Part shown: piece after piece, positions 1 to 57,895 of the stretch | How positions within the stretch are numbered: the stretch's first letter is position 1 | Layout of the letters: each line of letters begins with the position of its first letter | Source: Chloroflexota bacterium | Lineage (GTDB): Bacteria > Chloroflexota > Limnocylindria > P2-11E | DNA: 57,895 bases | Direction: 5' to 3' | Assembly (NCBI GenBank): GCA_005889405.1 | Contig: VBFY01000064.1 | Span: 1 to 57,895, forward strand | The notes under the pieces: generated by a model | Databases searched by the model: none | What the model was told of the DNA's origin: nothing | Seen by the model: only the letters and a program-made list of their open reading frames with translations | Position numbers and translations under genes: made by a program

Positions 1-1031
1 GCCACCGCGCCACCGTTCACGTTGAACTTCTCTTCCGGGATGGCGAGCTCACGGCGCACGCCTTCGATGCCGCTGAACGCCTCGTTCACCTCGAAGAGAT
101 CGACCGAGCCGATCGTCCAGCCCGCGCGATCGAGGACCCGCGTGATCGCGCCGCTGGGCGCGAGGAGGAAGAGGTCGGGCTCGCGCGCGTACTGGCCCTG
201 CGCGATCACGCGCGCCAGCGGAGCGGCGCGCAGCTCGCGCGCGCGCTCAGTCGACGCGACGACCAGCGCCGCGGCGCCGTCATTCAGCTTCGATGCGTTC
301 CCGGCGGTCACCGTGCCGCCGGGCTTGAAGGCGGGCGCGAGCTTCGACAGCGCATCGAGGCTCGTTTCGCGCGGCGTCTCGTCCGTCGCGACCGTCCTGA
401 CCGCGCCCTTCCGCCCGGGAACATCGACGCTGACGATCTCCGCGTCGAACGCGCCGCTGCGCTGCGCCGCGAGCGCCTTCTCGTAGCTGCGAACGGCGAA
501 CCGGTCCTGATCCTCGCGTGTGAGGGAGCAGCACTCCGCGGCCTTTTCGCCGCCGAGACCCATGTGCCCACCGCCGTATGCGTCGACGAGGCCGTCGACG
601 AGATTCGCGTCTTCGATGCGATGCTCTCCGAGCGACAGACCCGTCCGCAGGCCGCGCGCGAGATAGGGCGCGTTCGACATCGACTCCATCCCGCCGGCGA
701 CGATGCAGCGCGCTTCGCCGGCGAGGATCTGCGATGACGCGAGCATCACGCTCTTGAGACCCGAGCCGCATACCTTGTTGACCGTCGTGCACGGCACGCT
801 TTGCGGCAGGCCCGCGCCGAGGGCGGCCTGGCGCGCCGGCGCCTGACCGACACCGGCCTGCACCACATTCCCCATGTAGACCTCGTCGATCTTGTCGAGA
901 GGGACGCCGGATCGCTCGAGGGCGGCACGGATGGCGATCGCGCCGAGCTTCGGCGCCGCGAGCGGCGCCAGACCGCCGAGAAACGCGCCGATCGGCGTGC
1001 GCGCCGCCCCAACGATCACGACCTCACTCAT
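1..1031 (-). CDS. acetyl-CoA acetyltransferase (thiolase), C-terminus cut by window edge
   Basis: Thiolase-family enzyme that joins or cleaves acetyl-CoA units in fatty-acid, ketone-body or branched-chain amino-acid metabolism. Reading from the ATG at 1031, the protein starts with SEVVIVGAARTPIG, typical of the family. The acylated cysteine lies in NKVCGSGLKS at about residue 88, and the motif NVNGGAVA is reached just before the window edge. The downstream GHPxGxSG histidine and the second catalytic cysteine would lie outside, so roughly 50 residues are missing. The start overlaps the stop of the MerR gene by 8 bases (ATGAGTGA), so the two are almost certainly one transcript. Substrate chain length cannot be told from the sequence. 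Confidence 0.93.
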   Translation of the reverse strand, partial: MSEVVIVGAARTPIGAFLGGLAPLAAPKLGAIAIRAALERSGVPLDKIDEVYMGNVVQAGVGQAPARQAALGAGLPQSVPCTTVNKVCGSGLKSVMLASSQILAGEARCIVAGGMESMSNAPYLARGLRTGLSLGEHRIEDANLVDGLVDAYGGGHMGLGGEKAAECCSLTREDQDRFAVRSYEKALAAQRSGAFDAEIVSVDVPGRKGAVRTVATDETPRETSLDALSKLAPAFKPGGTVTAGNASKLNDGAAALVVASTERARELRAAPLARVIAQGQYAREPDLFLLAPSGAITRVLDRAGWTIGSVDLFEVNEAFSGIEGVRRELAIPEEKFNVNGGAV

Positions 1032-1422
1032 CGTCGTTCTCCAGCAGTCGCTGCGTCACGTGCTCGCGGTACGCGCGGATCTCGTCGCGCAGTGCGCCGA
1101 GCTCGCTCATGCGGTCGCTGAGAGTGGCGAGGTGCGCGTCGAGCAGCTCGATGAGACGCGGCAGGACGTTCCGATTCGAACGATGCCGCTGGTACATGCG
1201 CTCGAGCTCCAGCATCTCTTGCAGCGTGAGGCCAAGCATCTTGAGCTTGCCGATGTACTTGAGCCGGCGGACGTCGTCGTCGGTGTAGACGCGCACTCCG
1301 CCGTCGAGTCGCTTGACCGATTCGAGGAGACCGAGCTCCTCGTAGTAGCGGATCGTCCGCTCGGTCAGACCGACCTTCGCGGCGAGCTCCCCGATCCGAT
1401 ATTGGCCAACAGTTATCGCCAT
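1024..1422 (-). CDS. MerR-family transcriptional regulator
   Basis: 132-residue one-domain regulator. Residues about 8-75 form the MerR winged helix: YRIGELAAKVGLTERTIRYY, then GGVRVYTDDDVRRL. A long helix for dimerisation follows (about 80-125). There are no cysteines, so metal sensing of the MerR/CueR type is unlikely; the ligand is more likely organic. The ATG at 1422 has an excellent ribosome site, AGGAGG at 1428-1433, 5 bases upstream. It is the first gene of an operon with a thiolase, and a near-perfect palindrome sits 27 bases upstream of the start, which fits autoregulation. The arrangement resembles LiuR-type MerR regulators of acyl-CoA catabolism; that comparison is inference. Confidence 0.9.
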   Translation of the reverse strand: MAITVGQYRIGELAAKVGLTERTIRYYEELGLLESVKRLDGGVRVYTDDDVRRLKYIGKLKMLGLTLQEMLELERMYQRHRSNRNVLPRLIELLDAHLATLSDRMSELGALRDEIRAYREHVTQRLLENDDE

Positions 1423-1448
1423 GCACGCCTCCTGTGAGGGTCACCTTG

Positions 1449-1466
1449 CCAGTTCACGTCAACTGG
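1449..1466. promoter_or_regulatory. near-perfect 18-bp palindrome, likely MerR operator
   Basis: The bases CCAGTT-cACGTc-AACTGG form an inverted repeat in which 16 of 18 positions are self-complementary. It lies 27 bp upstream of the merR ATG. On the minus strand it contains TTGACG, which could serve as a -35 element, with no convincing -10 hexamer at the usual distance. MerR regulators bind palindromes between the -35 and -10 elements, so an operator is the simplest reading. No other gene starts nearby. Confidence 0.6.
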
Positions 1467-1509
1467 CGACCAGCAGCATATCGCGCTTCAACGGGCCTGG
1501 CCTGGGCGC

Positions 1510-2697
1510 TTACTGGGCGTCCAGTCGCACCTGCAGCTGTTTGAGGTCGTTCACCCGAGCCGTCCAGCGCGCGAAGAGAGCGTCGAACGCACTCTGGCTG
1601 GATGCGCTGGTGAGGCCCGAGAGCTGTGTCGCGATGTCGGCCGCCTCCCGGAAGTTGCGCACCAGGCCATCGCGGTACCACGTGTAGCTGGCGGGCGCCT
1701 GCGAGGCCGCGAGCGTGTCCGCGGCTTGTCCGTAAAGCGACGCCACCTTACGCATGTCAGTCGCGTCCTGAGCCGTCCACGGGCCCGCCCGATTCGCGAC
1801 CTCCACGAAAAGCGTCGCGCCCTGCGTGTGGTTCTTCGCGGCGGTGTTCACCGCGGCATCGAACTGACTCGACTGCACCTGGTCGATCGCGACCCACCCG
1901 CCGGAGACAACACCGACCGCCACGATCCCGGCGAGCGCGAGCACCTGCCCGCTCGTTCGGTGTTCAGCCGGGACGCGCACATAGCTGCGCAGAGCGCCGA
2001 CGAGCCGGACGAGTCCAAAGAGCACCGCGCCCCACGCGATGAAGTAGTTGCCGGGCAGCAACACGTACGTTCCGGCGGTGACGAGGCAGCCGACGAGGAA
2101 CAGGAGCGCGCCGTTGCGCGCATCCCGGAACGCTTGCGCCGCCGAGTCAGCGGGAGTGACGGGAATCGCCGTCGTCCCCGCGAGCGTGGGCAGCGCGCCA
2201 TCGGCGCCGACCGCCGGCGCGCTCGGCAATGACGCGAGGAACGGCTCGCCGGCTCCCTTCAGCCAGATGTGCGTGTCCGTGATCTTCGCGGCACGCACGA
2301 GGCGGCCGCCGACGGCCGCGTAGACGAGTCCGCTGACGCCCCCGATGAGGCCGGCGGTCGCGAGCAGTGGAAGGGTGATGTCGGTCGCGCGAACCTGCGT
2401 GAAGACGATCATCGATGCGAGGATCACGGCGAGCGAGCCGAGCGCCACGGTGACCGCGCGGGAGCGACGGTGCCGCTCGCACAGTCCGATCTCGATCTGC
2501 GCTCGCTTCGCGGACAGATACGCCCACGCGCCGAACATGAGCTCCCGGCTGGTGGGGACGTACGACAGCTTCACCATCCGCCGGTACGCGTTCGCCGCCT
2601 CGTTGCACTTGATGCAGCGATCGGGGAGGATGGCGTTCCGGTCCAGGACGACGCGCTTTCCATCACGCCAATACCCCGCGAATTGGCCTGCGAACAC
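1510..2697 (-). CDS. membrane protein of unknown function with N-terminal CxxC
   Basis: 395-residue protein I do not recognise. The first 75 residues are cytosolic-looking and contain a CIKC pair followed by a lone cysteine (GLCERH), a possible small metal site. About five hydrophobic segments follow (roughly 80-101, 107-130, 195-215, 218-236 and 250-270). The last 125 residues are soluble and rich in alanine helices, without a recognisable domain, and probably face the outside. It stands alone between the MerR operon and the amidohydrolase pair, 23 bases from the latter. No signal peptide is seen. A sensor or transport accessory role is possible but unsupported. Confidence 0.75.
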   Translation of the reverse strand: MFAGQFAGYWRDGKRVVLDRNAILPDRCIKCNEAANAYRRMVKLSYVPTSRELMFGAWAYLSAKRAQIEIGLCERHRRSRAVTVALGSLAVILASMIVFTQVRATDITLPLLATAGLIGGVSGLVYAAVGGRLVRAAKITDTHIWLKGAGEPFLASLPSAPAVGADGALPTLAGTTAIPVTPADSAAQAFRDARNGALLFLVGCLVTAGTYVLLPGNYFIAWGAVLFGLVRLVGALRSYVRVPAEHRTSGQVLALAGIVAVGVVSGGWVAIDQVQSSQFDAAVNTAAKNHTQGATLFVEVANRAGPWTAQDATDMRKVASLYGQAADTLAASQAPASYTWYRDGLVRNFREAADIATQLSGLTSASSQSAFDALFARWTARVNDLKQLQVRLDAQ

Positions 2698-2720
2698 GCG
2701 ATGATGCTAGGCGCCCCGCA

Positions 2721-3938
2721 TCACCCCGCGAGGCGACGAAGCGCGAAGGCGAGGGCGTCGGAGGCGAGGGCCGCGTCGACGGTCGCAGCCGACTCCCGCG
2801 GTGTGTGACTGCCGCCGGTCGAGCGAATGAAGAGCATCCCCGTCGGGACGCCCGCGAGCGCCGGGTTCTGCGCATCATGCCCCGCGCCACTCAACAGGAC
2901 CGGCGCCTCGACGCCGACGCTCGCGGCCGCCCTCGCGAACAGGTCGCGCATGGTGAGGTCCAGGGGCGTCGGCGGTACCGCATTGAAGAGATCGATCGAG
3001 GTCTCGAGTCCACGCGCTTCGGAGACGCGCTTTACGGCGTCACCAAAGTCCGCCATGACGGCGTCGATCCGCGGCTGTTCCGGAGCGCGCACGTCGATCG
3101 TGAATATGCACTCGCCGGGCACCACGTTCTTCGCGCCTGGGCGCACGCTGATCTCCCCCACCGTGCCGACCGTGCTCTCGCGCGAGCGCGCTGCGGTCTC
3201 GAGCGCGAGCGCCATCTCCGCCGCACCGAGGAGCGCATCGGCGCGCGCGGTCATGACGGTCGCGCCCGCGTGGTCGGCCCGGCCCTTCACGGTGACCCGG
3301 CCGTGCACGATGCCGACGATGTCGCTCACGACGCCGAGGGGACGGTTCGCCTCGGCGAGCCGTGGACCTTGTTCGATGTGGAGCTCGAGATACGCGGCGA
3401 TCTCCCGCGGGTCGCGTCGCGCAAGAGCGGGGTCGCCCTGCTCGCCAAGTGCGCGCAGCGCATCGGCGATCGAGACAGCGTTGCGATCCGCACGCTCGGC
3501 GACACGAGCTGGAAGCCGGTCGAACGCGGCCGCGGACCCGAACAGGCCGATGCCGAAGCGCGCTCCCTCCTCGTCGGCCCAGGCGACGACCTCGACCGGT
3601 CTCTGGAAGCGCGTGCCGACGTCGAGGAGCGATTCGATCGCCTCGACAGCGCAGATGACGCCGAGCGCCCCGTCGAATCGACCGCCCTCGGGTACCGAGT
3701 CGACGTGCGAACCGACGAGGACGATCGGATCCTTCTCACGCTCCCCGGGGAAGCGCGCGAACATATTCCCCGCCGCGTCGCGACGCACCTCCGCGCCGCG
3801 CACGGCGCACCACGCGCCGACCAGGTCGCGCGCGGCCTGCTCCTCCGCGGTGAGCCCGAGGCGCGTGACCGCGCCGTCCTTGGCGCCGATCGCCGACAGC
3901 TCGTCGATGTGTTTCTGTAGCCGGAAGAAGTCGCTCAT
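2721..3938 (-). CDS. Zn-dependent M20-type hydrolase (hydantoinase/carbamoylase family)
   Basis: 405-residue amidohydrolase of the N-carbamoyl-L-amino acid hydrolase / allantoate amidohydrolase group within peptidase family M20. The metal ligands are visible: GSHVDSVPEGGRFDGALG (His and bridging Asp), AWADEEGARFG (the EE pair), LELHIEQGP (His) and a C-terminal SGAGHDAQ...GGSHTP (His). The length is normal for the family. These enzymes release amino acids from carbamoyl or ureido compounds in the cytosol. The ATG overlaps the stop of the upstream HD-domain gene by ATGA, so the two are translationally coupled. The exact substrate cannot be read from the sequence. Confidence 0.92.
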   Translation of the reverse strand: MSDFFRLQKHIDELSAIGAKDGAVTRLGLTAEEQAARDLVGAWCAVRGAEVRRDAAGNMFARFPGEREKDPIVLVGSHVDSVPEGGRFDGALGVICAVEAIESLLDVGTRFQRPVEVVAWADEEGARFGIGLFGSAAAFDRLPARVAERADRNAVSIADALRALGEQGDPALARRDPREIAAYLELHIEQGPRLAEANRPLGVVSDIVGIVHGRVTVKGRADHAGATVMTARADALLGAAEMALALETAARSRESTVGTVGEISVRPGAKNVVPGECIFTIDVRAPEQPRIDAVMADFGDAVKRVSEARGLETSIDLFNAVPPTPLDLTMRDLFARAAASVGVEAPVLLSGAGHDAQNPALAGVPTGMLFIRSTGGSHTPRESAATVDAALASDALAFALRRLAG

Positions 3939-4468
3939 GTGATGAGGTGCGCCTCGAGCTCGTCCGGTGCAAACGGCAGGCCCGCGAACACCTCGGCCTC
4001 GAGCGCCTTCGCTGCGGGTACCGCGCGCTCGATCTCCGCCGCGAAACCGGGGTGCCGCTCAGCGGTGCCACGCGCGCGCACCTCGACCGATTCGACTCGT
4101 AGGCCGCCGCGACGGTCGGCGACGTACACGATCTTGTCCGCGAGGGTGGTCGGCGCGGTCGCGGGATCGAGCACCGTGTAGATCGCATGCCGCCGCGCTG
4201 GCTCGACCGCGCCGGTGAGGCCCTCTGCCGCGAGGATCAGCGCGGACAGCTCGTTGTGCTCTCTTGCGTCACCCGCAACGAGCGGGCTTTTTCCGATGTC
4301 GTGGAGATAGCCTGCAAGCGCGATGTCGCGCGCCTCGGGACCGACGTCCGCGCGCACAGCGACGATCGTCTCAGCGATGCGCCCGACGAGCAGACAATGC
4401 GCGCGCAGCCAGTCCGGATATACGTACCGGTCAAAAAAGACTTCCGCCTGCGTCGATATCTGCGTCAA
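3935..4468 (-). CDS. HD-domain phosphohydrolase-like protein
   Basis: 177-residue single HD domain with H-(about 35)-HD spacing: RAHCLLVGRIAE, then GYLHDIGKSP, then a further AREHNELSA histidine. This fits small metal-dependent phosphohydrolases such as YqeK-type Ap4A hydrolases, although the fit to one subfamily is not clear. The likely start is TTG at 4468, because no ATG or GTG lies in frame near the conserved region. Its stop overlaps the hydrolase start (ATGA). Substrate unknown. Confidence 0.8.
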   Translation of the reverse strand: MTQISTQAEVFFDRYVYPDWLRAHCLLVGRIAETIVAVRADVGPEARDIALAGYLHDIGKSPLVAGDAREHNELSALILAAEGLTGAVEPARRHAIYTVLDPATAPTTLADKIVYVADRRGGLRVESVEVRARGTAERHPGFAAEIERAVPAAKALEAEVFAGLPFAPDELEAHLIT

Positions 4469-4636
4469 CTGGGCGTGCGCATCATCGCGCAGGCTTCAGT
4501 GCACTGCCGACCAGCCCGCTGCGAGCGGTCCGAGCCGAGCGATCGCGATCAAGGGCGGGAAGGGTGCGGCGAATCCCACCCAGCACACCACCCCGACGGA
4601 CAAGAACGCAAGGTTAGGTGTCCGTCTGTGGATATC

Positions 4637-4680
4637 CTCGTCAATTCGCTATTGACACGAGCTACGTGCCTGACTAGGTT
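4637..4680 (+). promoter_or_regulatory. sigma70-type promoter with inverted repeat over the -35
   Basis: TTGACA (4652-4657), a 17-base spacer and TAGGTT (4675-4680) make a near-consensus promoter 18 bases upstream of the sigma-factor ATG at 4698. An imperfect inverted repeat, CTCGTCAAT-tcgct-ATTGACACGAG (4637-4661), covers the -35 and could be a repressor site. A GGGGAGAG ribosome site follows directly. The rest of 4469-4636 shows no gene or other structure. Confidence 0.65.
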
Positions 4681-4697
4681 CCGGCCCGGGGAGAGAG

Positions 4698-5303
4698 ATG
4701 AACGAACCAGCCGGCGGCGAGCGCATCGTCGCGCACCTTGCCTTCGCGCGAGCGGTCGCGGCGCGATCACTCGATCCACGCTGCCGCGGGGCGGATCGCG
4801 AGGACCTGATCGCCTGGGGCGTCGTCGGCCTGGTACAGGCCGCGCAGCGCTACCGCGGCGACCTCGGCGCCTCGTTCGGCGCGTACGCGGCCCGCCGGGT
4901 CCGCGGGCAGGTGCTCGACGCGCTGCGCGAGCGCGACCCGCTGACTCGCTCGGCCCGGCGCGCGTACCGCGAGGCGCAGCGCATCACGGAAGACCTCCCG
5001 CCGCCTTACGTCGAGATCTCGCTCGACCGACTGGCGGAGCTCGGCGATGGCGGGATCACGGCGCCCGATGCGATCGTCGCGGAAGGGGCGCACCGCGACC
5101 CACGCTGGGACGGCGTCGCACGCGAGCTGCGCGAGCTCACGAAGCTGGAGCGCCGCGTGCTCGTGCTCTCGTACGGACGCGGCCTGACCCTGCGGGAGAT
5201 CGGTCTGCAGGTCGGCCTATCCGAATCTGGCGTCTGTCGAGTCCGCGCTCGTGCGTTGCGCCGTCTCCGATCCGCGCTCGGTGAGGAGCGAGAGGCCGCA
5301 TAG
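4698..5303 (+). CDS. sigma-70 family factor, FliA/WhiG/SigB-like
   Basis: 201-residue RNA polymerase sigma factor. Region 2 is clear: REDLIAWGVVGLVQAAQRY, then GASFGAYAARRVRGQVLDAL and RERDPLTRSARR, which match the FliA/WhiG style. Region 4 at the C-terminus has TKLERRVLVLSYGRGLTLREIG followed by an SESGVCRVRARALRRL recognition helix. Region 3 between them is short and degenerate. No flagellar genes or anti-sigma factor lie nearby, so a motility role is not supported here. Its own near-consensus promoter lies just upstream. Which promoters it serves cannot be inferred. Confidence 0.9.
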   Translation: MNEPAGGERIVAHLAFARAVAARSLDPRCRGADREDLIAWGVVGLVQAAQRYRGDLGASFGAYAARRVRGQVLDALRERDPLTRSARRAYREAQRITEDLPPPYVEISLDRLAELGDGGITAPDAIVAEGAHRDPRWDGVARELRELTKLERRVLVLSYGRGLTLREIGLQVGLSESGVCRVRARALRRLRSALGEEREAA

Positions 5304-5325
5304 CGCGACGACTAGAGTCGCGGTC

Positions 5326-5694
5326 ATGTCACGCCTACGACAGGCCCGCTTCGCGCGACTGGTCGCGCGTGCGCTCGACGACCTGCCCGCGGAGTTCCGC
5401 GAGCGGATGCGCAACATCGAGATCGTGGTCGAGGACGAGCCGTCGCCAGACCAGCGACGCGACGGCGGCGAGCTCCTCGGTCTCTACGAGGGCGTCCCGC
5501 TGACCGACCGCGGCTCCATGGAGCCGTACCTACCTGATCGCATCAGCATCTTCCGCGGCCCGATCGAGCGGATCAGCGCCTCGCCCCGGCGGCAAGCGGA
5601 CATCGTCCGCGACACCGTGGTGCACGAGATCGCGCACCACTTCGGCATCAGCGACGATCGCCTCGGGGAGCTGGGCCTTGGCGACGAAGACTGA
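5326..5694 (+). CDS. minimal zincin metallopeptidase (DUF1025-type)
   Basis: 122-residue protein ending in the zinc-protease motif VVHEIAHHFGISDDRL (HExxHxxG). It belongs to the small 'metallopeptidase family' widespread in actinobacteria and Chloroflexota, usually about 115-130 residues long and of unknown substrate. An alternative start at 5251 would run into the sigma gene, so ATG 5326 is preferred. Its end overlaps the next gene by 17 bases. Cytosolic; no signal peptide. Confidence 0.88.
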   Translation: MSRLRQARFARLVARALDDLPAEFRERMRNIEIVVEDEPSPDQRRDGGELLGLYEGVPLTDRGSMEPYLPDRISIFRGPIERISASPRRQADIVRDTVVHEIAHHFGISDDRLGELGLGDED

Positions 5695-6610
5695 CCAGGG
5701 CGAGGCCCAGCGCGAGTTCCTGCGCGAGCGGTTCGGGCGAGCGGTGGAGATCGCGGTGATGCGTCCCGGCGAGTGGTCGGTGGCGTATTCGGTGCGGACA
5801 GCGGATGGGGATCTGGTCGCGCGCTTCGGCGCCTACGACGAGGACTTCGAGAAGGACGCGTTCGCTGCGCGGTACTCGTCACAAACGCTGCCGGTTCCCC
5901 CGATATTGGAGTGGGGCCCGGCGCTCGGCGGCTTTTACGCGATCGCTCCGCGCATGAACGGAGAGCACATCGACGGTCTCGACGAGGCGCGCATGCGGCG
6001 CGTCCTCCCTTCAGTGTTCGCCGCGCTTGATGCGATGCGTGCGGTCGACCTGTCAGCCGCATCGGGCTTCGGCGGATGGCGCGCGGATGGCCGCACAAGC
6101 CACAGGAGCTGGCGCGAGTGGCTCCTCGGGTTCGTCAACGAGCCGGCGACGCGAGGCGCGCCCGGGTGGCGGGAGCTGCTTCGAGACCTTCCGAGCACCG
6201 CTCGTTCATTCGAAGAGAGCTACGAACGACTGGTGCAGCTTGCCGACCCTTGTCCGGAGGTGCGGAACCTCTTTCACGACGACCTCATCAACCGCAACGT
6301 GCTCGTCGACGATGACCGCGTGACTGCGGTCTTGGACTGGGGCAGCTCGAAGTACGGGGACTTCCTCTACGACATAGCGAATCTGGTCTTCTACAAGCCT
6401 TGGTTCCCACAGTGGCGCAACATCGACTTCGCGTCCGAGGCGCTCGCGCATTACGACAGCATCGGACTGGTGGTGCCCCAGGTCGCGGAGCGGCTCAAGT
6501 GCTACACGCTGCGGATCGCCCTCGACGGTGTCGCATACAGCGCGTTTCGGAAGCGCTGGGAGGAGGTCGAGCTGCGCGCGCGTCGCGCGCTGGAGATCGC
6601 CAGGGGCTAG
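5678..6610 (+). CDS. APH-family phosphotransferase, hygromycin B kinase-like
   Basis: 310-residue small-molecule kinase of the aminoglycoside phosphotransferase fold. The catalytic loop is HDDLINRN (His200, Asp202, Asn207) and the metal-binding aspartate is in LDWGS (about Asp220). The region after it, including YDIANLVFYKPW and YTLRIALDGVAYSAF, resembles hygromycin B 4-O-kinase rather than APH(3'). The start is TTG at 5678, overlapping the metallopeptidase end; no better start fits. Whether it inactivates a drug or phosphorylates a cell metabolite cannot be told; many environmental APH-fold kinases are not resistance enzymes. Confidence 0.85.
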   Translation: MATKTDQGEAQREFLRERFGRAVEIAVMRPGEWSVAYSVRTADGDLVARFGAYDEDFEKDAFAARYSSQTLPVPPILEWGPALGGFYAIAPRMNGEHIDGLDEARMRRVLPSVFAALDAMRAVDLSAASGFGGWRADGRTSHRSWREWLLGFVNEPATRGAPGWRELLRDLPSTARSFEESYERLVQLADPCPEVRNLFHDDLINRNVLVDDDRVTAVLDWGSSKYGDFLYDIANLVFYKPWFPQWRNIDFASEALAHYDSIGLVVPQVAERLKCYTLRIALDGVAYSAFRKRWEEVELRARRALEIARG

Positions 6611-6705
6611 CAGCCGAACGGCGGCCGGTCCAAGGCACGACTCGCCTTCGCGATGGACTTCGTAGAGCGTCCAGCCTTGACCGTCTCGCCTGCCGCGTCG
6701 CCCCA

Positions 6706-7128
6706 CTACGTCAGCTTCTTCACCCAGACCTCGAAGACCAGGCGCTGCTCGTTCCCGGCTTCATCGGTCGCGACCACGTGCATCCGGGCGAGACCGGCGT
6801 TCCGCTCGCCGTTGATGAGACCGGGCTCGCAGCACGTTCGCCACCAGTCGACGGATCGGATCGCGTAGGTACGGCCGACACGCGACGCGGTCAGTTCGTG
6901 TGTGAGATCGGTGCGTCGCGCGCGAAGCTCGTCACTGATGAGGACGGTGCCGGGATACGGCACCCAGGAGTCGAGCGCGGCGCTCTCGTGGCCCGAACTC
7001 GTCGCTGAGAGATAGGTCGCGACGCGGCGCTCGGGCGTATCGAGTGCGGGACGGACGACGAAGGCCCAGGCGGCAAGAGACGCGATCACCACGCCGACGA
7101 CCGCCATGACGATGGATCTACGAGTCAC
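6706..7128 (-). CDS. membrane-anchored protein of unknown function
   Basis: 140 residues with one N-terminal hydrophobic segment (about 6-27) that looks like an uncleaved anchor or signal peptide, followed by a soluble outside domain of about 110 residues with a CC pair. I do not recognise the fold; the size and layout recall NTF2-like (DUF4878-type) exported domains. The GTG start overlaps the stop of the epimerase gene (GTGA), so it is co-translated with rpe although nothing suggests a shared role. Confidence 0.7.
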   Translation of the reverse strand: MTRRSIVMAVVGVVIASLAAWAFVVRPALDTPERRVATYLSATSSGHESAALDSWVPYPGTVLISDELRARRTDLTHELTASRVGRTYAIRSVDWWRTCCEPGLINGERNAGLARMHVVATDEAGNEQRLVFEVWVKKLT

Positions 7129-7769
7129 AGCAGCGCGCGGAACTTCTTCATCGCGGCCTCGACGCCCTCGGGCGCTTCGAACACCGCCGACCCGGCGACG
7201 ACGACGCTCGCGCCGGCCTCGACAACCCGACGGACGTTGTCGAGCTTCACGCCACCGTCGACCTCGAGCTCGACGGCGAGATGGCGAGCGTCGATCTCCT
7301 TCCGTAGGCGCTGAAGCTTGCCGAACGCGCTCTCGATGAACTTCTGGCCACCGAATCCGGGATTGACGCTCATCACGAGCGCGAGGTCGACCTCAGCGAG
7401 GTACGGGAGGATCGCGTCGACCGGCGTGTCGGGACTCAGCGTGATCCCGGCCCTGGCGCCACGGGCGCGGATGCGGGAGAACGTCGCGGACACCGCGCGG
7501 GCGGCCTCAACGTGCACGACCACGTACGCGGCTCCGGCGTCGACGTAGCGGTCGACCCAGTCGTCGGGCCGCTCGATCATCAGGTGGACATCCAGCGGCA
7601 GGCGCGTGGCGCGGTGCAGGTCGGCCACCATCTTCGGCCCGAATGTGAGATTCGGCACGAAGTGACCGTCCATCACATCGACGTGGACCCAGTCCGCCCC
7701 GCCTCGTTCGAGCGCGGCCGCGGCCTCCGCCAGGCGGGCGAAGTCGGCGTTGAGGATCGACGGAGCCAA
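7125..7769 (-). CDS. rpe: ribulose-phosphate 3-epimerase
   Basis: Interconverts ribulose 5-phosphate and xylulose 5-phosphate in the pentose phosphate pathway. It is a TIM-barrel protein with the expected motifs: APSILNADF, VHVDVMDGHFVPNLTFGP (metal ligands), LDVHLMIE, MSVNPGFGGQKFI and VDGGV. The length of 214 or so is normal. The annotated start is TTG 7769, but the ribosome site AAGGAG sits too far upstream (about 25 bases). An ATT codon five codons earlier (7784) is about 10 bases from it and would give ISEPKLAPSILN. The true initiation codon is therefore uncertain. Confidence 0.95.
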   Translation of the reverse strand: MAPSILNADFARLAEAAAALERGGADWVHVDVMDGHFVPNLTFGPKMVADLHRATRLPLDVHLMIERPDDWVDRYVDAGAAYVVVHVEAARAVSATFSRIRARGARAGITLSPDTPVDAILPYLAEVDLALVMSVNPGFGGQKFIESAFGKLQRLRKEIDARHLAVELEVDGGVKLDNVRRVVEAGASVVVAGSAVFEAPEGVEAAMKKFRALL

Positions 7770-7870
7770 CTTTGGTTCAGAAATGCTCGCTTCTCTCCTT
7801 GTTACAAGCGCGGTGGGCTGGCATCATTCGATGAGTCCCACCTCCGCCCGTCAGGTTAGAGGGAGAGAAC

Positions 7871-9091
7871 ATGTACCGCCCCCAGAACCTCCGAATCCCA
7901 GGACCGACCGTGGTGCCGCAGGCCGTGCTCGCCGCGTCGGCCCGACCGATGATCAATCACCGCGGCCCCGAGTTCGCCGCGCTGCTGGCTGCGCTCACGC
8001 GAGCGCTTCAGGACTTCCTGCGGACCCAGGGTGACGTGCTCACGCTCACCGCGTCCGGGTCGGGCGCGATGGAAGCCGCCATCGCGAACACGCTGTCGCG
8101 CGGCGACAAGGTCCTTGTGTTCATCAACGGCGCGTTCGGCGAGCGCTTCTACGCGATCTGCAAGGCCTATGGCGTCGAAGCTCGCCGCATCGACGTGACG
8201 CTCGGTCGCGCGGTCGAGCCTGACCTGGTGCGCGATGAGCTCGCGAAGGAAAAAGGTAGGGACGGCGCGAAGGCGGTCCTGATCCAGCACAACGAGACGT
8301 CGACCGGCGTTCTCAACCCGCTCAAGGAGATCAGCGAGGTCGTCCGCGACTCGGGCAAGCTCTTCATCGTCGACAGCGTCTCCGGCGCCGGTGCGGCCGA
8401 GCTCGAGATCGATGAGTGGGGCATCGACGTCTGCATGACCGCGTCGCAGAAGGCGTGGGGCGCGCCACCCGGCGTGTCGATCGTCACGATGAGCGAGCGC
8501 GCGTGGAAATTCTACGAGAAGTCCGACCTGCCAAAGTCGTACTTCGACCTCGCGGCGGCGAAGGCCGCGCTCGAGAAGGGCTCGACGCCGGCGACGCCGG
8601 CGGTGAGCGTCTACATCGCGCTGCAGGAGGCGCTCCGCCTCATGGCCGAGGAAGGGCTCGAGGCGATCCTCCGCCGTCATCTGAATCTCGCCCGCGCCAC
8701 CCGTCGCGGATTGCAGGCGCTCAATCTGCCGCTGTTCGCCGACGAAGCGCATGCGTCGCCTGCCGTCACCGCGTTCCGTCCCCCGACGCGCGTCGATGCG
8801 CGCAACCTCATTCGTGTGCTGCGTGACGACTACGACACGATCGTCGCGGGCGGGCAGGGCAAGCTGGACGGGCAGCTCGTCCGCGTCGGTCACCTCGGCT
8901 TCGTGACGCTGCAGGACATCCTGAACTTCTTCAGCGCCCTGGAGCTCGCGCTGCGCGACTTCAATCAGCCGATCGAGCCCGGTCAGGCGATCGCCGCGGC
9001 GCTCCGCGCGTATGCGGAGAGCGCGCCGCAGCCGACACGTTCCGGCGCCCGCGGCGGCGCTCGTCCGGACACCGTTGGGAGCCGTCGCTAG
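7871..9091 (+). CDS. class V PLP aminotransferase (serine/alanine-glyoxylate type)
   Basis: 406-residue fold-type I aminotransferase. The PLP lysine is Lys194 in TASQKAWGAPPG and the cofactor-binding aspartate is in FIVDSVSGAGA (about 168). The N-terminus MYRPQNLRIPGPTVVP is typical of alanine-glyoxylate / serine-pyruvate aminotransferases. It directly precedes serA, with overlapping ends. In several lineages this class V enzyme is thought to supply phosphoserine from phosphohydroxypyruvate in place of SerC, so a serine-biosynthesis role is a reasonable inference. ATG 7871 follows a GGGAGAG ribosome site. Confidence 0.92.
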   Translation: MYRPQNLRIPGPTVVPQAVLAASARPMINHRGPEFAALLAALTRALQDFLRTQGDVLTLTASGSGAMEAAIANTLSRGDKVLVFINGAFGERFYAICKAYGVEARRIDVTLGRAVEPDLVRDELAKEKGRDGAKAVLIQHNETSTGVLNPLKEISEVVRDSGKLFIVDSVSGAGAAELEIDEWGIDVCMTASQKAWGAPPGVSIVTMSERAWKFYEKSDLPKSYFDLAAAKAALEKGSTPATPAVSVYIALQEALRLMAEEGLEAILRRHLNLARATRRGLQALNLPLFADEAHASPAVTAFRPPTRVDARNLIRVLRDDYDTIVAGGQGKLDGQLVRVGHLGFVTLQDILNFFSALELALRDFNQPIEPGQAIAAALRAYAESAPQPTRSGARGGARPDTVGSRR

Positions 9092-10700
9092 CGAGACTCG
9101 GGCGCCTGACGTCCCGCGGCGCAGCCTGCCCATCGTTCACGTGGCCGATCCTCTCGCGGAGGACGGCCTCGTGCTCCTTCGTGAGCGCTGCGAGGTCCGC
9201 ACGACGACCGGCCTCTCCGAGGCAGACCTCGCGTCGCGTCTCGCCGACGTCGACGCGCTGATCGTCCGCAGCGAGACGAAGGTCACCGCGAAGATCCTCG
9301 ACGCGGCTCCGCGCCTCGCCGTGGTGGGCCGCGCCGGCGTCGGCGTCGACAACATCGACGTTCCCGCGGCGACCGCGCGCGGCGTATACGTCGTGAACGC
9401 GCCGCTCGGGAACATCGTCGCGGCGGCCGAGCACGCGCTCGCGCTCGCGCTCACCCTGCTCCGGCGCATCACCGACGCGGACCGCAGCGTCCGCGCCGGC
9501 GAGTGGACGCGCTCGAAGTTCATCGGCCGCGAGCTGCGCGGCAAGACACTGGGCCTGGTCGGCATCGGCCGCGTCGGCTCGGAGGTCGCGCGCCGCGCGG
9601 CCGGCTTCGAGATGCGCATCATCGCTCATGACCCTTTCGCCACCGAGGCGAGCGCGCGCGCCGCGGGCGCGCAGCTGGTGGAGCTCGACGAGCTGCTGCG
9701 TAGCGCGGACCTCATCTCGCTGCACACGCCGCTCACCGAGAAGACGCGCAACCTCATCGATGCCGAGGCGCTCGCGAAGATGAAACGGACCGCCGTCATC
9801 GTGAACTGCGCGCGCGGCGAAGTTGTTGACCTGGCCGCGCTCGCGGCCGCGCTCGAGGCCGGGACGATCGCCGGCGCGGCGCTCGATGTCTACCCGAGCG
9901 AGCCGCTGCCGGCCAACTCCCCCATCCGCACCGCGCCGCGCACCGTGCTCACGCCGCACATCGCGGGCTCGACCGCTGAGGCCCAGGTAAACGTAGCGGT
10001 CGACGTCGTGCGCCAGATCCTCGACGTGCTCGACGGCCACCCTGCGCGCTTCGCGGTGAACGCGCCGCGGCCGCCCGCCGATGAGGCCGGCGGCAGCGCG
10101 TGGCTTCGCCTCGGCGAGCGCGTCGGTGCGCTCGTCGCGCAGCTGCTCGACGAGCGGCCCGCGAAGCTCCAGCTCGCGTATTCCGGCAAGCTGCTCGAGC
10201 TCGATGCCGAGCCGCTGCGCGCCGCGGTGGTGAGGGGGCTGCTCGAGACGTTCAGCGCCGAGCGCGTGAACCTCGTGAACGCGCTCGCGATCGCGCGGTC
10301 ACGCGGACTCGTGATCGAGGAGCGACGCGAGACCGAGGCCGCGCGGTACGCCGCGCTCCTTACCGTGCGCGTCGGCAACACCGAGGTCGCGGGGACGCTC
10401 GTGCAAGGCGAGCCGCGCATCGTCCTCATCGACGGGTTCTGGGTCGACGTCCCGGTCGAGGGCCACCTGCTGCTCACGAAGCATCAGGACAAGCCCGGCC
10501 TCGTCGGGCGCGTCGGGACGCTGCTCGGCGAGCACGACGTGAATATCTCGTCGATGCAGGTCGGCCGGCTTCACCCGCGTGGCGAGGCGCTGATGATCCT
10601 CACCCTCGACGATCCGGTGCCCGATGAGGTGCGCGCACGCATCGGCGCGTTCGCCGACGTCGATCGCGTGCGGACCGCCCGCCTGGGAGTCTCGGGCTAG
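9075..10700 (+). CDS. serA: D-3-phosphoglycerate dehydrogenase, long form with ACT domain
   Basis: Oxidises 3-phosphoglycerate to phosphohydroxypyruvate, the first step of serine synthesis. The catalytic domain contains VGRAGVGVDNID, the NAD site GLVGIGRVGSE (about 160-170), VNCARGEVVD (catalytic Arg) and TPHIAGST (catalytic His). An intervening ASB domain and a C-terminal ACT domain (HQDKPGLVGRVGTLLGEHDV) follow, the latter suggesting serine feedback. At about 541 residues this is the usual long form. The start is uncertain: TTG 9075 is chosen; CTG 9126 would give the more typical N-terminus (PIVHVADPLAEDG), and ATG 9012 would overlap the aminotransferase by 80 bases. Confidence 0.95.
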   Translation: MGAVASETRAPDVPRRSLPIVHVADPLAEDGLVLLRERCEVRTTTGLSEADLASRLADVDALIVRSETKVTAKILDAAPRLAVVGRAGVGVDNIDVPAATARGVYVVNAPLGNIVAAAEHALALALTLLRRITDADRSVRAGEWTRSKFIGRELRGKTLGLVGIGRVGSEVARRAAGFEMRIIAHDPFATEASARAAGAQLVELDELLRSADLISLHTPLTEKTRNLIDAEALAKMKRTAVIVNCARGEVVDLAALAAALEAGTIAGAALDVYPSEPLPANSPIRTAPRTVLTPHIAGSTAEAQVNVAVDVVRQILDVLDGHPARFAVNAPRPPADEAGGSAWLRLGERVGALVAQLLDERPAKLQLAYSGKLLELDAEPLRAAVVRGLLETFSAERVNLVNALAIARSRGLVIEERRETEAARYAALLTVRVGNTEVAGTLVQGEPRIVLIDGFWVDVPVEGHLLLTKHQDKPGLVGRVGTLLGEHDVNISSMQVGRLHPRGEALMILTLDDPVPDEVRARIGAFADVDRVRTARLGVSG

Positions 10701-10713
10701 CATCGCCAGCGGC

Positions 10714-11871
10714 TTGGACCAACGAGTCGAGCTCTCGATCGTGATGCCGTGCCTCAACGAGGCGGCCACGGTGGGCGACTGCGTGAAGCAGGCGCGCGAG
10801 GCGCTCGCGAAGTACGCCATCAACGGCGAGGTCATCGTCGCCGACAACGGCAGCACCGACGGATCGCGCGAGCTCGCCGCCGCGGCCGGTGCGCGCGTAG
10901 TGCCGGTGCCGATGCGGGGCTATGGGAGCGCGCTGCTCACCGGCATCGCGTCGGCGCGCGGCGAGTTCGTTGTCATGGGCGACGCCGACGGCTCGTACAA
11001 CTTCATGGCGATCGACGTGTTCCTGGCGAGGCTGCGCGAGGGGTACGACCTCGTGATGGGCAATCGCTTCAAGGGCGGCGTCGCGGAAGGCGCGATGCCA
11101 TTCCTGCACCGCTATCTCGGGAACCCGGTGCTGTCCTTCCTCGGTCGCCTCTTCTTCAGCAGCGAGGTCGGCGATTTCCACTCTGGGCTCCGCGGCTTCC
11201 GCCGTTCTCCGATCCTCGCGCTCGATCTGCGCACGACCGGCATGGAGTTCGCGTCGGAGATGGTCGTAAAGGCGTCGGTCGAGGGCCTCCGCATCGCCGA
11301 GGTGCCGGTCACGCTCTCGCCGGACAAGCGCAATCGGCCGCCGCACCTGCGCACCTGGCGCGATGGCTGGCGCCATCTGCGGTTCCTGCTGCTCTACAGC
11401 CCGCGCTGGCTGTTCCTCTTTCCGGGGGCACTGCTCATGGTCGTCGGCGCGCTCGTCCTCCTCTGGCTGCTGCCGGGTGAGCGCGCGATCGGCTCGCTCC
11501 GACTCGACATCCATACGCTGGTGTACGCGGCCGCGGCGGTCGTGCTCGGCTACCAGGCGGTGATCTTCGCCCTCTTCACCAAGACGTTCGCGATCAGCGA
11601 AGGTCTGCTCCCCGAGGACCCGCGGCTCACGCGCCTCTATCGCTATGTGACGCTCGAGACTGGCATCGTGGCCGGGATCGTCCTCGTTATCGCGGGCCTC
11701 GTGCTCGCGGCGACGGCGATCGGGATCTGGCAGACGCAGGGCTTCGGGCCGATCGTTGACGTTCCGCGGAGCCTCCGTGTCGTGATCCTGTCGTCGCTCG
11801 CGATCACGCTCGGCGTGCAGACGTTCTTCGCGAGCTTCTTCCTCTCGGTCCTGGGTCTAAGCCGCCGCTAG
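10714..11871 (+). CDS. membrane-anchored family 2 glycosyltransferase (DPM1/polyprenyl-phosphate type)
   Basis: 385-residue protein with an N-terminal GT-A domain: LSIVMPCLNEAATVG, VIVADNGSTDGS, and the DxD site MGDADGSYNF. It ends with about four membrane helices (roughly residues 215-385). This layout fits enzymes that load a sugar onto a polyprenyl-phosphate carrier on the cytosolic face for later use by GT-C enzymes. TTG 10714 lies 14 bases after serA and directly before the conserved core; the longer frame upstream overlaps serA. Its TAG stop is shared with the converging oxidoreductase gene in the palindrome CTAG. Confidence 0.88.
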   Translation: MDQRVELSIVMPCLNEAATVGDCVKQAREALAKYAINGEVIVADNGSTDGSRELAAAAGARVVPVPMRGYGSALLTGIASARGEFVVMGDADGSYNFMAIDVFLARLREGYDLVMGNRFKGGVAEGAMPFLHRYLGNPVLSFLGRLFFSSEVGDFHSGLRGFRRSPILALDLRTTGMEFASEMVVKASVEGLRIAEVPVTLSPDKRNRPPHLRTWRDGWRHLRFLLLYSPRWLFLFPGALLMVVGALVLLWLLPGERAIGSLRLDIHTLVYAAAAVVLGYQAVIFALFTKTFAISEGLLPEDPRLTRLYRYVTLETGIVAGIVLVIAGLVLAATAIGIWQTQGFGPIVDVPRSLRVVILSSLAITLGVQTFFASFFLSVLGLSRR

Positions 11872-12722
11872 CGCGCGAGCGCGCGCATCCGCGGGAGCAG
11901 CGCCGCGGCCCGCTCGACACCCGATCGCAGGTCGCGGCCGGCGAACGGAAAGAGGAGCAGCTCGGTGAAGCCGGCGCGCAGCGCGGCCTCGCCGATCCGC
12001 AGCGCGTCGTCGTCCTTCTCGACACGGATCTGATGCGAACGGCGGATCGTGGCCGGATCACGGCCGACCTTCGCGCAGTGCTCGTCGAGGATCTTCACGA
12101 GCGCGTGGGTCTGGTCGGGCGTCGGCGCGTTCGAGTTCCACACGTCGGCGTGCGTCGCGACGACGCGCAGTGTGCGCTTCGGTCCCGAGCCGCCGATCCA
12201 GATCGGCGGGTACGGCTTCTGGACCGGCTTCGGCTCGGCGATCGCCGCGTCGAGCTGATAGAAGCGGCCCTTGAACGTCGCGCGTTCCTCGGTCCACAGC
12301 GCCTTCAGCACGCGACAGGCTTCGTCGAGCATCCGGATGCGGTCCGCGACGCTCGGGAATGGCATGCCGTACATCGTGAACTCCGGTTCGTTCCACGCCG
12401 CCCCGATGCCCATCTCGAGCCGTCCGCCCGAGAGGTGGTCGACGGTCACCGCGATCTTCGCGAGCAGGCCGGGGTGTCGGTACAGGTTGCCCGTCACGTT
12501 GAGACCGATGCGCGCGCGTTTGGTGTTCTCGGCGACCGCGCCGAGGACGGTCCAGCCGTCGAAGATGAGCTTCGTCGGATCGTTCCCCAGCGCGATGAGA
12601 TGGTCGAACGGCCAGATGTGATCGAAGCCCGCCTCGTCGGCGATGCGCCAGGCCTCGCGCTGCGCCTCGATGGGATGGACCTGCTGCGAAAGCTTCAGGC
12701 CGATGCGGAGTGGATGCGGCAC
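11868..12722 (-). CDS. LLM-class (luciferase-like) oxidoreductase, probably F420-dependent
   Basis: 284-residue TIM-barrel flavin/F420 oxidoreductase. Family motifs include GFDHIWPFDHL, ARIGLNVTGNLYRHP, SGGRLEMGIGAAWNEPEF and PPIWIGGSGPKRTLRV. The ATLGTxV-like strand and GxGWxxxE-like motif are those of F420-dependent members common in actinobacteria and Chloroflexota. The substrate is unknown. The start is GTG 12722. It converges on the GT2 gene and the stops interlock. Confidence 0.9.
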   Translation of the reverse strand: MPHPLRIGLKLSQQVHPIEAQREAWRIADEAGFDHIWPFDHLIALGNDPTKLIFDGWTVLGAVAENTKRARIGLNVTGNLYRHPGLLAKIAVTVDHLSGGRLEMGIGAAWNEPEFTMYGMPFPSVADRIRMLDEACRVLKALWTEERATFKGRFYQLDAAIAEPKPVQKPYPPIWIGGSGPKRTLRVVATHADVWNSNAPTPDQTHALVKILDEHCAKVGRDPATIRRSHQIRVEKDDDALRIGEAALRAGFTELLLFPFAGRDLRSGVERAAALLPRMRALAR

Positions 12723-12755
12723 GAACGCGGAGCCTAGCGTGGCTACGATTCGAGG

Positions 12756-13604
12756 GTGCGCGAGGAGGCCGAGCGCTGGCTGCGTTCGTTACCGAACGAG
12801 CTCGCCCCGCATCGTGAGGTGATGCGCGCGCTGATGCGCGAGGCGGAGCGAGATCCGGCCATCCGCGTTCTCGTCGTCGGCTGCAGCCTCGGGCGTGGCG
12901 CGGCCGACGAGCTGTCCGACGTCGACGCGATGTACGCGGTCGCCGACACCGCCTGGCGCGATGCGGTGCGCGAGAGCGCTGGCGTCGTGCGTCGTGTGGG
13001 GGATGTCATCGACATGCATCAGCAGATCATCGAACCCGCGAACCGCGAGCTCGTTCCCTATCAGCACACCTTCGCGCAGTACGCGAGCGGTGTTCAGCTG
13101 GACCTCGTCGTCGCCGTCGCGCGCGACCGCCAGGCACCGCGGCCGGACTGGATGGTCCTGTACGACCCGGACGGGCGGATCGTGGGCGAACCGCAGGCGA
13201 CCGCGGCGACGGAGGAGCTGGTGCGTCGATGGATGCACGTCGCACTGGTCCATCTCAGCGCCTGCGCGAAATACCTGACACGCGGCTCGCTCTGGGAAGC
13301 CAATGCGCAGCTCGATGCCGCGCGCGCCGAGCTCTGGCGCCTCTGGGCCGTCGCCGAGCGCATCGCGGATCCGCAGTACGGGCTCACGGCCGTGCTCGAT
13401 GCGCCCGACGCTCCGATGCCGGGGAACATCGAGGCGACGGTCGCGGGGCTCGACCGACGCGCGCTCCGATCAGCGGCGATGAGCTGTGCCGAGATTCTCG
13501 TCTGGACCTGGCCGCGGGCGATCAGCACCGTGGCCACCGCCGACCTCGCAATGCCGCCGCTCGCCGAGTGGGTGCTGAAGCAGCTCCGCGACGTTGCGAC
13601 CTAG
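12756..13604 (+). CDS. nucleotidyltransferase-fold protein (aminoglycoside adenylyltransferase-like)
   Basis: 282-residue protein with the pol-beta nucleotidyltransferase signature VVGCSLGRGAADELSDVDAM near residue 45 (GS..RG..SDxD) and a further acidic position in QLDLVVAV that completes the catalytic triad. A helical C-terminal half follows, as in ANT-type and related transferases. GTG 12756 begins just after the divergent oxidoreductase start. The natural substrate is unknown; drug modification is possible but not shown. Confidence 0.8.
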   Translation: MREEAERWLRSLPNELAPHREVMRALMREAERDPAIRVLVVGCSLGRGAADELSDVDAMYAVADTAWRDAVRESAGVVRRVGDVIDMHQQIIEPANRELVPYQHTFAQYASGVQLDLVVAVARDRQAPRPDWMVLYDPDGRIVGEPQATAATEELVRRWMHVALVHLSACAKYLTRGSLWEANAQLDAARAELWRLWAVAERIADPQYGLTAVLDAPDAPMPGNIEATVAGLDRRALRSAAMSCAEILVWTWPRAISTVATADLAMPPLAEWVLKQLRDVAT

Positions 13605-13619
13605 TACAGTCGAGGTCCC

Positions 13620-13931
13620 ATGGAAGCAGCACGTTTCGAACGCAACGTCCGTACCGAATCGAGCGAGATCTTCACGATCTACGGCGGAGCGCGCCGCGTC
13701 GGTCGGGTGGACATCCACTACGGGCGCTTCGAGGTGCATGGCACGCTGCTCCTCGAGGTCGATCTCACTGACGACGAGCTGCAGCAGCTCATCGATCAGC
13801 TCGACGAGGAGCTGGTGCAGACGCACGATCCGGAGCGCGAGGACTTCCTGGTGACCGTGTTCAAGTCGGAGGAGTTGGGCTTTTACTCAGACGAGTTCGA
13901 GTCAGACGACGACGAGGACGAGGAGCCCTAG
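13620..13931 (+). CDS. small acidic protein of unknown function
   Basis: 103 residues beginning at ATG 13620, 16 bases after the nucleotidyltransferase, so probably cotranscribed. The first 60 residues look like a small beta-rich domain (FTIYGGARRVGRVDIHYG), the middle is helical, and the end is a strongly acidic tail (SDDDEDEEP). I do not recognise a family. Confidence 0.65.
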   Translation: MEAARFERNVRTESSEIFTIYGGARRVGRVDIHYGRFEVHGTLLLEVDLTDDELQQLIDQLDEELVQTHDPEREDFLVTVFKSEELGFYSDEFESDDDEDEEP

Positions 13932-13953
13932 AGCCGCAGCACCCGTCGTCGAG

Positions 13954-14895
13954 CTATGCGGCCGCACCGCCGTAGGTAGCGCGGAGTCCCGCCTCGAGCG
14001 CGCGCGACGCATAGCCGAGTTCGCTCTTGGCGCGGGCATCGCTGGCCCAAAAGGTGACGCCCTTCGTTGAGGTCACGACCTCGCGCAGACCCGGACGCAC
14101 GAGCGCGCCGAGTTGGAGCAGCGCGTACGGCAACCGCAGGCGCGGGAGACTCCGGCCGGTGATGCGCGCGAGAGCCGCGAACGCGTCGGCGACACGCGCG
14201 TTCTCTCCGCCGAGCACGTAGCTGCGTCCAGGCTGGCCACGGTCGAGGACCAGCACGATGCCGCGCGCGACGTCGTCGACATGTACGAAGTTGAGCCCCG
14301 CGTCAGCGAACGGCACGAGTGGCAAACGACCGCGCGCGAAGTCGCGCATCAGTCCGCCGAGGCCCGACGTGTCGCCGGGCCCGTACACACCACCCGGCTG
14401 GGCGATCGAGACCGCCAGTCCACGCGCCGCGCGCTCGAGCGCGATCTCGTGCGCGCGGACCTTCGTTTCCTCGTAGTAAGACGTGTACGGACCGCTCCGC
14501 GTGTACGCCTCATCGACGACGGCACCTCGCGTGTTGCCGAAGACCGCGCAGGTCGACACGTACGCAACGCGGCGGACGCCGGCGGTGAGCGCAGCCTCGA
14601 GAACGCGCTCGGTGCCCGTCACGTTCGCTTCGAACATCGCGGGACGACGCGACGCCGCGATGCCGACCGAGTACATCGCCGCGCCGTGCACGACCGCGTC
14701 GACGCCGTCCATGCCGCGGTGCAGCGCGGCGCCATCGGCGAGATCGCCCTTCACGAGCGTCACGCCCGCGCGGGCGAGCGTTTGTCCGCGTGACGCGTCG
14801 CGGACCAGCGTTCGCACCTCGTCACCACGCGCCAGCAGCTGCAGCGTCACGTTCCCGGTGACAAAGCCGGTCGCGCCCGTGACGAACACCTTCAT
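13954..14895 (-). CDS. extended SDR, NAD(P)-dependent epimerase/reductase
   Basis: 313-residue nucleotide-sugar-epimerase-type or dihydroflavonol-reductase-type short-chain dehydrogenase. The cofactor site is VFVTGATGFVTGNV at the N-terminus and the catalytic motif is YYEETK near residue 145. It resembles HpnA-type sterol/hopanoid-associated epimerases in length and in the VVHGAAMYSVG and PGGVYGPGD motifs. The start overlaps the stop of the YbaK gene (ATGA). The substrate cannot be assigned. Confidence 0.88.
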   Translation of the reverse strand: MKVFVTGATGFVTGNVTLQLLARGDEVRTLVRDASRGQTLARAGVTLVKGDLADGAALHRGMDGVDAVVHGAAMYSVGIAASRRPAMFEANVTGTERVLEAALTAGVRRVAYVSTCAVFGNTRGAVVDEAYTRSGPYTSYYEETKVRAHEIALERAARGLAVSIAQPGGVYGPGDTSGLGGLMRDFARGRLPLVPFADAGLNFVHVDDVARGIVLVLDRGQPGRSYVLGGENARVADAFAALARITGRSLPRLRLPYALLQLGALVRPGLREVVTSTKGVTFWASDARAKSELGYASRALEAGLRATYGGAAA

Positions 14896-15371
14896 TCGGC
14901 GATGGCAGCGGTCTTCGCGTTGGCGAGACGACGCAGGTCAGCGACGGAGATCTCGAAGACGGCGTCGGGCAGTCCGGCAGCGGCCCACACCTTCTCGAAG
15001 CGCGACATGTCCTCGTCGATCAGGGTCTCGCACGGCGTCTCGTGCGCGAACGGCGGCACGCCGCCGATCGCGTATCCGGTGAAGCGCTTGGCTTCGTCTG
15101 CGGTCGTGCGGCGCACGGCGGCGACGCCGGTCGCTTCGCGTAGGCGGTCCTCGCTCACGCGTCGATCGCCGCAGCAGAGCACGACGAGCGGCCGATCGCC
15201 CGCGACGAACACCAGCGACTTCACGATCTCGCCGACGCTGACGCCGATCTCGCGCGCCGCATCCTGCGCCGTGCGCGTACTCGCCGGAAAGCGGCGAATC
15301 TCGATCGGCACGCCGCGCTCCGCGGCATAAGCGCGCACGCGCGCGACGTTGGGATGCTCCGCGACCGTCAC
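14892..15371 (-). CDS. YbaK/EbsC-family aminoacyl-tRNA deacylase
   Basis: 159-residue protein of the Cys-tRNA(Pro)/ProX editing family, which removes wrongly attached amino acids from tRNA in trans. Visible motifs are TAQDAAREIGVSVGEIVKSL (with the conserved lysine), VVLCCGDRRVS and FTGYAIGGVPPFAH. The length is normal. ATGA coupling to the SDR gene downstream. It lies downstream of the large palindrome that follows tgpA, so it may be transcribed separately. Confidence 0.88.
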   Translation of the reverse strand: MTVAEHPNVARVRAYAAERGVPIEIRRFPASTRTAQDAAREIGVSVGEIVKSLVFVAGDRPLVVLCCGDRRVSEDRLREATGVAAVRRTTADEAKRFTGYAIGGVPPFAHETPCETLIDEDMSRFEKVWAAAGLPDAVFEISVADLRRLANAKTAAIAE

Positions 15372-15402
15372 GTCGCTAGTGTTGCGCGCCGCCTCGAGCT
15401 AG

Positions 15403-15545
15403 GTACGCCGCGACGGCGGCGGGCGTCACTGCTCGAGCGAGCGTCTGCGCCCAGCCGGCCCGACCGGCGCGCGCGCGCTGAGTGGCGGGCCGGCGTAGCC
15501 AGCAGCGAGCGAGAGGTGTGACGCCCGCCGCACGGCGCGGCGTAC
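15403..15545. repeat. long imperfect palindrome with 27-bp terminal arms
   Basis: Arms 15403-15429 and 15518-15545 pair with one mismatch and one bulged base (GTACGCCGCG ... CGCGGCGTAC at the ends). A second stem, CCGGCCCG (15455-15462) with CGGGCCGG (15486-15493), lies inside. It begins 6 bases after the tgpA stop on the minus strand and ends 31 bases before the ybaK start. No T-run follows. It may be a factor-dependent terminator, a processing or stability structure, or a short palindromic mobile repeat. Confidence 0.6.
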
Positions 15546-15550
15546 GGGAC

Positions 15551-17887
15551 CTACCGCCAGATGCGCGCGATGCCGGAGACGAGACGCGCCGGAAGCAGAC
15601 CGACGAGCGTGCGGGCGAGCTTGCGCCATCCGGAGACGGCTCGCTCGACGTCCTCGTCAGTCGCGCCATCCGGCGTGTAGCGATCGTGCACGCGCGCCTC
15701 CGCGATGTCTTGTATCGGCGACTTCGCGTCGGGCACGGCTTCGCCGAGCATCGTCGCGTACTCGTACGTCGTCTGCGACGGATCCGCGGCGAAGCCGGCA
15801 TAAGACGCGAGGAGGCGCGCCTTGCCCCAGGCGGAATCCACCGACGGCTGCCCGCGGAATCGCAGCTGGAAGCGCGCGAACGCGAGGAGCAAGAGGAGCA
15901 GCATCGCGCCGAGCAGCACCGCGACGGGACGCGGATCGAAGTTCTGCACGGCCGAGACGACGGAGTCGCCGAAGCCCTGGCCCTCGTCCGGGGCGTTGTC
16001 GTTCTGCAGGTCTTTGTCGCCACGGTCGATCGCGGTCGTGCCACCAGAGGTGTCGTCGCCGCCGCCGGGCGAAGCCCCACCGATCGCTTCGCTGTCGACG
16101 CGGAAGATCGGCGCCTGCGAGGGCGTGGGCTCGAACTCGATCCAGCCGTACTGCGGGAAGTAGACCTCGACCCACGCGTGCGCGTCGAGCTCCTTCACCT
16201 GGAACTTGCCGGTCGTCGGGTCGAGCGTTCCGGCGGTGTAGCCCTCGACGACCCGCGCGGGAACGCCGAGCTCGCGCAGCATGACGACCATCGAGGATGC
16301 GAAGTACTCGCAGAAGTCTTCCTTCAGATCGAAGAGGAAGAAGTCCACCGGGTCGCGACCTGCGGGAGGCGCGCGCACGGTCGGCGCGTAGCGGTACGTC
16401 GTCCGGAGGAATGACTCGATGGTCTCGGCCTTGTCGTACGGATCGGTCTGCTCGCCGGCGACCTTGTGCGCGAGGTCGCGCACGCGCTGCGGCAGGGTCG
16501 ACGGCAGCTGCAGGTACTTCTGACGGATGTAATCCGGATACGCATTCGCGGCGCGTCGCAGGGCGGCCTTGTCCGCGACGGACACGTAGGACGTGACCGT
16601 GTATTTCTCGGACGCCTGACCGCTGCGCACGGCGCGCACCGCGATCGAATAGCTGCGGTCCGAACCGGTCTGGAACTGGAAAGGCACCGAGACCTTCACC
16701 GGCTCGTTCGCGCCAAACAGGAGGTTCTGCTGCGGCACCATGATCTCGAAGGTCGCGTCGAACTTCTCGCGTCCGAGCACGGGCGGGTTGATCTTGTCGA
16801 CCTTGTCCGTCTCCGTCGTGCGCCACCCGTTGCCGGTGTAGAAGTCATAGCTGATCGCTTTCCAGAAACGGCCCTGCGGTGCGTCGACCATCATCACGAC
16901 GCGGTCGGCGAGATTTGGCGATTGACCGAGGCGGATCGCGTCCGTGAACGACACGCCGCGCAAGCGGCTCGGCCCCGAGACGCCCGCGAAGAAACGCTGC
17001 CATTCGGCCTCGACGGAGTGATAGGGCGACTCGAACACGGTGTACGCGCGGTTCAGGACCTCCGCGGCGCCGACGCGCGGCGTGACCAGCGACATGATCA
17101 CGAGGACCATCGTCCATGTGAGACCGCCGCGGAGCAGGCGCCAGTCCATCTCACCGGAGGGCACGATGTTGTTGCGGGTCCAGCGCTCCTGCAGCGCAAC
17201 GATGTGCAGCCGCACGAGGAGAACGAGCGCCGAGAGCGAGAACACCACCAGGTCGGCGATGAGGTTCGTGAGCGCCATGGACACGTTTACGACGAGGCAG
17301 AAGCCCATGAACAGGATGGCGTCCCACGGTCGGAGCGATCGCGAGAGCGCGAAGGTCCCGACGTACGCCGAGGTCCACACCGTCGCGCCGAGGAAGAGCA
17401 CGAAGACCGTCGGATCCGTCGCCGCTTCACCCGCGAGGACCTGTGTGATCCAGTTGTTCACGTTCACCGCGAGATGTATGACGCGGTCGCGGAACGGTCC
17501 GACATCCGACGCGAACGCCGTCGTGAGCACGATCGCGACTGTCCCGACGAGGCCGCCGACGATCATCGAGCGCCGCGTCGAGAGGGTTCCGTTGCCGACG
17601 ATCACCGCGAGCGCGATCGCCGCGAACACGATCCAGGTGAATTGCTCCTGCGTCACGACCCAGTCGGCCTGCTGCAGCGAAAGGGGATAAACGCTCATCA
17701 GCAGCACGTAGATCGGAAGGGCGAACCAGCCGCCGCGGAAACGGAGCCGCCGCCACGCGATCGGTGGGAACAGCGAGCGCAGCGAACGTCCGAGCCATGC
17801 GCGCGCACGCCTTACTGCGGCGGGGCCGCGAAGCGGCAACCCGCCTAGGAGACCCGAAGGCCGAGAGGCCTGAGGGTTACGCAGCAT
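15551..17887 (-). CDS. tgpA: TgpA-type transmembrane transglutaminase-like protein
   Basis: 778-residue membrane protein. About six N-terminal helices (roughly residues 45-260) precede an outside transglutaminase core: Cys526 in DFCEYFAS and His570 in DAHAWVEVYF. The third position, normally Asp in a DPTP motif, reads FEPTPS here (Glu586). A glycine/aspartate-rich linker, one more helix (about 650-675) and a DUF4129-like tail follow. ATG 17887 overlaps the DUF58 stop by 11 bases, which decides the start over a longer frame from 17935. It forms the standard MoxR-DUF58-TgpA operon, thought to remodel envelope proteins or peptides; the substrate is unknown. Confidence 0.9.
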   Translation of the reverse strand: MLRNPQASRPSGLLGGLPLRGPAAVRRARAWLGRSLRSLFPPIAWRRLRFRGGWFALPIYVLLMSVYPLSLQQADWVVTQEQFTWIVFAAIALAVIVGNGTLSTRRSMIVGGLVGTVAIVLTTAFASDVGPFRDRVIHLAVNVNNWITQVLAGEAATDPTVFVLFLGATVWTSAYVGTFALSRSLRPWDAILFMGFCLVVNVSMALTNLIADLVVFSLSALVLLVRLHIVALQERWTRNNIVPSGEMDWRLLRGGLTWTMVLVIMSLVTPRVGAAEVLNRAYTVFESPYHSVEAEWQRFFAGVSGPSRLRGVSFTDAIRLGQSPNLADRVVMMVDAPQGRFWKAISYDFYTGNGWRTTETDKVDKINPPVLGREKFDATFEIMVPQQNLLFGANEPVKVSVPFQFQTGSDRSYSIAVRAVRSGQASEKYTVTSYVSVADKAALRRAANAYPDYIRQKYLQLPSTLPQRVRDLAHKVAGEQTDPYDKAETIESFLRTTYRYAPTVRAPPAGRDPVDFFLFDLKEDFCEYFASSMVVMLRELGVPARVVEGYTAGTLDPTTGKFQVKELDAHAWVEVYFPQYGWIEFEPTPSQAPIFRVDSEAIGGASPGGGDDTSGGTTAIDRGDKDLQNDNAPDEGQGFGDSVVSAVQNFDPRPVAVLLGAMLLLLLLAFARFQLRFRGQPSVDSAWGKARLLASYAGFAADPSQTTYEYATMLGEAVPDAKSPIQDIAEARVHDRYTPDGATDEDVERAVSGWRKLARTLVGLLPARLVSGIARIWR

Positions 17888-19088
17888 TGCCGGCCGCCTC
17901 ACGGAAGAGATCTGAGATCGACGCGCCCGGGGCAAGATACGCCGCGGTCACACCGGCGATCGCGAGCTCGCCGAGCAGCGCGTGCCGACGGGCGCGGTCG
18001 CGCTCGTCGGTCGGCACGGAAGGACCGACGATGACCGCCTGCGTCGCGATCGCAGCCTCGCGCAAGGTGCTCGCAGGCCGGACCCAGCCGCGGTCGAGCG
18101 ACGGCGTGATGAGCACGCACGCGGAGCCACGGCGGAGACGGGGCAGGGTTTCCACCAGCGTCTCGGCCATCGAGCGCGAGCCGCCCGCGGTGATCTCGGC
18201 GAGGTACTGCATGAGCTTTCCGTACTGCTTGGTGCCGCGGTCGGGCTGAAGGATCTCGGCCCGCCCGCCGCTGGTGATCATGCCGACGTTGCGGTGCTCG
18301 CGGAGCGCCTTCGACACGATCGACGCGGCGACCGTCACCGTGCGCTCCTCGGTCGAATCCTCGCCCTCTCCGCGGTGCCAGTGCCGCTCGAGGTCGAGAT
18401 AGATCCATAGGTCGGCGGTCTTGTCGAGCTCGAACTCCTTTACGTGCAGCTCGCCGTGACGCACCGACGAAGGCCAGTGGATTCGGTTCATCGCGTCGCC
18501 GGGGCGGTACTCGCGGATGCCCATGACCATCGATGTCGACTGCAGCGAGCGCTGTCCGGTCAGGACACCACCCTCGAGGACCGAGCCGGGGAGTTGCCAG
18601 TGCGGAAGCGGCATCACACGCGGGTACACCAGGAGCAGCGCTTCGGTTGCGACGCGGGCCTCCTTGGGGAACAGACCGAACGGATCGCCGCTGCGGAGGA
18701 CGATGGGGCCGAGCTTGTAACGACCGCGGCGGATCGCCTTCGCGAGGACCTTCCACTTGCGCGTCTTGCCCTTGCCGCCGATCGAAAGGACGCGACCCGG
18801 TAGCGGCTCCGGCCAGTTCGACTCCTCGGAGATCTCGAGCCACAGCTTTCCGAACGAGCTGTCGTTGCGAAGCTCGTACACGAGCTCGATGGTGTCGCCG
18901 AGGTGCGCGTACGACTGCGAGAGCGTGCGCTTGATCGAAAGACCGTCGAGCGTCATGCGCGCCTGGACGTACGCGAGCACGGCGACGAACAACAACAGGT
19001 AGCTCAGGTAGCTGAGGAGCTCGAGCCCAGTCGATGCTGCGACGATGAAGAGGGCGACCCACAGGACCGCGAAGTGCCAGGGCTTCAT
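17877..19088 (-). CDS. DUF58-domain membrane protein
   Basis: 403 residues. Two N-terminal helices (about 5-45) come before a long beta-rich and vWA-like cytosolic region. The DUF58 signature YRPGDAMNRIHWPSSVRHGELHVKE lies near residue 190-215 with the preceding RSGDPFGLF motif; both are typical. DUF58 proteins act with MoxR ATPases and transglutaminase partners, all three being adjacent here. The MoxR stop is 5 bases upstream of the ATG. The biochemical role is not established for the family. Confidence 0.9.
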   Translation of the reverse strand: MKPWHFAVLWVALFIVAASTGLELLSYLSYLLLFVAVLAYVQARMTLDGLSIKRTLSQSYAHLGDTIELVYELRNDSSFGKLWLEISEESNWPEPLPGRVLSIGGKGKTRKWKVLAKAIRRGRYKLGPIVLRSGDPFGLFPKEARVATEALLLVYPRVMPLPHWQLPGSVLEGGVLTGQRSLQSTSMVMGIREYRPGDAMNRIHWPSSVRHGELHVKEFELDKTADLWIYLDLERHWHRGEGEDSTEERTVTVAASIVSKALREHRNVGMITSGGRAEILQPDRGTKQYGKLMQYLAEITAGGSRSMAETLVETLPRLRRGSACVLITPSLDRGWVRPASTLREAAIATQAVIVGPSVPTDERDRARRHALLGELAIAGVTAAYLAPGASISDLFREAAGNAA

Positions 19089-19093
19089 GAGCC

Positions 19094-20056
19094 TTAGGCT
19101 CGCGCCGCGGTCTGCGAGAGCTCGACCGGAACGCTCGCCAACACCTCCGCGATGACGGTCGTCGCCGCGAGGTCCTTGAGGCGCGCCTGCGGCTGGAGGA
19201 TCAGCCGGTGCGAGAGCGTGGGCCCGGCGAGCTGCTTCACGTCGTCCGGCAGGACGAAGTCGCGACCCTGAATGAGCGCGTACGCCTGCGATGCGCGCGC
19301 GAGCGCGAGCGATCCGCGGGGCGATGCGCCGAGGTAGACGTCAGGATGCGAGCGCGTCGCGTTCACGACGCCGACCACGTAGCTCTTCACCTGCTCCGCG
19401 ATGTGGATGTCCTTGACCGCGGTCATCGCCTTCAGCAGCTCGTCCGCGCCCATGACCTGCTCGATCGTCTCGAGCGGATGGATGTGGCGCTGCGCGTCGA
19501 GGATCGCGATCTCCTCACGCTCCTTCGGGTACCCGAGCTGCAGCCGGATGAAGAAGCGGTCGAGCTGTGCCTCGGGCAGCGGGAAGGTGCCTTCGTACTC
19601 GATGGGGTTCTGCGTCGCCATCACCAGGAACGGATCGGGGAGCTGGTAGGTGACGCCGTCGACGGTCACCTGATGCTCCTCCATGGCCTCGAGGAGGGCC
19701 GACTGCGTCTTTGGCGTGGCGCGGTTGATCTCATCGGCGAGGACGATCTGGGTCATGACCGGGCCCGGACGGAACTCGAACTGGCTGGTGCGCTGGTTGA
19801 AGATCGAGACGCCGGTCACATCCGACGGAAGAAGGTCCGGAGTGAACTGGATCCGCTTGAAAGAGCAGCCGAGCGATCGCGCGATGGCCTTGGCGAGCAC
19901 CGTCTTGCCGGTGCCGGGCACGTCCTCCACCAGGATGTGACCGCGGCAGACGAGGGCAACGAGCGCGAGCTCGACCTCGTGGTGCTTGCCGAAGATGACG
20001 CGCTCGACGTTCGCCGCAACGGCGCCGATCCGCGTCGCGAACCCGCTCTTGTCCAT
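19094..20056 (-). CDS. MoxR-family AAA+ ATPase
   Basis: 320-residue AAA+ chaperone-like ATPase. Walker A is [13 protein letters not shown] (about 44-56), Walker B is [15 protein letters not shown], followed by sensor 1 ([24 protein letters not shown]) and arginine-finger regions. Length and motifs are standard. It is the first gene of the MoxR-DUF58-TgpA operon. A weak promoter (TTGGTT, 18 bases, TAGCAT) lies about 75-110 bases upstream on the minus strand. Confidence 0.94.
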
Positions 20057-20197
20057 TGCCCTCTCCCAGACCGATTTCTCGCGGAGTCCGAGCCATGCGG
20101 GCCCGTCTGGACATGCTAAATGCGAAACCGCCGCGTAACCAAAGAACGCTCGAGGGGCGGGATTGGTTCACACTGACCCGAAACTACTAGCAGTCCC

Positions 20198-20259
20198 TAC
20201 TGCGGCGTGGGCGAAGCCACACGCCAAGCAGATGAGGGCGGCGAAGGCCGCCCGATTAC
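20198..20259. other. two stable hairpins between pbpA and moxR
   Basis: GGCGTGGGC/GCCACACGCC (20204-20225, one bulge) and a perfect 7-bp stem GGGCGGC-gaag-GCCGCCC (20236-20253). They follow the pbpA stop by 34 bases on the minus strand but have no T-run. The first arm region (TACTGCGGCG) recurs at 17813-17822 with a similar two-hairpin layout, so this may be a dispersed repeat rather than a terminator. The rest of 20057-20286 holds the putative moxR promoter and nothing else I can see. Confidence 0.45.
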
Positions 20260-20286
20260 AGCCGCCGGACCGGCGAAGTTCCCGGA

Positions 20287-21723
20287 TTATTTCCCCAGCG
20301 CCGCCTGCATGACGCGCCCGCCGAGCGGCGCGGCGTCCTCGCCGCCTCGTGGCGAGTTCTCGAGGAGGATCGCGACCGCGACGGTGGGGGACTCGGCCGG
20401 CGCGAACCCCACGAACCAGCCGTGCGGCGCGCCCGACGGGTTCTCGGCGCTGCCCGTCTTCCCCGCCACGTGCACGCCCGCGATCTTCGCGGCAAAGGCG
20501 AACGCGCCGGGCCCCTCGACGGCGCCCACCAGCATGGTCGTGAGGGTGCGCGCGGTCTCGGGCCGGATCACCTGGCCGATGGGGCCCGGGGCGATCACGC
20601 GGATGGCGTGACCCTCGGCGTCGCGCACCTCGGTCGCGTAGTGCGGCGTGGGCATGACGCCCCCCATGCCGACAGCGGCGGCGACGAGGGCCATTTGCAG
20701 CGGCGAGACGAGGAGCTCGCCCTGTCCATAGGACGTGTCGGCGACGAGCGTCGGACGGTCGAGGACGCCAGTGCGCGAGAGCTGGCCCTTCGCCCCCGTG
20801 ATGTCGCAGCGCGTCGAGCTGCCGATGCCGAAACGCTGCGCGTACTCGGCGAGTTTCGGCCCGCCGATCTGCAGTCCGATCTTGGCGAAGTAGATGTTCT
20901 CGGACAGACGGTAGCCGTCGGCCATCGTGTAGTCGCCGTGCGCCCGTGACGATGAGCGCACGAAGTAGCTGCCCCATGACTTGTCCGCCTGCCACGGATC
21001 GTCGACGCGCACCTTCGCGTTGGGATCGACGCCGCTCTCGAGCGCGGCCGCGCCGGTGACGATCTTGAACGTCGAGCCCGGCGGATAGAGGCCCTGCGTC
21101 ACCCGGTTGATGAGCGGCTTGTCGGGATCCGCGTTGACCTGCTTCCACGTCGCGTCCTCCGTCGCGGGATCGGAGATCAGGCTCGCGTCGTACTGCGGCC
21201 AGCTGACCGAGGCGAGGATCGCGCCGTTGCGCGGATCGATCGCGACGATCGCGCCGCGCCGGCCACCGAGCGCGTCCACCGCGGCCTTCTGCACCTTCGG
21301 GTCGATGCCGAGGACGATCGAGCCAGGCGGCGCGCGCTCCCGGAGATAGCGCGCGCGCCACTGCGAGAGCGGGTCGCCGGGGTCCTGGCCGACGAGCGAC
21401 TCGGCGTACGCCGCCTCGATGCCGGACGCGCCGAACTGGAACGAGGCGTAGCCCGTGACGTGCGCCAGCGTCTTGTCCCGGTACACACGCTTGTACCCGT
21501 CCGGTGTCTGCACGCTCTCCGCGAGGGTGTTGCCCGCGGAGTCCTTGATGAATCCCCGCGGCCGGTCCCGGATCGCTGCGACGAGCCGCGGGTTGAACGG
21601 ATCGCTTCCGAGCTCATCGCCCGCGACCAGCGTCCAGTAGCCGACGCCGACAGACGTGACGAGGAAGGTCATCGCGATCGCGAGCGTGAGACCGCGAATA
21701 TTTGCCGCGATGGATCGGGTCAT
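20287..21723 (-). CDS. pbpA: class B penicillin-binding protein (transpeptidase)
   Basis: 478-residue peptidoglycan transpeptidase anchored by one N-terminal helix (about 12-33). The active-site motifs are all intact: STFK with Ser217/Lys220, SEN at 274-276 and KTG at 422-424. The N-terminal pedestal is short, as in actinobacterial PbpA. It is the last gene of the FhaA/FhaB/RodA/PbpA set; RodA (SEDS polymerase) and a class B PBP form a glycan-synthesis pair, so the pairing is functionally expected. The rodA stop lies 28 bases upstream. Confidence 0.94.
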   Translation of the reverse strand: MTRSIAANIRGLTLAIAMTFLVTSVGVGYWTLVAGDELGSDPFNPRLVAAIRDRPRGFIKDSAGNTLAESVQTPDGYKRVYRDKTLAHVTGYASFQFGASGIEAAYAESLVGQDPGDPLSQWRARYLRERAPPGSIVLGIDPKVQKAAVDALGGRRGAIVAIDPRNGAILASVSWPQYDASLISDPATEDATWKQVNADPDKPLINRVTQGLYPPGSTFKIVTGAAALESGVDPNAKVRVDDPWQADKSWGSYFVRSSSRAHGDYTMADGYRLSENIYFAKIGLQIGGPKLAEYAQRFGIGSSTRCDITGAKGQLSRTGVLDRPTLVADTSYGQGELLVSPLQMALVAAAVGMGGVMPTPHYATEVRDAEGHAIRVIAPGPIGQVIRPETARTLTTMLVGAVEGPGAFAFAAKIAGVHVAGKTGSAENPSGAPHGWFVGFAPAESPTVAVAILLENSPRGGEDAAPLGGRVMQAALGK

Positions 21724-21751
21724 TCCGTCGTCACGCCAGCGATCGAGCGCG

Positions 21752-23044
21752 TCATGGTGTGCCTCTCACGCGCGCGGTCATGTCGCTCACCCGTATGAGC
21801 AGCGCGACGAGCATCCAGTTGGTGACGAGGGACGACCCTCCGTACGCCACGAATGGCAGCGTGATCCCGGTGAGCGGGATGAGTCGGGAATTGCCGCCGA
21901 CGATGACGAGCGTCTGCAGCGCGACGATGAACGACAGACCCGCGGCGAGGAGCTGCAGGAACGGCGTCGGCGCGCGCAGGGCGATGAGCATGCCGCGGTA
22001 CACGAAGAGCAGGTACAAGGAGAGCAAGGCAATCGCGCCGGCGAAGCCCACCTCCTCGGCGAACGCGTCGAATACGAAGTCGCTCCACACCACCGGGATG
22101 CGATCCGGCATCCCGTTGCCGAGACCGGCGCCGAAGAGGCCGCCGTTCGCCAGGGCGAAGAGCCCCTGGACGAGCTGATAGCCGGTATCGAAACGCACAT
22201 CGTCGGCGAATGGATGCAGCCAGATGTCGACGCGCGCCGCGACGTGACCGAACACGTGATACGCGACGAATCCGCCTACGAGCAGCAGAAGCAGTCCGAT
22301 GAGCGTGTAGAAGACCTCGCCGGTCGCGAGGTACAGCATCGCGAGAAAGATCCCGAGGAACAGCAGCGTCGCGCCGAGGTCTCTCTCGAAGACCATCACG
22401 ACCATCGCGATCGCCCACATCGCGACGATCGGGACGAGGTACGGGACCGGTGGTACCGGGATCGGGCCGAAGCGCCGCTGCGTCTGCGCGAGCACCTCGC
22501 GGAATTCCTCGAGGTACGCGGCGAAGAAGATCACGAGCAGGATCTTCACGGCCTCCCACGGCTCGAACGTCACGGTCCCGACGCCGAGCCAGATCCGCGC
22601 GCCGTTCACCTCGCGGCCGATGACCGGAAGCAGCGGCGAGATGAGCAGCAGGACGCCGAGCAGCGCCCAGGTCCACTTGAAGCGCGACAGCGCGGTGAGG
22701 TCCTTTGGGATGAGGATCGTCGCCGCGAACGCGCCGGCCGCGATGAGCGTCCACGAGAGCTGCTGCACGAGCAGGTTCGACGCGAGCCGCTGGACCAGCA
22801 CGAGTCCGAGCGCAGTCAGCGCAGCCGCGATCGGCAGCAGCAGCTGGTCGCCACGGACGCCGCGCGCCGCGAGGAAGACGTGGAGCGCGAACGCGATGAC
22901 GACGAAAGTGGCCGGGACGACCAGCTGCTGCGGGCGGAAGCCGGCGACCTCGGCCGCGGCGACCGCGACCGATCCGGTGATGCCGAGCGCGGCCACCCAG
23001 AAGAGCAGACCGAGCTCGGGTCGGCGGCGCGTGACGGCGATCAC
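21752..23044 (-). CDS. rodA: SEDS-family glycosyltransferase RodA/FtsW
   Basis: 430-residue polytopic protein with about ten helices that polymerises lipid II into glycan. Typical stretches are ARIWLGVGTVTFEPWEAVKI, ERDLGATLLF, LVQGLFALANGGLFGAGLGNG, FDAFAEEVGFAG and LPFVAYGGSSLVTNW. GTG 23044 overlaps the FHA-protein stop (GTGA), which fixes the start; a longer open frame upstream is only the antisense reading of the FHA gene. Whether it serves elongation or division is judged from the PbpA/Fha neighbourhood, hence rodA. Confidence 0.93.
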   Translation of the reverse strand: MIAVTRRRPELGLLFWVAALGITGSVAVAAAEVAGFRPQQLVVPATFVVIAFALHVFLAARGVRGDQLLLPIAAALTALGLVLVQRLASNLLVQQLSWTLIAAGAFAATILIPKDLTALSRFKWTWALLGVLLLISPLLPVIGREVNGARIWLGVGTVTFEPWEAVKILLVIFFAAYLEEFREVLAQTQRRFGPIPVPPVPYLVPIVAMWAIAMVVMVFERDLGATLLFLGIFLAMLYLATGEVFYTLIGLLLLLVGGFVAYHVFGHVAARVDIWLHPFADDVRFDTGYQLVQGLFALANGGLFGAGLGNGMPDRIPVVWSDFVFDAFAEEVGFAGAIALLSLYLLFVYRGMLIALRAPTPFLQLLAAGLSFIVALQTLVIVGGNSRLIPLTGITLPFVAYGGSSLVTNWMLVALLIRVSDMTARVRGTP

Positions 23045-23487
23045 CCCGCGCCCTTCTCCAGGCGCAGCGCGATGCGACCGATGGCCAGCTCGTCGCCGAA
23101 GCGCAGGCGCTCGGCGTGCTCGATGCGCGTCCCGTTCACCAGGGTGCCGTTCGTGCTGCCGAGGTCCTCGATCCACCATTCGCCGTCGCGCAGCTCGAGG
23201 ACGGCGTGACGCGCCGAGGCGGCCTCGTCCGTCAGTGGAACGTCGTTGCCCGCGTCGCGGCCGATCGAGGTGGACGCGCGCAGCGAGAAGCGCTCCCCCA
23301 CGCGCGGGGAGTGCCCGGCGCTGCGCTCGACGATGAGCGTCCCGAGCGCTCGCACCGCGTTGTCGGAGACGCGCTCGGCCGCGAGCGCCCGATGGAGCAC
23401 GCCGAACGCGCGCAGCAGGAAGAGGTACAGCAAGACGAGGAAGCCGATGCGCACCGCCCACAGCAGGACGGCAAAGGTGATCTCCAC
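23041..23487 (-). CDS. fhaB: membrane-anchored FHA-domain protein (FhaB/FipA-like)
   Basis: 148 residues with one N-terminal helix (about 5-27) and a C-terminal forkhead-associated domain: SIGRDAGNDVPL, SARHAVLEL and DLGSTNGTLVNG, which carry the phosphothreonine-binding Arg, Ser, His and Asn. FHA domains read threonine phosphorylation by Ser/Thr kinases. GTG 23487 follows directly after the fhaA stop. It is coupled by GTGA to rodA, as in actinobacterial fhaB-rodA-pbpA operons, where FhaB proteins link phosphorylation to the cell-wall machinery. Confidence 0.9.
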   Translation of the reverse strand: MEITFAVLLWAVRIGFLVLLYLFLLRAFGVLHRALAAERVSDNAVRALGTLIVERSAGHSPRVGERFSLRASTSIGRDAGNDVPLTDEAASARHAVLELRDGEWWIEDLGSTNGTLVNGTRIEHAERLRFGDELAIGRIALRLEKGAG

Positions 23488-24240
23488 TCACTCAGCCGAG
23501 TGGAAGATGAGATCGAGTCCCGCGACCGATATCCGGTCGCCGTCGTTCAGCACGACCTCGGCGACGCGGCGGCCGTTCACGTACGTGCCATTGGTGCTCT
23601 GGAGGTCGTAGAGCGTGTAGCGACCAAGACGCAGGCGGATCTCGGCGTGCTTGCGCGAGACGCGTGGATCATCCAGCACGACGTCGTTCTGCTGGTCGCG
23701 GCCGAGCAGCAACGGTTCGGGTCCGAGCTGCACCGACGAGCGCTCGCCGCTGGTGACCTCGACGCTCGCCTTCGGCGCGCGCGGTTTCTCGCGCAGCAGC
23801 TTCTCGCGGTCGAGGACCATGGTGTGACCAGACTCGACCGCACCGAGCGACTTCGGATCGGCCTCGACCTCGTCGCCCGACGCATCGACGAGCGCGCACG
23901 ACACACGGATGTCGCCGGGTGCCACGTCGTCGTCGCGCTCGATCTCGACCGACGGGAAGTCGAGCAGTGTGAAGTTGCGCTCGCGCGCGGCGGAGAGGAC
24001 CGCCTCCGCGAGATCGCGCTCGAGGCTCCGCCGGTATTGCTCGAACTGCGCGAAGTCCGTGGCGGACAGCGATACGACATACGAGTTCGGGACGAAGGTC
24101 TTGGAGAGGGAGATCGTCTGGTGCGCCTCCATCGTGCGGATCAGGCGCTTGGCGATCTGCACGGGCTGCAGCTTCGCGCCGAAGAGACGCGCGCTCCAGC
24201 CCTCGATGGCCCGGCTGACGATGGCTTCCAAGCGTTCCAT
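23488..24240 (-). CDS. fhaA: FhaA-like protein: DUF3662 plus FHA domain
   Basis: 250 residues. The first ~120 form the DUF3662 domain (ERLEAIVSRAIEGWSARLFG, VPNSYVVSLSATDFAQFE). The last ~90 form an FHA domain with LLGRDQQNDVVL, VSRKHAEI and DLQSTNGTYVNG. This two-domain order is that of actinobacterial FhaA, which binds the pseudokinase MviN/MurJ and PknB targets. ATG 24240 is the only sensible start; the longer frame runs through yihY in the wrong frame. Gap to yihY is 2 bases. Confidence 0.92.
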   Translation of the reverse strand: MERLEAIVSRAIEGWSARLFGAKLQPVQIAKRLIRTMEAHQTISLSKTFVPNSYVVSLSATDFAQFEQYRRSLERDLAEAVLSAARERNFTLLDFPSVEIERDDDVAPGDIRVSCALVDASGDEVEADPKSLGAVESGHTMVLDREKLLREKPRAPKASVEVTSGERSSVQLGPEPLLLGRDQQNDVVLDDPRVSRKHAEIRLRLGRYTLYDLQSTNGTYVNGRRVAEVVLNDGDRISVAGLDLIFHSAE

Positions 24241-24242
24241 GC

Positions 24243-25052
24243 TCAGGTTCTTCTCAGCTTTATCACTTCCGCACCCAGGAGGATGATCGCCGCGGTCAGG
24301 TAGATCCAGGTGAGCAGGCCGGCCGCGAAAGCGATCGGTCCGTACGCGCTGAAGATACCGAGACTGCGCGTGAAGAACCCGAACGCGATCTTCGCGACCT
24401 CCCACAGCACGGCCGATACCAGCGCGGCGGCCCGCGCCGTCTGGGGTCGCACGCGCGAGCGCGGAACGAAGCGGTAGATGGAGTAGAAGAGGACGTATCC
24501 CGCGACCAGTCCGAAGAGCGGAGAGAGCAGACCCACGACCACCCGCGGCCACGGCCCGAGCACCGACGCGAGGGCGCCCTCTGCGGCGAGCACGCCATAC
24601 GACACCGCGAACGAGATGACCGCGAGCGCGCCGATGCCGCCGACGAACGCGAACGCCTCGATCTGGCCGCGCACGAGCCCGCGCTTCCCACCGGCGCCGA
24701 GGATGGCCGCGAGCGCCTTGTCGAACGCACCGTGGATCGCGCCGGTGGCGAGGATCGTTCCGACGATGCCGAAGCCCAGTGAGATCGCGCGGCCATCGAC
24801 GAGCTGCCGTGCGATGCGCGTCTCCTGTGCCGTCGCCGACGGATAGATGTCGCGGATGAGCTGAACGAGCTCCTGTTGCGCGCGCTCCGACCCGTAGACG
24901 AAGCCAAGGATGCCAACGACGAGCGCGAGGAGTGGGATGAGCGCGAAGAACAACTGGTAGGCGACCGCGCCCGCGAGGAACGGGCATTCGTCTTCCGCGA
25001 AGGCTGTGGCGACGGCGCGCGCGTCGCGAACGACTGCCCTGACCGATGTCAG
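24243..25052 (-). CDS. YihY/UPF0761-family membrane protein, probable CTG start
   Basis: 269 residues with six membrane helices and the family motifs FLAGAVAYQLFFALIPLLAL, GIVGTILATGAIHGAFDKAL and FYSIYRFVPRSRVRP. This family (once called RNase BN) has no proven function. No ATG, GTG or TTG lies between the FmdB stop and the conserved core. A CTG at 25052 overlaps that stop as CTGA, and I take it as the start. The gene sits directly before fhaA, so it belongs to the envelope operon. Confidence 0.85.
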   Translation of the reverse strand: MTSVRAVVRDARAVATAFAEDECPFLAGAVAYQLFFALIPLLALVVGILGFVYGSERAQQELVQLIRDIYPSATAQETRIARQLVDGRAISLGFGIVGTILATGAIHGAFDKALAAILGAGGKRGLVRGQIEAFAFVGGIGALAVISFAVSYGVLAAEGALASVLGPWPRVVVGLLSPLFGLVAGYVLFYSIYRFVPRSRVRPQTARAAALVSAVLWEVAKIAFGFFTRSLGIFSAYGPIAFAAGLLTWIYLTAAIILLGAEVIKLRRT

Positions 25053-25393
25053 GACGCCGCGTCGCTCTTCGATCCGCCGTCGCTCTTCGACGCCGGCTTC
25101 TCCGGCGCCTTCGTTTCGCTCTTCTTGTCGGCCTTCGTCTCGCTCTTGGTCTCCGTTTTCGTCTCCGTCTTGGTCTCGCTCTTCTTGTCCGCGCTCACAT
25201 CCGAGGTCTTGTCGGCGGGCCGGCTGTCGGTCTTGTACCAGCCCGAGCCCTTGAAGACGATCGCTGGGGTCGAGATGAGCCGCCGCGGCTTCTTGCCGCA
25301 ATTGGGGCATTTCTCGAGCGCCTCGTCGTTGAACGATTGCACCGCCGAGAACACGTGGCCGCAATGATCGCAGCGGTAGTCGTATATCGGCAT
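25049..25393 (-). CDS. FmdB-type zinc-ribbon protein with Lys/Thr/Glu repeat tail
   Basis: 114 residues. The N-terminal 50 form the FmdB/CxxC_CXXC_SSSS zinc ribbon: YDYRCDHCGHVF and KCPNCGKKPRR with four cysteines, then PAIVFKGSGWYKTD. The C-terminal half is a low-complexity tail of SETK/TETK units with proline and lysine, probably disordered. ATG 25393 lies 21 bases from the divergent ABC permease start. The function of these ribbons is not established; they often sit in operons with unrelated genes. Confidence 0.88.
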   Translation of the reverse strand: MPIYDYRCDHCGHVFSAVQSFNDEALEKCPNCGKKPRRLISTPAIVFKGSGWYKTDSRPADKTSDVSADKKSETKTETKTETKSETKADKKSETKAPEKPASKSDGGSKSDAAS

Positions 25394-25414
25394 CGCTCGA
25401 TATCATCGCCGAAG

Positions 25415-26413
25415 GTGTCGGGAGGGGCCATCGCCCAGAGCGAGCGCGCGGCATCCCGCCGCCGTCGTGGCCTCATCGAAAACGCGCAGGCCTACCTCTT
25501 CCTCCTGCCGGCGATCGCGTTCCTCGGCCTCTTCAAGATCCTGCCCGCGGTCTACGCCGTGTACATCTCGTTCTTCCGCTGGGATGTCGTGCAGGGCGCG
25601 TTCCGCGGCCTCGACAACTATTTCGACATCCTCTGGCAGAACAGCACGCGCTCGCAGGCGTGGTGGCAGTCACTCTCGACGACCGTCACCTACGCACTCA
25701 TCACTGTGCCCTTCGAGATCGCGATCGCGCTCGTTGTGGCCTACGTGCTGTTCCAGAAGCTCCGCGGTCGCGATATCTACCGCACGATCTACTACCTGCC
25801 ATACGTCACCTCGACGGTCGCGGCCGCCACGGTGTTCTTCTACGTCTTCCATCCGCAGTACGGGATCGTCAACCAGCTGCTGGGATCCATCGGGATCACC
25901 GGGCTCAAGTGGTTCCAGGAGCCGGACGGCATCTTCCAGATGATCGGCAACGCGCTCGGCGTCGCCGTGCCGGACTGGGCCGCAGGTCCGAGCCTCGCGC
26001 TCGTTGGTGTGGCGATCTTCTCAATCTGGCATTTCCTCGGCTTCCAGATCCTCATCTTCCTCGGTGGCCTCGGGAACATCCCGCTCGAGTACTACGAGGC
26101 CGCAAAGCTCGATGGTGCCAATCAGTGGCAGTTGTTCCGCCGCATCACGTTGCCGCTGCTCTCACCGCAGATCTTCTTCGTGTTCACCATCGCCACGATC
26201 GGCGTGCTGCGGGCCTTCAACGAGATCTTCATCCTGACGAACGGCGGCCCACTCGATACGACCCGGACCGTGACGCTCCTCCTGTTCAAGACGTTCTTCC
26301 AGCAGGGACAGATCGGGCTCGGCTCGGCGATGGGCGTGCTGCTGACGCTGGTCATCCTTGCGTTCACGCTGTTCCAGTTCCGGATCCTCGGCCGGCGGGT
26401 GGAATACGGATGA
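25415..26413 (+). CDS. sugar ABC transporter permease (MalF/UgpA-like)
   Basis: 332-residue inner-membrane subunit with six helices and the ATPase-contact (EAA) motif EYYEAAKLDGANQWQLFRRITLP near residue 230-250. GTG 25415 is chosen because the preceding frame is antisense to fmdB. The stop overlaps the next permease (ATGA). It works with the downstream permease and lipoprotein as a carbohydrate importer of the CUT1 type; the ATPase must be encoded elsewhere, as is common for CUT1 systems that share MsmK/UgpC. Confidence 0.93.
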   Translation: MSGGAIAQSERAASRRRRGLIENAQAYLFLLPAIAFLGLFKILPAVYAVYISFFRWDVVQGAFRGLDNYFDILWQNSTRSQAWWQSLSTTVTYALITVPFEIAIALVVAYVLFQKLRGRDIYRTIYYLPYVTSTVAAATVFFYVFHPQYGIVNQLLGSIGITGLKWFQEPDGIFQMIGNALGVAVPDWAAGPSLALVGVAIFSIWHFLGFQILIFLGGLGNIPLEYYEAAKLDGANQWQLFRRITLPLLSPQIFFVFTIATIGVLRAFNEIFILTNGGPLDTTRTVTLLLFKTFFQQGQIGLGSAMGVLLTLVILAFTLFQFRILGRRVEYG

Positions 26414-27324
26414 ACGTGCCACAGGTGCTCCCGCGCGCCATCGCGCGGCCGCTGCGACCGCGCATCCCGCGCATCGGCTCGACCGTCTTCAAGCATCTTG
26501 TGTTGATCCTCGTCGGAGCTGTGGTCGCGTACCCCTTCTACTTCATGGTCACCTCGTCCCTGAAGGAGTTCTTCGAGGCCACATCGACGCCGCCAACGCT
26601 GTTCCCGACGTCGCTGCACTTCGAGAATTACGTGGATGCCTGGTCGCGCCAGCCGTGGGGCCGGTTCTTCGCGAATACCTTCTTCATCGCGGGCGCGAGC
26701 GTCGCCGGAGAGATCGTCACCGCGGTCCTCGCCGCGTACGCCTTCGCGCAGATGAACTTTCGCGGGAAGAACGTGCTCTTCGCGCTCTTCCTCGCGACCT
26801 ACATGATGCCGGGCGAGGCCACCCTCATTCCGAACTTCGTGATGATGAGCAAAGCGCCGCCCGGCGTGAACCCGTTCTTCCCGATCCCACGCCTGAACCT
26901 CTACGACACCTACGGCGCGCAGATCCTCCCCTTCCTCGCAAGTGCGTTCTCGGTGTTCCTCCTCAGGCAGCAGTTCCTCGCGATCCCGAAGGAGCTGCGC
27001 GACGCGGCCGTGATCGACGGCGCAGGTCACCTGCGTTTCCTCTGGTCGGTGGTCCTGCCGATCTCGGTGCCGGCGCTGGTCACCGTCGCGATCCTGTCCT
27101 TCTATGCCTCGTGGAACTCTTTCCAGTGGCCGTTCATCGTGACCTCGAGTGAGGCGGTCCGACCCGTCCAGGTCGGTCTGAACGCGTTCCGTGCCGAAGC
27201 AGGCTCGCAGTACCATCTGCTCATGGCGGCGGCGTCGTTCGTCGTTGCACCGATCATCCTGCTTTACCTCGTGGGGCAACGCTTCCTGGTGCAGGGGGTC
27301 GCGCGAACAGGCATCCGCGGATAG
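26410..27324 (+). CDS. sugar ABC transporter permease (MalG/UgpE-like)
   Basis: 304-residue partner permease with six helices and the EAA loop IPKELRDAAVIDGAGHLRFLWSVVLP around residue 195-220. ATG 26410 overlaps the first permease stop by ATGA, which sets the start; a much longer open frame upstream is an out-of-frame reading of that gene. Together the pair forms the membrane channel of a CUT1 importer. Confidence 0.94.
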   Translation: MNVPQVLPRAIARPLRPRIPRIGSTVFKHLVLILVGAVVAYPFYFMVTSSLKEFFEATSTPPTLFPTSLHFENYVDAWSRQPWGRFFANTFFIAGASVAGEIVTAVLAAYAFAQMNFRGKNVLFALFLATYMMPGEATLIPNFVMMSKAPPGVNPFFPIPRLNLYDTYGAQILPFLASAFSVFLLRQQFLAIPKELRDAAVIDGAGHLRFLWSVVLPISVPALVTVAILSFYASWNSFQWPFIVTSSEAVRPVQVGLNAFRAEAGSQYHLLMAAASFVVAPIILLYLVGQRFLVQGVARTGIRG

Positions 27325-27393
27325 CGTTCACGCGTATCTCACCCGGTGAACACCGGCGCTGCTCGAATGGTGGACGGAGGTAGGAAGACACTC

Positions 27394-28734
27394 ATGACCA
27401 GGATGCGTATCCCAACCCTGTTCGCGACCTTGGCACTCCTGCTCGGCGCATGTGCCGGCGCGGGACCGGCCGCGACAGCCGCGCCGACGACCGAGGCCGA
27501 CATAGACATCACCGGCCCCGTCTCGCTGACGCTGTGGCACGCCCTCACGAGCGACCCGCAGAAGGCGGCGCTCGAGGCGGCGGTCAAGAAGTTCAATGAC
27601 ACGAACGGCAAGGGCATCACGATCACGCCGGTCGTCCAGGGAAACTACACGCAGCTGTACCAGAAGACCCTTGGCGCGATCCAGGCGGGCGCGCTGCCTG
27701 AGATCGTGCACGCCTACGAGAGCCAGGTCGCCGACTACCAGAAGGCGGCCGTGGTCATCGACCTCGAGCCGTACATGAACAGCGCCAAGAACGGGCTGAC
27801 GAAGGCGAGCCAGGACGATATCTACAAGCCGTATTTCGACACCAACCGTTTCCCGCAGTACGGCAACCAGCTCCTCTCGTTCCCGTTCACGAAGTCGCTC
27901 TTCGTGATGTACACGAATGAGGACGTCCTGAAGGCAGCCGGCATCGCCTCGACGCCGAAGACGTGGGCCGAGTTCGAGACCGCCGTCATGAAGACGACGC
28001 AGAAGGACGCATCGGGAAAGACGACGCGTTACGGCTGGGCGCAGCCGCTCGACGCCTCGAACTTCAACGCGCAGGTCATGTCGATGGGCGGCAACATCAT
28101 GTCCGCCGACAACAAGACCGTCGCGTGGGATGGCAAGGAGGGCCTCGCGGTCCTCCAGATGTACGACCGCCTCTGGAAGGGCGGCTACGCGTACACCCCG
28201 ACCGGGTTCGACTGGCAGAACGACTTCGCCGCGAGCAAGCTCGCGTTCACGATGGGCTCGACGTCCTCTCGACCCTTTATCGCCGGTGCGATGAAGACAC
28301 CGGTGGCCTGGAACGTCGGCGTCCCGCCGCAGACCGATCCCACGAAGCCCCGTACCGTGATGTACGGCGCGAACATCGCCGTGCTCAAGAGCACCCCGCA
28401 GAAGCAGCTCGCGAGCTGGCTCTTCGTGAAGTGGTTCAGCGATCAGGCCCAGACCGCGGACTGGGGCACCAAGTCCTACTACATGCCGGTCCGCAAGGCC
28501 GCCGCGACCGACGAGGCCCTCAAGAGCTACTGGACCTCGAAGGACCCGCAGGGCAAACAGGCCTTCGATGTGATCGGCAGCTCGATCCCCGAGCCGAACG
28601 TGCGCGGCCAGCAGGAGATCCGCGACGTGATCTTCGACATGCTGACCAAAGTCACGACCGGCAAGGCGACACCCGAGGCCGCGATCAAGGATGCGGGCCA
28701 GAAGGCGAACGACATCCTGAAGGCGAACCAGTAG
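27394..28734 (+). CDS. sugar ABC transporter substrate-binding lipoprotein
   Basis: 446-residue extracellular solute-binding protein (family 1, UgpB/MalE-like). It has a lipoprotein signal peptide with lipobox LLGAC at about residue 20, then a low-complexity linker and the motif SLTLWHALTS. ATG 27394 is preferred over GTG 27346 because it starts right at the signal peptide and follows GGAGG/AGGAAG. Ligand unknown; a sugar or sugar phosphate is likely from the family. A strong terminator follows 22 bases after the stop. Confidence 0.93.
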   Translation: MTRMRIPTLFATLALLLGACAGAGPAATAAPTTEADIDITGPVSLTLWHALTSDPQKAALEAAVKKFNDTNGKGITITPVVQGNYTQLYQKTLGAIQAGALPEIVHAYESQVADYQKAAVVIDLEPYMNSAKNGLTKASQDDIYKPYFDTNRFPQYGNQLLSFPFTKSLFVMYTNEDVLKAAGIASTPKTWAEFETAVMKTTQKDASGKTTRYGWAQPLDASNFNAQVMSMGGNIMSADNKTVAWDGKEGLAVLQMYDRLWKGGYAYTPTGFDWQNDFAASKLAFTMGSTSSRPFIAGAMKTPVAWNVGVPPQTDPTKPRTVMYGANIAVLKSTPQKQLASWLFVKWFSDQAQTADWGTKSYYMPVRKAAATDEALKSYWTSKDPQGKQAFDVIGSSIPEPNVRGQQEIRDVIFDMLTKVTTGKATPEAAIKDAGQKANDILKANQ

Positions 28735-28756
28735 TTACCGCGAAGGTCCGCGATCT

Positions 28757-28789
28757 AGAGAAGGCACCGGCGCGACCGGGGCTTTCTCT
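28757..28789 (+). terminator. intrinsic terminator of the sugar ABC operon
   Basis: The arms AGAGAAGGCACCGG (28757-28770) and CCGGGGCTTTCTCT (28776-28789) pair over 14 positions with one mismatch and one G-U pair around a 5-base loop. The pyrimidine-rich run CTTTCTCTCTT at the 3' side provides the release tract. It lies between the lipoprotein gene and the converging membrane-protein gene and may serve both. Confidence 0.75.
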
Positions 28790-28797
28790 CTTCAAAC

Positions 28798-29394
28798 TCA
28801 TGACGTAACGGCCGCGGTAAGCATGTCGCGCAGTCCCGCAAAGTCGCTCAGTTCCGGCGACAGCAGGTAACTCTTGCCTTGACGGTTGCGAACGCGCAAG
28901 AAGCCATCGCCTTCGCGATCGCTCACAGAGATAATGTCTCGCCACCCCACATTGACTGCGCGAAAACCAAACAGCACGCGCAGGATCATCCTGTCCGGCC
29001 CGATCTCTACTCGGTCAACAACATCACGGCTCGACCAAACCAAGGCCGCGACGAATAGAACAGCTATTGCGAGAGGTCCGACGGCGTCCACGATCCGGCC
29101 ACCAGCGATGATGTAGTCCGCCGCGAACGCGACGAGCACGGATGGCAGTCCGAAGATCGCGGGTACGCGTCGTGTCCGCCAACTCACCGGCACCACGTGT
29201 ACACCTGCTCCGTGAGGCGGATATGGCGTGTGCGTTCTCCATTCGGCGACGGCGGCCGCGACTCCTGCGACCGAACCGACGAAGAATGGCCACCGACTCG
29301 TCGCGCCCGCCCACGCGAACGCGAGGGCATAAGCGACGTAAAGACCCATGAACACCCGGCGCAGTTTCCGCTGGTCAGGTCGAGCGTCGCGCAC
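28798..29394 (-). CDS. small membrane protein with C-terminal PH-like domain
   Basis: About 198 residues from GTG 29394. Two pairs of hydrophobic segments (MGLYVAYALAFAWAG, FFVGSVAGVAAAV, then IFGLPSVLVAFAADYI and AIAVLFVAALVW) precede a soluble end (VEIGPDRMILRVLFGF...GWRDIISVSDREGDGFLRV) that looks like a bacterial PH-like domain. The frame stays open upstream to GTG 29487, but that stretch looks non-coding, and ATG 29349 is a further candidate. No ribosome site settles the question. Function unknown. Confidence 0.65.
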   Translation of the reverse strand: MRDARPDQRKLRRVFMGLYVAYALAFAWAGATSRWPFFVGSVAGVAAAVAEWRTHTPYPPHGAGVHVVPVSWRTRRVPAIFGLPSVLVAFAADYIIAGGRIVDAVGPLAIAVLFVAALVWSSRDVVDRVEIGPDRMILRVLFGFRAVNVGWRDIISVSDREGDGFLRVRNRQGKSYLLSPELSDFAGLRDMLTAAVTS

Positions 29395-29563
29395 GGTCGA
29401 GACATTAACGAGACAGCCAGCCAAGAGGTCACGGTGTGCGAATCTTGCACCGGCCGGGCCACCGCCACGGGCCTGACCGCGTGACACTGGATGCGCTGCC
29501 TACGTTTAGCGAGGCCGCCGCAGCATGCGTGTTATCGAGTGCGCAGGCATGATTTCCCGCTGA

Positions 29564-30088
29564 ATGTCAACTCCGCCCGGGCACGAAGGCGCCAAACAGT
29601 TGGGCCAATTGATCGGCGAGTGGCCGGACCTGAGGAAGATCATGAAGGCGCTGCAGCCGCATTACGTCTTTGTCCGCAGGTACCTACGAACCATCCCGGA
29701 ACACAAGGATGGTTTCGCGTACCGGACCGACGCCTACGTCAACGGCCTATTCGTCGCGGACGTCAAAGCCGTCCACGCGAACCGCTATCCGCAACTTGAC
29801 CAGGACTACCTCGTGCAGTGGCGGGACGGCCGTGCGCCCGAGGTCTCGTACTACTCAGGCATCCCAAAGCGCTACCGCGACGTCCGTGCCGAAATCTGGC
29901 GTGACATCGCCGACTTCTGCACGGAGTTTGGGCACCGCGGCCAATACGGCTGTCCCGACCAACTCAATCACTCTTATCGAGACGAAACCGACTCCCGCCT
30001 ACCTCAGGAGCCGCCTTGGCCGGACGAATTTGCGCGGGCAGTCAGTATCGCGCGACGCATCGCTGCCCAGACTGCTCGCGAGATTTGA
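29564..30088 (+). CDS. uncharacterised protein, first of a coupled pair
   Basis: 174 residues from ATG 29564, soluble, rich in Tyr, Arg and Asp, with no membrane segment or signal peptide. I recognise no family. Its codon use (more A/T in third positions) differs from its neighbours, which suggests an accessory origin. It ends in TTGA, overlapping the likely start of the next unknown gene, so the two were probably gained and are expressed together. 29395-29563 upstream shows no promoter I would trust. Confidence 0.55.
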   Translation: MSTPPGHEGAKQLGQLIGEWPDLRKIMKALQPHYVFVRRYLRTIPEHKDGFAYRTDAYVNGLFVADVKAVHANRYPQLDQDYLVQWRDGRAPEVSYYSGIPKRYRDVRAEIWRDIADFCTEFGHRGQYGCPDQLNHSYRDETDSRLPQEPPWPDEFARAVSIARRIAAQTAREI

Positions 30089-30750
30089 ACAAACCCCGAC
30101 GCAGAAACGGTCGGGATGCAGTTGCGCCTCGTCCGCGCCGAACGGCGGAAGCCGCGGTTCTCACGCCACCCAAATCGCGACAATTCGAAGCATCGTTGCG
30201 CCGCGATTTCGACATTCAGCTCAACGAATTCAGTGACAGGAAGCTGCGAGACATCTCGACGGCTCTCCTGATCCGGCTCACATACCTTTTGAGGATCCTT
30301 GCCAGCGTCGAAGGCGTCGTTGCGACCGCTGCCGAGCTTCGAAGTTCGCCTCGACTTTCCACCGCCGTACGGATCTACCAGGACGAACGACGACGCATGC
30401 TCCGCCACGGCGTCAATCTTGTGCCGCCCTCATCGCGGGGCCGGCGCAGCACGAAGGGATTGACACGGGCGACCGACGACGACATCCGAATGGCGGCGCC
30501 AGCGATTATCTGGACCACTCTGAGGGCGGACATCCTCTGGCTCTACGCGAACGATGTCGTCGCGGACGGAAAAAGCGTCACAAGATCCAACGCCCTCCAG
30601 CGGAAGATCAAAACGTACGAGCAGGCCCGAAGACGTGAGGTCGCCCAAGCTAAGCAGCGGCATCAGTTGGATCTCGTGCCGCGTTACGATCCGCGAATGT
30701 CCAACGGCGAAACGCCAGGACATCCGATCACGAGGGCCAGTGACTCTTAG
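30085..30750 (+). CDS. uncharacterised basic protein, second of the coupled pair
   Basis: About 221 residues starting at TTG 30085, which overlaps the upstream stop as TTGA; a start at 30016 would overlap by 73 bases. It is basic, with an Arg/Lys-rich N-terminus, a helical middle (LRDISTALLIRLTYLLRIL) and a coiled-coil-like end (RKIKTYEQARRREVAQAKQR). No family recognised. Base composition is again lower in GC than the surrounding operons. It converges on the quinone reductase gene with stops overlapping. Confidence 0.5.
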   Translation: MNKPRRRNGRDAVAPRPRRTAEAAVLTPPKSRQFEASLRRDFDIQLNEFSDRKLRDISTALLIRLTYLLRILASVEGVVATAAELRSSPRLSTAVRIYQDERRRMLRHGVNLVPPSSRGRRSTKGLTRATDDDIRMAAPAIIWTTLRADILWLYANDVVADGKSVTRSNALQRKIKTYEQARRREVAQAKQRHQLDLVPRYDPRMSNGETPGHPITRASDS

Positions 30751-31748
30751 TCCATCGTGATGACGACCTTCGCCCGCGCCTGGCCGGTGCCCACGTAGCG
30801 AACGGCCTCCACTCCCTCGCTGAGCGGATAGGTCCGGTCGATGGCCGGGCGCACCCTGCCCTCCTCGATGAGCTCCTTGAGGACGAGGAGGTCGGCGAGA
30901 GCCGTCCTCGCCACGAAGAACACGATGCGCTGCTTCAGGACCCGCGAGCGCACGAAGGCGGTACCGATGCGGGTGAAGATGGCCATTCCTCCGCGCTTGT
31001 CCGCTCCCACGAGCAGGAGGATCCCGCTCGGCACGAGGACGCGTCGCATGTCGGAGACCGAGCGGTTCCCGGCAACGTCGAAGATCGCGTCGTAGCGCTC
31101 ACCGCGTCGCGCGAAGTCCTCTTTCGTGTAGTCGACGACCTCGTCGGGGCCGAGCGAACGGATCAGCTCGAGGTTCCTCGTGCCGGTGACCGCCGTCACG
31201 TGCGCTCCGAGCGCTTTCGCGATCTGCACCGCGAACGTCCCCACACCGCCGCCGGCGCCGTTCACGAGGACCCGTTGTCCCGGCTTCACCTGCGCGTGAT
31301 CGCGAAGACCCTGGAGCGCGGTCCGTCCCGCCACGCCAACCGCGGCTGCCTGCTCGAACGACGCGTTGCGCGGCTTCGGTGCCAAGCCCTGTTCACGGGC
31401 CAGCGCGTACTCGGCGAATGACGCGGGCGCGTTGCCGAAGACCTCGTCGCCCGGGGCGAAGCGCGTCACGCCCGAGCCGACGGACTCGACGACTCCGGCG
31501 ACGTCCACACCACGGACCGGCTCATCCTTCTGGCGCATCAACGCCGAGACGGCGCGGATCATCAGACCGCCATGCACGCTGTGCCAGTCGAGCGCGTTTA
31601 CCGAGGCTGCGCGAACCCGGACCAGGACACGTCCTTCGGCGAGAGTCGGCCGTGGGATCTCCCGAAGATGAAGCGCGTCGGCCGAGCCGTATCCCTCCTG
31701 GACGATCGCCCTCATCGTCTCCTTGGCCACCGCTGTCGTCGCGACCAT
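30747..31748 (-). CDS. zinc-free MDR oxidoreductase (quinone reductase-like)
   Basis: 333-residue medium-chain dehydrogenase/reductase. The NADPH site is VLVNGAGGGVGTFAVQIAKAL, with GVDVAGVVESVG and FAPGDEVFG upstream. The catalytic and structural zinc cysteines are absent, which fits the quinone oxidoreductase / RTN4IP1-like branch. ATG 31748 lies 15 bases after the MBL-fold gene, in the same direction as valS, so it may be read from the valS transcript. Confidence 0.9.
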   Translation of the reverse strand: MVATTAVAKETMRAIVQEGYGSADALHLREIPRPTLAEGRVLVRVRAASVNALDWHSVHGGLMIRAVSALMRQKDEPVRGVDVAGVVESVGSGVTRFAPGDEVFGNAPASFAEYALAREQGLAPKPRNASFEQAAAVGVAGRTALQGLRDHAQVKPGQRVLVNGAGGGVGTFAVQIAKALGAHVTAVTGTRNLELIRSLGPDEVVDYTKEDFARRGERYDAIFDVAGNRSVSDMRRVLVPSGILLLVGADKRGGMAIFTRIGTAFVRSRVLKQRIVFFVARTALADLLVLKELIEEGRVRPAIDRTYPLSEGVEAVRYVGTGQARAKVVITMD

Positions 31749-31763
31749 CAGCTTTTTCCTTCC

Positions 31764-32639
31764 TCATCTACGAGCATTCGATCGCATCGTGCCTGGGGGA
31801 TGTGGAGAAAGTGTGAAGTCGGCCTCCGCACCGATCCACTTCAGGTAACGCCGGGCCGAGCGTTCGACCGCACCGCGGCCGTCGCTCTGGGTCACGCGGT
31901 CCCACCAGCCGCCGTAGATCCGATCGAACGCGAACGGCCGAACCGCCGCCACGATGCGTCGGATCTCGTCGGCCGGGAGCGGGATGAGATTCGGGTATGA
32001 CCGCATGAAGCTCACCGCGCGCACGTCGGGCACGACCGTGATCGTGTCGCCGACCAAGAGCGCGCCGCGCCCGTCGGCGCCGGCGGCCCAATGGAGCACC
32101 GCACTGCCTTCGAAATGACCACCGGTCTGGATGAGCGTGAGCCCCGGCAGGACTTCTTTGACTCCAGACCACGCGACGATCGCCGGGTCGTCTCGCTGGA
32201 CCCACGCACGATCGGCAGAAGGTATCCACATCGGGCGGCCGCCGAACGCGCGGCTCCACTCGACCATCACGCCGTAGAAATGTGGATGCGAGAACGCGAT
32301 GCCCGCGATGCCCCCGATTGCGCGGATCGCCTCGACGCTCGCAGTGTCGATGTAGCCGAAGCAATCCCACAGGAAATTGCCGCTGGGCGTACGCACGAGC
32401 AGCGCGCGCTGGCCGATGCCGACCGCGGGCTGCGCTCCGACGCCGGTCAGCCCCGGTTCCAGCTCGCGCAGCTCGACGCGGTGACCCTGCGCCGCGAGCT
32501 GGTCGAGCGTCGTCCACGCCTGGCCGCCCTGGCGCACGTACTGACGCTCGTCCTCGCAGATCGGACAGCGCTCGGGCGCGGACGCGCTGGGCGGCTGCTG
32601 CACGCCGCAGGTCAGGCAGATGTACGCGGTGCTGCTCAC
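31764..32639 (-). CDS. metallo-beta-lactamase-fold protein with N-terminal zinc ribbon and altered metal motif
   Basis: 291 residues. A rubredoxin-like Cys4 ribbon at the N-terminus (YICLTCG and RCPICEDERQYV) is followed by an MBL-type domain. The usual HxHxDH reads SHPHFYG, so two of the metal ligands are replaced, while later positions TGGHFEGSAVLHW and LVGDTITVV remain. GTG 32639 overlaps the valS stop (GTGA), so it is translated from the valS mRNA. This subgroup is seen in some 'hydrolase/glyoxylase' annotations; the reaction is unknown. Confidence 0.82.
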   Translation of the reverse strand: MSSTAYICLTCGVQQPPSASAPERCPICEDERQYVRQGGQAWTTLDQLAAQGHRVELRELEPGLTGVGAQPAVGIGQRALLVRTPSGNFLWDCFGYIDTASVEAIRAIGGIAGIAFSHPHFYGVMVEWSRAFGGRPMWIPSADRAWVQRDDPAIVAWSGVKEVLPGLTLIQTGGHFEGSAVLHWAAGADGRGALLVGDTITVVPDVRAVSFMRSYPNLIPLPADEIRRIVAAVRPFAFDRIYGGWWDRVTQSDGRGAVERSARRYLKWIGAEADFTLSPHPPGTMRSNARR

Positions 32640-35347
32640 GTGGCCCGGCGGAGCTCCTCTTCGAGCAGCCGCACGCGCTCCTCGCGCTCGGCGAGCTTCG
32701 CCTTCTCGTTCGACACGACGTTCGCCGGCGCCTTCTCGGCGAAGCCGGGGCGGGCGAGCAGGTCGCGCGAACGGCGCAGCGTCTCCTTCGCCTCGGCCAG
32801 CTCCCTCTCGAGCCGCGCGTGGTGTTCGGCCGGATCGCGCTCGACCGCGACGCGCACATCGATCGTGCGCACGACGGTGGCCTGCCCGCTTCCGGAGCCG
32901 AACGTGACCTCGGTCTGCGCGAGATGCGAGATCAGGTCCGCGAGATCGTGGATCGCGGTGGTGTCGCCACCGAGCGTCGTCTTCACGCGCTCGCCAGGCT
33001 TCGTGCCGGCCTCCTGACGGAGGTTCCGGATCGCGCGCACGAGCTCGAGCGCGATGTCCATGCGCTCCTCGAGCGCGACCGATCGCGTGCCGGGCTTCGG
33101 CCACTTCGCGATCACGAGCGACGGCGATCGGTCGGTGTTCGGCAGTCGCTGCCAGAGCTGCAGCGCGACGGTGTCGCTGATGAACGGCACGATCGGGTGC
33201 GCGAGTCGCAGGATGCGGTCGAGCACGTACGCGAGCGTGCGCACCGTACTCAGAGCTCGTTTCTCGTCGCGCAGGCCCGCCTTCGCGAGCTCCAGGTAGA
33301 CGTCGGCGAACTCGCCCCATACGAACTGCTGCAGCGCGGAAACGTACTCGCCGAAGAGGTAGTGCTCGATGAGCCGCGTGAGCTCGGCGACCGTCGCCTC
33401 GGTGCGCGAGAGGATCCAGCGCTCCGCGTGTCCAAGTGACGGATCGGCCGATCCCGCACCGGCCTTGGGCGCGGGCGTGCGATCGGAGCGCCAGTCGCGC
33501 AGCGCCTCGGCATGCTCGTCGATGTGATGCTGCACGAAGCGACCGATGTTCCACAGCTTGTTCGCGAACTCCTTCGCGTTCTGCAGCTTCGTCTCGGAGA
33601 GCGTCTGGTCCGCGCCCGCGGCGACGCCGTTCACCAGCGCGAAGCGGAGCGCATCGGCGCCGTACTGCTCGATGAAGCCCATCGGGCTGATCACGTTGCC
33701 GGTGGACTTGCTCATCTTCTCGCCGTCCACGAGGACGAGACCGTGGAGGTAGACGGTGTGGAACGGGATGTCCCCCATCTCCTCGATGCCCATCATGATC
33801 ATGCGGGCCACCCAGAAGAACAGGATGTCGTAGCCCGTCTCAAGGACGCTGCCCGGGTAGTAGCGCCGCAGGTCGGGCGTCTGGTCGGGCCAGCCGAGGG
33901 TCGAGAACGGCCAGAGCGCGCTCGAGAACCACGTGTCGAGCACATCGGGGTCCTGTTTGATGTCGTCGCTCCGGCATCGCGTGCAGCGTGTCGGGTCCGG
34001 ACCGTCTTCCTCGGGCACGACGATCTCGTCGCAGTCGCGGCAGTACCAGACCGGAATGGAGTGGCCCCACCAGATCTGGCGCGACACCGGCCAGTCGCGG
34101 ATGTTCTCCATCCAGTTGAAGAAGACCTTCTCCTGGTACCGCGGGTGGATCGTGACGCGGCCCTCGCGCACCGCGGCGATCGCCGGCGCCGCGAGCCGCG
34201 GCATCTTCACCCACCATTGCTTCATCACGAGCGGCTCGTCGATCGTCTTGCAGCGGTCGTGCACGCCGACGGCATGCGTGAGCGGCTCGTCCTTCACCAG
34301 CAGGCCGCGATCCTTCAGCATCTCGACCGCCATACGGCGGCCGGTGTCGCGGTCGGGTCCCGCCAGCGGTCCCGCCGCCGGCGTCATGAAGCCGCGCGTG
34401 TCGATGACGGTGATCACGGGCAGGCCGTGCCGCTGTCCGATCTCGAAGTCCGTGGCGTCGTGGCCGGGCGTGATCTTCAGCGCGCCGGTGCCGAACTTCG
34501 GGTCGACGGCTTCGTCGCCGATCACCTTCACGCGGCGCTCGATCATCGGCACGAGCACCTCGCGCCCGATGAACGGCTTCCACCGATCGTCGTCCGGGTG
34601 CACCGCCACGGCGACGTCGGCCACGATGGTCTCGGGGCGCGTCGTCGCGATGACGAGCGGTGGATCGCCGGGCTTCGGGTCCGCCCACGGATACCGCACG
34701 AAGTAGAGCGGGTCGGTCCGCTGCACGTGCTCCAGCTCGAGGTCCGAGTACGTCGTCTGGCAACGCACGCACCAGTGCACGATCCGATCGGCGCGGTAGA
34801 GGTGACCGCGCTTGAACAGCCGGATGAAGTGCGTGCGCACCGCGCGCTGCTTCGGTGGCTCCATCGTGAAGTTGCGACGCGACCAGTCCAGCGAGCACCC
34901 GAGGAGCCGTAGCTGCTTCTCGATGCGCGGTCTGTAGTGGTCCATCCACTTCCACATCTCGGCCACGAACTTCTCGCGGCCGAGGTCGTTGCGTCCGATC
35001 TCGTTCTTCGCGAGCTCGTCCTCGACCACCTTCTGCGCGATGATCCCGGCGTGGTCGGTGCCCGGCATGTAGAGCGTCGGCTCGCCGAGCATGCGGTGCC
35101 AGCGCGCCATGAGGTCCTCGTAGCCGCCGAAGCCCAGCGCGTGACCGAGGTGGAGGTCGCCGGTGACGTTCGGCAGCGGCAGCATCATCACGAACGGCGT
35201 GTTCGGGTTGCGCTCGTCGGGCGTGAAGAAACCGTTGTCTTCCCACCACTTGTAGAGGTCCTGCTCGACGGCGGACGGACGGTAGTTCTTCTCGCTGAAC
35301 GACACGACCGACTGCGGTGCATCCAGTTTTTCTTTCGTCATCGCCAT
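32636..35347 (-). CDS. valS: valyl-tRNA synthetase
   Basis: 903-residue class I synthetase charging tRNA-Val. HIGH appears as NVTGDLHLGHALG, KMSKS as DGEKMSKSTGN, and the editing domain is present (ATTRPETIVADVAVAVHP...GTGALKITPGHDATDFEIG). The C-terminus has the arm and a coiled coil (ERELAEAKETLRRS). Length is normal. ATG 35347 is chosen because AAGGAGGT lies 6 bases upstream; a CUG/ATG 24 bases earlier is not needed. A T-box riboswitch lies immediately upstream, so expression should rise when tRNA-Val is uncharged. Confidence 0.97.
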   Translation of the reverse strand: MAMTKEKLDAPQSVVSFSEKNYRPSAVEQDLYKWWEDNGFFTPDERNPNTPFVMMLPLPNVTGDLHLGHALGFGGYEDLMARWHRMLGEPTLYMPGTDHAGIIAQKVVEDELAKNEIGRNDLGREKFVAEMWKWMDHYRPRIEKQLRLLGCSLDWSRRNFTMEPPKQRAVRTHFIRLFKRGHLYRADRIVHWCVRCQTTYSDLELEHVQRTDPLYFVRYPWADPKPGDPPLVIATTRPETIVADVAVAVHPDDDRWKPFIGREVLVPMIERRVKVIGDEAVDPKFGTGALKITPGHDATDFEIGQRHGLPVITVIDTRGFMTPAAGPLAGPDRDTGRRMAVEMLKDRGLLVKDEPLTHAVGVHDRCKTIDEPLVMKQWWVKMPRLAAPAIAAVREGRVTIHPRYQEKVFFNWMENIRDWPVSRQIWWGHSIPVWYCRDCDEIVVPEEDGPDPTRCTRCRSDDIKQDPDVLDTWFSSALWPFSTLGWPDQTPDLRRYYPGSVLETGYDILFFWVARMIMMGIEEMGDIPFHTVYLHGLVLVDGEKMSKSTGNVISPMGFIEQYGADALRFALVNGVAAGADQTLSETKLQNAKEFANKLWNIGRFVQHHIDEHAEALRDWRSDRTPAPKAGAGSADPSLGHAERWILSRTEATVAELTRLIEHYLFGEYVSALQQFVWGEFADVYLELAKAGLRDEKRALSTVRTLAYVLDRILRLAHPIVPFISDTVALQLWQRLPNTDRSPSLVIAKWPKPGTRSVALEERMDIALELVRAIRNLRQEAGTKPGERVKTTLGGDTTAIHDLADLISHLAQTEVTFGSGSGQATVVRTIDVRVAVERDPAEHHARLERELAEAKETLRRSRDLLARPGFAEKAPANVVSNEKAKLAEREERVRLLEEELRRAT

Positions 35348-35363
35348 CTCAGACCTCCTTCTC

Positions 35364-35585
35364 AAAATCAAAAGCCCCGTCTCGTCTGCGGACGAAGCGG
35401 AGCTCGTGGTACCACTGCAGTTCCCGTCGAGCCACGTGATCGATTTCCCCGATCCGCGCTCGGCGGCTCAGTCGGCCGATAACGGGTGCCTCCGATCCGA
35501 CTCGCGGGCGACTTCCCGTCCCTGTTCACCGCGGCGCGCTTCCAGCCGGTGACGCGCCTTCTCTATCGGTACGTGGGTCGGTCTT
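35364..35585 (-). ncRNA. T-box riboswitch of valS with intrinsic terminator
   Basis: Read on the minus strand. Stem I closes with CCGAC (35577-35581) against GTCGG (35497-35501). A GUC valine codon at 35510-35512, after GGGAA, is my candidate specifier. The common motif CCGTTATC follows. The T-box core GAACTGCAGTGGTACCACG (about 35405-35423) has UGGU, which pairs with the ACCA end of uncharged tRNA-Val. The terminator stem (35373-35386 with 35391-35404, one mismatch, two G-U pairs) is followed by TTTTGATTTT. Promoter not found; it must overlap the end of the GGDEF gene. Confidence 0.9.
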
Positions 35586-35625
35586 CTTCCCGGTCGCTGC
35601 CGGTATGAGGAAATGGTAGCCGAGC

Positions 35626-38600
35626 TCAGGCCAGCTGCGCGCGCGACCCCCGCGTCAGCTGCTTGTGCCGGTACATCGCCCGGTCGGCCGCGTCCACCAG
35701 CGCGTCGACGGTGATCGGGCGGTCCGATGCGTCCGCGACACCCCAGGCGATCGTCGGCAGCCGCTTGCCATCGGCGAGCGTGCCCTCGGCGATGTTGCTC
35801 GCGACGCGGCGCATGACGCGCTCGGCCGCGAGCAGCGGCGCGCCGGGGAAGAGGATCGCGAACTCGTCGCCGCCGATGCGCGCGACTGTGTCGCGGTCGC
35901 GGACGCCCGCCGAGAGGATCTCGCCGATGCGGATGAGCGCCTCGTCGCCGGCGCCATGTCCGAACTCGTCGTTGAGCTGCTTAAGTCCGTTCGCGTCGAG
36001 CACGGCGACGGTGATCGGCATGAGCGCATCGCCCTCGAGCTGTGTGCGGAGCCGCGAGAAGAACGTACGCCGATTGGGCAGACCCGTGAGCGAATCGGTC
36101 TCGGCCGCGGTCTTCGCAGCCTGGTGCAGCCGCGCGACGCGCAGCGCGGCGGCGATCTGGTGGGACACGGCGGTGAGCAGCTCCTCGTCCTCGCGGGTGA
36201 ACGCCTCGCTGCGCGGGCTCTCGATACCGAGCACGCCGACGCGCTCCTCGCCGAGCTGCAGCGGCACGCACAGGACCGACTGGATGTTCGGGGGACCATA
36301 GAAACGCGGATCGGCCTGCGCCTCGGTGACGTGTTGCAGCTGGCCATGCTCGATGACCCACCAGCTGATGCCGACGCCGCGCGTGAGCAGCTGACCGACG
36401 TACGGCTCCGACGGGCCGACCGCGGCGCGCACGACGAGACATTGGCGCTTGTCGTCGAGGGTGAGCAGGAAGCCGTTCTCGTAGCCCATCGCCTCGCACA
36501 CGATCCGCAGCAGCCGGCCCGCGAGCTCGTCGATGTCAAGGACCGCGCTGATCTCTGACGCGAGTCGCTGGAGGATGGCGAGCTGCCGTCCATGTGCGTG
36601 CGCGGACGCGGCAAACTGCTCGAGCACGCCACCCGGGCCCGGGACGTTCTCCATGTCCTCCTCTTCGATCGCGCCGACGCGGCGGAGATACGCCGCGCCG
36701 TGCTGGCGGTCGCGATCTATCACGCGGAGGAACGCGTCGACGACGTCGGGATGGAACTGCGTCCCGCGGCACCGCATGAGCTCGGCGCACGCGAACTCGA
36801 CGCTCTGCGCCTGCTTGTACGCGCGCCGGCTCACGATGACCTCGAACGCATCGGCGGCCGCGACGACGTACGCCTCGATCGGGACCGAGTCGCCCGCGAG
36901 CTTCTCGGGATAGCCGGCGCCGTCGAAGCGTTCGTGGTGCGCGCGGACGATCGGTACGAGATCCCGCAGTGGCTCGACCGCCGCGAGGATCGAACCGGCG
37001 ACCGCGGGATGGGTGCGCATGATCACCCACTCGTCGGCGCTCAGCGGCCCGGGCTTGTTGAGGATGGCATCGGGCACGCCGATCTTGCCGATGTCGTGGA
37101 GCAGGGCGCCGAGCTGCACGCGACGCAGCTGGTCCCCAGAGAGCCGCATCTCGTCCGCGATCGTCCGCGCGAGCGCGGCGACCCGCGCCGAGTGGCTGCG
37201 CGTGTAGGGGTCACGCGCGTCGACCGCCGCTGCGAGAGCCTTCACCGAAGCGAGATAGAGCTCTCGCATCTGCGCAAGGTGCTCCGCGTTCTCGAAGGCT
37301 GTGGCGACGAGGTTCGCGAGCGACTGCAGCACCGCGATGTCCTCATCGTCGAACATGCCGGGGCGGTACGCCTGGCTCGAGAGCACGCCCACGAGTCGCC
37401 CGCGGCTCTTCAGCGGAACGTGCACCGCGGAGAGCGACGGGCGTTTGTCTTCTCCGAAGGTCATGCCCCGGCGCTGCACCGGATCGTCGGCGCCGCGCAC
37501 CAGGTAGGTCTCGCCGGTGAGGACCACCTGGCTCGTCGGCCCGGTTCCGAGCGGGTAGCGCTCGCCGACCCAGACCTCGGCGCCCTCGGCCTGCAAGATG
37601 AATTCGAACTCCTTCTTGTCCGCGTCGTAGCGCGCCACATAGAAGGAGTCGCGGGCGACGAGGGCGCCGGCGGTCTCGTACGCAAGCTTCGCGATGCCGA
37701 ATGGCTCGCGAACACCGGCCAGCGTCCAGGCCAGAACGTTGAGGGCCGACAGGCGGCGGATGCGCTGCTCGCGCTCGGCGCGCACGCGCGCCGACCGCAT
37801 GGCCGCCGCGGCCAGCTGCGCGAAGGCGAAGAGGCCCTGGCGGTCGATCGTGTCAAAGGTGCGATCGGGGTCGGTGGTGGCTATGCCCACGCTTCCGGCG
37901 ACCTCGCCACCGAGCATCACCGGCGCGGCCATCGCGGCGTGGATGCCGGCCTCGCGCAGCAGATCGGAGTTCCCACTCGCATCGCCATGCGTCTCGATCG
38001 CGTAATCGCGGATGCTCACGACCTCGCGGCGCCGGATCACCTGCCGCACGAGCGGCCCGACGACCTGCGGCGCCGACAACGGCGCGGCAAGCCCGAGGCC
38101 AGCGATGTCGACCGCGGTCTCGCCCTCCAGCTCCGTGACGAGCACGAACTCGGTGTCGTACGCTTCGCGCATCTCTTGAGCGATGCGGCGGATCACGTCC
38201 GACACAGCGCCGGTCTCGGCCGCTAGCTCGCGCGAAACGGTCTCCACGCGCCGCGCCTGTTCGATGATGCGGGCGTTGCGCAGCGCGATCGCCGCGTGAG
38301 CCGCGAGGCCTTCGAGCGCGCGAACATCGTTGTCATCGAATGGACGGACCTGCAGCCGACCGACCGTGAGGGTCGCCGCGATCTCGCCTTGCACCACGAT
38401 CGGCACGCCGACGATCGACCGTACGCCAATGTCCTTGATCGCTGGGACCGCCGTCGTGTCGGCGGCATAGTCGGCCCACGCGACCGCGCGGCGCGAGCGC
38501 AGCACCGCGCCGACGATGCCGACGCGCGCGGACGCATGGACGCCCACCGCGCGCTCGCCAGTGCCGGCGCCGGCGACGATGGTGAACTCGTCGCCGCGGC

Positions 38601-39258
38601 GGCGATTGATCGTGGCGTGATGCGCGTCGACGAGGAGCAGCGCGTTGCGCGCGATCGAGCGGAAGAGTCCTTCAGGCGCGGTCTCCTGTCCGATGTCGGT
38701 CGCGACGCGTTGCAGGCTGCGCGCGAGGCGGAGCGCGCGGGCGCCGGTGCGCTGCTCGCCGCGGTAGTGGTCGACGGTCGCGCTGAGGATGATCAGCACC
38801 AGGATGACGACCACCGCTTCGCCGAACACCTGCGTCACCGGTGTCGGTGTCCCGAGCCCGACGCGCACGGTCTCCTGGCCCACGCGACCGACGACGTATG
38901 CCGCCGCGGTCGCGGTGACCCCGTGGCGCCCGAGCCGGTACATCGCGAGCGCACCGATCGCGATCACGACGACGAACGCGACGCTTCGTTCGTTCGGCGC
39001 GCTGGCGATCATCCACGCGGCGGCCGCCAGGAGATCGCCGACCACGACGAACGGCGGCGTCTCCGACAAAGGCACTGCGGCGCCAGCACGGCGCACGTCA
39101 TCGCGCCAGATCAGGAACGAGGTCGCCAGGAGGAAGCCCAGGGCGGCGTATGCGAAGAGCAGCGTCGCCTGGCCACCGATCGCGATCCACGTGACGGCGC
39201 CGGCGACCGCGATCAGTCGCGCGAGCAGAAGGACATCGCGTGGGAAGAAGCGGGCCAT
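35626..39258 (-). CDS. multi-GAF sensor with both HD-GYP and GGDEF domains
   Basis: 1210 residues. About six N-terminal membrane segments (to about 165) are followed by three GAF domains (roughly 180-335, 345-495 and 510-660), an HD-GYP domain (670-850, HDIGKIGVP at about 721 and HHERFDGAGYPEKL), a fourth GAF (885-1035) and a GGDEF domain (1045-1205). The active-site loop is RIGGDEF (1129-1133) with an intact I-site RDRD five residues before it. Both a c-di-GMP phosphodiesterase and a diguanylate cyclase therefore look competent in one chain. It stands alone, 40 bases upstream of the valS T-box region. Confidence 0.92.
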   Translation of the reverse strand: MARFFPRDVLLLARLIAVAGAVTWIAIGGQATLLFAYAALGFLLATSFLIWRDDVRRAGAAVPLSETPPFVVVGDLLAAAAWMIASAPNERSVAFVVVIAIGALAMYRLGRHGVTATAAAYVVGRVGQETVRVGLGTPTPVTQVFGEAVVVILVLIILSATVDHYRGEQRTGARALRLARSLQRVATDIGQETAPEGLFRSIARNALLLVDAHHATINRRRGDEFTIVAGAGTGERAVGVHASARVGIVGAVLRSRRAVAWADYAADTTAVPAIKDIGVRSIVGVPIVVQGEIAATLTVGRLQVRPFDDNDVRALEGLAAHAAIALRNARIIEQARRVETVSRELAAETGAVSDVIRRIAQEMREAYDTEFVLVTELEGETAVDIAGLGLAAPLSAPQVVGPLVRQVIRRREVVSIRDYAIETHGDASGNSDLLREAGIHAAMAAPVMLGGEVAGSVGIATTDPDRTFDTIDRQGLFAFAQLAAAAMRSARVRAEREQRIRRLSALNVLAWTLAGVREPFGIAKLAYETAGALVARDSFYVARYDADKKEFEFILQAEGAEVWVGERYPLGTGPTSQVVLTGETYLVRGADDPVQRRGMTFGEDKRPSLSAVHVPLKSRGRLVGVLSSQAYRPGMFDDEDIAVLQSLANLVATAFENAEHLAQMRELYLASVKALAAAVDARDPYTRSHSARVAALARTIADEMRLSGDQLRRVQLGALLHDIGKIGVPDAILNKPGPLSADEWVIMRTHPAVAGSILAAVEPLRDLVPIVRAHHERFDGAGYPEKLAGDSVPIEAYVVAAADAFEVIVSRRAYKQAQSVEFACAELMRCRGTQFHPDVVDAFLRVIDRDRQHGAAYLRRVGAIEEEDMENVPGPGGVLEQFAASAHAHGRQLAILQRLASEISAVLDIDELAGRLLRIVCEAMGYENGFLLTLDDKRQCLVVRAAVGPSEPYVGQLLTRGVGISWWVIEHGQLQHVTEAQADPRFYGPPNIQSVLCVPLQLGEERVGVLGIESPRSEAFTREDEELLTAVSHQIAAALRVARLHQAAKTAAETDSLTGLPNRRTFFSRLRTQLEGDALMPITVAVLDANGLKQLNDEFGHGAGDEALIRIGEILSAGVRDRDTVARIGGDEFAILFPGAPLLAAERVMRRVASNIAEGTLADGKRLPTIAWGVADASDRPITVDALVDAADRAMYRHKQLTRGSRAQLA

Positions 39259-39319
39259 GCCGCGACCACGATAGGTTTCACGAAGCGTGGTGGGTGTCGG
39301 TCCGGTGACGGCCCTCTCG

Positions 39320-41086
39320 TCAGCTCGTCAGTGCGGGAGCGTCGGCAGCCGTTCCAGAACGGGAGGAGCTGGAGGCGGAGGTCACGGGTGGTGGTACTTC
39401 TGGCGCGAGCTCGTCGTCAGCGATGAGCACGAACAGTGTCGCGAGCACGAAGTAGTTCTGGAGCGAGCGCCATGCGAAGTACAGCGGGACGAACGGCCAC
39501 ACCAGCGGCGCGCTCGTGACGGCACGACGCCAGCGAACGAAGACGAAGAGCAGCGCGGCGAAGACGACGAGCGCGAGCGCGCCGTATGTCCCGCGCGAGA
39601 GGAACGGGCCGATCCCCGCAAGCCCGAATCGGACGAGCCCGACCCCGTCCGGCTCGAGCGGTCCGAGGATGGGCGCGCTCACGCCTTCGATGAATCGCTG
39701 CGGCGCGATGAACAGGAACGGTAGGTTAACGACGAGCGCCACGGCGCCGGCGATGACGGCGCGGCGGACCGCTTCGCGCCAACCCCAACGCTGCCAGACA
39801 ACGGCGACGTAGAACGGCGCGACGAACCACGCCGTCTGCCGCGCGGCGAACGCGAGACCGAGCAGGATCGACGAGAGCCACGCACGGCGGACCGCGAGCC
39901 ACGACGCGACCGTGAGTAGCACCCAGGTCGGGTCGATCCCCGCGAGGATCTGCTGCCGCAGGACGATCGCGTTGCCGACGATCGTCGCGAGCGCCATCGG
40001 CCGCCACGCGAGACGAAGCCGCGAGGTCGCGACGAGCCCGAGGATGAGCACCTCCACGAGGAACACCCAACGAACATCGCCGAGGCCGAGTGCGACGAAA
40101 GGCGCGACGACGAGGAACGAGAGCGCCGGGTAGTTGTAGGTATGGACGACGCTACCGTCGTCGAGATGCGTCGCGAGCAGTGGGTCCATGTGAAAACGCG
40201 CGAGCGCTTCCGGTAGATCGAAGACGGCATACGGATCCTGGCCGTTCAGGAAGAGCTCCGCCGCACGGTGGAGCGCGGCGACCGCGTCGGCGTGATACGG
40301 GACCGCGATGATGCACGCAAGTCCCACCAGGGCGAAGGTCGTCAGCACGACGAGCGTCGCGATGAGGTCGCGCACCGTCGGCCGCCAGCGCGCGTACGCC
40401 AGCAGCGGCAGCGCGAACGCGACGACGATCGCGAACATATCGTCCGGCGCGAGACCCGACGATCCGACCGCGAGATGGCGATCGAAGAGCGCGGCCATGA
40501 TCGCGATCGCGACGAGCCCAAAGCCGACGCGTCGCAGGCGATCCGACGGATGCACGCGGGACGGGTCGACGAGGACGAGAACGGTGTAGGCGAGCGCGAA
40601 CATCGCCGCGATGAGGACGGGCGTCGGAAGCACGGCAATCGCGGGCGACGCGAAGACATCGAGGGCCGGCGTCCACAGCGCGAACGCCGCAACGGTGAAT
40701 GGGCGCAGGTGCGTCGCCGTCCGCCACGTCGCCAGCGCCGCGGCAGCGAGATAGAGCGTCATCCCGAGCGGCGTGTCCGCGAGCGCGTTCGCGGTGGCGA
40801 CATACACGCCGGCGGTCAGCGCCAGAGCGATCCAGACCGACGCGCGTGGGGGCCGCTGAAGCGTCGCGAGCAGAAGCACGATGACGAAACAGCCGAAGGC
40901 TGACGCGAGCGGTACGTCCGCGCCGGAGCCGGACAGCGCACGGCGCCCGAGGCCCGCCGACGCGATGCCGGTGGCGGTGAGCGCGAGGCCGACGCGCATC
41001 GCGACGCCTAGGCGCGGATCGAAGCGGCGCTCGACCGTCACTTCGGGATTCCGGCGGAGCGCCTCGGCCAGCTTTGGCTCGCGCAT
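39320..41086 (-). CDS. polytopic membrane protein, GT87/GT-C-like
   Basis: 588 residues with about 13 helices. Near residue 290 it has NGQDPYAVF followed by HTYNYPALSFLV, matching the GxDPY...YPP signature loop of GT87-type (DUF2029) mannosyltransferases, with an extra ~270-residue N-terminal block of helices that the other family members here lack. Such enzymes use polyprenyl-phosphate sugars outside the membrane. The acceptor is unknown. It is divergent from the next GT87 gene (43 bases apart). Confidence 0.75.
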   Translation of the reverse strand: MREPKLAEALRRNPEVTVERRFDPRLGVAMRVGLALTATGIASAGLGRRALSGSGADVPLASAFGCFVIVLLLATLQRPPRASVWIALALTAGVYVATANALADTPLGMTLYLAAAALATWRTATHLRPFTVAAFALWTPALDVFASPAIAVLPTPVLIAAMFALAYTVLVLVDPSRVHPSDRLRRVGFGLVAIAIMAALFDRHLAVGSSGLAPDDMFAIVVAFALPLLAYARWRPTVRDLIATLVVLTTFALVGLACIIAVPYHADAVAALHRAAELFLNGQDPYAVFDLPEALARFHMDPLLATHLDDGSVVHTYNYPALSFLVVAPFVALGLGDVRWVFLVEVLILGLVATSRLRLAWRPMALATIVGNAIVLRQQILAGIDPTWVLLTVASWLAVRRAWLSSILLGLAFAARQTAWFVAPFYVAVVWQRWGWREAVRRAVIAGAVALVVNLPFLFIAPQRFIEGVSAPILGPLEPDGVGLVRFGLAGIGPFLSRGTYGALALVVFAALLFVFVRWRRAVTSAPLVWPFVPLYFAWRSLQNYFVLATLFVLIADDELAPEVPPPVTSASSSSRSGTAADAPALTS

Positions 41087-41129
41087 GCGCTGCGGAGGCT
41101 AACAAGGGGCGCCCATAGACTCGCAGGGC

Positions 41130-42299
41130 GTGAAGTCCGAGGCCGCTCATCGCCCCCGTCTGGTGTGGGCCGCTGGCGTCATCGTCATGGTCTTGGCCGG
41201 GCTCGCCGGGCTCGGGATCTTCATCGCTAAGGAGCCCTACGGCTACGACCTCTGGGCCTACGTTCTGGCCGCACGCCACCTCCTCGCCGGCGAGCCCCTG
41301 TACGCAGCCCGGCCGGAGGTACCGTTCGGGCCGTTCGGCGAATACCACTACGCGCCGCCGGCGGCGGTGCCGTTCGTGCTCCTTGCTCCACTGCCGTTCT
41401 GGCTCGCGACGGTGATCTGGATCGGCGTCAACACCGGAATGGCACTGGCGATCGGCTGGTACCTCATCCGGCCGCTGCCGCGCGACGCTCGGCCGTGGGC
41501 TGCGGCGGCCTTCGTACTCTTCCTCCCCACGATCCTCGAGATCGCGCTCGGCAACCTCAACCTGCTCACGCTCGCGCTCTGCCTCCTCGCGTGGGAGCTG
41601 CGCGGACGGTCGGCGGCGGCGGGTGCGGTCCTCGCCGTCGCGATCGGGCTCAAGCTGCTGCCGCTCACGCTCGTCCTCTTCTATCTCGCATCGGGCCGTT
41701 GGCGCGTCGTCGGTTGGACGATCGCCGTCGGGATGGTCGGCCTCGTCGTCACCGCGGTCGTATTCGCGAGCGACTTCCCGGCGTACGTCGCGCTGCTGCT
41801 CGCGCTGAGGGACAGCCACTGGGCCGCGGATCTGATCGCGAGCACGCCGCCCGCGGAGGTCGCGGCGGTCCTCGGGTCGCCGATCGGCCGCTGGCTGCTC
41901 CCGGTGGCCTCGCTTGCGACGGCGATCCTCGGCGGACTCGCGGCTCGCCGCTACACGCGCGACGAGACACATCTCCACCACCTCGCTCTGGCGTTCGCTC
42001 CGTACCTCGCGTCGTTCGGTCTCTTGTGGTTCCCCTACCTCGTCACCGCGCTCCCACTCATGGCGAGCACGCTCCATCGCGCGCTCCGCCTGCCGCGAGC
42101 GCAGACACGTAGCGCGCTCGTCGTCGCGCTCGGGCTCAGCTGGCTGTTGCTTCAGGTCGTCGGAGAGAGGGACGACCTCGTCCCGATCCTCGCGCACTTC
42201 ATCGGGCTCGTCGTTCTGCTCGCCGTCGCGCTCGCGGTGCTGGCGCTCGCACGCTCGCGCGACATCCCAGAGAGCATCGGGGCGCGTGTGGCAGCATGA
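41130..42299 (+). CDS. GT87-family (DUF2029) membrane glycosyltransferase
   Basis: 389 residues with about ten helices. Motifs are YDLWAYVLAARHLLAGEPLY, YHYAPPAAVPF, GNLNLLTLALCLLAWE and IGLKLLPLTLVLF, the usual GT87 order. These are thought to transfer mannose from polyprenyl-phosphate mannose to cell-envelope glycans. GTG 41130; the stop overlaps the next gene by ATGA. The GT2 at 10.7 kb could make the donor, but the two are far apart. Confidence 0.85.
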   Translation: MKSEAAHRPRLVWAAGVIVMVLAGLAGLGIFIAKEPYGYDLWAYVLAARHLLAGEPLYAARPEVPFGPFGEYHYAPPAAVPFVLLAPLPFWLATVIWIGVNTGMALAIGWYLIRPLPRDARPWAAAAFVLFLPTILEIALGNLNLLTLALCLLAWELRGRSAAAGAVLAVAIGLKLLPLTLVLFYLASGRWRVVGWTIAVGMVGLVVTAVVFASDFPAYVALLLALRDSHWAADLIASTPPAEVAAVLGSPIGRWLLPVASLATAILGGLAARRYTRDETHLHHLALAFAPYLASFGLLWFPYLVTALPLMASTLHRALRLPRAQTRSALVVALGLSWLLLQVVGERDDLVPILAHFIGLVVLLAVALAVLALARSRDIPESIGARVAA

Positions 42300-43708
42300 C
42301 CGACCGCGCGATCGCTACGGCGCTCGGAGCCTTGGTGCTCGTCGCGCGCGTGGCCTTCGCCGCGCAGACGCTTTGGGCGTGGGATTCGGTCCTGTACGCG
42401 CGGGCGCTCGAGCAGGGCTTTCATGTCGGCGCCGATCTGGCCGATCAGCGCCCGCATCCGCCGGGCTACGTCTTCTACATCGGCGTCGCGGCACTGATCC
42501 GCTTCGTCACGCGGGATAGCAACACCGCGCTCGTCGTCGTGAGCGTGATCGCGTCCGCGCTCACCGCCGCTGCGGTCTATCTGCTGTGCCGCCGATACGC
42601 GGACCGCGCGCTCGCCGCCGTCATCGCGCTTGGCGCGGCGTCGGCGCCGCTGGTGTGGACATACGGCGAAGTGGCGATGCCGTACGCGCTCCTCGGTCTC
42701 CTCAGCGTCGTCCTCGCCGTGTCACTGCGCGATGCGCGCTCGCGGCCGTGGCCAGCAGCGCTCATCGCGTCAGTCGCGTTCGGCCTCGCGGCGGGATTCC
42801 GGCAGGACCTGTTGCTGCTGCTCGGCCCGTTGTGGCTCTGGATGGTCGCCGGTCATTCGTGGCGCGAGCGCGTCCTCTGCGCGGCGGCGGTCGGCGTTGC
42901 CGCGCTGGCCTGGTTCGTACCGAGCGCGTTGCTATCGGGCGGACCGGCGGCCTACCTTGCGACGCTCGGGGCGCAGGCCTCGCGGGTGAGCGAGCTGTCG
43001 CCGGCTGCGGGCAGTGACGCGCTGCTGCGCAACACCCTTCTCACGGTGTATGCCCTGTGGTGGGGGTTGCTGGGCTTCGCGCTGCTGCTCGTCGCCGCGA
43101 TCGTCACGCGGCTCCGTGTACGAGGGCCGTTCAACGAGGAAACGGTCTTCTTCGCTTTGTGGCTCGTCCCGGCGGGCCTGGTGTACGTCACGATCCACAT
43201 CGGCGACCCCGGGTATCTCATGTCGGTCCTTCCCGGTCTCTACGTCGCATGTGCCGCGCTCCTCGCGCCGATCGCGCGTACCACACCACGCGTGGTGCTC
43301 AGCGCGACCGCGCTGCTCGTCGCGCTCAACATCGGCACGTTCGTCTTTGCCGAAACGCCGTTCTCCGTAACCGCGATCGCACTCCACGACGCCTCAGTTG
43401 ACTTCCGCGTTTTCTCCGTGCGAGTCGGTTTCGCGCCCGCGTCAACGGTGATCCTCGCACAGTCGGAGTACCTGATTACGCGCTACTACTTGCCTGAGTA
43501 CCGTGTCCTCTTCTACGGATCCGAGCCCGAGGTGCTGTCGCGCGCCGTCCAGGAGGTGCGCGTCACGGCGTCCGTGACAGTCCTGGTCGTCGGCGCGCTC
43601 TCCGCGCCGCTGCCGGATTCGCTTCACCTAGACAACAATCTTGACGTCCGCTCGGGCCGCCTAGACGTCGGCGCCACGCTTGTCGCATACGACCTCGAGC
43701 CGCGCTGA
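42296..43708 (+). CDS. GT-C membrane glycosyltransferase, PMT/DUF2723-like
   Basis: 470 residues, about ten helices, then an outside tail of roughly 90 residues. The first loop has AWDSVLYARAL with the acidic residue expected in GT-C enzymes, and RPHPPGYVFYIG follows. Translation is coupled to the upstream GT87 (ATGA). Donor and acceptor are not known. It probably acts in the same glycan pathway as its partner. Confidence 0.78.
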   Translation: MTDRAIATALGALVLVARVAFAAQTLWAWDSVLYARALEQGFHVGADLADQRPHPPGYVFYIGVAALIRFVTRDSNTALVVVSVIASALTAAAVYLLCRRYADRALAAVIALGAASAPLVWTYGEVAMPYALLGLLSVVLAVSLRDARSRPWPAALIASVAFGLAAGFRQDLLLLLGPLWLWMVAGHSWRERVLCAAAVGVAALAWFVPSALLSGGPAAYLATLGAQASRVSELSPAAGSDALLRNTLLTVYALWWGLLGFALLLVAAIVTRLRVRGPFNEETVFFALWLVPAGLVYVTIHIGDPGYLMSVLPGLYVACAALLAPIARTTPRVVLSATALLVALNIGTFVFAETPFSVTAIALHDASVDFRVFSVRVGFAPASTVILAQSEYLITRYYLPEYRVLFYGSEPEVLSRAVQEVRVTASVTVLVVGALSAPLPDSLHLDNNLDVRSGRLDVGATLVAYDLEPR

Positions 43709-43718
43709 GGCGCGACGG

Positions 43719-44264
43719 TCAGCGCGACGCGGCGGGAAGCTCGAACACGAAGAGATGATTCAGGCCGAGCTCGAACCGCTCGTGCGTGACGAGGCGCATG
43801 CCCGCCGCCGCGAAATAGCGGGGCGTTTCCTCGGGCCGGTACCCGTGGTGCGCCTCGATGTCCATGCCGTGCAGCAAGCGCAGCCGCCGCAGCGTGTCGA
43901 CGATGCGGTCCACCAGCGGCGCGGGAACCGTGATGACGACACGGCCACCCGGACGCAGCAAGTCGCGACAGGCCGCCACGAACGCGGGTCGCTCGCCGTC
44001 CGGGACGTGCTCGAAGACGGCGAGCAGCGCCAGAACGTCGTACGGCCCGCGGTCGCGCAGGTCCTGCGGGAAGCTGCCGCGGATCAGGCCCGAGCCTGCG
44101 GGCGCGTCGGGGTCGATGCCGACCGCATCGCGCACGCTGCCGCCGGCCGCGCGTATGAGCGCGCCGTCCGCGCACCCGATGTCGAGGAGCCGGCCGCCGG
44201 CGGGGATGTGCGGCAGCGCTTTGCGGATCCGCAGGCGCTGGATAAGCCGGTCGAGCGGCGTCAC
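43719..44264 (-). CDS. class I SAM-dependent methyltransferase
   Basis: 181 residues with motif I GGRLLDIGCADGALI, an acidic motif II (GIDPDAPAG), motif III VLALLAVFEHV and post-III DLLRPGGRVVITVPAP. GTG 44264 overlaps the stop of the upstream GT87 (GTGA); the longer frame is not needed. Small methyltransferases of this kind often cap glycans or lipids; given the neighbours that is the likely theme, but the substrate is unknown. Confidence 0.88.
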   Translation of the reverse strand: MTPLDRLIQRLRIRKALPHIPAGGRLLDIGCADGALIRAAGGSVRDAVGIDPDAPAGSGLIRGSFPQDLRDRGPYDVLALLAVFEHVPDGERPAFVAACRDLLRPGGRVVITVPAPLVDRIVDTLRRLRLLHGMDIEAHHGYRPEETPRYFAAAGMRLVTHERFELGLNHLFVFELPAASR

Positions 44265-45451
44265 GCGGCGGCGGGCTCGGCGTGGGCAACGGTCGCGGTC
44301 TGGCCGGCCGGCTCCCGCCACAGGAGCAGCACGATCGCGACGAAGAACCCGAGCGGCACGAGCACGCTGAACGTCTCGTCGTGCCGGAGCACGGCGATGC
44401 CGTAGAAGACGGGCGACACGATCAGCAGCGTGCCGGCGGCGGCGAGGGCGAAGCGCCGGCCCACGCGCTCGGAGCGGCGCGTGAGGATCCCCGCGGTGAT
44501 CACGGCGGGAACGAAGAGCAGGACCTGGTCATAGGACCAGCTGTAGATCGCGCCCGCGTTGGACAGCGAAAGCCAGGCCGCGAGCGACGCGTCGCTGCCC
44601 GGGCCGAAGCGGGCGGCGATCACCGCTCCGAGGGCGATGAGCGCGTACGCGACGTAGCGGCCGCTCGGACCGATGAGCTGGTTGAGGGCCGACGGCAGGA
44701 CGGCCGAGCGGATCGTCCGCCTCGGCGGGATGTCATCGAGCCACGCCGGGAACCAATCGGGCGGCGCGGCGAGCCAGGCGATGACGACGACCACGCCGGC
44801 GAGTACGAGGGCGAAGATCACGTAACGACGAAAGACCGATCCACGGAGCGCGCCGTACGCGAGGCCGAGCGCCGTGAATACGACGAGCTGCGGCTTCGCG
44901 AGGAACAGCAGCGACGGGACAGCCGCAAGCAGCGGACGGCCGGCGCGCAGCGCGAGCACGGTCGCGCCCACCGCCGACATGAGGAGCAGGCTCCACTGGC
45001 CCAGGACGATGGCGTGGAACGACGGCTGCGCGAGGAACAGCGTCAGGCCGAACGCCGCATGCATGACGGGACGCGCGGGAACGAACGCGCGCAGCAGCCC
45101 GCGGAGCACGAGCGCCGCGCAGACCATGCTCGCGATCATCCAGATCCAGCCCGCGACCTCGAGCGGCACCATCGCGAGCGGCGCGACCGCGAAGGCCACC
45201 CACGGCATGTAGTCGTAGACCAGGGCGTCGGGCGTCTTCGTCCCTACCTCGACCGCGAATCCGTAGTACTTCGTCGGGTCCCAGGGATCCACGCCGAGCA
45301 CGATCGCGCGCGCGCCCGACCACACGCCTGAGAAGTCGTTCATGTGTACGAGCTCTAACCGACGCGCAAGCGGCCCACCGACCACGATGAACACGACGCC
45401 GATGGCGATCGCAGCCCAGTAGAAGATCTCGGCGCGGCGCTCGCTCGTCAT
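44261..45451 (-). CDS. GT87-family (DUF2029) membrane glycosyltransferase
   Basis: 396 residues with about ten helices. Signature loops are MNDFSGVWSGARAIVLGVDPW, YDYMPWVAFAVAPLAMVP, VLGQWSLLLMSA and AKPQLVVFTALG. It is coupled to the methyltransferase downstream (GTGA). Its ATG interlocks with the ATG of the divergent gene in the four bases CATG (45449-45452), so no room exists for two ordinary leaders; at least one start may be further inside or leaderless. Confidence 0.86.
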   Translation of the reverse strand: MTSERRAEIFYWAAIAIGVVFIVVGGPLARRLELVHMNDFSGVWSGARAIVLGVDPWDPTKYYGFAVEVGTKTPDALVYDYMPWVAFAVAPLAMVPLEVAGWIWMIASMVCAALVLRGLLRAFVPARPVMHAAFGLTLFLAQPSFHAIVLGQWSLLLMSAVGATVLALRAGRPLLAAVPSLLFLAKPQLVVFTALGLAYGALRGSVFRRYVIFALVLAGVVVVIAWLAAPPDWFPAWLDDIPPRRTIRSAVLPSALNQLIGPSGRYVAYALIALGAVIAARFGPGSDASLAAWLSLSNAGAIYSWSYDQVLLFVPAVITAGILTRRSERVGRRFALAAAGTLLIVSPVFYGIAVLRHDETFSVLVPLGFFVAIVLLLWREPAGQTATVAHAEPAAA

Positions 45452-45920
45452 GCGGCAGAAGATTACTTGGCCTTATCGTCGCGTTCGTGGCCCGCGCGTC
45501 GCAAAGCGGACGCCGCTCGTGTTGAGTGTCCCAGCGTGGCTGCGCTGGTGGCTGTTCGGCGCTGTCATCGGGATCGCTCTGCTGTGGGTGATGATCTTCG
45601 ACTGGGTCGTCTTCCCGCTGGCTTTGGTGGTACTCGTTGTCCTTGTCGTGCGGTCACCCGAGCGCGCCGCGCTGGGCGGTGGCGCGCTGATCCCTACCGG
45701 TGCGTGGTTCCTCTATGGACTGCGCGCCGCGGTCGAGCGTTGCGCCGAGATCGACCGCAGTCCGTCTGGCTCCTGTTCTATCTACGGGGTCAACGAGCAG
45801 GCGATCGCCATGGGCGTATACGTCGCGGTCGGTATCGGCCTTACTGCGTACGCGGCTTCGCGCCGTCGGTGGCCGCCGGCTTCAGCAGATCCGTCCGCTG
45901 CGGTGCCCACACGTCGATGA
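45450..45920 (+). CDS. small membrane protein of unknown function
   Basis: 156 residues with three or four hydrophobic segments (about 30-68, 74-92, 118-135) and one small loop with two cysteines. ATG 45450 interlocks with the divergent GT87 start; GTG 45519 just before the first helix is an alternative. Its 3' end overlaps the converging cupin gene by 80 bases, so the ends of both proteins are antisense to each other. No family recognised. Confidence 0.6.
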   Translation: MRQKITWPYRRVRGPRVAKRTPLVLSVPAWLRWWLFGAVIGIALLWVMIFDWVVFPLALVVLVVLVVRSPERAALGGGALIPTGAWFLYGLRAAVERCAEIDRSPSGSCSIYGVNEQAIAMGVYVAVGIGLTAYAASRRRWPPASADPSAAVPTRR

Positions 45921-46212
45921 CCTGAGTCGGCTCCTCGAAGACGCGCGCGCCGTGCGCCGCGCCCGGCGGGATCCGATAGGTGTCGCCCGGCGTCAGGATG
46001 CGCTGCTCGCCGGAGATGATCATCGCGAGGCTCCCTTTCACGACGACGCCGAACTGCTCCATCTCGTGCTTGTGCGATTCGACGATCGTCTTCGGCGCGA
46101 GGTCGTAGATCACCATCGTGGCGTGGTCGGCCTGCACGACGCGGCCCTTCAGGCCGGGCGCGGGCTCGATGAGCGGGAGGTCACGAGGACTGGCGTAGTA
46201 GAGCTTCGGCAT
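45841..46212 (-). CDS. single-domain cupin
   Basis: 123 residues of the small RmlC-like cupin fold: motif 1 is ESHKHEMEQFGVVVKGSLAM (His, His, Glu), motif 2 is PGDTYRIPPGAAHGARV. The metal ligands are intact. Role unknown; such single cupins range from sugar or auxin-like binding to sensor roles. It lies 12 bases downstream of clpX in the same direction and may be its last cotranscribed gene. Confidence 0.88.
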   Translation of the reverse strand: MPKLYYASPRDLPLIEPAPGLKGRVVQADHATMVIYDLAPKTIVESHKHEMEQFGVVVKGSLAMIISGEQRILTPGDTYRIPPGAAHGARVFEEPTQVIDVWAPQRTDLLKPAATDGAKPRTQ

Positions 46213-46223
46213 GGTGAGCGAGG

Positions 46224-47495
<1,272 letters not shown>

Positions 47496-47498
47496 CGC

Positions 47499-48179
47499 CT
47501 AGCGGGCCGCCACTGGGACGCGTTCCTTGGGTTCCTTTGTTTCCTTCGGCTCCTTCTCCTCGGCCTGCTTGGCGATGGAGATGAGCGAGTCCTTCCCGAC
47601 GAAGATCTCGTCGATGATCCCGTAGGCCTTCGCCTCTTCCGCGCTCATGAAACGGTCGCGCTCCGAATCGCGGCGGACCTTCTCGACGTCCTGCCCCGAG
47701 TGATGCGCAAGGATTCGCGTGAGCTTGTCGACAAGGGTCTCGAGCTCCTTCACCTGGATGAGCACGTCAGGGGTGTTGCCGCGGAATCCGCCGGAGCCCT
47801 GGTGGATCATGATCCGTGAGTTCGGCAGCGCGTACCGCTTGCCCTTCGCCCCCGCCGAGACGAGCACCGCGGCCATCGACGCGGCCTGTCCGACGCATAT
47901 CGTGCTCACCGGCGCCTTGAGGTACTGCATCGTGTCGTAGATCGCGAGGCCGGCGGTCACGACGCCGCCGGGCGAGTTGACGTAGAGGTAGATGTCGCGC
48001 TCGGGGTCCTCCGACTCGAGGAACAGCAGCTGGGCGATGATGAGGTTCGCCATTGTGTCCTCGACGGCGTCCCCGATGAAGATGATCCGTTCCTTGAGCA
48101 GGCGCGAGAAGATGTCGTAGGCGCGCTCGCCTCGCCCGGATTGCTCGATGACCATCGGCACGAAATTCATCGCCGTCAC
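47499..48179 (-). CDS. clpP: ATP-dependent Clp protease proteolytic subunit ClpP
   Basis: 226-residue serine protease with the triad Ser101 (GQAASMAA), His126 ([10 protein letters not shown]) and Asp175 (ERDRFMSA). The C-terminal tail is longer than usual, with repeated KEPKE units. GTG 48179 is preferred because GAAGGTGA lies 6 bases upstream; ATG 48170 is the alternative. tig, the usual upstream neighbour, is separated from clpP here by 6.6 kb. Confidence 0.96.
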
Positions 48180-48228
48180 CGAACGTCACCTTCGCGCATC
48201 TTCATCTCCTCGCGCGGTTCTTGTTCCC

Positions 48229-48254
48229 AGTGTACCCACCACGCGCGGTGTCAA
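48229..48254 (-). promoter_or_regulatory. possible clpP promoter
   Basis: On the minus strand TTGACA (48249-48254) is followed by TACACT (48229-48234), but the gap is only 14 bases, shorter than the usual 16-18. The position, about 50 bases upstream of the clpP start, fits. No CtsR, CIRCE or HAIR element is visible. The rest of 48180-48304 carries only ribosome sites for the two divergent genes. Confidence 0.35.
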
Positions 48255-48304
48255 GGGGTCGTGGCGGTGTCGGGCCGTTAAAGTTCCTCCGAGGAAGGGG
48301 CGAG

Positions 48305-50809
48305 ATGCGTCGGTTCCCACGGTCGCTGGTCGTGTACATCGCGGCTTCAACGATCTACGCCGCGGTCATCTTCCTCGCTGTCCACGCCCTCTACGGCGTC
48401 GAGCTGGGCCGCGCCGGCCTCCGGCTGCCCGATCCCGAGGCCCTCATCGGCTCGATCGACAGCGTCTCGTTCATCGTGTGGCTGGGCATCAGCCTCATCG
48501 CCGGTACCGTCCTCTATCGCGTGGCGTCGGCGCTCGAGGCATCGCGTGGCGACAGCGCCGTCCGGGACGCCGAGATCGGCTCGATCTTCGCATTGAGCCA
48601 GGCGCTCTCCGGCTCGCTCGACCTCACCGAGATCACCCGTGAGTACCTCCGCAGTGCGCGGCGCGGGCTCGACGCGAGCGCGACGCTCGGTGTCCTCGTC
48701 CACGACGACGTCGCAGAGGCGTTCCGTCTCGTCGCCGAAGAGGGACCGCACACCGGCGCGCTGCTCGGCAACGTGTACTCCGTGTCTGGACTCCCGACGG
48801 CGATCCGCACGCGCGTCTTCGACCATCGCCAGTCGCTCGTGCTTCCCGACACCACCGGCGGCGGAGAGCAGTGGCGGCTCCTCGCGCGCGACCTGCCGAA
48901 CGCGCAGTGGATCCACTCGTTCGCCGCGCTCCCGCTGATATCGCAGGATCGCCTGGTCGGCGCGGTCGTCGCCGGCGCGGAGCAGGCCGGCACCCTGACC
49001 GCGGATCGCCTGCAGCTCGTCCTCGTGCTCGGCCAATTCGTCGCCGGTGCGATCCGCTCCTCGATGTCGCTCGCCGAAGCGCAGTCTCGTGCCGACCGCG
49101 AGGAGCTCGTGAGCCGCATCGCGCGTCGGGCGCGCGCCACGCTCGACCCAGACGAGGTGCTACGCGGTACGGTCGAGGAGCTTGGGAAAGCGCTGCGCGT
49201 CGACCGCGTGGTCGCCGCGACCGGCTCGACGCCCGACACGCTGCACGTCACCTACGAGTGGAACGCGCCGGGCATCGCGGCACATCCCGATGCACAGCGC
49301 GCCCTGCCCGTCGCGCGGCTCGCGGCCGAGACCGGTCGCACGGCCGTGGTACGCGACATCCTCGCGGACGCCCGGCTCGGAACAGCTGCCGGGTCGCGAT
49401 CGGGTGTTCGCTCGGTGATCGCGACGCCGATCCTCGTCGCGGGCGAGCTCGCGGGAACGCTGTCGCTCAACCAGACGACGGCACCGCGCGACTGGACGAC
49501 CGACGAGGTGCGGCTCGTCGAGGCGGTCGCGCGCGAGCTGCGGGTCGCGATCGAGACGGCGCGTCTCTTTCAGGCGCGCAAGGGTGAGAACGAGCGGCTC
49601 ATCGCGTTGCAGCGTGCGGCTGCTACGCTCGCCGCCCGCACTGATCCGAAGGAAGTGTTCGACATGATCCTCCGGAGCGCCGTGCAGCTGCTCGGCTCAG
49701 GCAGCGCGTCGCTCTACACCTGGGACGACGAAGCCGGAGTGCTGCGACTTGCGGAGAACTTCGACGCCGCGGGCCGCATGCCCGATGACCCCGTCCTGCG
49801 GCCGGGCGAAGGCGTCGTCGGTCGCGTGTTCGTCAGTCGCGAGCCGCTCATCGTCGAGGACTACCAGACATGGGAGGGTCGCACGCAGGTCGGCCAGGAG
49901 ACCGGCCTGCGCGCCTGCCTCGCCGTGCCGCTGGTGCGCAGCGGCCGCGCCCTCGGAGCCCTCGGCATCCGCTCCTACGAGGCGTCGGTGGCATACACCG
50001 AAGACGACGCCCAGATGCTCGCGCTGTTCGCCGACCAGGTCGCCGCCGCCCTCACGACGGTCGAGGCGTTCGGGCGACAGCGTCAGGCGGTCGAGCAATC
50101 GGAGCGGCTCAACCGCGCGAAAAGCGAGTTCGTCTCGATCGTCAGCCACGAGTTCCGCACGCCCCTCACGGGCATCCAGGGCTTCAGCGAGATCATGCGC
50201 GACGAGGAGCTCACGCTGGAGGAGATGCGGGAGTACGCCGGGGACATCAATAAGGACGCCCAGCGCCTGACCCGCATGATCAACGAGATGCTCGACCTCG
50301 ATCGCATGGAGTCGGGCCGCATGACGATCCATCCGGAGCGCCTCGACCTCAACGCGGTCGTCGGCGACGTCGCCGATCGTGTACGCCCGAACGCCCCGAA
50401 CCACACCCTGACCCTCGACCTGCAGTCCGACCTGCCAAAGGTCCACGCCGACCGCGATCGCATCACCCAGGTCGCGTCGAACCTCCTGAGCAACGCTGTC
50501 AAGTACTCGCCCACCGGCGGCCGGATCACGGTCACGACGCGTGTCGACGGGGACCAGCTTCGTCTCGACGTGCGCGACGAGGGCCTTGGCATCCCACCCG
50601 ACGCCCTCGAGACGATCTTCGAGCGCTACTCGCGCGTCGATTCACAGGCGACCAAGGACATCCAGGGCACCGGGCTCGGCCTTCCGATCGTCCGCCAGAT
50701 CATCCAGCTCCACGGCGGCAAGGTGTGGGCGGAGAGCGAGCTCGGCCGCGGCTCGGTGTTCCACGTCCTGCTGCCCCTTGCAGGCGCGGGCGCGCAGGTG
50801 GAGGCTTGA
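48305..50809 (+). CDS. membrane sensor histidine kinase with three GAF domains
   Basis: 835 residues. Two N-terminal helices (about 5-25, 48-68) are followed by three GAF-like domains (roughly 85-245, 255-420 and 430-590), a HisKA domain with His615 in SHEFRTPLTGIQGF and an HATPase domain (NLLSNAVKYSPTGG, DEGLGIPPDALE, GTGLGLPIV). ATG 48305 with GAGGAAGGGG upstream sets the start. No extracytosolic sensor domain lies between the helices. The next two genes carry receivers, so a phosphorelay is likely. Confidence 0.94.
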   Translation: MRRFPRSLVVYIAASTIYAAVIFLAVHALYGVELGRAGLRLPDPEALIGSIDSVSFIVWLGISLIAGTVLYRVASALEASRGDSAVRDAEIGSIFALSQALSGSLDLTEITREYLRSARRGLDASATLGVLVHDDVAEAFRLVAEEGPHTGALLGNVYSVSGLPTAIRTRVFDHRQSLVLPDTTGGGEQWRLLARDLPNAQWIHSFAALPLISQDRLVGAVVAGAEQAGTLTADRLQLVLVLGQFVAGAIRSSMSLAEAQSRADREELVSRIARRARATLDPDEVLRGTVEELGKALRVDRVVAATGSTPDTLHVTYEWNAPGIAAHPDAQRALPVARLAAETGRTAVVRDILADARLGTAAGSRSGVRSVIATPILVAGELAGTLSLNQTTAPRDWTTDEVRLVEAVARELRVAIETARLFQARKGENERLIALQRAAATLAARTDPKEVFDMILRSAVQLLGSGSASLYTWDDEAGVLRLAENFDAAGRMPDDPVLRPGEGVVGRVFVSREPLIVEDYQTWEGRTQVGQETGLRACLAVPLVRSGRALGALGIRSYEASVAYTEDDAQMLALFADQVAAALTTVEAFGRQRQAVEQSERLNRAKSEFVSIVSHEFRTPLTGIQGFSEIMRDEELTLEEMREYAGDINKDAQRLTRMINEMLDLDRMESGRMTIHPERLDLNAVVGDVADRVRPNAPNHTLTLDLQSDLPKVHADRDRITQVASNLLSNAVKYSPTGGRITVTTRVDGDQLRLDVRDEGLGIPPDALETIFERYSRVDSQATKDIQGTGLGLPIVRQIIQLHGGKVWAESELGRGSVFHVLLPLAGAGAQVEA

Positions 50810-50834
50810 GCGCGCTGATGGCGGTTCCCTTCGT

Positions 50835-51974
50835 TTGAGCGCCGACCTCATCCTCCTCGTCGATGACGAGGAGCAGATCCGCAAGCTCCTCGAGTCATCG
50901 CTCCTGCGACGTGGCTACGAGGTCGCCGTCGCGACCGATGGGATCGAGGCGCTGCGTCAGATCCGTACGAAGCTTCCCGACCTCATCGTCACCGATGTGA
51001 ACATGCCGAACATGAACGGCTTCGAGCTCACGCGCCGCCTGCGCGCCGATCACCGCACCGCGCGCGTGCCGATCGTGATGCTGTCGGCCCGCAAGCAGGC
51101 CGACGACATCCTGACCGGCTACGCGGAGGGCGCGGACGAGTACATCGCCAAGCCGGTCGAGATGGCGGTGCTCGCGGCCAAGATCGAGGTCCTTCTCAAG
51201 CGCATGAAGGCCACGGCCGGCGAGGTCATCAAGCGCGGGCGCGTCGTGGTGTTCCTGCGCGGCAAAGGGGGCGCCGGCGCGACGACGCTTGCCGTGAACA
51301 GCGCGGTCTCCCTCGCCGAGACGAAGATGTACAAGACCGCGGTCCTCGATCTCAACCTCGAGTTCGGGAACGTCGCTTCGCACCTCAACCTGAAGCCGCA
51401 GCACACGCTTTCCGATCTCGCCGAGATGCAGCCCGATCAGCTCGACGACGCGACCTTCGCGACCTTCATCGCGCAGGACCGCAGCGGCGTGCAGATCTGT
51501 GTCGGCGCGAGCGTGCCCGAGCACGCCGAGCTGGTGACAGTGAGCGCGGTGCAGCAGAGCCTCGACCGCCTCCGGCGAGGTAGCGACTACGTCATGGTCG
51601 ACACGCAGCCCTCGTTCACGCCGCTGACGCTCGCCGCGATCGACACCTCAGACGGCGCCTGCGTCGTGTGCGAGCCGCACGTCGCGTCGATGAAGACCGG
51701 CAGGGCGTGCCTCGACGTCCTCGAGAAGCTCTCGTTCCCCAAGGAGCGGACGCTCTTGGTGATCAACCGCACAACGCAGACGGGTCTCGACACCGACGAG
51801 GTCTCGCGCTACTTCAACCGGCGGCCCGACATCGTCGTGCCCTTCACTCCCGCATTCGATGACGCCGCGGACCGTGGCCGGCCGATCGTGGTGCTCCATG
51901 CCGACAATGCGGCATCGAAGCAGCTCCGCGATCTTGCCGCGAGGCTCACCGTCCTGGCTCCGGTGGGACGCTGA
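50835..51974 (+). CDS. receiver domain fused to a MinD/CpaE-type ATPase
   Basis: 379 residues. The receiver (1-120) has the acidic pair DDEE, phosphoacceptor Asp54 in LIVTDVNMPN and Lys in YIAKPVE. A ParA/MinD-type ATPase follows (about 135-370) with the deviant Walker A LRGKGGAGATTLAVN and VMVDTQPSFTPL. The order matches CpaE/TadZ, which places the tad pilus or other polar machines, but no tad/cpa genes are in the window. TTG 50835 lies just after the kinase stop, so it is probably cotranscribed with the kinase. Confidence 0.9.
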   Translation: MSADLILLVDDEEQIRKLLESSLLRRGYEVAVATDGIEALRQIRTKLPDLIVTDVNMPNMNGFELTRRLRADHRTARVPIVMLSARKQADDILTGYAEGADEYIAKPVEMAVLAAKIEVLLKRMKATAGEVIKRGRVVVFLRGKGGAGATTLAVNSAVSLAETKMYKTAVLDLNLEFGNVASHLNLKPQHTLSDLAEMQPDQLDDATFATFIAQDRSGVQICVGASVPEHAELVTVSAVQQSLDRLRRGSDYVMVDTQPSFTPLTLAAIDTSDGACVVCEPHVASMKTGRACLDVLEKLSFPKERTLLVINRTTQTGLDTDEVSRYFNRRPDIVVPFTPAFDDAADRGRPIVVLHADNAASKQLRDLAARLTVLAPVGR

Positions 51975-53301
51975 CATCCGCGTCCGGTTCTGGGGAACGC
52001 GCGGCTCGATCTCCGCCGCCGGCCCCGAGACGCTTCGCTACGGCGGTAACACGCCCTGCGTCGAGGTCACGACCGACGACGGCACGCTCCTCGTCTTCGA
52101 CTGCGGCACCGGCGCGCGGAAGCTCGGGCTCGCGCTCGCGAGCAAAGGACCGGTGCGGCTCCATCTGCTGCTCTCCCACACGCACGCGGACCACATCCAG
52201 GGTCTCCCGTTCTTCCTCCCCGCGTTCACTCCCGGCAGCCACATCACGGTCTATGGGCCGTCCGGGATGGACCGCGGGCTCACGACGGCGGTCGCCGGAA
52301 CGATGGACTACGCGTACTTTCCCGTGCCCCTCAAGTCGCTTCCCGCCCAGGTGGACTTCGTCGAGCTCGGCGAGACAGAGTTCTCGATCGGCGGCATCAA
52401 GCTCCGCACCCAATTCTTAAATCACACCTCGCCGTGCATCGGCTACCGCGTGACCGCGGGCTCGGCCGCGCTCGTGTATGCGACCGATCACGAGGCCCAC
52501 AGCACGCCGCACTGGCGGGCCGATCGCGGGCCGGACGTCTTCGATCCGGCGCTCCTCGCGCACAACGGCGACACGCGGCACGCCGCGTTCCTGACCGCCG
52601 CGGATGTGGTCATCCACGACGCGCAGTACGGGACCGCCGATTACCCGAACAAGGCGGGCTGGGGCCACAGCACCGTCGAGTACGCCGTCGACATCGCAGT
52701 CGCCGCGCGCGCGAAGACCCTCGTGCTGTTCCATCACGACCCAGACCGCGACGACGGTGGTGTCGACGACCTGACCGCGGTGGCCGCGAGCCGCGTCGTG
52801 GCGTCGAAGCGACCCCTTCGCGTCGTCGCCGCGGCGGAAGGCGAAGAGCTCGTCCTCGCGGAGGGACCGCATGCGCGTACGACCGACGTCGAGCCCGCCC
52901 CAGCTGCGATGCCCGAACGCGCGCGCATCCTCGTCGCCGACGACGATGTCGCGCTCGTGCGCATCCTCGAGGCCGTCCTCCGCGTCGACGGTTATGACGT
53001 CGATGTCGCGTTCGACGGTGAGGAGATGCTGAGCAAGGCGGCGCTTGCCGCGTACGACCTCGTCCTCGTCGACATCCAGATGCCGAACTTGGATGGCCTC
53101 TCCGCGTGCAGACGACTTCGAGCGCTCGACGGCTACCGCGAGACGCCGTTCGTCGTGCTGACCGCGCGGACGCGGCAGGATGACATGTCCGCGGCCTTCG
53201 ATGCCGGCATCACCGACTACATCCGCAAACCGTTCGCCTTGCCGCAGGTGCGCGCCCGCGTACGCTCGTGGCTCGCGCGCGGCGCCGCGCGTCAGGTGTG
53301 A
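51934..53301 (+). CDS. metallo-beta-lactamase-fold hydrolase fused to a receiver domain
   Basis: About 455 residues. The N-terminal domain begins RVRFWGTRGSISAAG and has the metal motif SHTHADHIQG (His82, His84, Asp86, His87), later NHTSPCIGY, ATDHEAHS and FHHDPDRDD; it resembles PhnP or class II cAMP phosphodiesterase types. The last ~115 residues are a receiver (RILVADDDVALVR, LVLVDIQMPNLDG, DYIRKPF). No good start exists; TTG 51934, 41 bases inside the previous gene, is chosen. The fusion and the tight linkage suggest phospho-controlled hydrolysis. Confidence 0.88.
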   Translation: MPRGSPSWLRWDADIRVRFWGTRGSISAAGPETLRYGGNTPCVEVTTDDGTLLVFDCGTGARKLGLALASKGPVRLHLLLSHTHADHIQGLPFFLPAFTPGSHITVYGPSGMDRGLTTAVAGTMDYAYFPVPLKSLPAQVDFVELGETEFSIGGIKLRTQFLNHTSPCIGYRVTAGSAALVYATDHEAHSTPHWRADRGPDVFDPALLAHNGDTRHAAFLTAADVVIHDAQYGTADYPNKAGWGHSTVEYAVDIAVAARAKTLVLFHHDPDRDDGGVDDLTAVAASRVVASKRPLRVVAAAEGEELVLAEGPHARTTDVEPAPAAMPERARILVADDDVALVRILEAVLRVDGYDVDVAFDGEEMLSKAALAAYDLVLVDIQMPNLDGLSACRRLRALDGYRETPFVVLTARTRQDDMSAAFDAGITDYIRKPFALPQVRARVRSWLARGAARQV

Positions 53302-53355
53302 GCCCGAAGTCGACCTCGACCGTATATCCGTCGAAAAGCGCACAAGGGGAAGACC

Positions 53356-54339
53356 GTGGGTGAGTTGAACGAGACCCAGCGCTATCTCATCGACGAGCAC
53401 ATCGAGGAATATCAAGAAGGGTTGATCCCGAGGCGCGAGCTGTTGCGCAGGGTGACACTCATCTCCGGCAGCGCCGCGCTTGCGGCCGTGATCGTCGCAG
53501 CGTGCGGACCGGTGACACCCGCGAGCTCGGGCCCGGCGACACCGACCGTCGCGACAGCGAGCAGCAGTCCCGCGCCGACGATCGGACCCTACGCCACGCC
53601 GCCCGCGCAGGCGACGACCGACGGCGTCACCGTCAGGCCCGATGACCCACGCATCACCATCTCGAAGCCAGATGTCAAAGGACCGGATGGCGCGTCGCTC
53701 CTGGCGTACATGGCGCGTCCGGCGGGCACGGCAAGAGTTCCGGGGATGATCGTGATCCACGAGAACCGCGGCCAGACGCCGCACATCCAGGATGTCGTGC
53801 GCCGCACCGCGACAGCGGGATTCGCCGCGATCAACATCGACCTCGTCGCGCGCGCAGGCGGCTATGAGAAGCTCACCGACCAGGCCGCGTACAACGCGGA
53901 GCTCGGCAGGCTCACGCTGGCGGGAAAGCTCGCGGACCACAGCGCCACGCTCAATTACCTCAAAGCGCAATCGACTGGGGCAGTCGGCGTGGTCGGCTTC
54001 TGCTTCGGAGGTGGCGAGGTGTGGAGCATCCTCGCCGGCGGCGTCGACGTGAAGGCCGCGGTGCCGTTCTACGGGCCACAGCCGACGAACTTCGCCGACA
54101 TCGCGAAGACGAAGGCAGCCACGTCGGCGGTGTACGCCGAGCTCGACACGCGTATCACGGCCACGGCGCCGCAGATGGAGGACGCGCTCAAGAAGGCCGG
54201 CGTCCCATATCAGATCACCGTCTATCCCGGCGTGAACCATGCGTTCCACAACGACACCGGCGGGACGCGGTACGACGCTGTGCAGGCGGCCAAGGCGTGG
54301 GTCGCGACGATCGAGTGGTTCCGGAAGTACCTCGCCTAG
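53356..54339 (+). CDS. Tat-exported lipoprotein, dienelactone hydrolase family
   Basis: 327 residues. The N-terminus has a twin-arginine motif (PRRELLRRVTL) and a lipobox IVAAC near residue 50, then a Thr/Ser/Pro linker, which fits a Tat lipoprotein. The alpha/beta-hydrolase core has nucleophile Cys216 in GFCFGGGE, Glu in IHENRG and His295 in NHAFHND, as in carboxymethylenebutenolidase. GTG 53356 follows AAGGGGAAG. Substrate unknown. Confidence 0.9.
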   Translation: MGELNETQRYLIDEHIEEYQEGLIPRRELLRRVTLISGSAALAAVIVAACGPVTPASSGPATPTVATASSSPAPTIGPYATPPAQATTDGVTVRPDDPRITISKPDVKGPDGASLLAYMARPAGTARVPGMIVIHENRGQTPHIQDVVRRTATAGFAAINIDLVARAGGYEKLTDQAAYNAELGRLTLAGKLADHSATLNYLKAQSTGAVGVVGFCFGGGEVWSILAGGVDVKAAVPFYGPQPTNFADIAKTKAATSAVYAELDTRITATAPQMEDALKKAGVPYQITVYPGVNHAFHNDTGGTRYDAVQAAKAWVATIEWFRKYLA

Positions 54340-54348
54340 ACCGCGCCG

Positions 54349-54753
54349 TTACCGCCAGAGCGTGACGATCGCGGCCATCACGACCTGTATCACAACGTCG
54401 TGCACGTTGGTGATGAGCCACGCGTTCCACGGTCGGCCCTGGAAGGCGACCTGCGCTCCACTGAGGGTGGCCATGAAACCGAGCCACGCAACAACGCCGA
54501 GCATGATCCCGTCCGTGATCGACGCCGCACCCAGGTTCAGAGACAGCAACGCGAGGACCCAAGCGTTCACCAGCGCGACGACGACACCGATCACCAGCTG
54601 AGCGGGGCCCGGACGCCCGACCGGGGTGGATCCCATCAGGCGGGCCAATCGATCGCCCAGCCCGGCGAGCCCGTAGTACACGATCCCGATGACCACCGCC
54701 GCGATGGCGGCCACGATGACGGCGAGGTAATTGACCGCGAAGTTCACGGCCAC
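54349..54753 (-). CDS. DUF1761-type small membrane protein
   Basis: 134 residues with four hydrophobic segments (about 6-32, 52-72, 78-98 and 110-130) and the DUF1761 pattern VNYLAVIVAAIAAVVIGIVYY and NAWLITNVHDVVIQ. It follows tig (2 bases after its stop), so it is likely cotranscribed with it. Function unknown. Confidence 0.8.
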   Translation of the reverse strand: MAVNFAVNYLAVIVAAIAAVVIGIVYYGLAGLGDRLARLMGSTPVGRPGPAQLVIGVVVALVNAWVLALLSLNLGAASITDGIMLGVVAWLGFMATLSGAQVAFQGRPWNAWLITNVHDVVIQVVMAAIVTLWR

Positions 54754-54754
54754 G

Positions 54755-56212
54755 TTACTTCTTCAGCATCGCCCGCAGCGCCTCGCGTCCCTCTGGCGTC
54801 GCTTTGGACGTCTCCGGAACGATGATCTTGGGCTCCTCCGGCTTCGGCGCGGCGCCGTGGAAGTTCGTGGCGTCGCCGCCGGCCTTCTTGATCAGCTCAG
54901 CCTCGGCGTCAGGTGACTCGAGCCCGATGAGCTTGTCGACCGTCTTGCGGTTGCGGATCGATCGCGCGAAAGATGCCAGCACCAGCGGATCACGGAGCGC
55001 GCGCGGATCCTGCTGCGCGAGGGGCGTCATCGCGACCTGGGCCGCGAGCTCGTTCGACGACACCGTGATGCCTTCCTTCTTCGCGAGGGCATCGAGAACG
55101 AGGATCGACTTCGCGCGTTTCTCCGCCGCCGGCTTCCACTCGGCGCGGATCTCGTCTTCCGTCTTGCGCGCCTGCAGCAGGAACTGTTCGAAGGTGATCC
55201 CCTGCTCCCGAACGCGGGCCTTGAGATCGGCGACCATGTGGTCGAGCTCGTCGTGCACGATGACCTCGGGCACCTCCACCGTCGCGGTATCGACGGCGTG
55301 CTCGAGCATCTTGTCCGCGGCGGTGTCACGCGCTTCGTGGAACGCGGAATGCGCGAGCTCGTTCTTCACCTCGCGCCGGAGGTCGTTGATGTTCGCGACG
55401 CCCACGGTCTTGGCGAAATCATCGTCGAGGGCGGGCAGGACCTTCTCCGAGACCTGGCTCGCGCGGATGGAGAACGTGCCCTTCTTGCCGCGAAGCTCGT
55501 CCGAAGCGGTGTCGCCAGCGAACTCGAGCTCGGCGGTCTTGCTGTCGCCCGACTTCAGGCCGACGAACGCCTCGCCCAGGCCGGCGATCGACGTCGCGCG
55601 ACCGGCCTCGACGTGCGCATTGCGCGCGAAGGGCGGAAGCTGCCTCCCGTCGACCGTGACGTCGATGTCGACCATGACGATGTCGCCCGTCTTCGCCGGG
55701 CGGTCGACCGGTTGGAGCTGAGCGTGCGACTCACGCATCGCCTCGATGGTCTTGTCGATCTCCTCCGTGCTCGGCGGTGTGGGCTCGATGCTCGCGCCGT
55801 GTGCGGCGTAGTCGCCGAGCGTCACCTCCGGCCGCACCGTGACCGTCGCGGTCCAGCGCACCGGCTTGCCGGGCTCGAGCTGCGTGAGCTCGACCTTGGG
55901 ATCCTCGAGCGGCTCGAGCGCCTCGACCTCGACGATCTCGCGATAGGTCTGGTCGATGAGATCCTCTGCGGCTTCCGCCCACAGGTGCTCTGCGCCGTAG
56001 CTCCGCTCGTACATCGCGCGCGGCGCCTTGCCCGGACGGAAGCCCGGGATCTTGGCCTTCTGGTTGTGACGCTCGAAAACGCGATCGGCCTGACGCGCGA
56101 GCCGCTCGGCGTCGACCTCCACCTCGAGCGAGACCTTCGATCCCGCGTCGCGGCGGATGGTGTGGCGGAACGAGCGTTCGGTGGGCGCAGATGTGGTGAG
56201 AGCGTCGGACAT
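54755..56212 (-). CDS. tig: trigger factor (ribosome-associated chaperone and prolyl isomerase)
   Basis: 485 residues. The ribosome-binding domain has the signature IPGFRPGKAP (normally GFRxGxxP) near residue 55, a central FKBP-type domain (about 175-265: GDIVMVDIDVTVDG) and a long helical C-terminal chaperone region, ending in an acidic-basic tail. Binds near the ribosome exit tunnel. In most bacteria tig precedes clpP-clpX directly; here 6.6 kb of other genes separate them. Confidence 0.95.
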   Translation of the reverse strand: MSDALTTSAPTERSFRHTIRRDAGSKVSLEVEVDAERLARQADRVFERHNQKAKIPGFRPGKAPRAMYERSYGAEHLWAEAAEDLIDQTYREIVEVEALEPLEDPKVELTQLEPGKPVRWTATVTVRPEVTLGDYAAHGASIEPTPPSTEEIDKTIEAMRESHAQLQPVDRPAKTGDIVMVDIDVTVDGRQLPPFARNAHVEAGRATSIAGLGEAFVGLKSGDSKTAELEFAGDTASDELRGKKGTFSIRASQVSEKVLPALDDDFAKTVGVANINDLRREVKNELAHSAFHEARDTAADKMLEHAVDTATVEVPEVIVHDELDHMVADLKARVREQGITFEQFLLQARKTEDEIRAEWKPAAEKRAKSILVLDALAKKEGITVSSNELAAQVAMTPLAQQDPRALRDPLVLASFARSIRNRKTVDKLIGLESPDAEAELIKKAGGDATNFHGAAPKPEEPKIIVPETSKATPEGREALRAMLKK

Positions 56213-56235
56213 GGGGCGGACATAGTGTATTGCGG

Positions 56236-56586
56236 ATGTTCTTCTACGAGGTCCATGAGGGCGACGAAGAGGTCGGCGCCGCGGTCCTGCTCGCCCACGA
56301 AGAACGGATCGAGCCCTTCGAGTTCTTCGAGCTGGTGAAGAAGGCGCGCGCCCTCGTCCTCGACTCCTACGAGGAGGATTCGCTCGCGGAGGCGGTCGCG
56401 AACGAGCTGCAGCGCTCCGCGGGCTTCACTCACGTGACCGACAGCATGCTGGTCGCGTCCGTGAACGTTGACGAGAAGGAGGAGAACACATATCTCCTCA
56501 CAGAGGAGGGCGACACCCGCACGCTCTTCATGTCACGCGAGGAGAACGGCGAGCCGCAGGACGGCGAAGAGGAGGCCGACGACTAA
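56236..56586 (+). CDS. small acidic protein of unknown function
   Basis: 116 residues from ATG 56236; TTG 56230 two codons earlier is possible. Only about 20 bases separate it from the divergent tig start, so the transcript may be leaderless. Motifs such as FFYEVHEGDEEVGAAVLLAHEE and a highly acidic tail (NGEPQDGEEEADD) are visible; I do not recognise the family. Its TAA is overlapped by the start of the next gene (TAATG). Confidence 0.7.
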   Translation: MFFYEVHEGDEEVGAAVLLAHEERIEPFEFFELVKKARALVLDSYEEDSLAEAVANELQRSAGFTHVTDSMLVASVNVDEKEENTYLLTEEGDTRTLFMSREENGEPQDGEEEADD

Positions 56587-57485
56587 TGGAGCGCATCGGC
56601 TTCGTCGGCACCGGCATCATGGGCGGCCCGATGGCCCGCAATGCGCTGAAGACGGGCTTCGCCGTTACGGTCACGAACCGCACGCCCGCCCGCGCGGAGC
56701 CGCTCGCGAAGGACGGCGCCACCGTGGTGAAGACGCCGCGCGAGGTCGCCGAACGATCCGACATCGTCGTCACCATGGTCCCGAACACGCCGGACGTCGA
56801 AGCCGCCGTCTTCGGTCCGGACGGCGTGGCCGCCGGCGCGCGCGACGGGTTGCTTCTCATCGACATGAGCACGATCTCTCCCGCGGCGACGCGTGCGTTC
56901 GCGGAACGCGCCGCGAAGAACCGGCCGCCCTTCCACACGCTCGACGCGCCGGTGTCGGGCGGTGAGATCGGGGCGATCGAAGCGCGCCTGTCGATCATGA
57001 TCGGCGGCGACGCGGCCGATGTGAAGCGCGCGATGCCACTCTTCGAGGCTCTTGGCAAGACCATCGTGCACATCGGCGACCACGGCGCGGGGCAGGCGTG
57101 CAAGCTCGCGAATCAGATCGCGGTCGCGATCAACAACCTCGGCGTATCCGAGGCGCTCGTGTTCGCGGCATCGCAGGGCATCGATCTCGAGAAGACGCGT
57201 CAGGTCATCGCCGGCGGCGCGGGATCGTCGTGGGCGATGCAGAACTACGCGCCGAAGATGCTCGCGGGTGACTTCCGTCCGGGCTTCATGGTCGACCTGC
57301 AACAGAAGGATCTGCGCATCGTCCTCGACAACGCGTCCGCGGATCACATCTCCGTCCCCGGTGCCGCGCTCGTGCACGAGCTCTACAACGCGCTGCAGCG
57401 CGACGGCGGGGGGCGCGAGGGGAACCACGCGCTCATCAAGGTGATCGAGAAGCTCTCGGGGATCGAGGCGCGCGCACGGTCCTGA
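56586..57485 (+). CDS. 3-hydroxyisobutyrate dehydrogenase-family oxidoreductase
   Basis: 299-residue beta-hydroxyacid dehydrogenase. The NAD(P) site is IGFVGTGIMGGPMARNAL, the substrate loop is DAPVSGGEIGA, and the catalytic lysine lies in GAGQACKLANQI. The family includes 3-hydroxyisobutyrate, tartronate-semialdehyde and glyoxylate reductases; the exact member cannot be told. Coupled to the preceding gene by TAATG. Confidence 0.93.
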   Translation: MERIGFVGTGIMGGPMARNALKTGFAVTVTNRTPARAEPLAKDGATVVKTPREVAERSDIVVTMVPNTPDVEAAVFGPDGVAAGARDGLLLIDMSTISPAATRAFAERAAKNRPPFHTLDAPVSGGEIGAIEARLSIMIGGDAADVKRAMPLFEALGKTIVHIGDHGAGQACKLANQIAVAINNLGVSEALVFAASQGIDLEKTRQVIAGGAGSSWAMQNYAPKMLAGDFRPGFMVDLQQKDLRIVLDNASADHISVPGAALVHELYNALQRDGGGREGNHALIKVIEKLSGIEARARS

Positions 57486-57895
57486 CCTTCGACCGCGCCC
57501 TCGCGCGACTCGCGCGCATCAGCGACCTGCGCGCGCCGTGGCGCTGGAGGGGTGTGGACCCGCCCGCGGATGCTGCCTACGCGCTCTTCAACGCGCTCGA
57601 AGAAGAGCAGATGGCCTCCGCAGCGCTCGCGCCGGACGGCGATGAGGCCTCGCGCATCCTGACGCTCGCACAGATCGCTTTCGGTCGGCTGCGCGGTCTG
57701 CTGGCCGGCATCGACGACGAGCTGCTCGACCGCGCTCCTGCCCAGGGCGAGTGGACGCTGCGCGAAACACTCGCCCACGCGATCAGCGTCGAGCGCTCAT
57801 ACCGCGCGAACACGCAGCACGCTCTCGCACGTCGCGAGGACGAGCCCCTGAAGCTGCCGCCGGATCGGCGGCCGCAGCCGGACCCGGCGGACACC
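57482..57895 (+). CDS. DinB/YfiT-like protein, partial, probable CTG start
   Basis: 138 residues to the window edge, open to its end. A four-helix DinB_2-like pattern is visible, with EEEQMASAAL and GEWTLRETLAHAISVERSYR (conserved Trp and His). Such proteins are metal-dependent thiol transferases or damage-induced proteins of unknown substrate. The frame runs from CTG 57482, overlapping the dehydrogenase stop as CTGA; GTG 57554 is the first ordinary start. The C-terminus is missing. Confidence 0.6.
   Translation, partial: MTFDRALARLARISDLRAPWRWRGVDPPADAAYALFNALEEEQMASAALAPDGDEASRILTLAQIAFGRLRGLLAGIDDELLDRAPAQGEWTLRETLAHAISVERSYRANTQHALARREDEPLKLPPDRRPQPDPADT

Follow-up and report, generated by a model that had tools for sequence, protein, structure and literature searches.

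Several described systems resemble parts of the locus reported here. In Dictyostelium, RegA is a well-characterised receiver-controlled cAMP phosphodiesterase, and GbpA and GbpB are MBL phosphodiesterases with cyclic nucleotide (cNMP)-binding domains (PMC11988041). The motif [T/S]HXHXDH has been defined as the signature of atypical class-II phosphodiesterases (PMC9293780), and YhfI cleaves cAMP and cGMP (PMC9117128). At the level of translation, infC (ATT/ATC) and Streptomyces sigR (GTC) provide examples of non-NTG start codons under the control of IF3 (PMC5472188). Here we examine a block of three genes from an uncultured Chloroflexota-type bacterium, contained in a window (the whole stretch of DNA that was analysed) of 57,895 nucleotides. 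An original prediction for this block, made from the DNA alone, was partly confirmed in its observations and partly supported in its interpretation. We found neither MBL-REC proteins nor the three-gene block described in the literature searched, although such a description may exist elsewhere. The block and its borders are as follows:

47499..48179, minus strand: clpP, the divergent left border, followed by clpX (46224-47495)
48305..50809, plus strand: membrane sensor histidine kinase (HK) with two predicted TM helices (aa 6-35 and 46-75), three GAF domains, HisKA (H615) and HATPase_c
50835..51974, plus strand: REC-CpaE, a CpaE/TadZ-type MinD-like ATPase with a receiver (Asp D54) and a TTG start, assigned by Pfam, motifs and fold
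51976..53301, plus strand: MBL-REC, an MBL-fold hydrolase with a C-terminal receiver (D366), 441 aa counted from AUC
51976..51978, plus strand: putative AUC start of MBL-REC, 1 base past the ATPase TGA
53356..54339, plus strand: dienelactone-hydrolase-family protein, 3' of the block, with a twin-arginine and lipobox-like signal
54755..56212, minus strand: tig (trigger factor; NCBIfam TIGR00115, 324.8 bits), the convergent right border

Pfam matches and intact motifs bore out the predicted arrangement of three adjacent plus-strand genes, in both domain content and order, and every catalytic and phosphorylation residue is present in the three proteins with the sole exception of the P-loop Lys of the ATPase. 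The kinase matches GAF three times, HisKA (1.4e-20) and HATPase_c (1.1e-32), and retains an intact H box (SHEFRTPL, H615) together with the N, G1 and G2 boxes, while both receivers carry their Asp, Thr/Ser and Lys residues. The block had been described as a complete phosphorelay; one kinase and two receivers with intact residues are indeed present, but the term is loose, as domain searches of the three proteins returned no match to an Hpt or second His phosphotransfer module. As judged from their sequences, the parts are those of a branched two-component set, consisting of one kinase and two receivers, and not of a His-Asp-His-Asp phosphorelay.

Flanked by clpP and tig, the block shows conserved synteny across three genera belonging to a single family, and its kinase orthologs at the same locus share 47-90% identity. 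Its gene order, retained at the same place in three genera, is not due to chance, and the conserved synteny backs the prediction of a single signalling block; the refuting outcome, an order not shared by relatives, was not encountered within the family. The dienelactone-hydrolase-family protein, which has a single hydrophobic segment (aa 29-56) and is usually co-located with the block, is probably encoded in the same operon, yet outside the signalling core. The block is modular: three genomes (G013, G016 and G018) have kept the kinase and ATPase and have no MBL-REC, kinase and ATPase have been deleted in G006, and in one genome an in-frame deletion joins the start of the kinase to the end of the ATPase. 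Together these losses make an obligate joint function unlikely. Beyond the family, HK/REC-CpaE pairs are found in three genomes of other classes (G108, G098 and G259), including a kinase in G108 that is 43% identical to that of the window and lies upstream of REC-CpaE, and MBL-REC and REC-MBL fusions occur in many phyla, though not next to CpaE there.

The latter observations bear on whether MBL-REC belongs to the unit at all. The functional unit might comprise only the kinase and REC-CpaE, with MBL-REC a chance passenger, perhaps phosphorylated by another kinase, and both the genomes with pairs lacking MBL-REC and the failure to find MBL-REC next to CpaE in any lineage examined outside the family speak for this reading. 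Against it, MBL-REC directly follows the ATPase gene in each of the five genomes examined from the genus, as well as in G008, G022, G023 and G012, and it has been lost rather than recently gained; we consider the passenger scenario somewhat unlikely, and retain a branched operon of three genes as our preferred reading.

The third gene also appears to begin in an unusual manner. The 41-base overlap with the ATPase gene originally predicted requires a TTG at 51934, which is replaced by TCG in the 95% identical ortholog of G004, and no NTG occurs there in the orthologs; the overlap is not supported, the conserved start being an ATC at 51976, 1 base past the ATPase stop. In genera g1 and g5, 8/8 orthologs have a conserved near-cognate codon (ATC or ATT) at the homologous position, and several of these orthologs have no usable ATG, GTG or TTG for MBL-REC, while the upstream NTGs that exist in the window and in G004 are not conserved. 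Orthologs of genus g3 have ATG or GTG at this position, and among orthologs the MBL-REC start falls 1-3 nt past the ATPase stop. As a control we used neighbouring genes, for which an NTG was found near the start in ~90 of 93 instances, because a genome-wide control based on stop-to-stop ORFs was too noisy, overlapping frames appearing conserved in high-GC DNA. On this comparison of sequences the start codon of MBL-REC appears to be AUC, which is very rare in that role. Limisphaerales homologs independently exhibit apparent AUC or AUU starts. It could be argued that the AUC start is apparent only and that frameshifting or readthrough on the ATPase gene gives rise to MBL-REC, given that the two genes touch and that in G022 and G023 they share one frame with a single stop codon between them. 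However, the frame relation varies by ortholog (counted from the stop's first base, the ATC is 4, 5 or 6 nt away), the ATPase stop is variously TGA, TAA or TAG, no conserved slippery site was seen, and G006 and G012 have ATG or GTG at the residue homologous to the AUC start, all of which render such a mechanism most improbable. An AUC start would mean that the gene is mis-annotated by standard rules, and would offer a concrete place at which to test regulated non-canonical initiation.

MBL-REC matches Lactamase_B_2 (1.6e-16) and Response_reg (4.2e-26), and the predicted full HxHxDH site holds, in the form of an intact SHTHADH motif followed by downstream His/Asp ligands conserved among 28 homologs. 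This site is common to the whole MBL superfamily, which counts against a reading specific to cyclic nucleotides. Structure prediction, which had been proposed as a check, yielded an AlphaFold model (pLDDT 87, pTM 0.87) with an RNase Z-like (TMt 0.78) and YhfI-like (TMt 0.72-0.77) fold plus a receiver. In its PF12706 MBL fold, [T/S]HxHxDH motif and full set of metal ligands, the domain has the features of an atypical class-II phosphodiesterase; besides YhfI, RNase Z, BA1088 and PhnP are among its best matches by sequence and structure.

Links to cyclic nucleotides come in addition from the wider family. In 17 genomes a solo MBL paralog is encoded 2-3 kb downstream of, and on the same strand as, a PF00211 cyclase, preceded, where checked, by CHASE2-cyclase and GAF-HD-GYP genes; relatives of the MBL are fused to cNMP_binding and GGDEF or to cNMP_binding and HTH_Crp domains; and in four Gemmatimonadota cNMP-domain matches adjoin the MBL. 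The genome as a whole has 14 cyclase and 15 cNMP-binding matches. The cyclase-linked paralog, the domain fusions and the class-II signature back the suggested connection to a small messenger. The solo paralog is distant from MBL-REC in the tree and only 43-47% identical, so the two need not share a substrate, and the block lies at least 8 kb from the cyclase locus in relatives, without adjoining it, which also counts against the cyclic-nucleotide reading. An origin of MBL-REC by local duplication of the solo MBL ~8 kb away is ruled out by the well-separated clades of the tree. Receivers join this MBL at either end, differing by phylum, which argues that phospho-control of the domain recurs.

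The matches to RNase Z and PhnP raise the question of substrate. The MBL might be a receiver-gated, RNase Z/PhnP-like nuclease or phosphodiesterase acting on RNA or another metabolite rather than on cyclic nucleotides. In favour of this, RNase Z is the closest solved structure by both sequence and fold, and a search of the genome yielded no RNase Z scoring above the curated cut-off. We regard this reading as quite unlikely, since two other MBLs of the genome outscore MBL-REC in the same RNase Z search and its partners by neighbourhood and fusion are cyclic-nucleotide modules; identity with RNase Z itself is not supported, the scores of 51 and 79 bits falling far short of the 293 bits (292.95) set as cut-off for the TIGR02651 equivalog. 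A cyclic nucleotide remains our preferred substrate.

The second gene encodes matches to Response_reg (5.8e-30) and AAA_31 (2.2e-10). Its GKGGAGATT motif keeps the first signature Lys (K144), but the P-loop Lys is replaced by Ala (aa 149), at a position occupied by A, T, C or S, and never K, in nine orthologs; fold matches include 3ea0, 3fkq and MinD. With a receiver-like domain joined to a MinD/ParA-like ATPase with a deviant Walker A motif, the protein is CpaE/TadZ-like by fold and sequence, a role in localisation, and with it the suggested joining of cell-pole positioning to messenger hydrolysis, being a candidate only. The predicted absence of tad genes is borne out for the window and its flanks, but the genome does have tad-type loci with CpaEs of their own: T2SSE/T2SSF and CpaE genes are located on two contigs (C12 and C90), and on a third (C41) a CpaE adjoins CpaB/RcpC and Tad-domain genes. 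That paralogs of the window ATPase sit in tad-type loci, that the C41 paralog is full-length (~45% identical), and that a homolog in another genome (G409) adjoins TadE and RcpC could indicate a displaced Tad-pilus component, through which the operon regulates the Tad machines of other loci in the genome. We find this unlikely, in view of the CpaE genes that the C12 and C90 loci already possess and of the HK/REC-CpaE pairs of other classes, of which those in G108 and G098 had no tad genes detected within flanks of up to ~9 kb. The operon further shows CpaE-type proteins occurring away from tad loci, as apparent outputs of dedicated sensor kinases.

Taken together, we favour a branched two-component operon in which the final gene encodes a cyclic-nucleotide phosphodiesterase under the control of phosphorylation, a view we hold to be about evenly balanced between right and wrong. 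The kinase would sense a ligand through its TM/GAF part, autophosphorylate at H615 and phosphorylate D54 of REC-CpaE and D366 of MBL-REC. Both outputs would be switched in this way: the CpaE module in its nucleotide-dependent dimerisation or its binding of partners, and the MBL module in its hydrolysis of a cyclic nucleotide, for which cAMP and cGMP are the likeliest candidates. Translation of MBL-REC from AUC by reinitiation after the ATPase stop might hold its level low. A more far-reaching version, which we put forward as very doubtful, is that one kinase, via two receivers, sets both the site of assembly of a CpaE-type switch and the rate of cyclic-nucleotide destruction, while a conserved AUC start that is coupled to ATPase termination keeps the stoichiometry of the phosphodiesterase low, and AUC/AUU starts are a recurrent control of the MBL family, as they are seen independently in Limisphaerales homologs. 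The operon supplies an MBL-REC whose candidate kinase is adjacent.

Comparison with known systems places each part of the operon near, and apart from, a described family. REC-CpaE shares with CpaE/TadZ proteins a receiver-like N-terminal domain, a MinD-like ATPase without the P-loop Lys and a two-domain match to 3fkq, deposited under the label NtrC-like protein, which we take to be TadZ of Eubacterium rectale. Whereas canonical CpaE/TadZ receivers are atypical, that of the window keeps its phospho-acceptor Asp, and its gene belongs to a kinase operon, not to a tad locus. The start of MBL-REC resembles those of infC and sigR (PMC5472188) in being conserved, non-canonical and missed by standard gene-finding rules, but this putative AUC start belongs to a two-component output gene right behind an upstream stop. 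Like the atypical class-II cNMP phosphodiesterases Rv1339, YhfI and C. glutamicum CpdA (PMC9293780), MBL-REC combines PF12706 with [T/S]HxHxDH and proximity to RNase Z; unlike them it is fused to a receiver, and with ~20% identity in the fold alignment its hydrolytic activity is predicted only. Two relatives (L151 and L154) pair the MBL catalytic domain with cNMP-binding domains as in GbpA and GbpB (PMC11988041; GbpA compared by description only), while MBL-REC of the window carries a receiver and no cNMP domains. Finally, the proposed logic is that of Dictyostelium RegA (PMC11988041), where histidine kinases feed a phosphodiesterase that is controlled by a phosphorylated receiver within its own chain. 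MBL-REC would be a bacterial counterpart of RegA in logic; RegA differs in its catalytic domain, which is of class I and unrelated, in the N-terminal position of its receiver and in having the relay protein RdeA. If this is true, the MBL-REC and REC-MBL proteins of several phyla would represent bacterial receiver-controlled cyclic-nucleotide phosphodiesterases built on a fold unrelated to that of RegA.

The three plus-strand genes at the centre of this analysis are flanked by clpP/clpX, which diverge from them, and by tig, which converges on them; the window constitutes the whole of contig C78 of the 3.05 Mb source genome (G000). Each of the domains originally named was recovered by Pfam, and the metallo-hydrolase (MBL) domain retains its full HxHxDH site.

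Features of the signalling block and its borders (window positions)
46224-48179, divergent from the block: clpP/clpX, left border
48305-50809, plus strand: histidine kinase (HK), two predicted TM helices, SHEFRTPL with H615, intact N and G boxes
50835-51974, plus strand: receiver-ATPase (REC-CpaE), receiver D54, GKGGAGATT
51976-53301, plus strand: MBL-REC, hydrolase SHTHADH, receiver D366
53356-54339, plus strand: dienelactone-hydrolase-family (DLH) gene, directly after MBL-REC
54755-56212, convergent with the block: tig, right border

Because Hpt is absent from the three proteins, the block is a branched two-component set rather than the complete phosphorelay of the original prediction. AlphaFold modelling gave a confident two-domain fold for MBL-REC (pLDDT 87, pTM 0.87) and confident domains with a less certain relative orientation for the REC-ATPase (pLDDT 87, pTM 0.65). 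In bacteria, tig and clpP-clpX are often neighbours in one operon; here the plus-strand block separates them, an interruption found throughout the family.

Among 60 relatives, MBL-REC orthologs (at least 62% identical) were found in three genera of one family (g1, g3 and g5), within which the three-gene order is kept where contigs permit, as clpX-clpP-HK-(extra REC)-REC/ATPase-MBL/REC-(DLH)-tig. Judged from these sequences, the block is old in the family yet modular. Genomes G013, G016 and G018 have retained HK and the REC-ATPase and lost MBL-REC, with DLH directly following the ATPase gene in G013 and G016. In the g3 genome G006 (L025:880-1403), the HK N-terminus is fused in frame to the last ~25 ATPase residues directly before MBL-REC, which may represent the scar of an in-frame deletion of ~3 kb or a misassembly of this metagenome-assembled genome. 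The DLH-family gene, whose product carries RRELLRR and a lipobox-like AAC, is kept behind the block in most genomes, including some that lack MBL-REC.

Beyond the class, HK directly precedes REC-CpaE in G108, G098 and G259, the G108 proteins being 43% (HK) and 43% (ATPase) identical to those of the window over their full length. MBL-REC also occurs in other Chloroflexota, Proteobacteria, Nitrospira, Actinomycetota, Verrucomicrobia and others, sometimes close to a kinase; no CpaE was found beside it in the other lineages examined. In one large set the receiver follows the MBL domain, and the reverse arrangement (REC-MBL) is encoded at 18 loci, most of them from Verrucomicrobia; the MBL tree requires several receiver gains or losses.

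The ATPase domain structurally matches 3ea0, MinD and the two-domain 3fkq. It retains the first signature lysine, but at the P-loop lysine position all nine orthologs carry A, T, C or S, a deviation shared with CpaE/TadZ-type proteins. That tad genes are absent holds for the window and fails for the genome: contigs C12 and C90 carry T2SSE/T2SSF genes plus CpaE-like proteins, and the closest paralog of the REC-ATPase (~45%), on C41, adjoins CpaB/RcpC and a Tad-domain protein. REC-CpaE is likely a CpaE-type switch turned output of a dedicated kinase. C12 also carries a second T2SSE gene (G000:C12:38897-42721, L037), ~6 kb away from its tad-type T2SSE/T2SSF/CpaE set.

Sequence profile and fold both place the MBL domain closest to RNase Z, BA1088, YhfI and PhnP; the curated cut-off for RNase Z was not reached. 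It combines PF12706 with a [T/S]HxHxDH signature, the defining traits of atypical class-II cyclic-nucleotide (cNMP) phosphodiesterases (PMC9293780), and YhfI prefers cAMP/cGMP as substrates (PMC9117128). In 17 genomes a paralog without receiver (solo MBL) lies 2-3 kb downstream of a PF00211 cyclase on the same strand; in the loci read in detail, the cyclase bears CHASE2 and a GAF-HD-GYP gene lies in between. Chloroflexota relatives extend into cNMP_binding+GGDEF or cNMP_binding+HTH_Crp, at four Gemmatimonadota loci a cNMP-domain match immediately precedes MBL, and the source genome holds 14 cyclase and 15 cNMP-binding matches. Gene context and signature together suggest a cNMP phosphodiesterase, an association rather than proof of substrate. 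One putative operon on C56 (G000:C56:33900-38800, L027; CHASE2-cyclase, GAF-HD-GYP, solo MBL, YtfJ-like) places a likely phosphodiesterase alongside cNMP synthesis and an HD-GYP domain.

The proposed 41-base overlap between the ATPase and MBL-REC genes requires TTG at 51934, which is not a start codon in orthologs. Alignment of ten orthologs revealed ATC or ATT at the family's usual Met position in all eight from g1 and g5; both g3 orthologs have ATG or GTG there. In G001 the nearest in-frame stop lies 18 codons upstream, with no ATG/GTG/TTG/CTG thence to codon 76. G022 and G023 have a stop two codons before this position, and their first NTG of whatever type, a CTG, does not occur until codon 38, within the MBL core. 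In G008 a CTG precedes the position by two codons. The codon at the Met position falls 1-3 nt past the ATPase stop, with three frame relations and three different stop codons among orthologs; this makes frameshift or readthrough unlikely and leaves reinitiation as the natural interpretation. Judged from its conservation, AUC would be the codon from which MBL-REC is translated after the ATPase stop. Neighbouring genes at these loci served as a control: an NTG is found close to the start in ~90/93 instances, the exceptions being tig in G013 and a cupin gene in G001 and G013; ATC and ATA candidates are seen in G013 tig (L160, about 11.6 kb, minus strand) and G001 cupin (L019, start near 638). Non-NTG starts may therefore be more general in the family. 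AUY starts are also apparent in a second phylum, where nine Limisphaerales-type MBL homologs (L119, L120, L127, L132, L136, L137, L141, L143, L145) show an in-frame stop and then a conserved ATC/ATT-AAR at a constant place before the fold, eight lacking ATG/GTG/TTG between the stop and codon 7 or 19.

In the most likely scheme, HK would phosphorylate both receivers: that of REC-CpaE would govern the state of a CpaE-type dimer, and that of MBL-REC the activity of a cNMP phosphodiesterase produced at low level. The order and domains of the genes, their intact residues, and the conservation and separability of the block are seen directly in the sequences; from these we infer which receivers the kinase phosphorylates, the substrate, the direction of control, any localisation and AUC initiation. 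Non-NTG starts have precedents in infC (ATT in E. coli, ATC in Streptomyces) and sigR (GTC), at both of which IF3 represses initiation (PMC5472188). The parts are individually familiar; what is distinctive, and directly open to experimental test, is their combination in one block, MBL/receiver fusions that recur and have a cyclic-nucleotide context, and a conserved AUC start.
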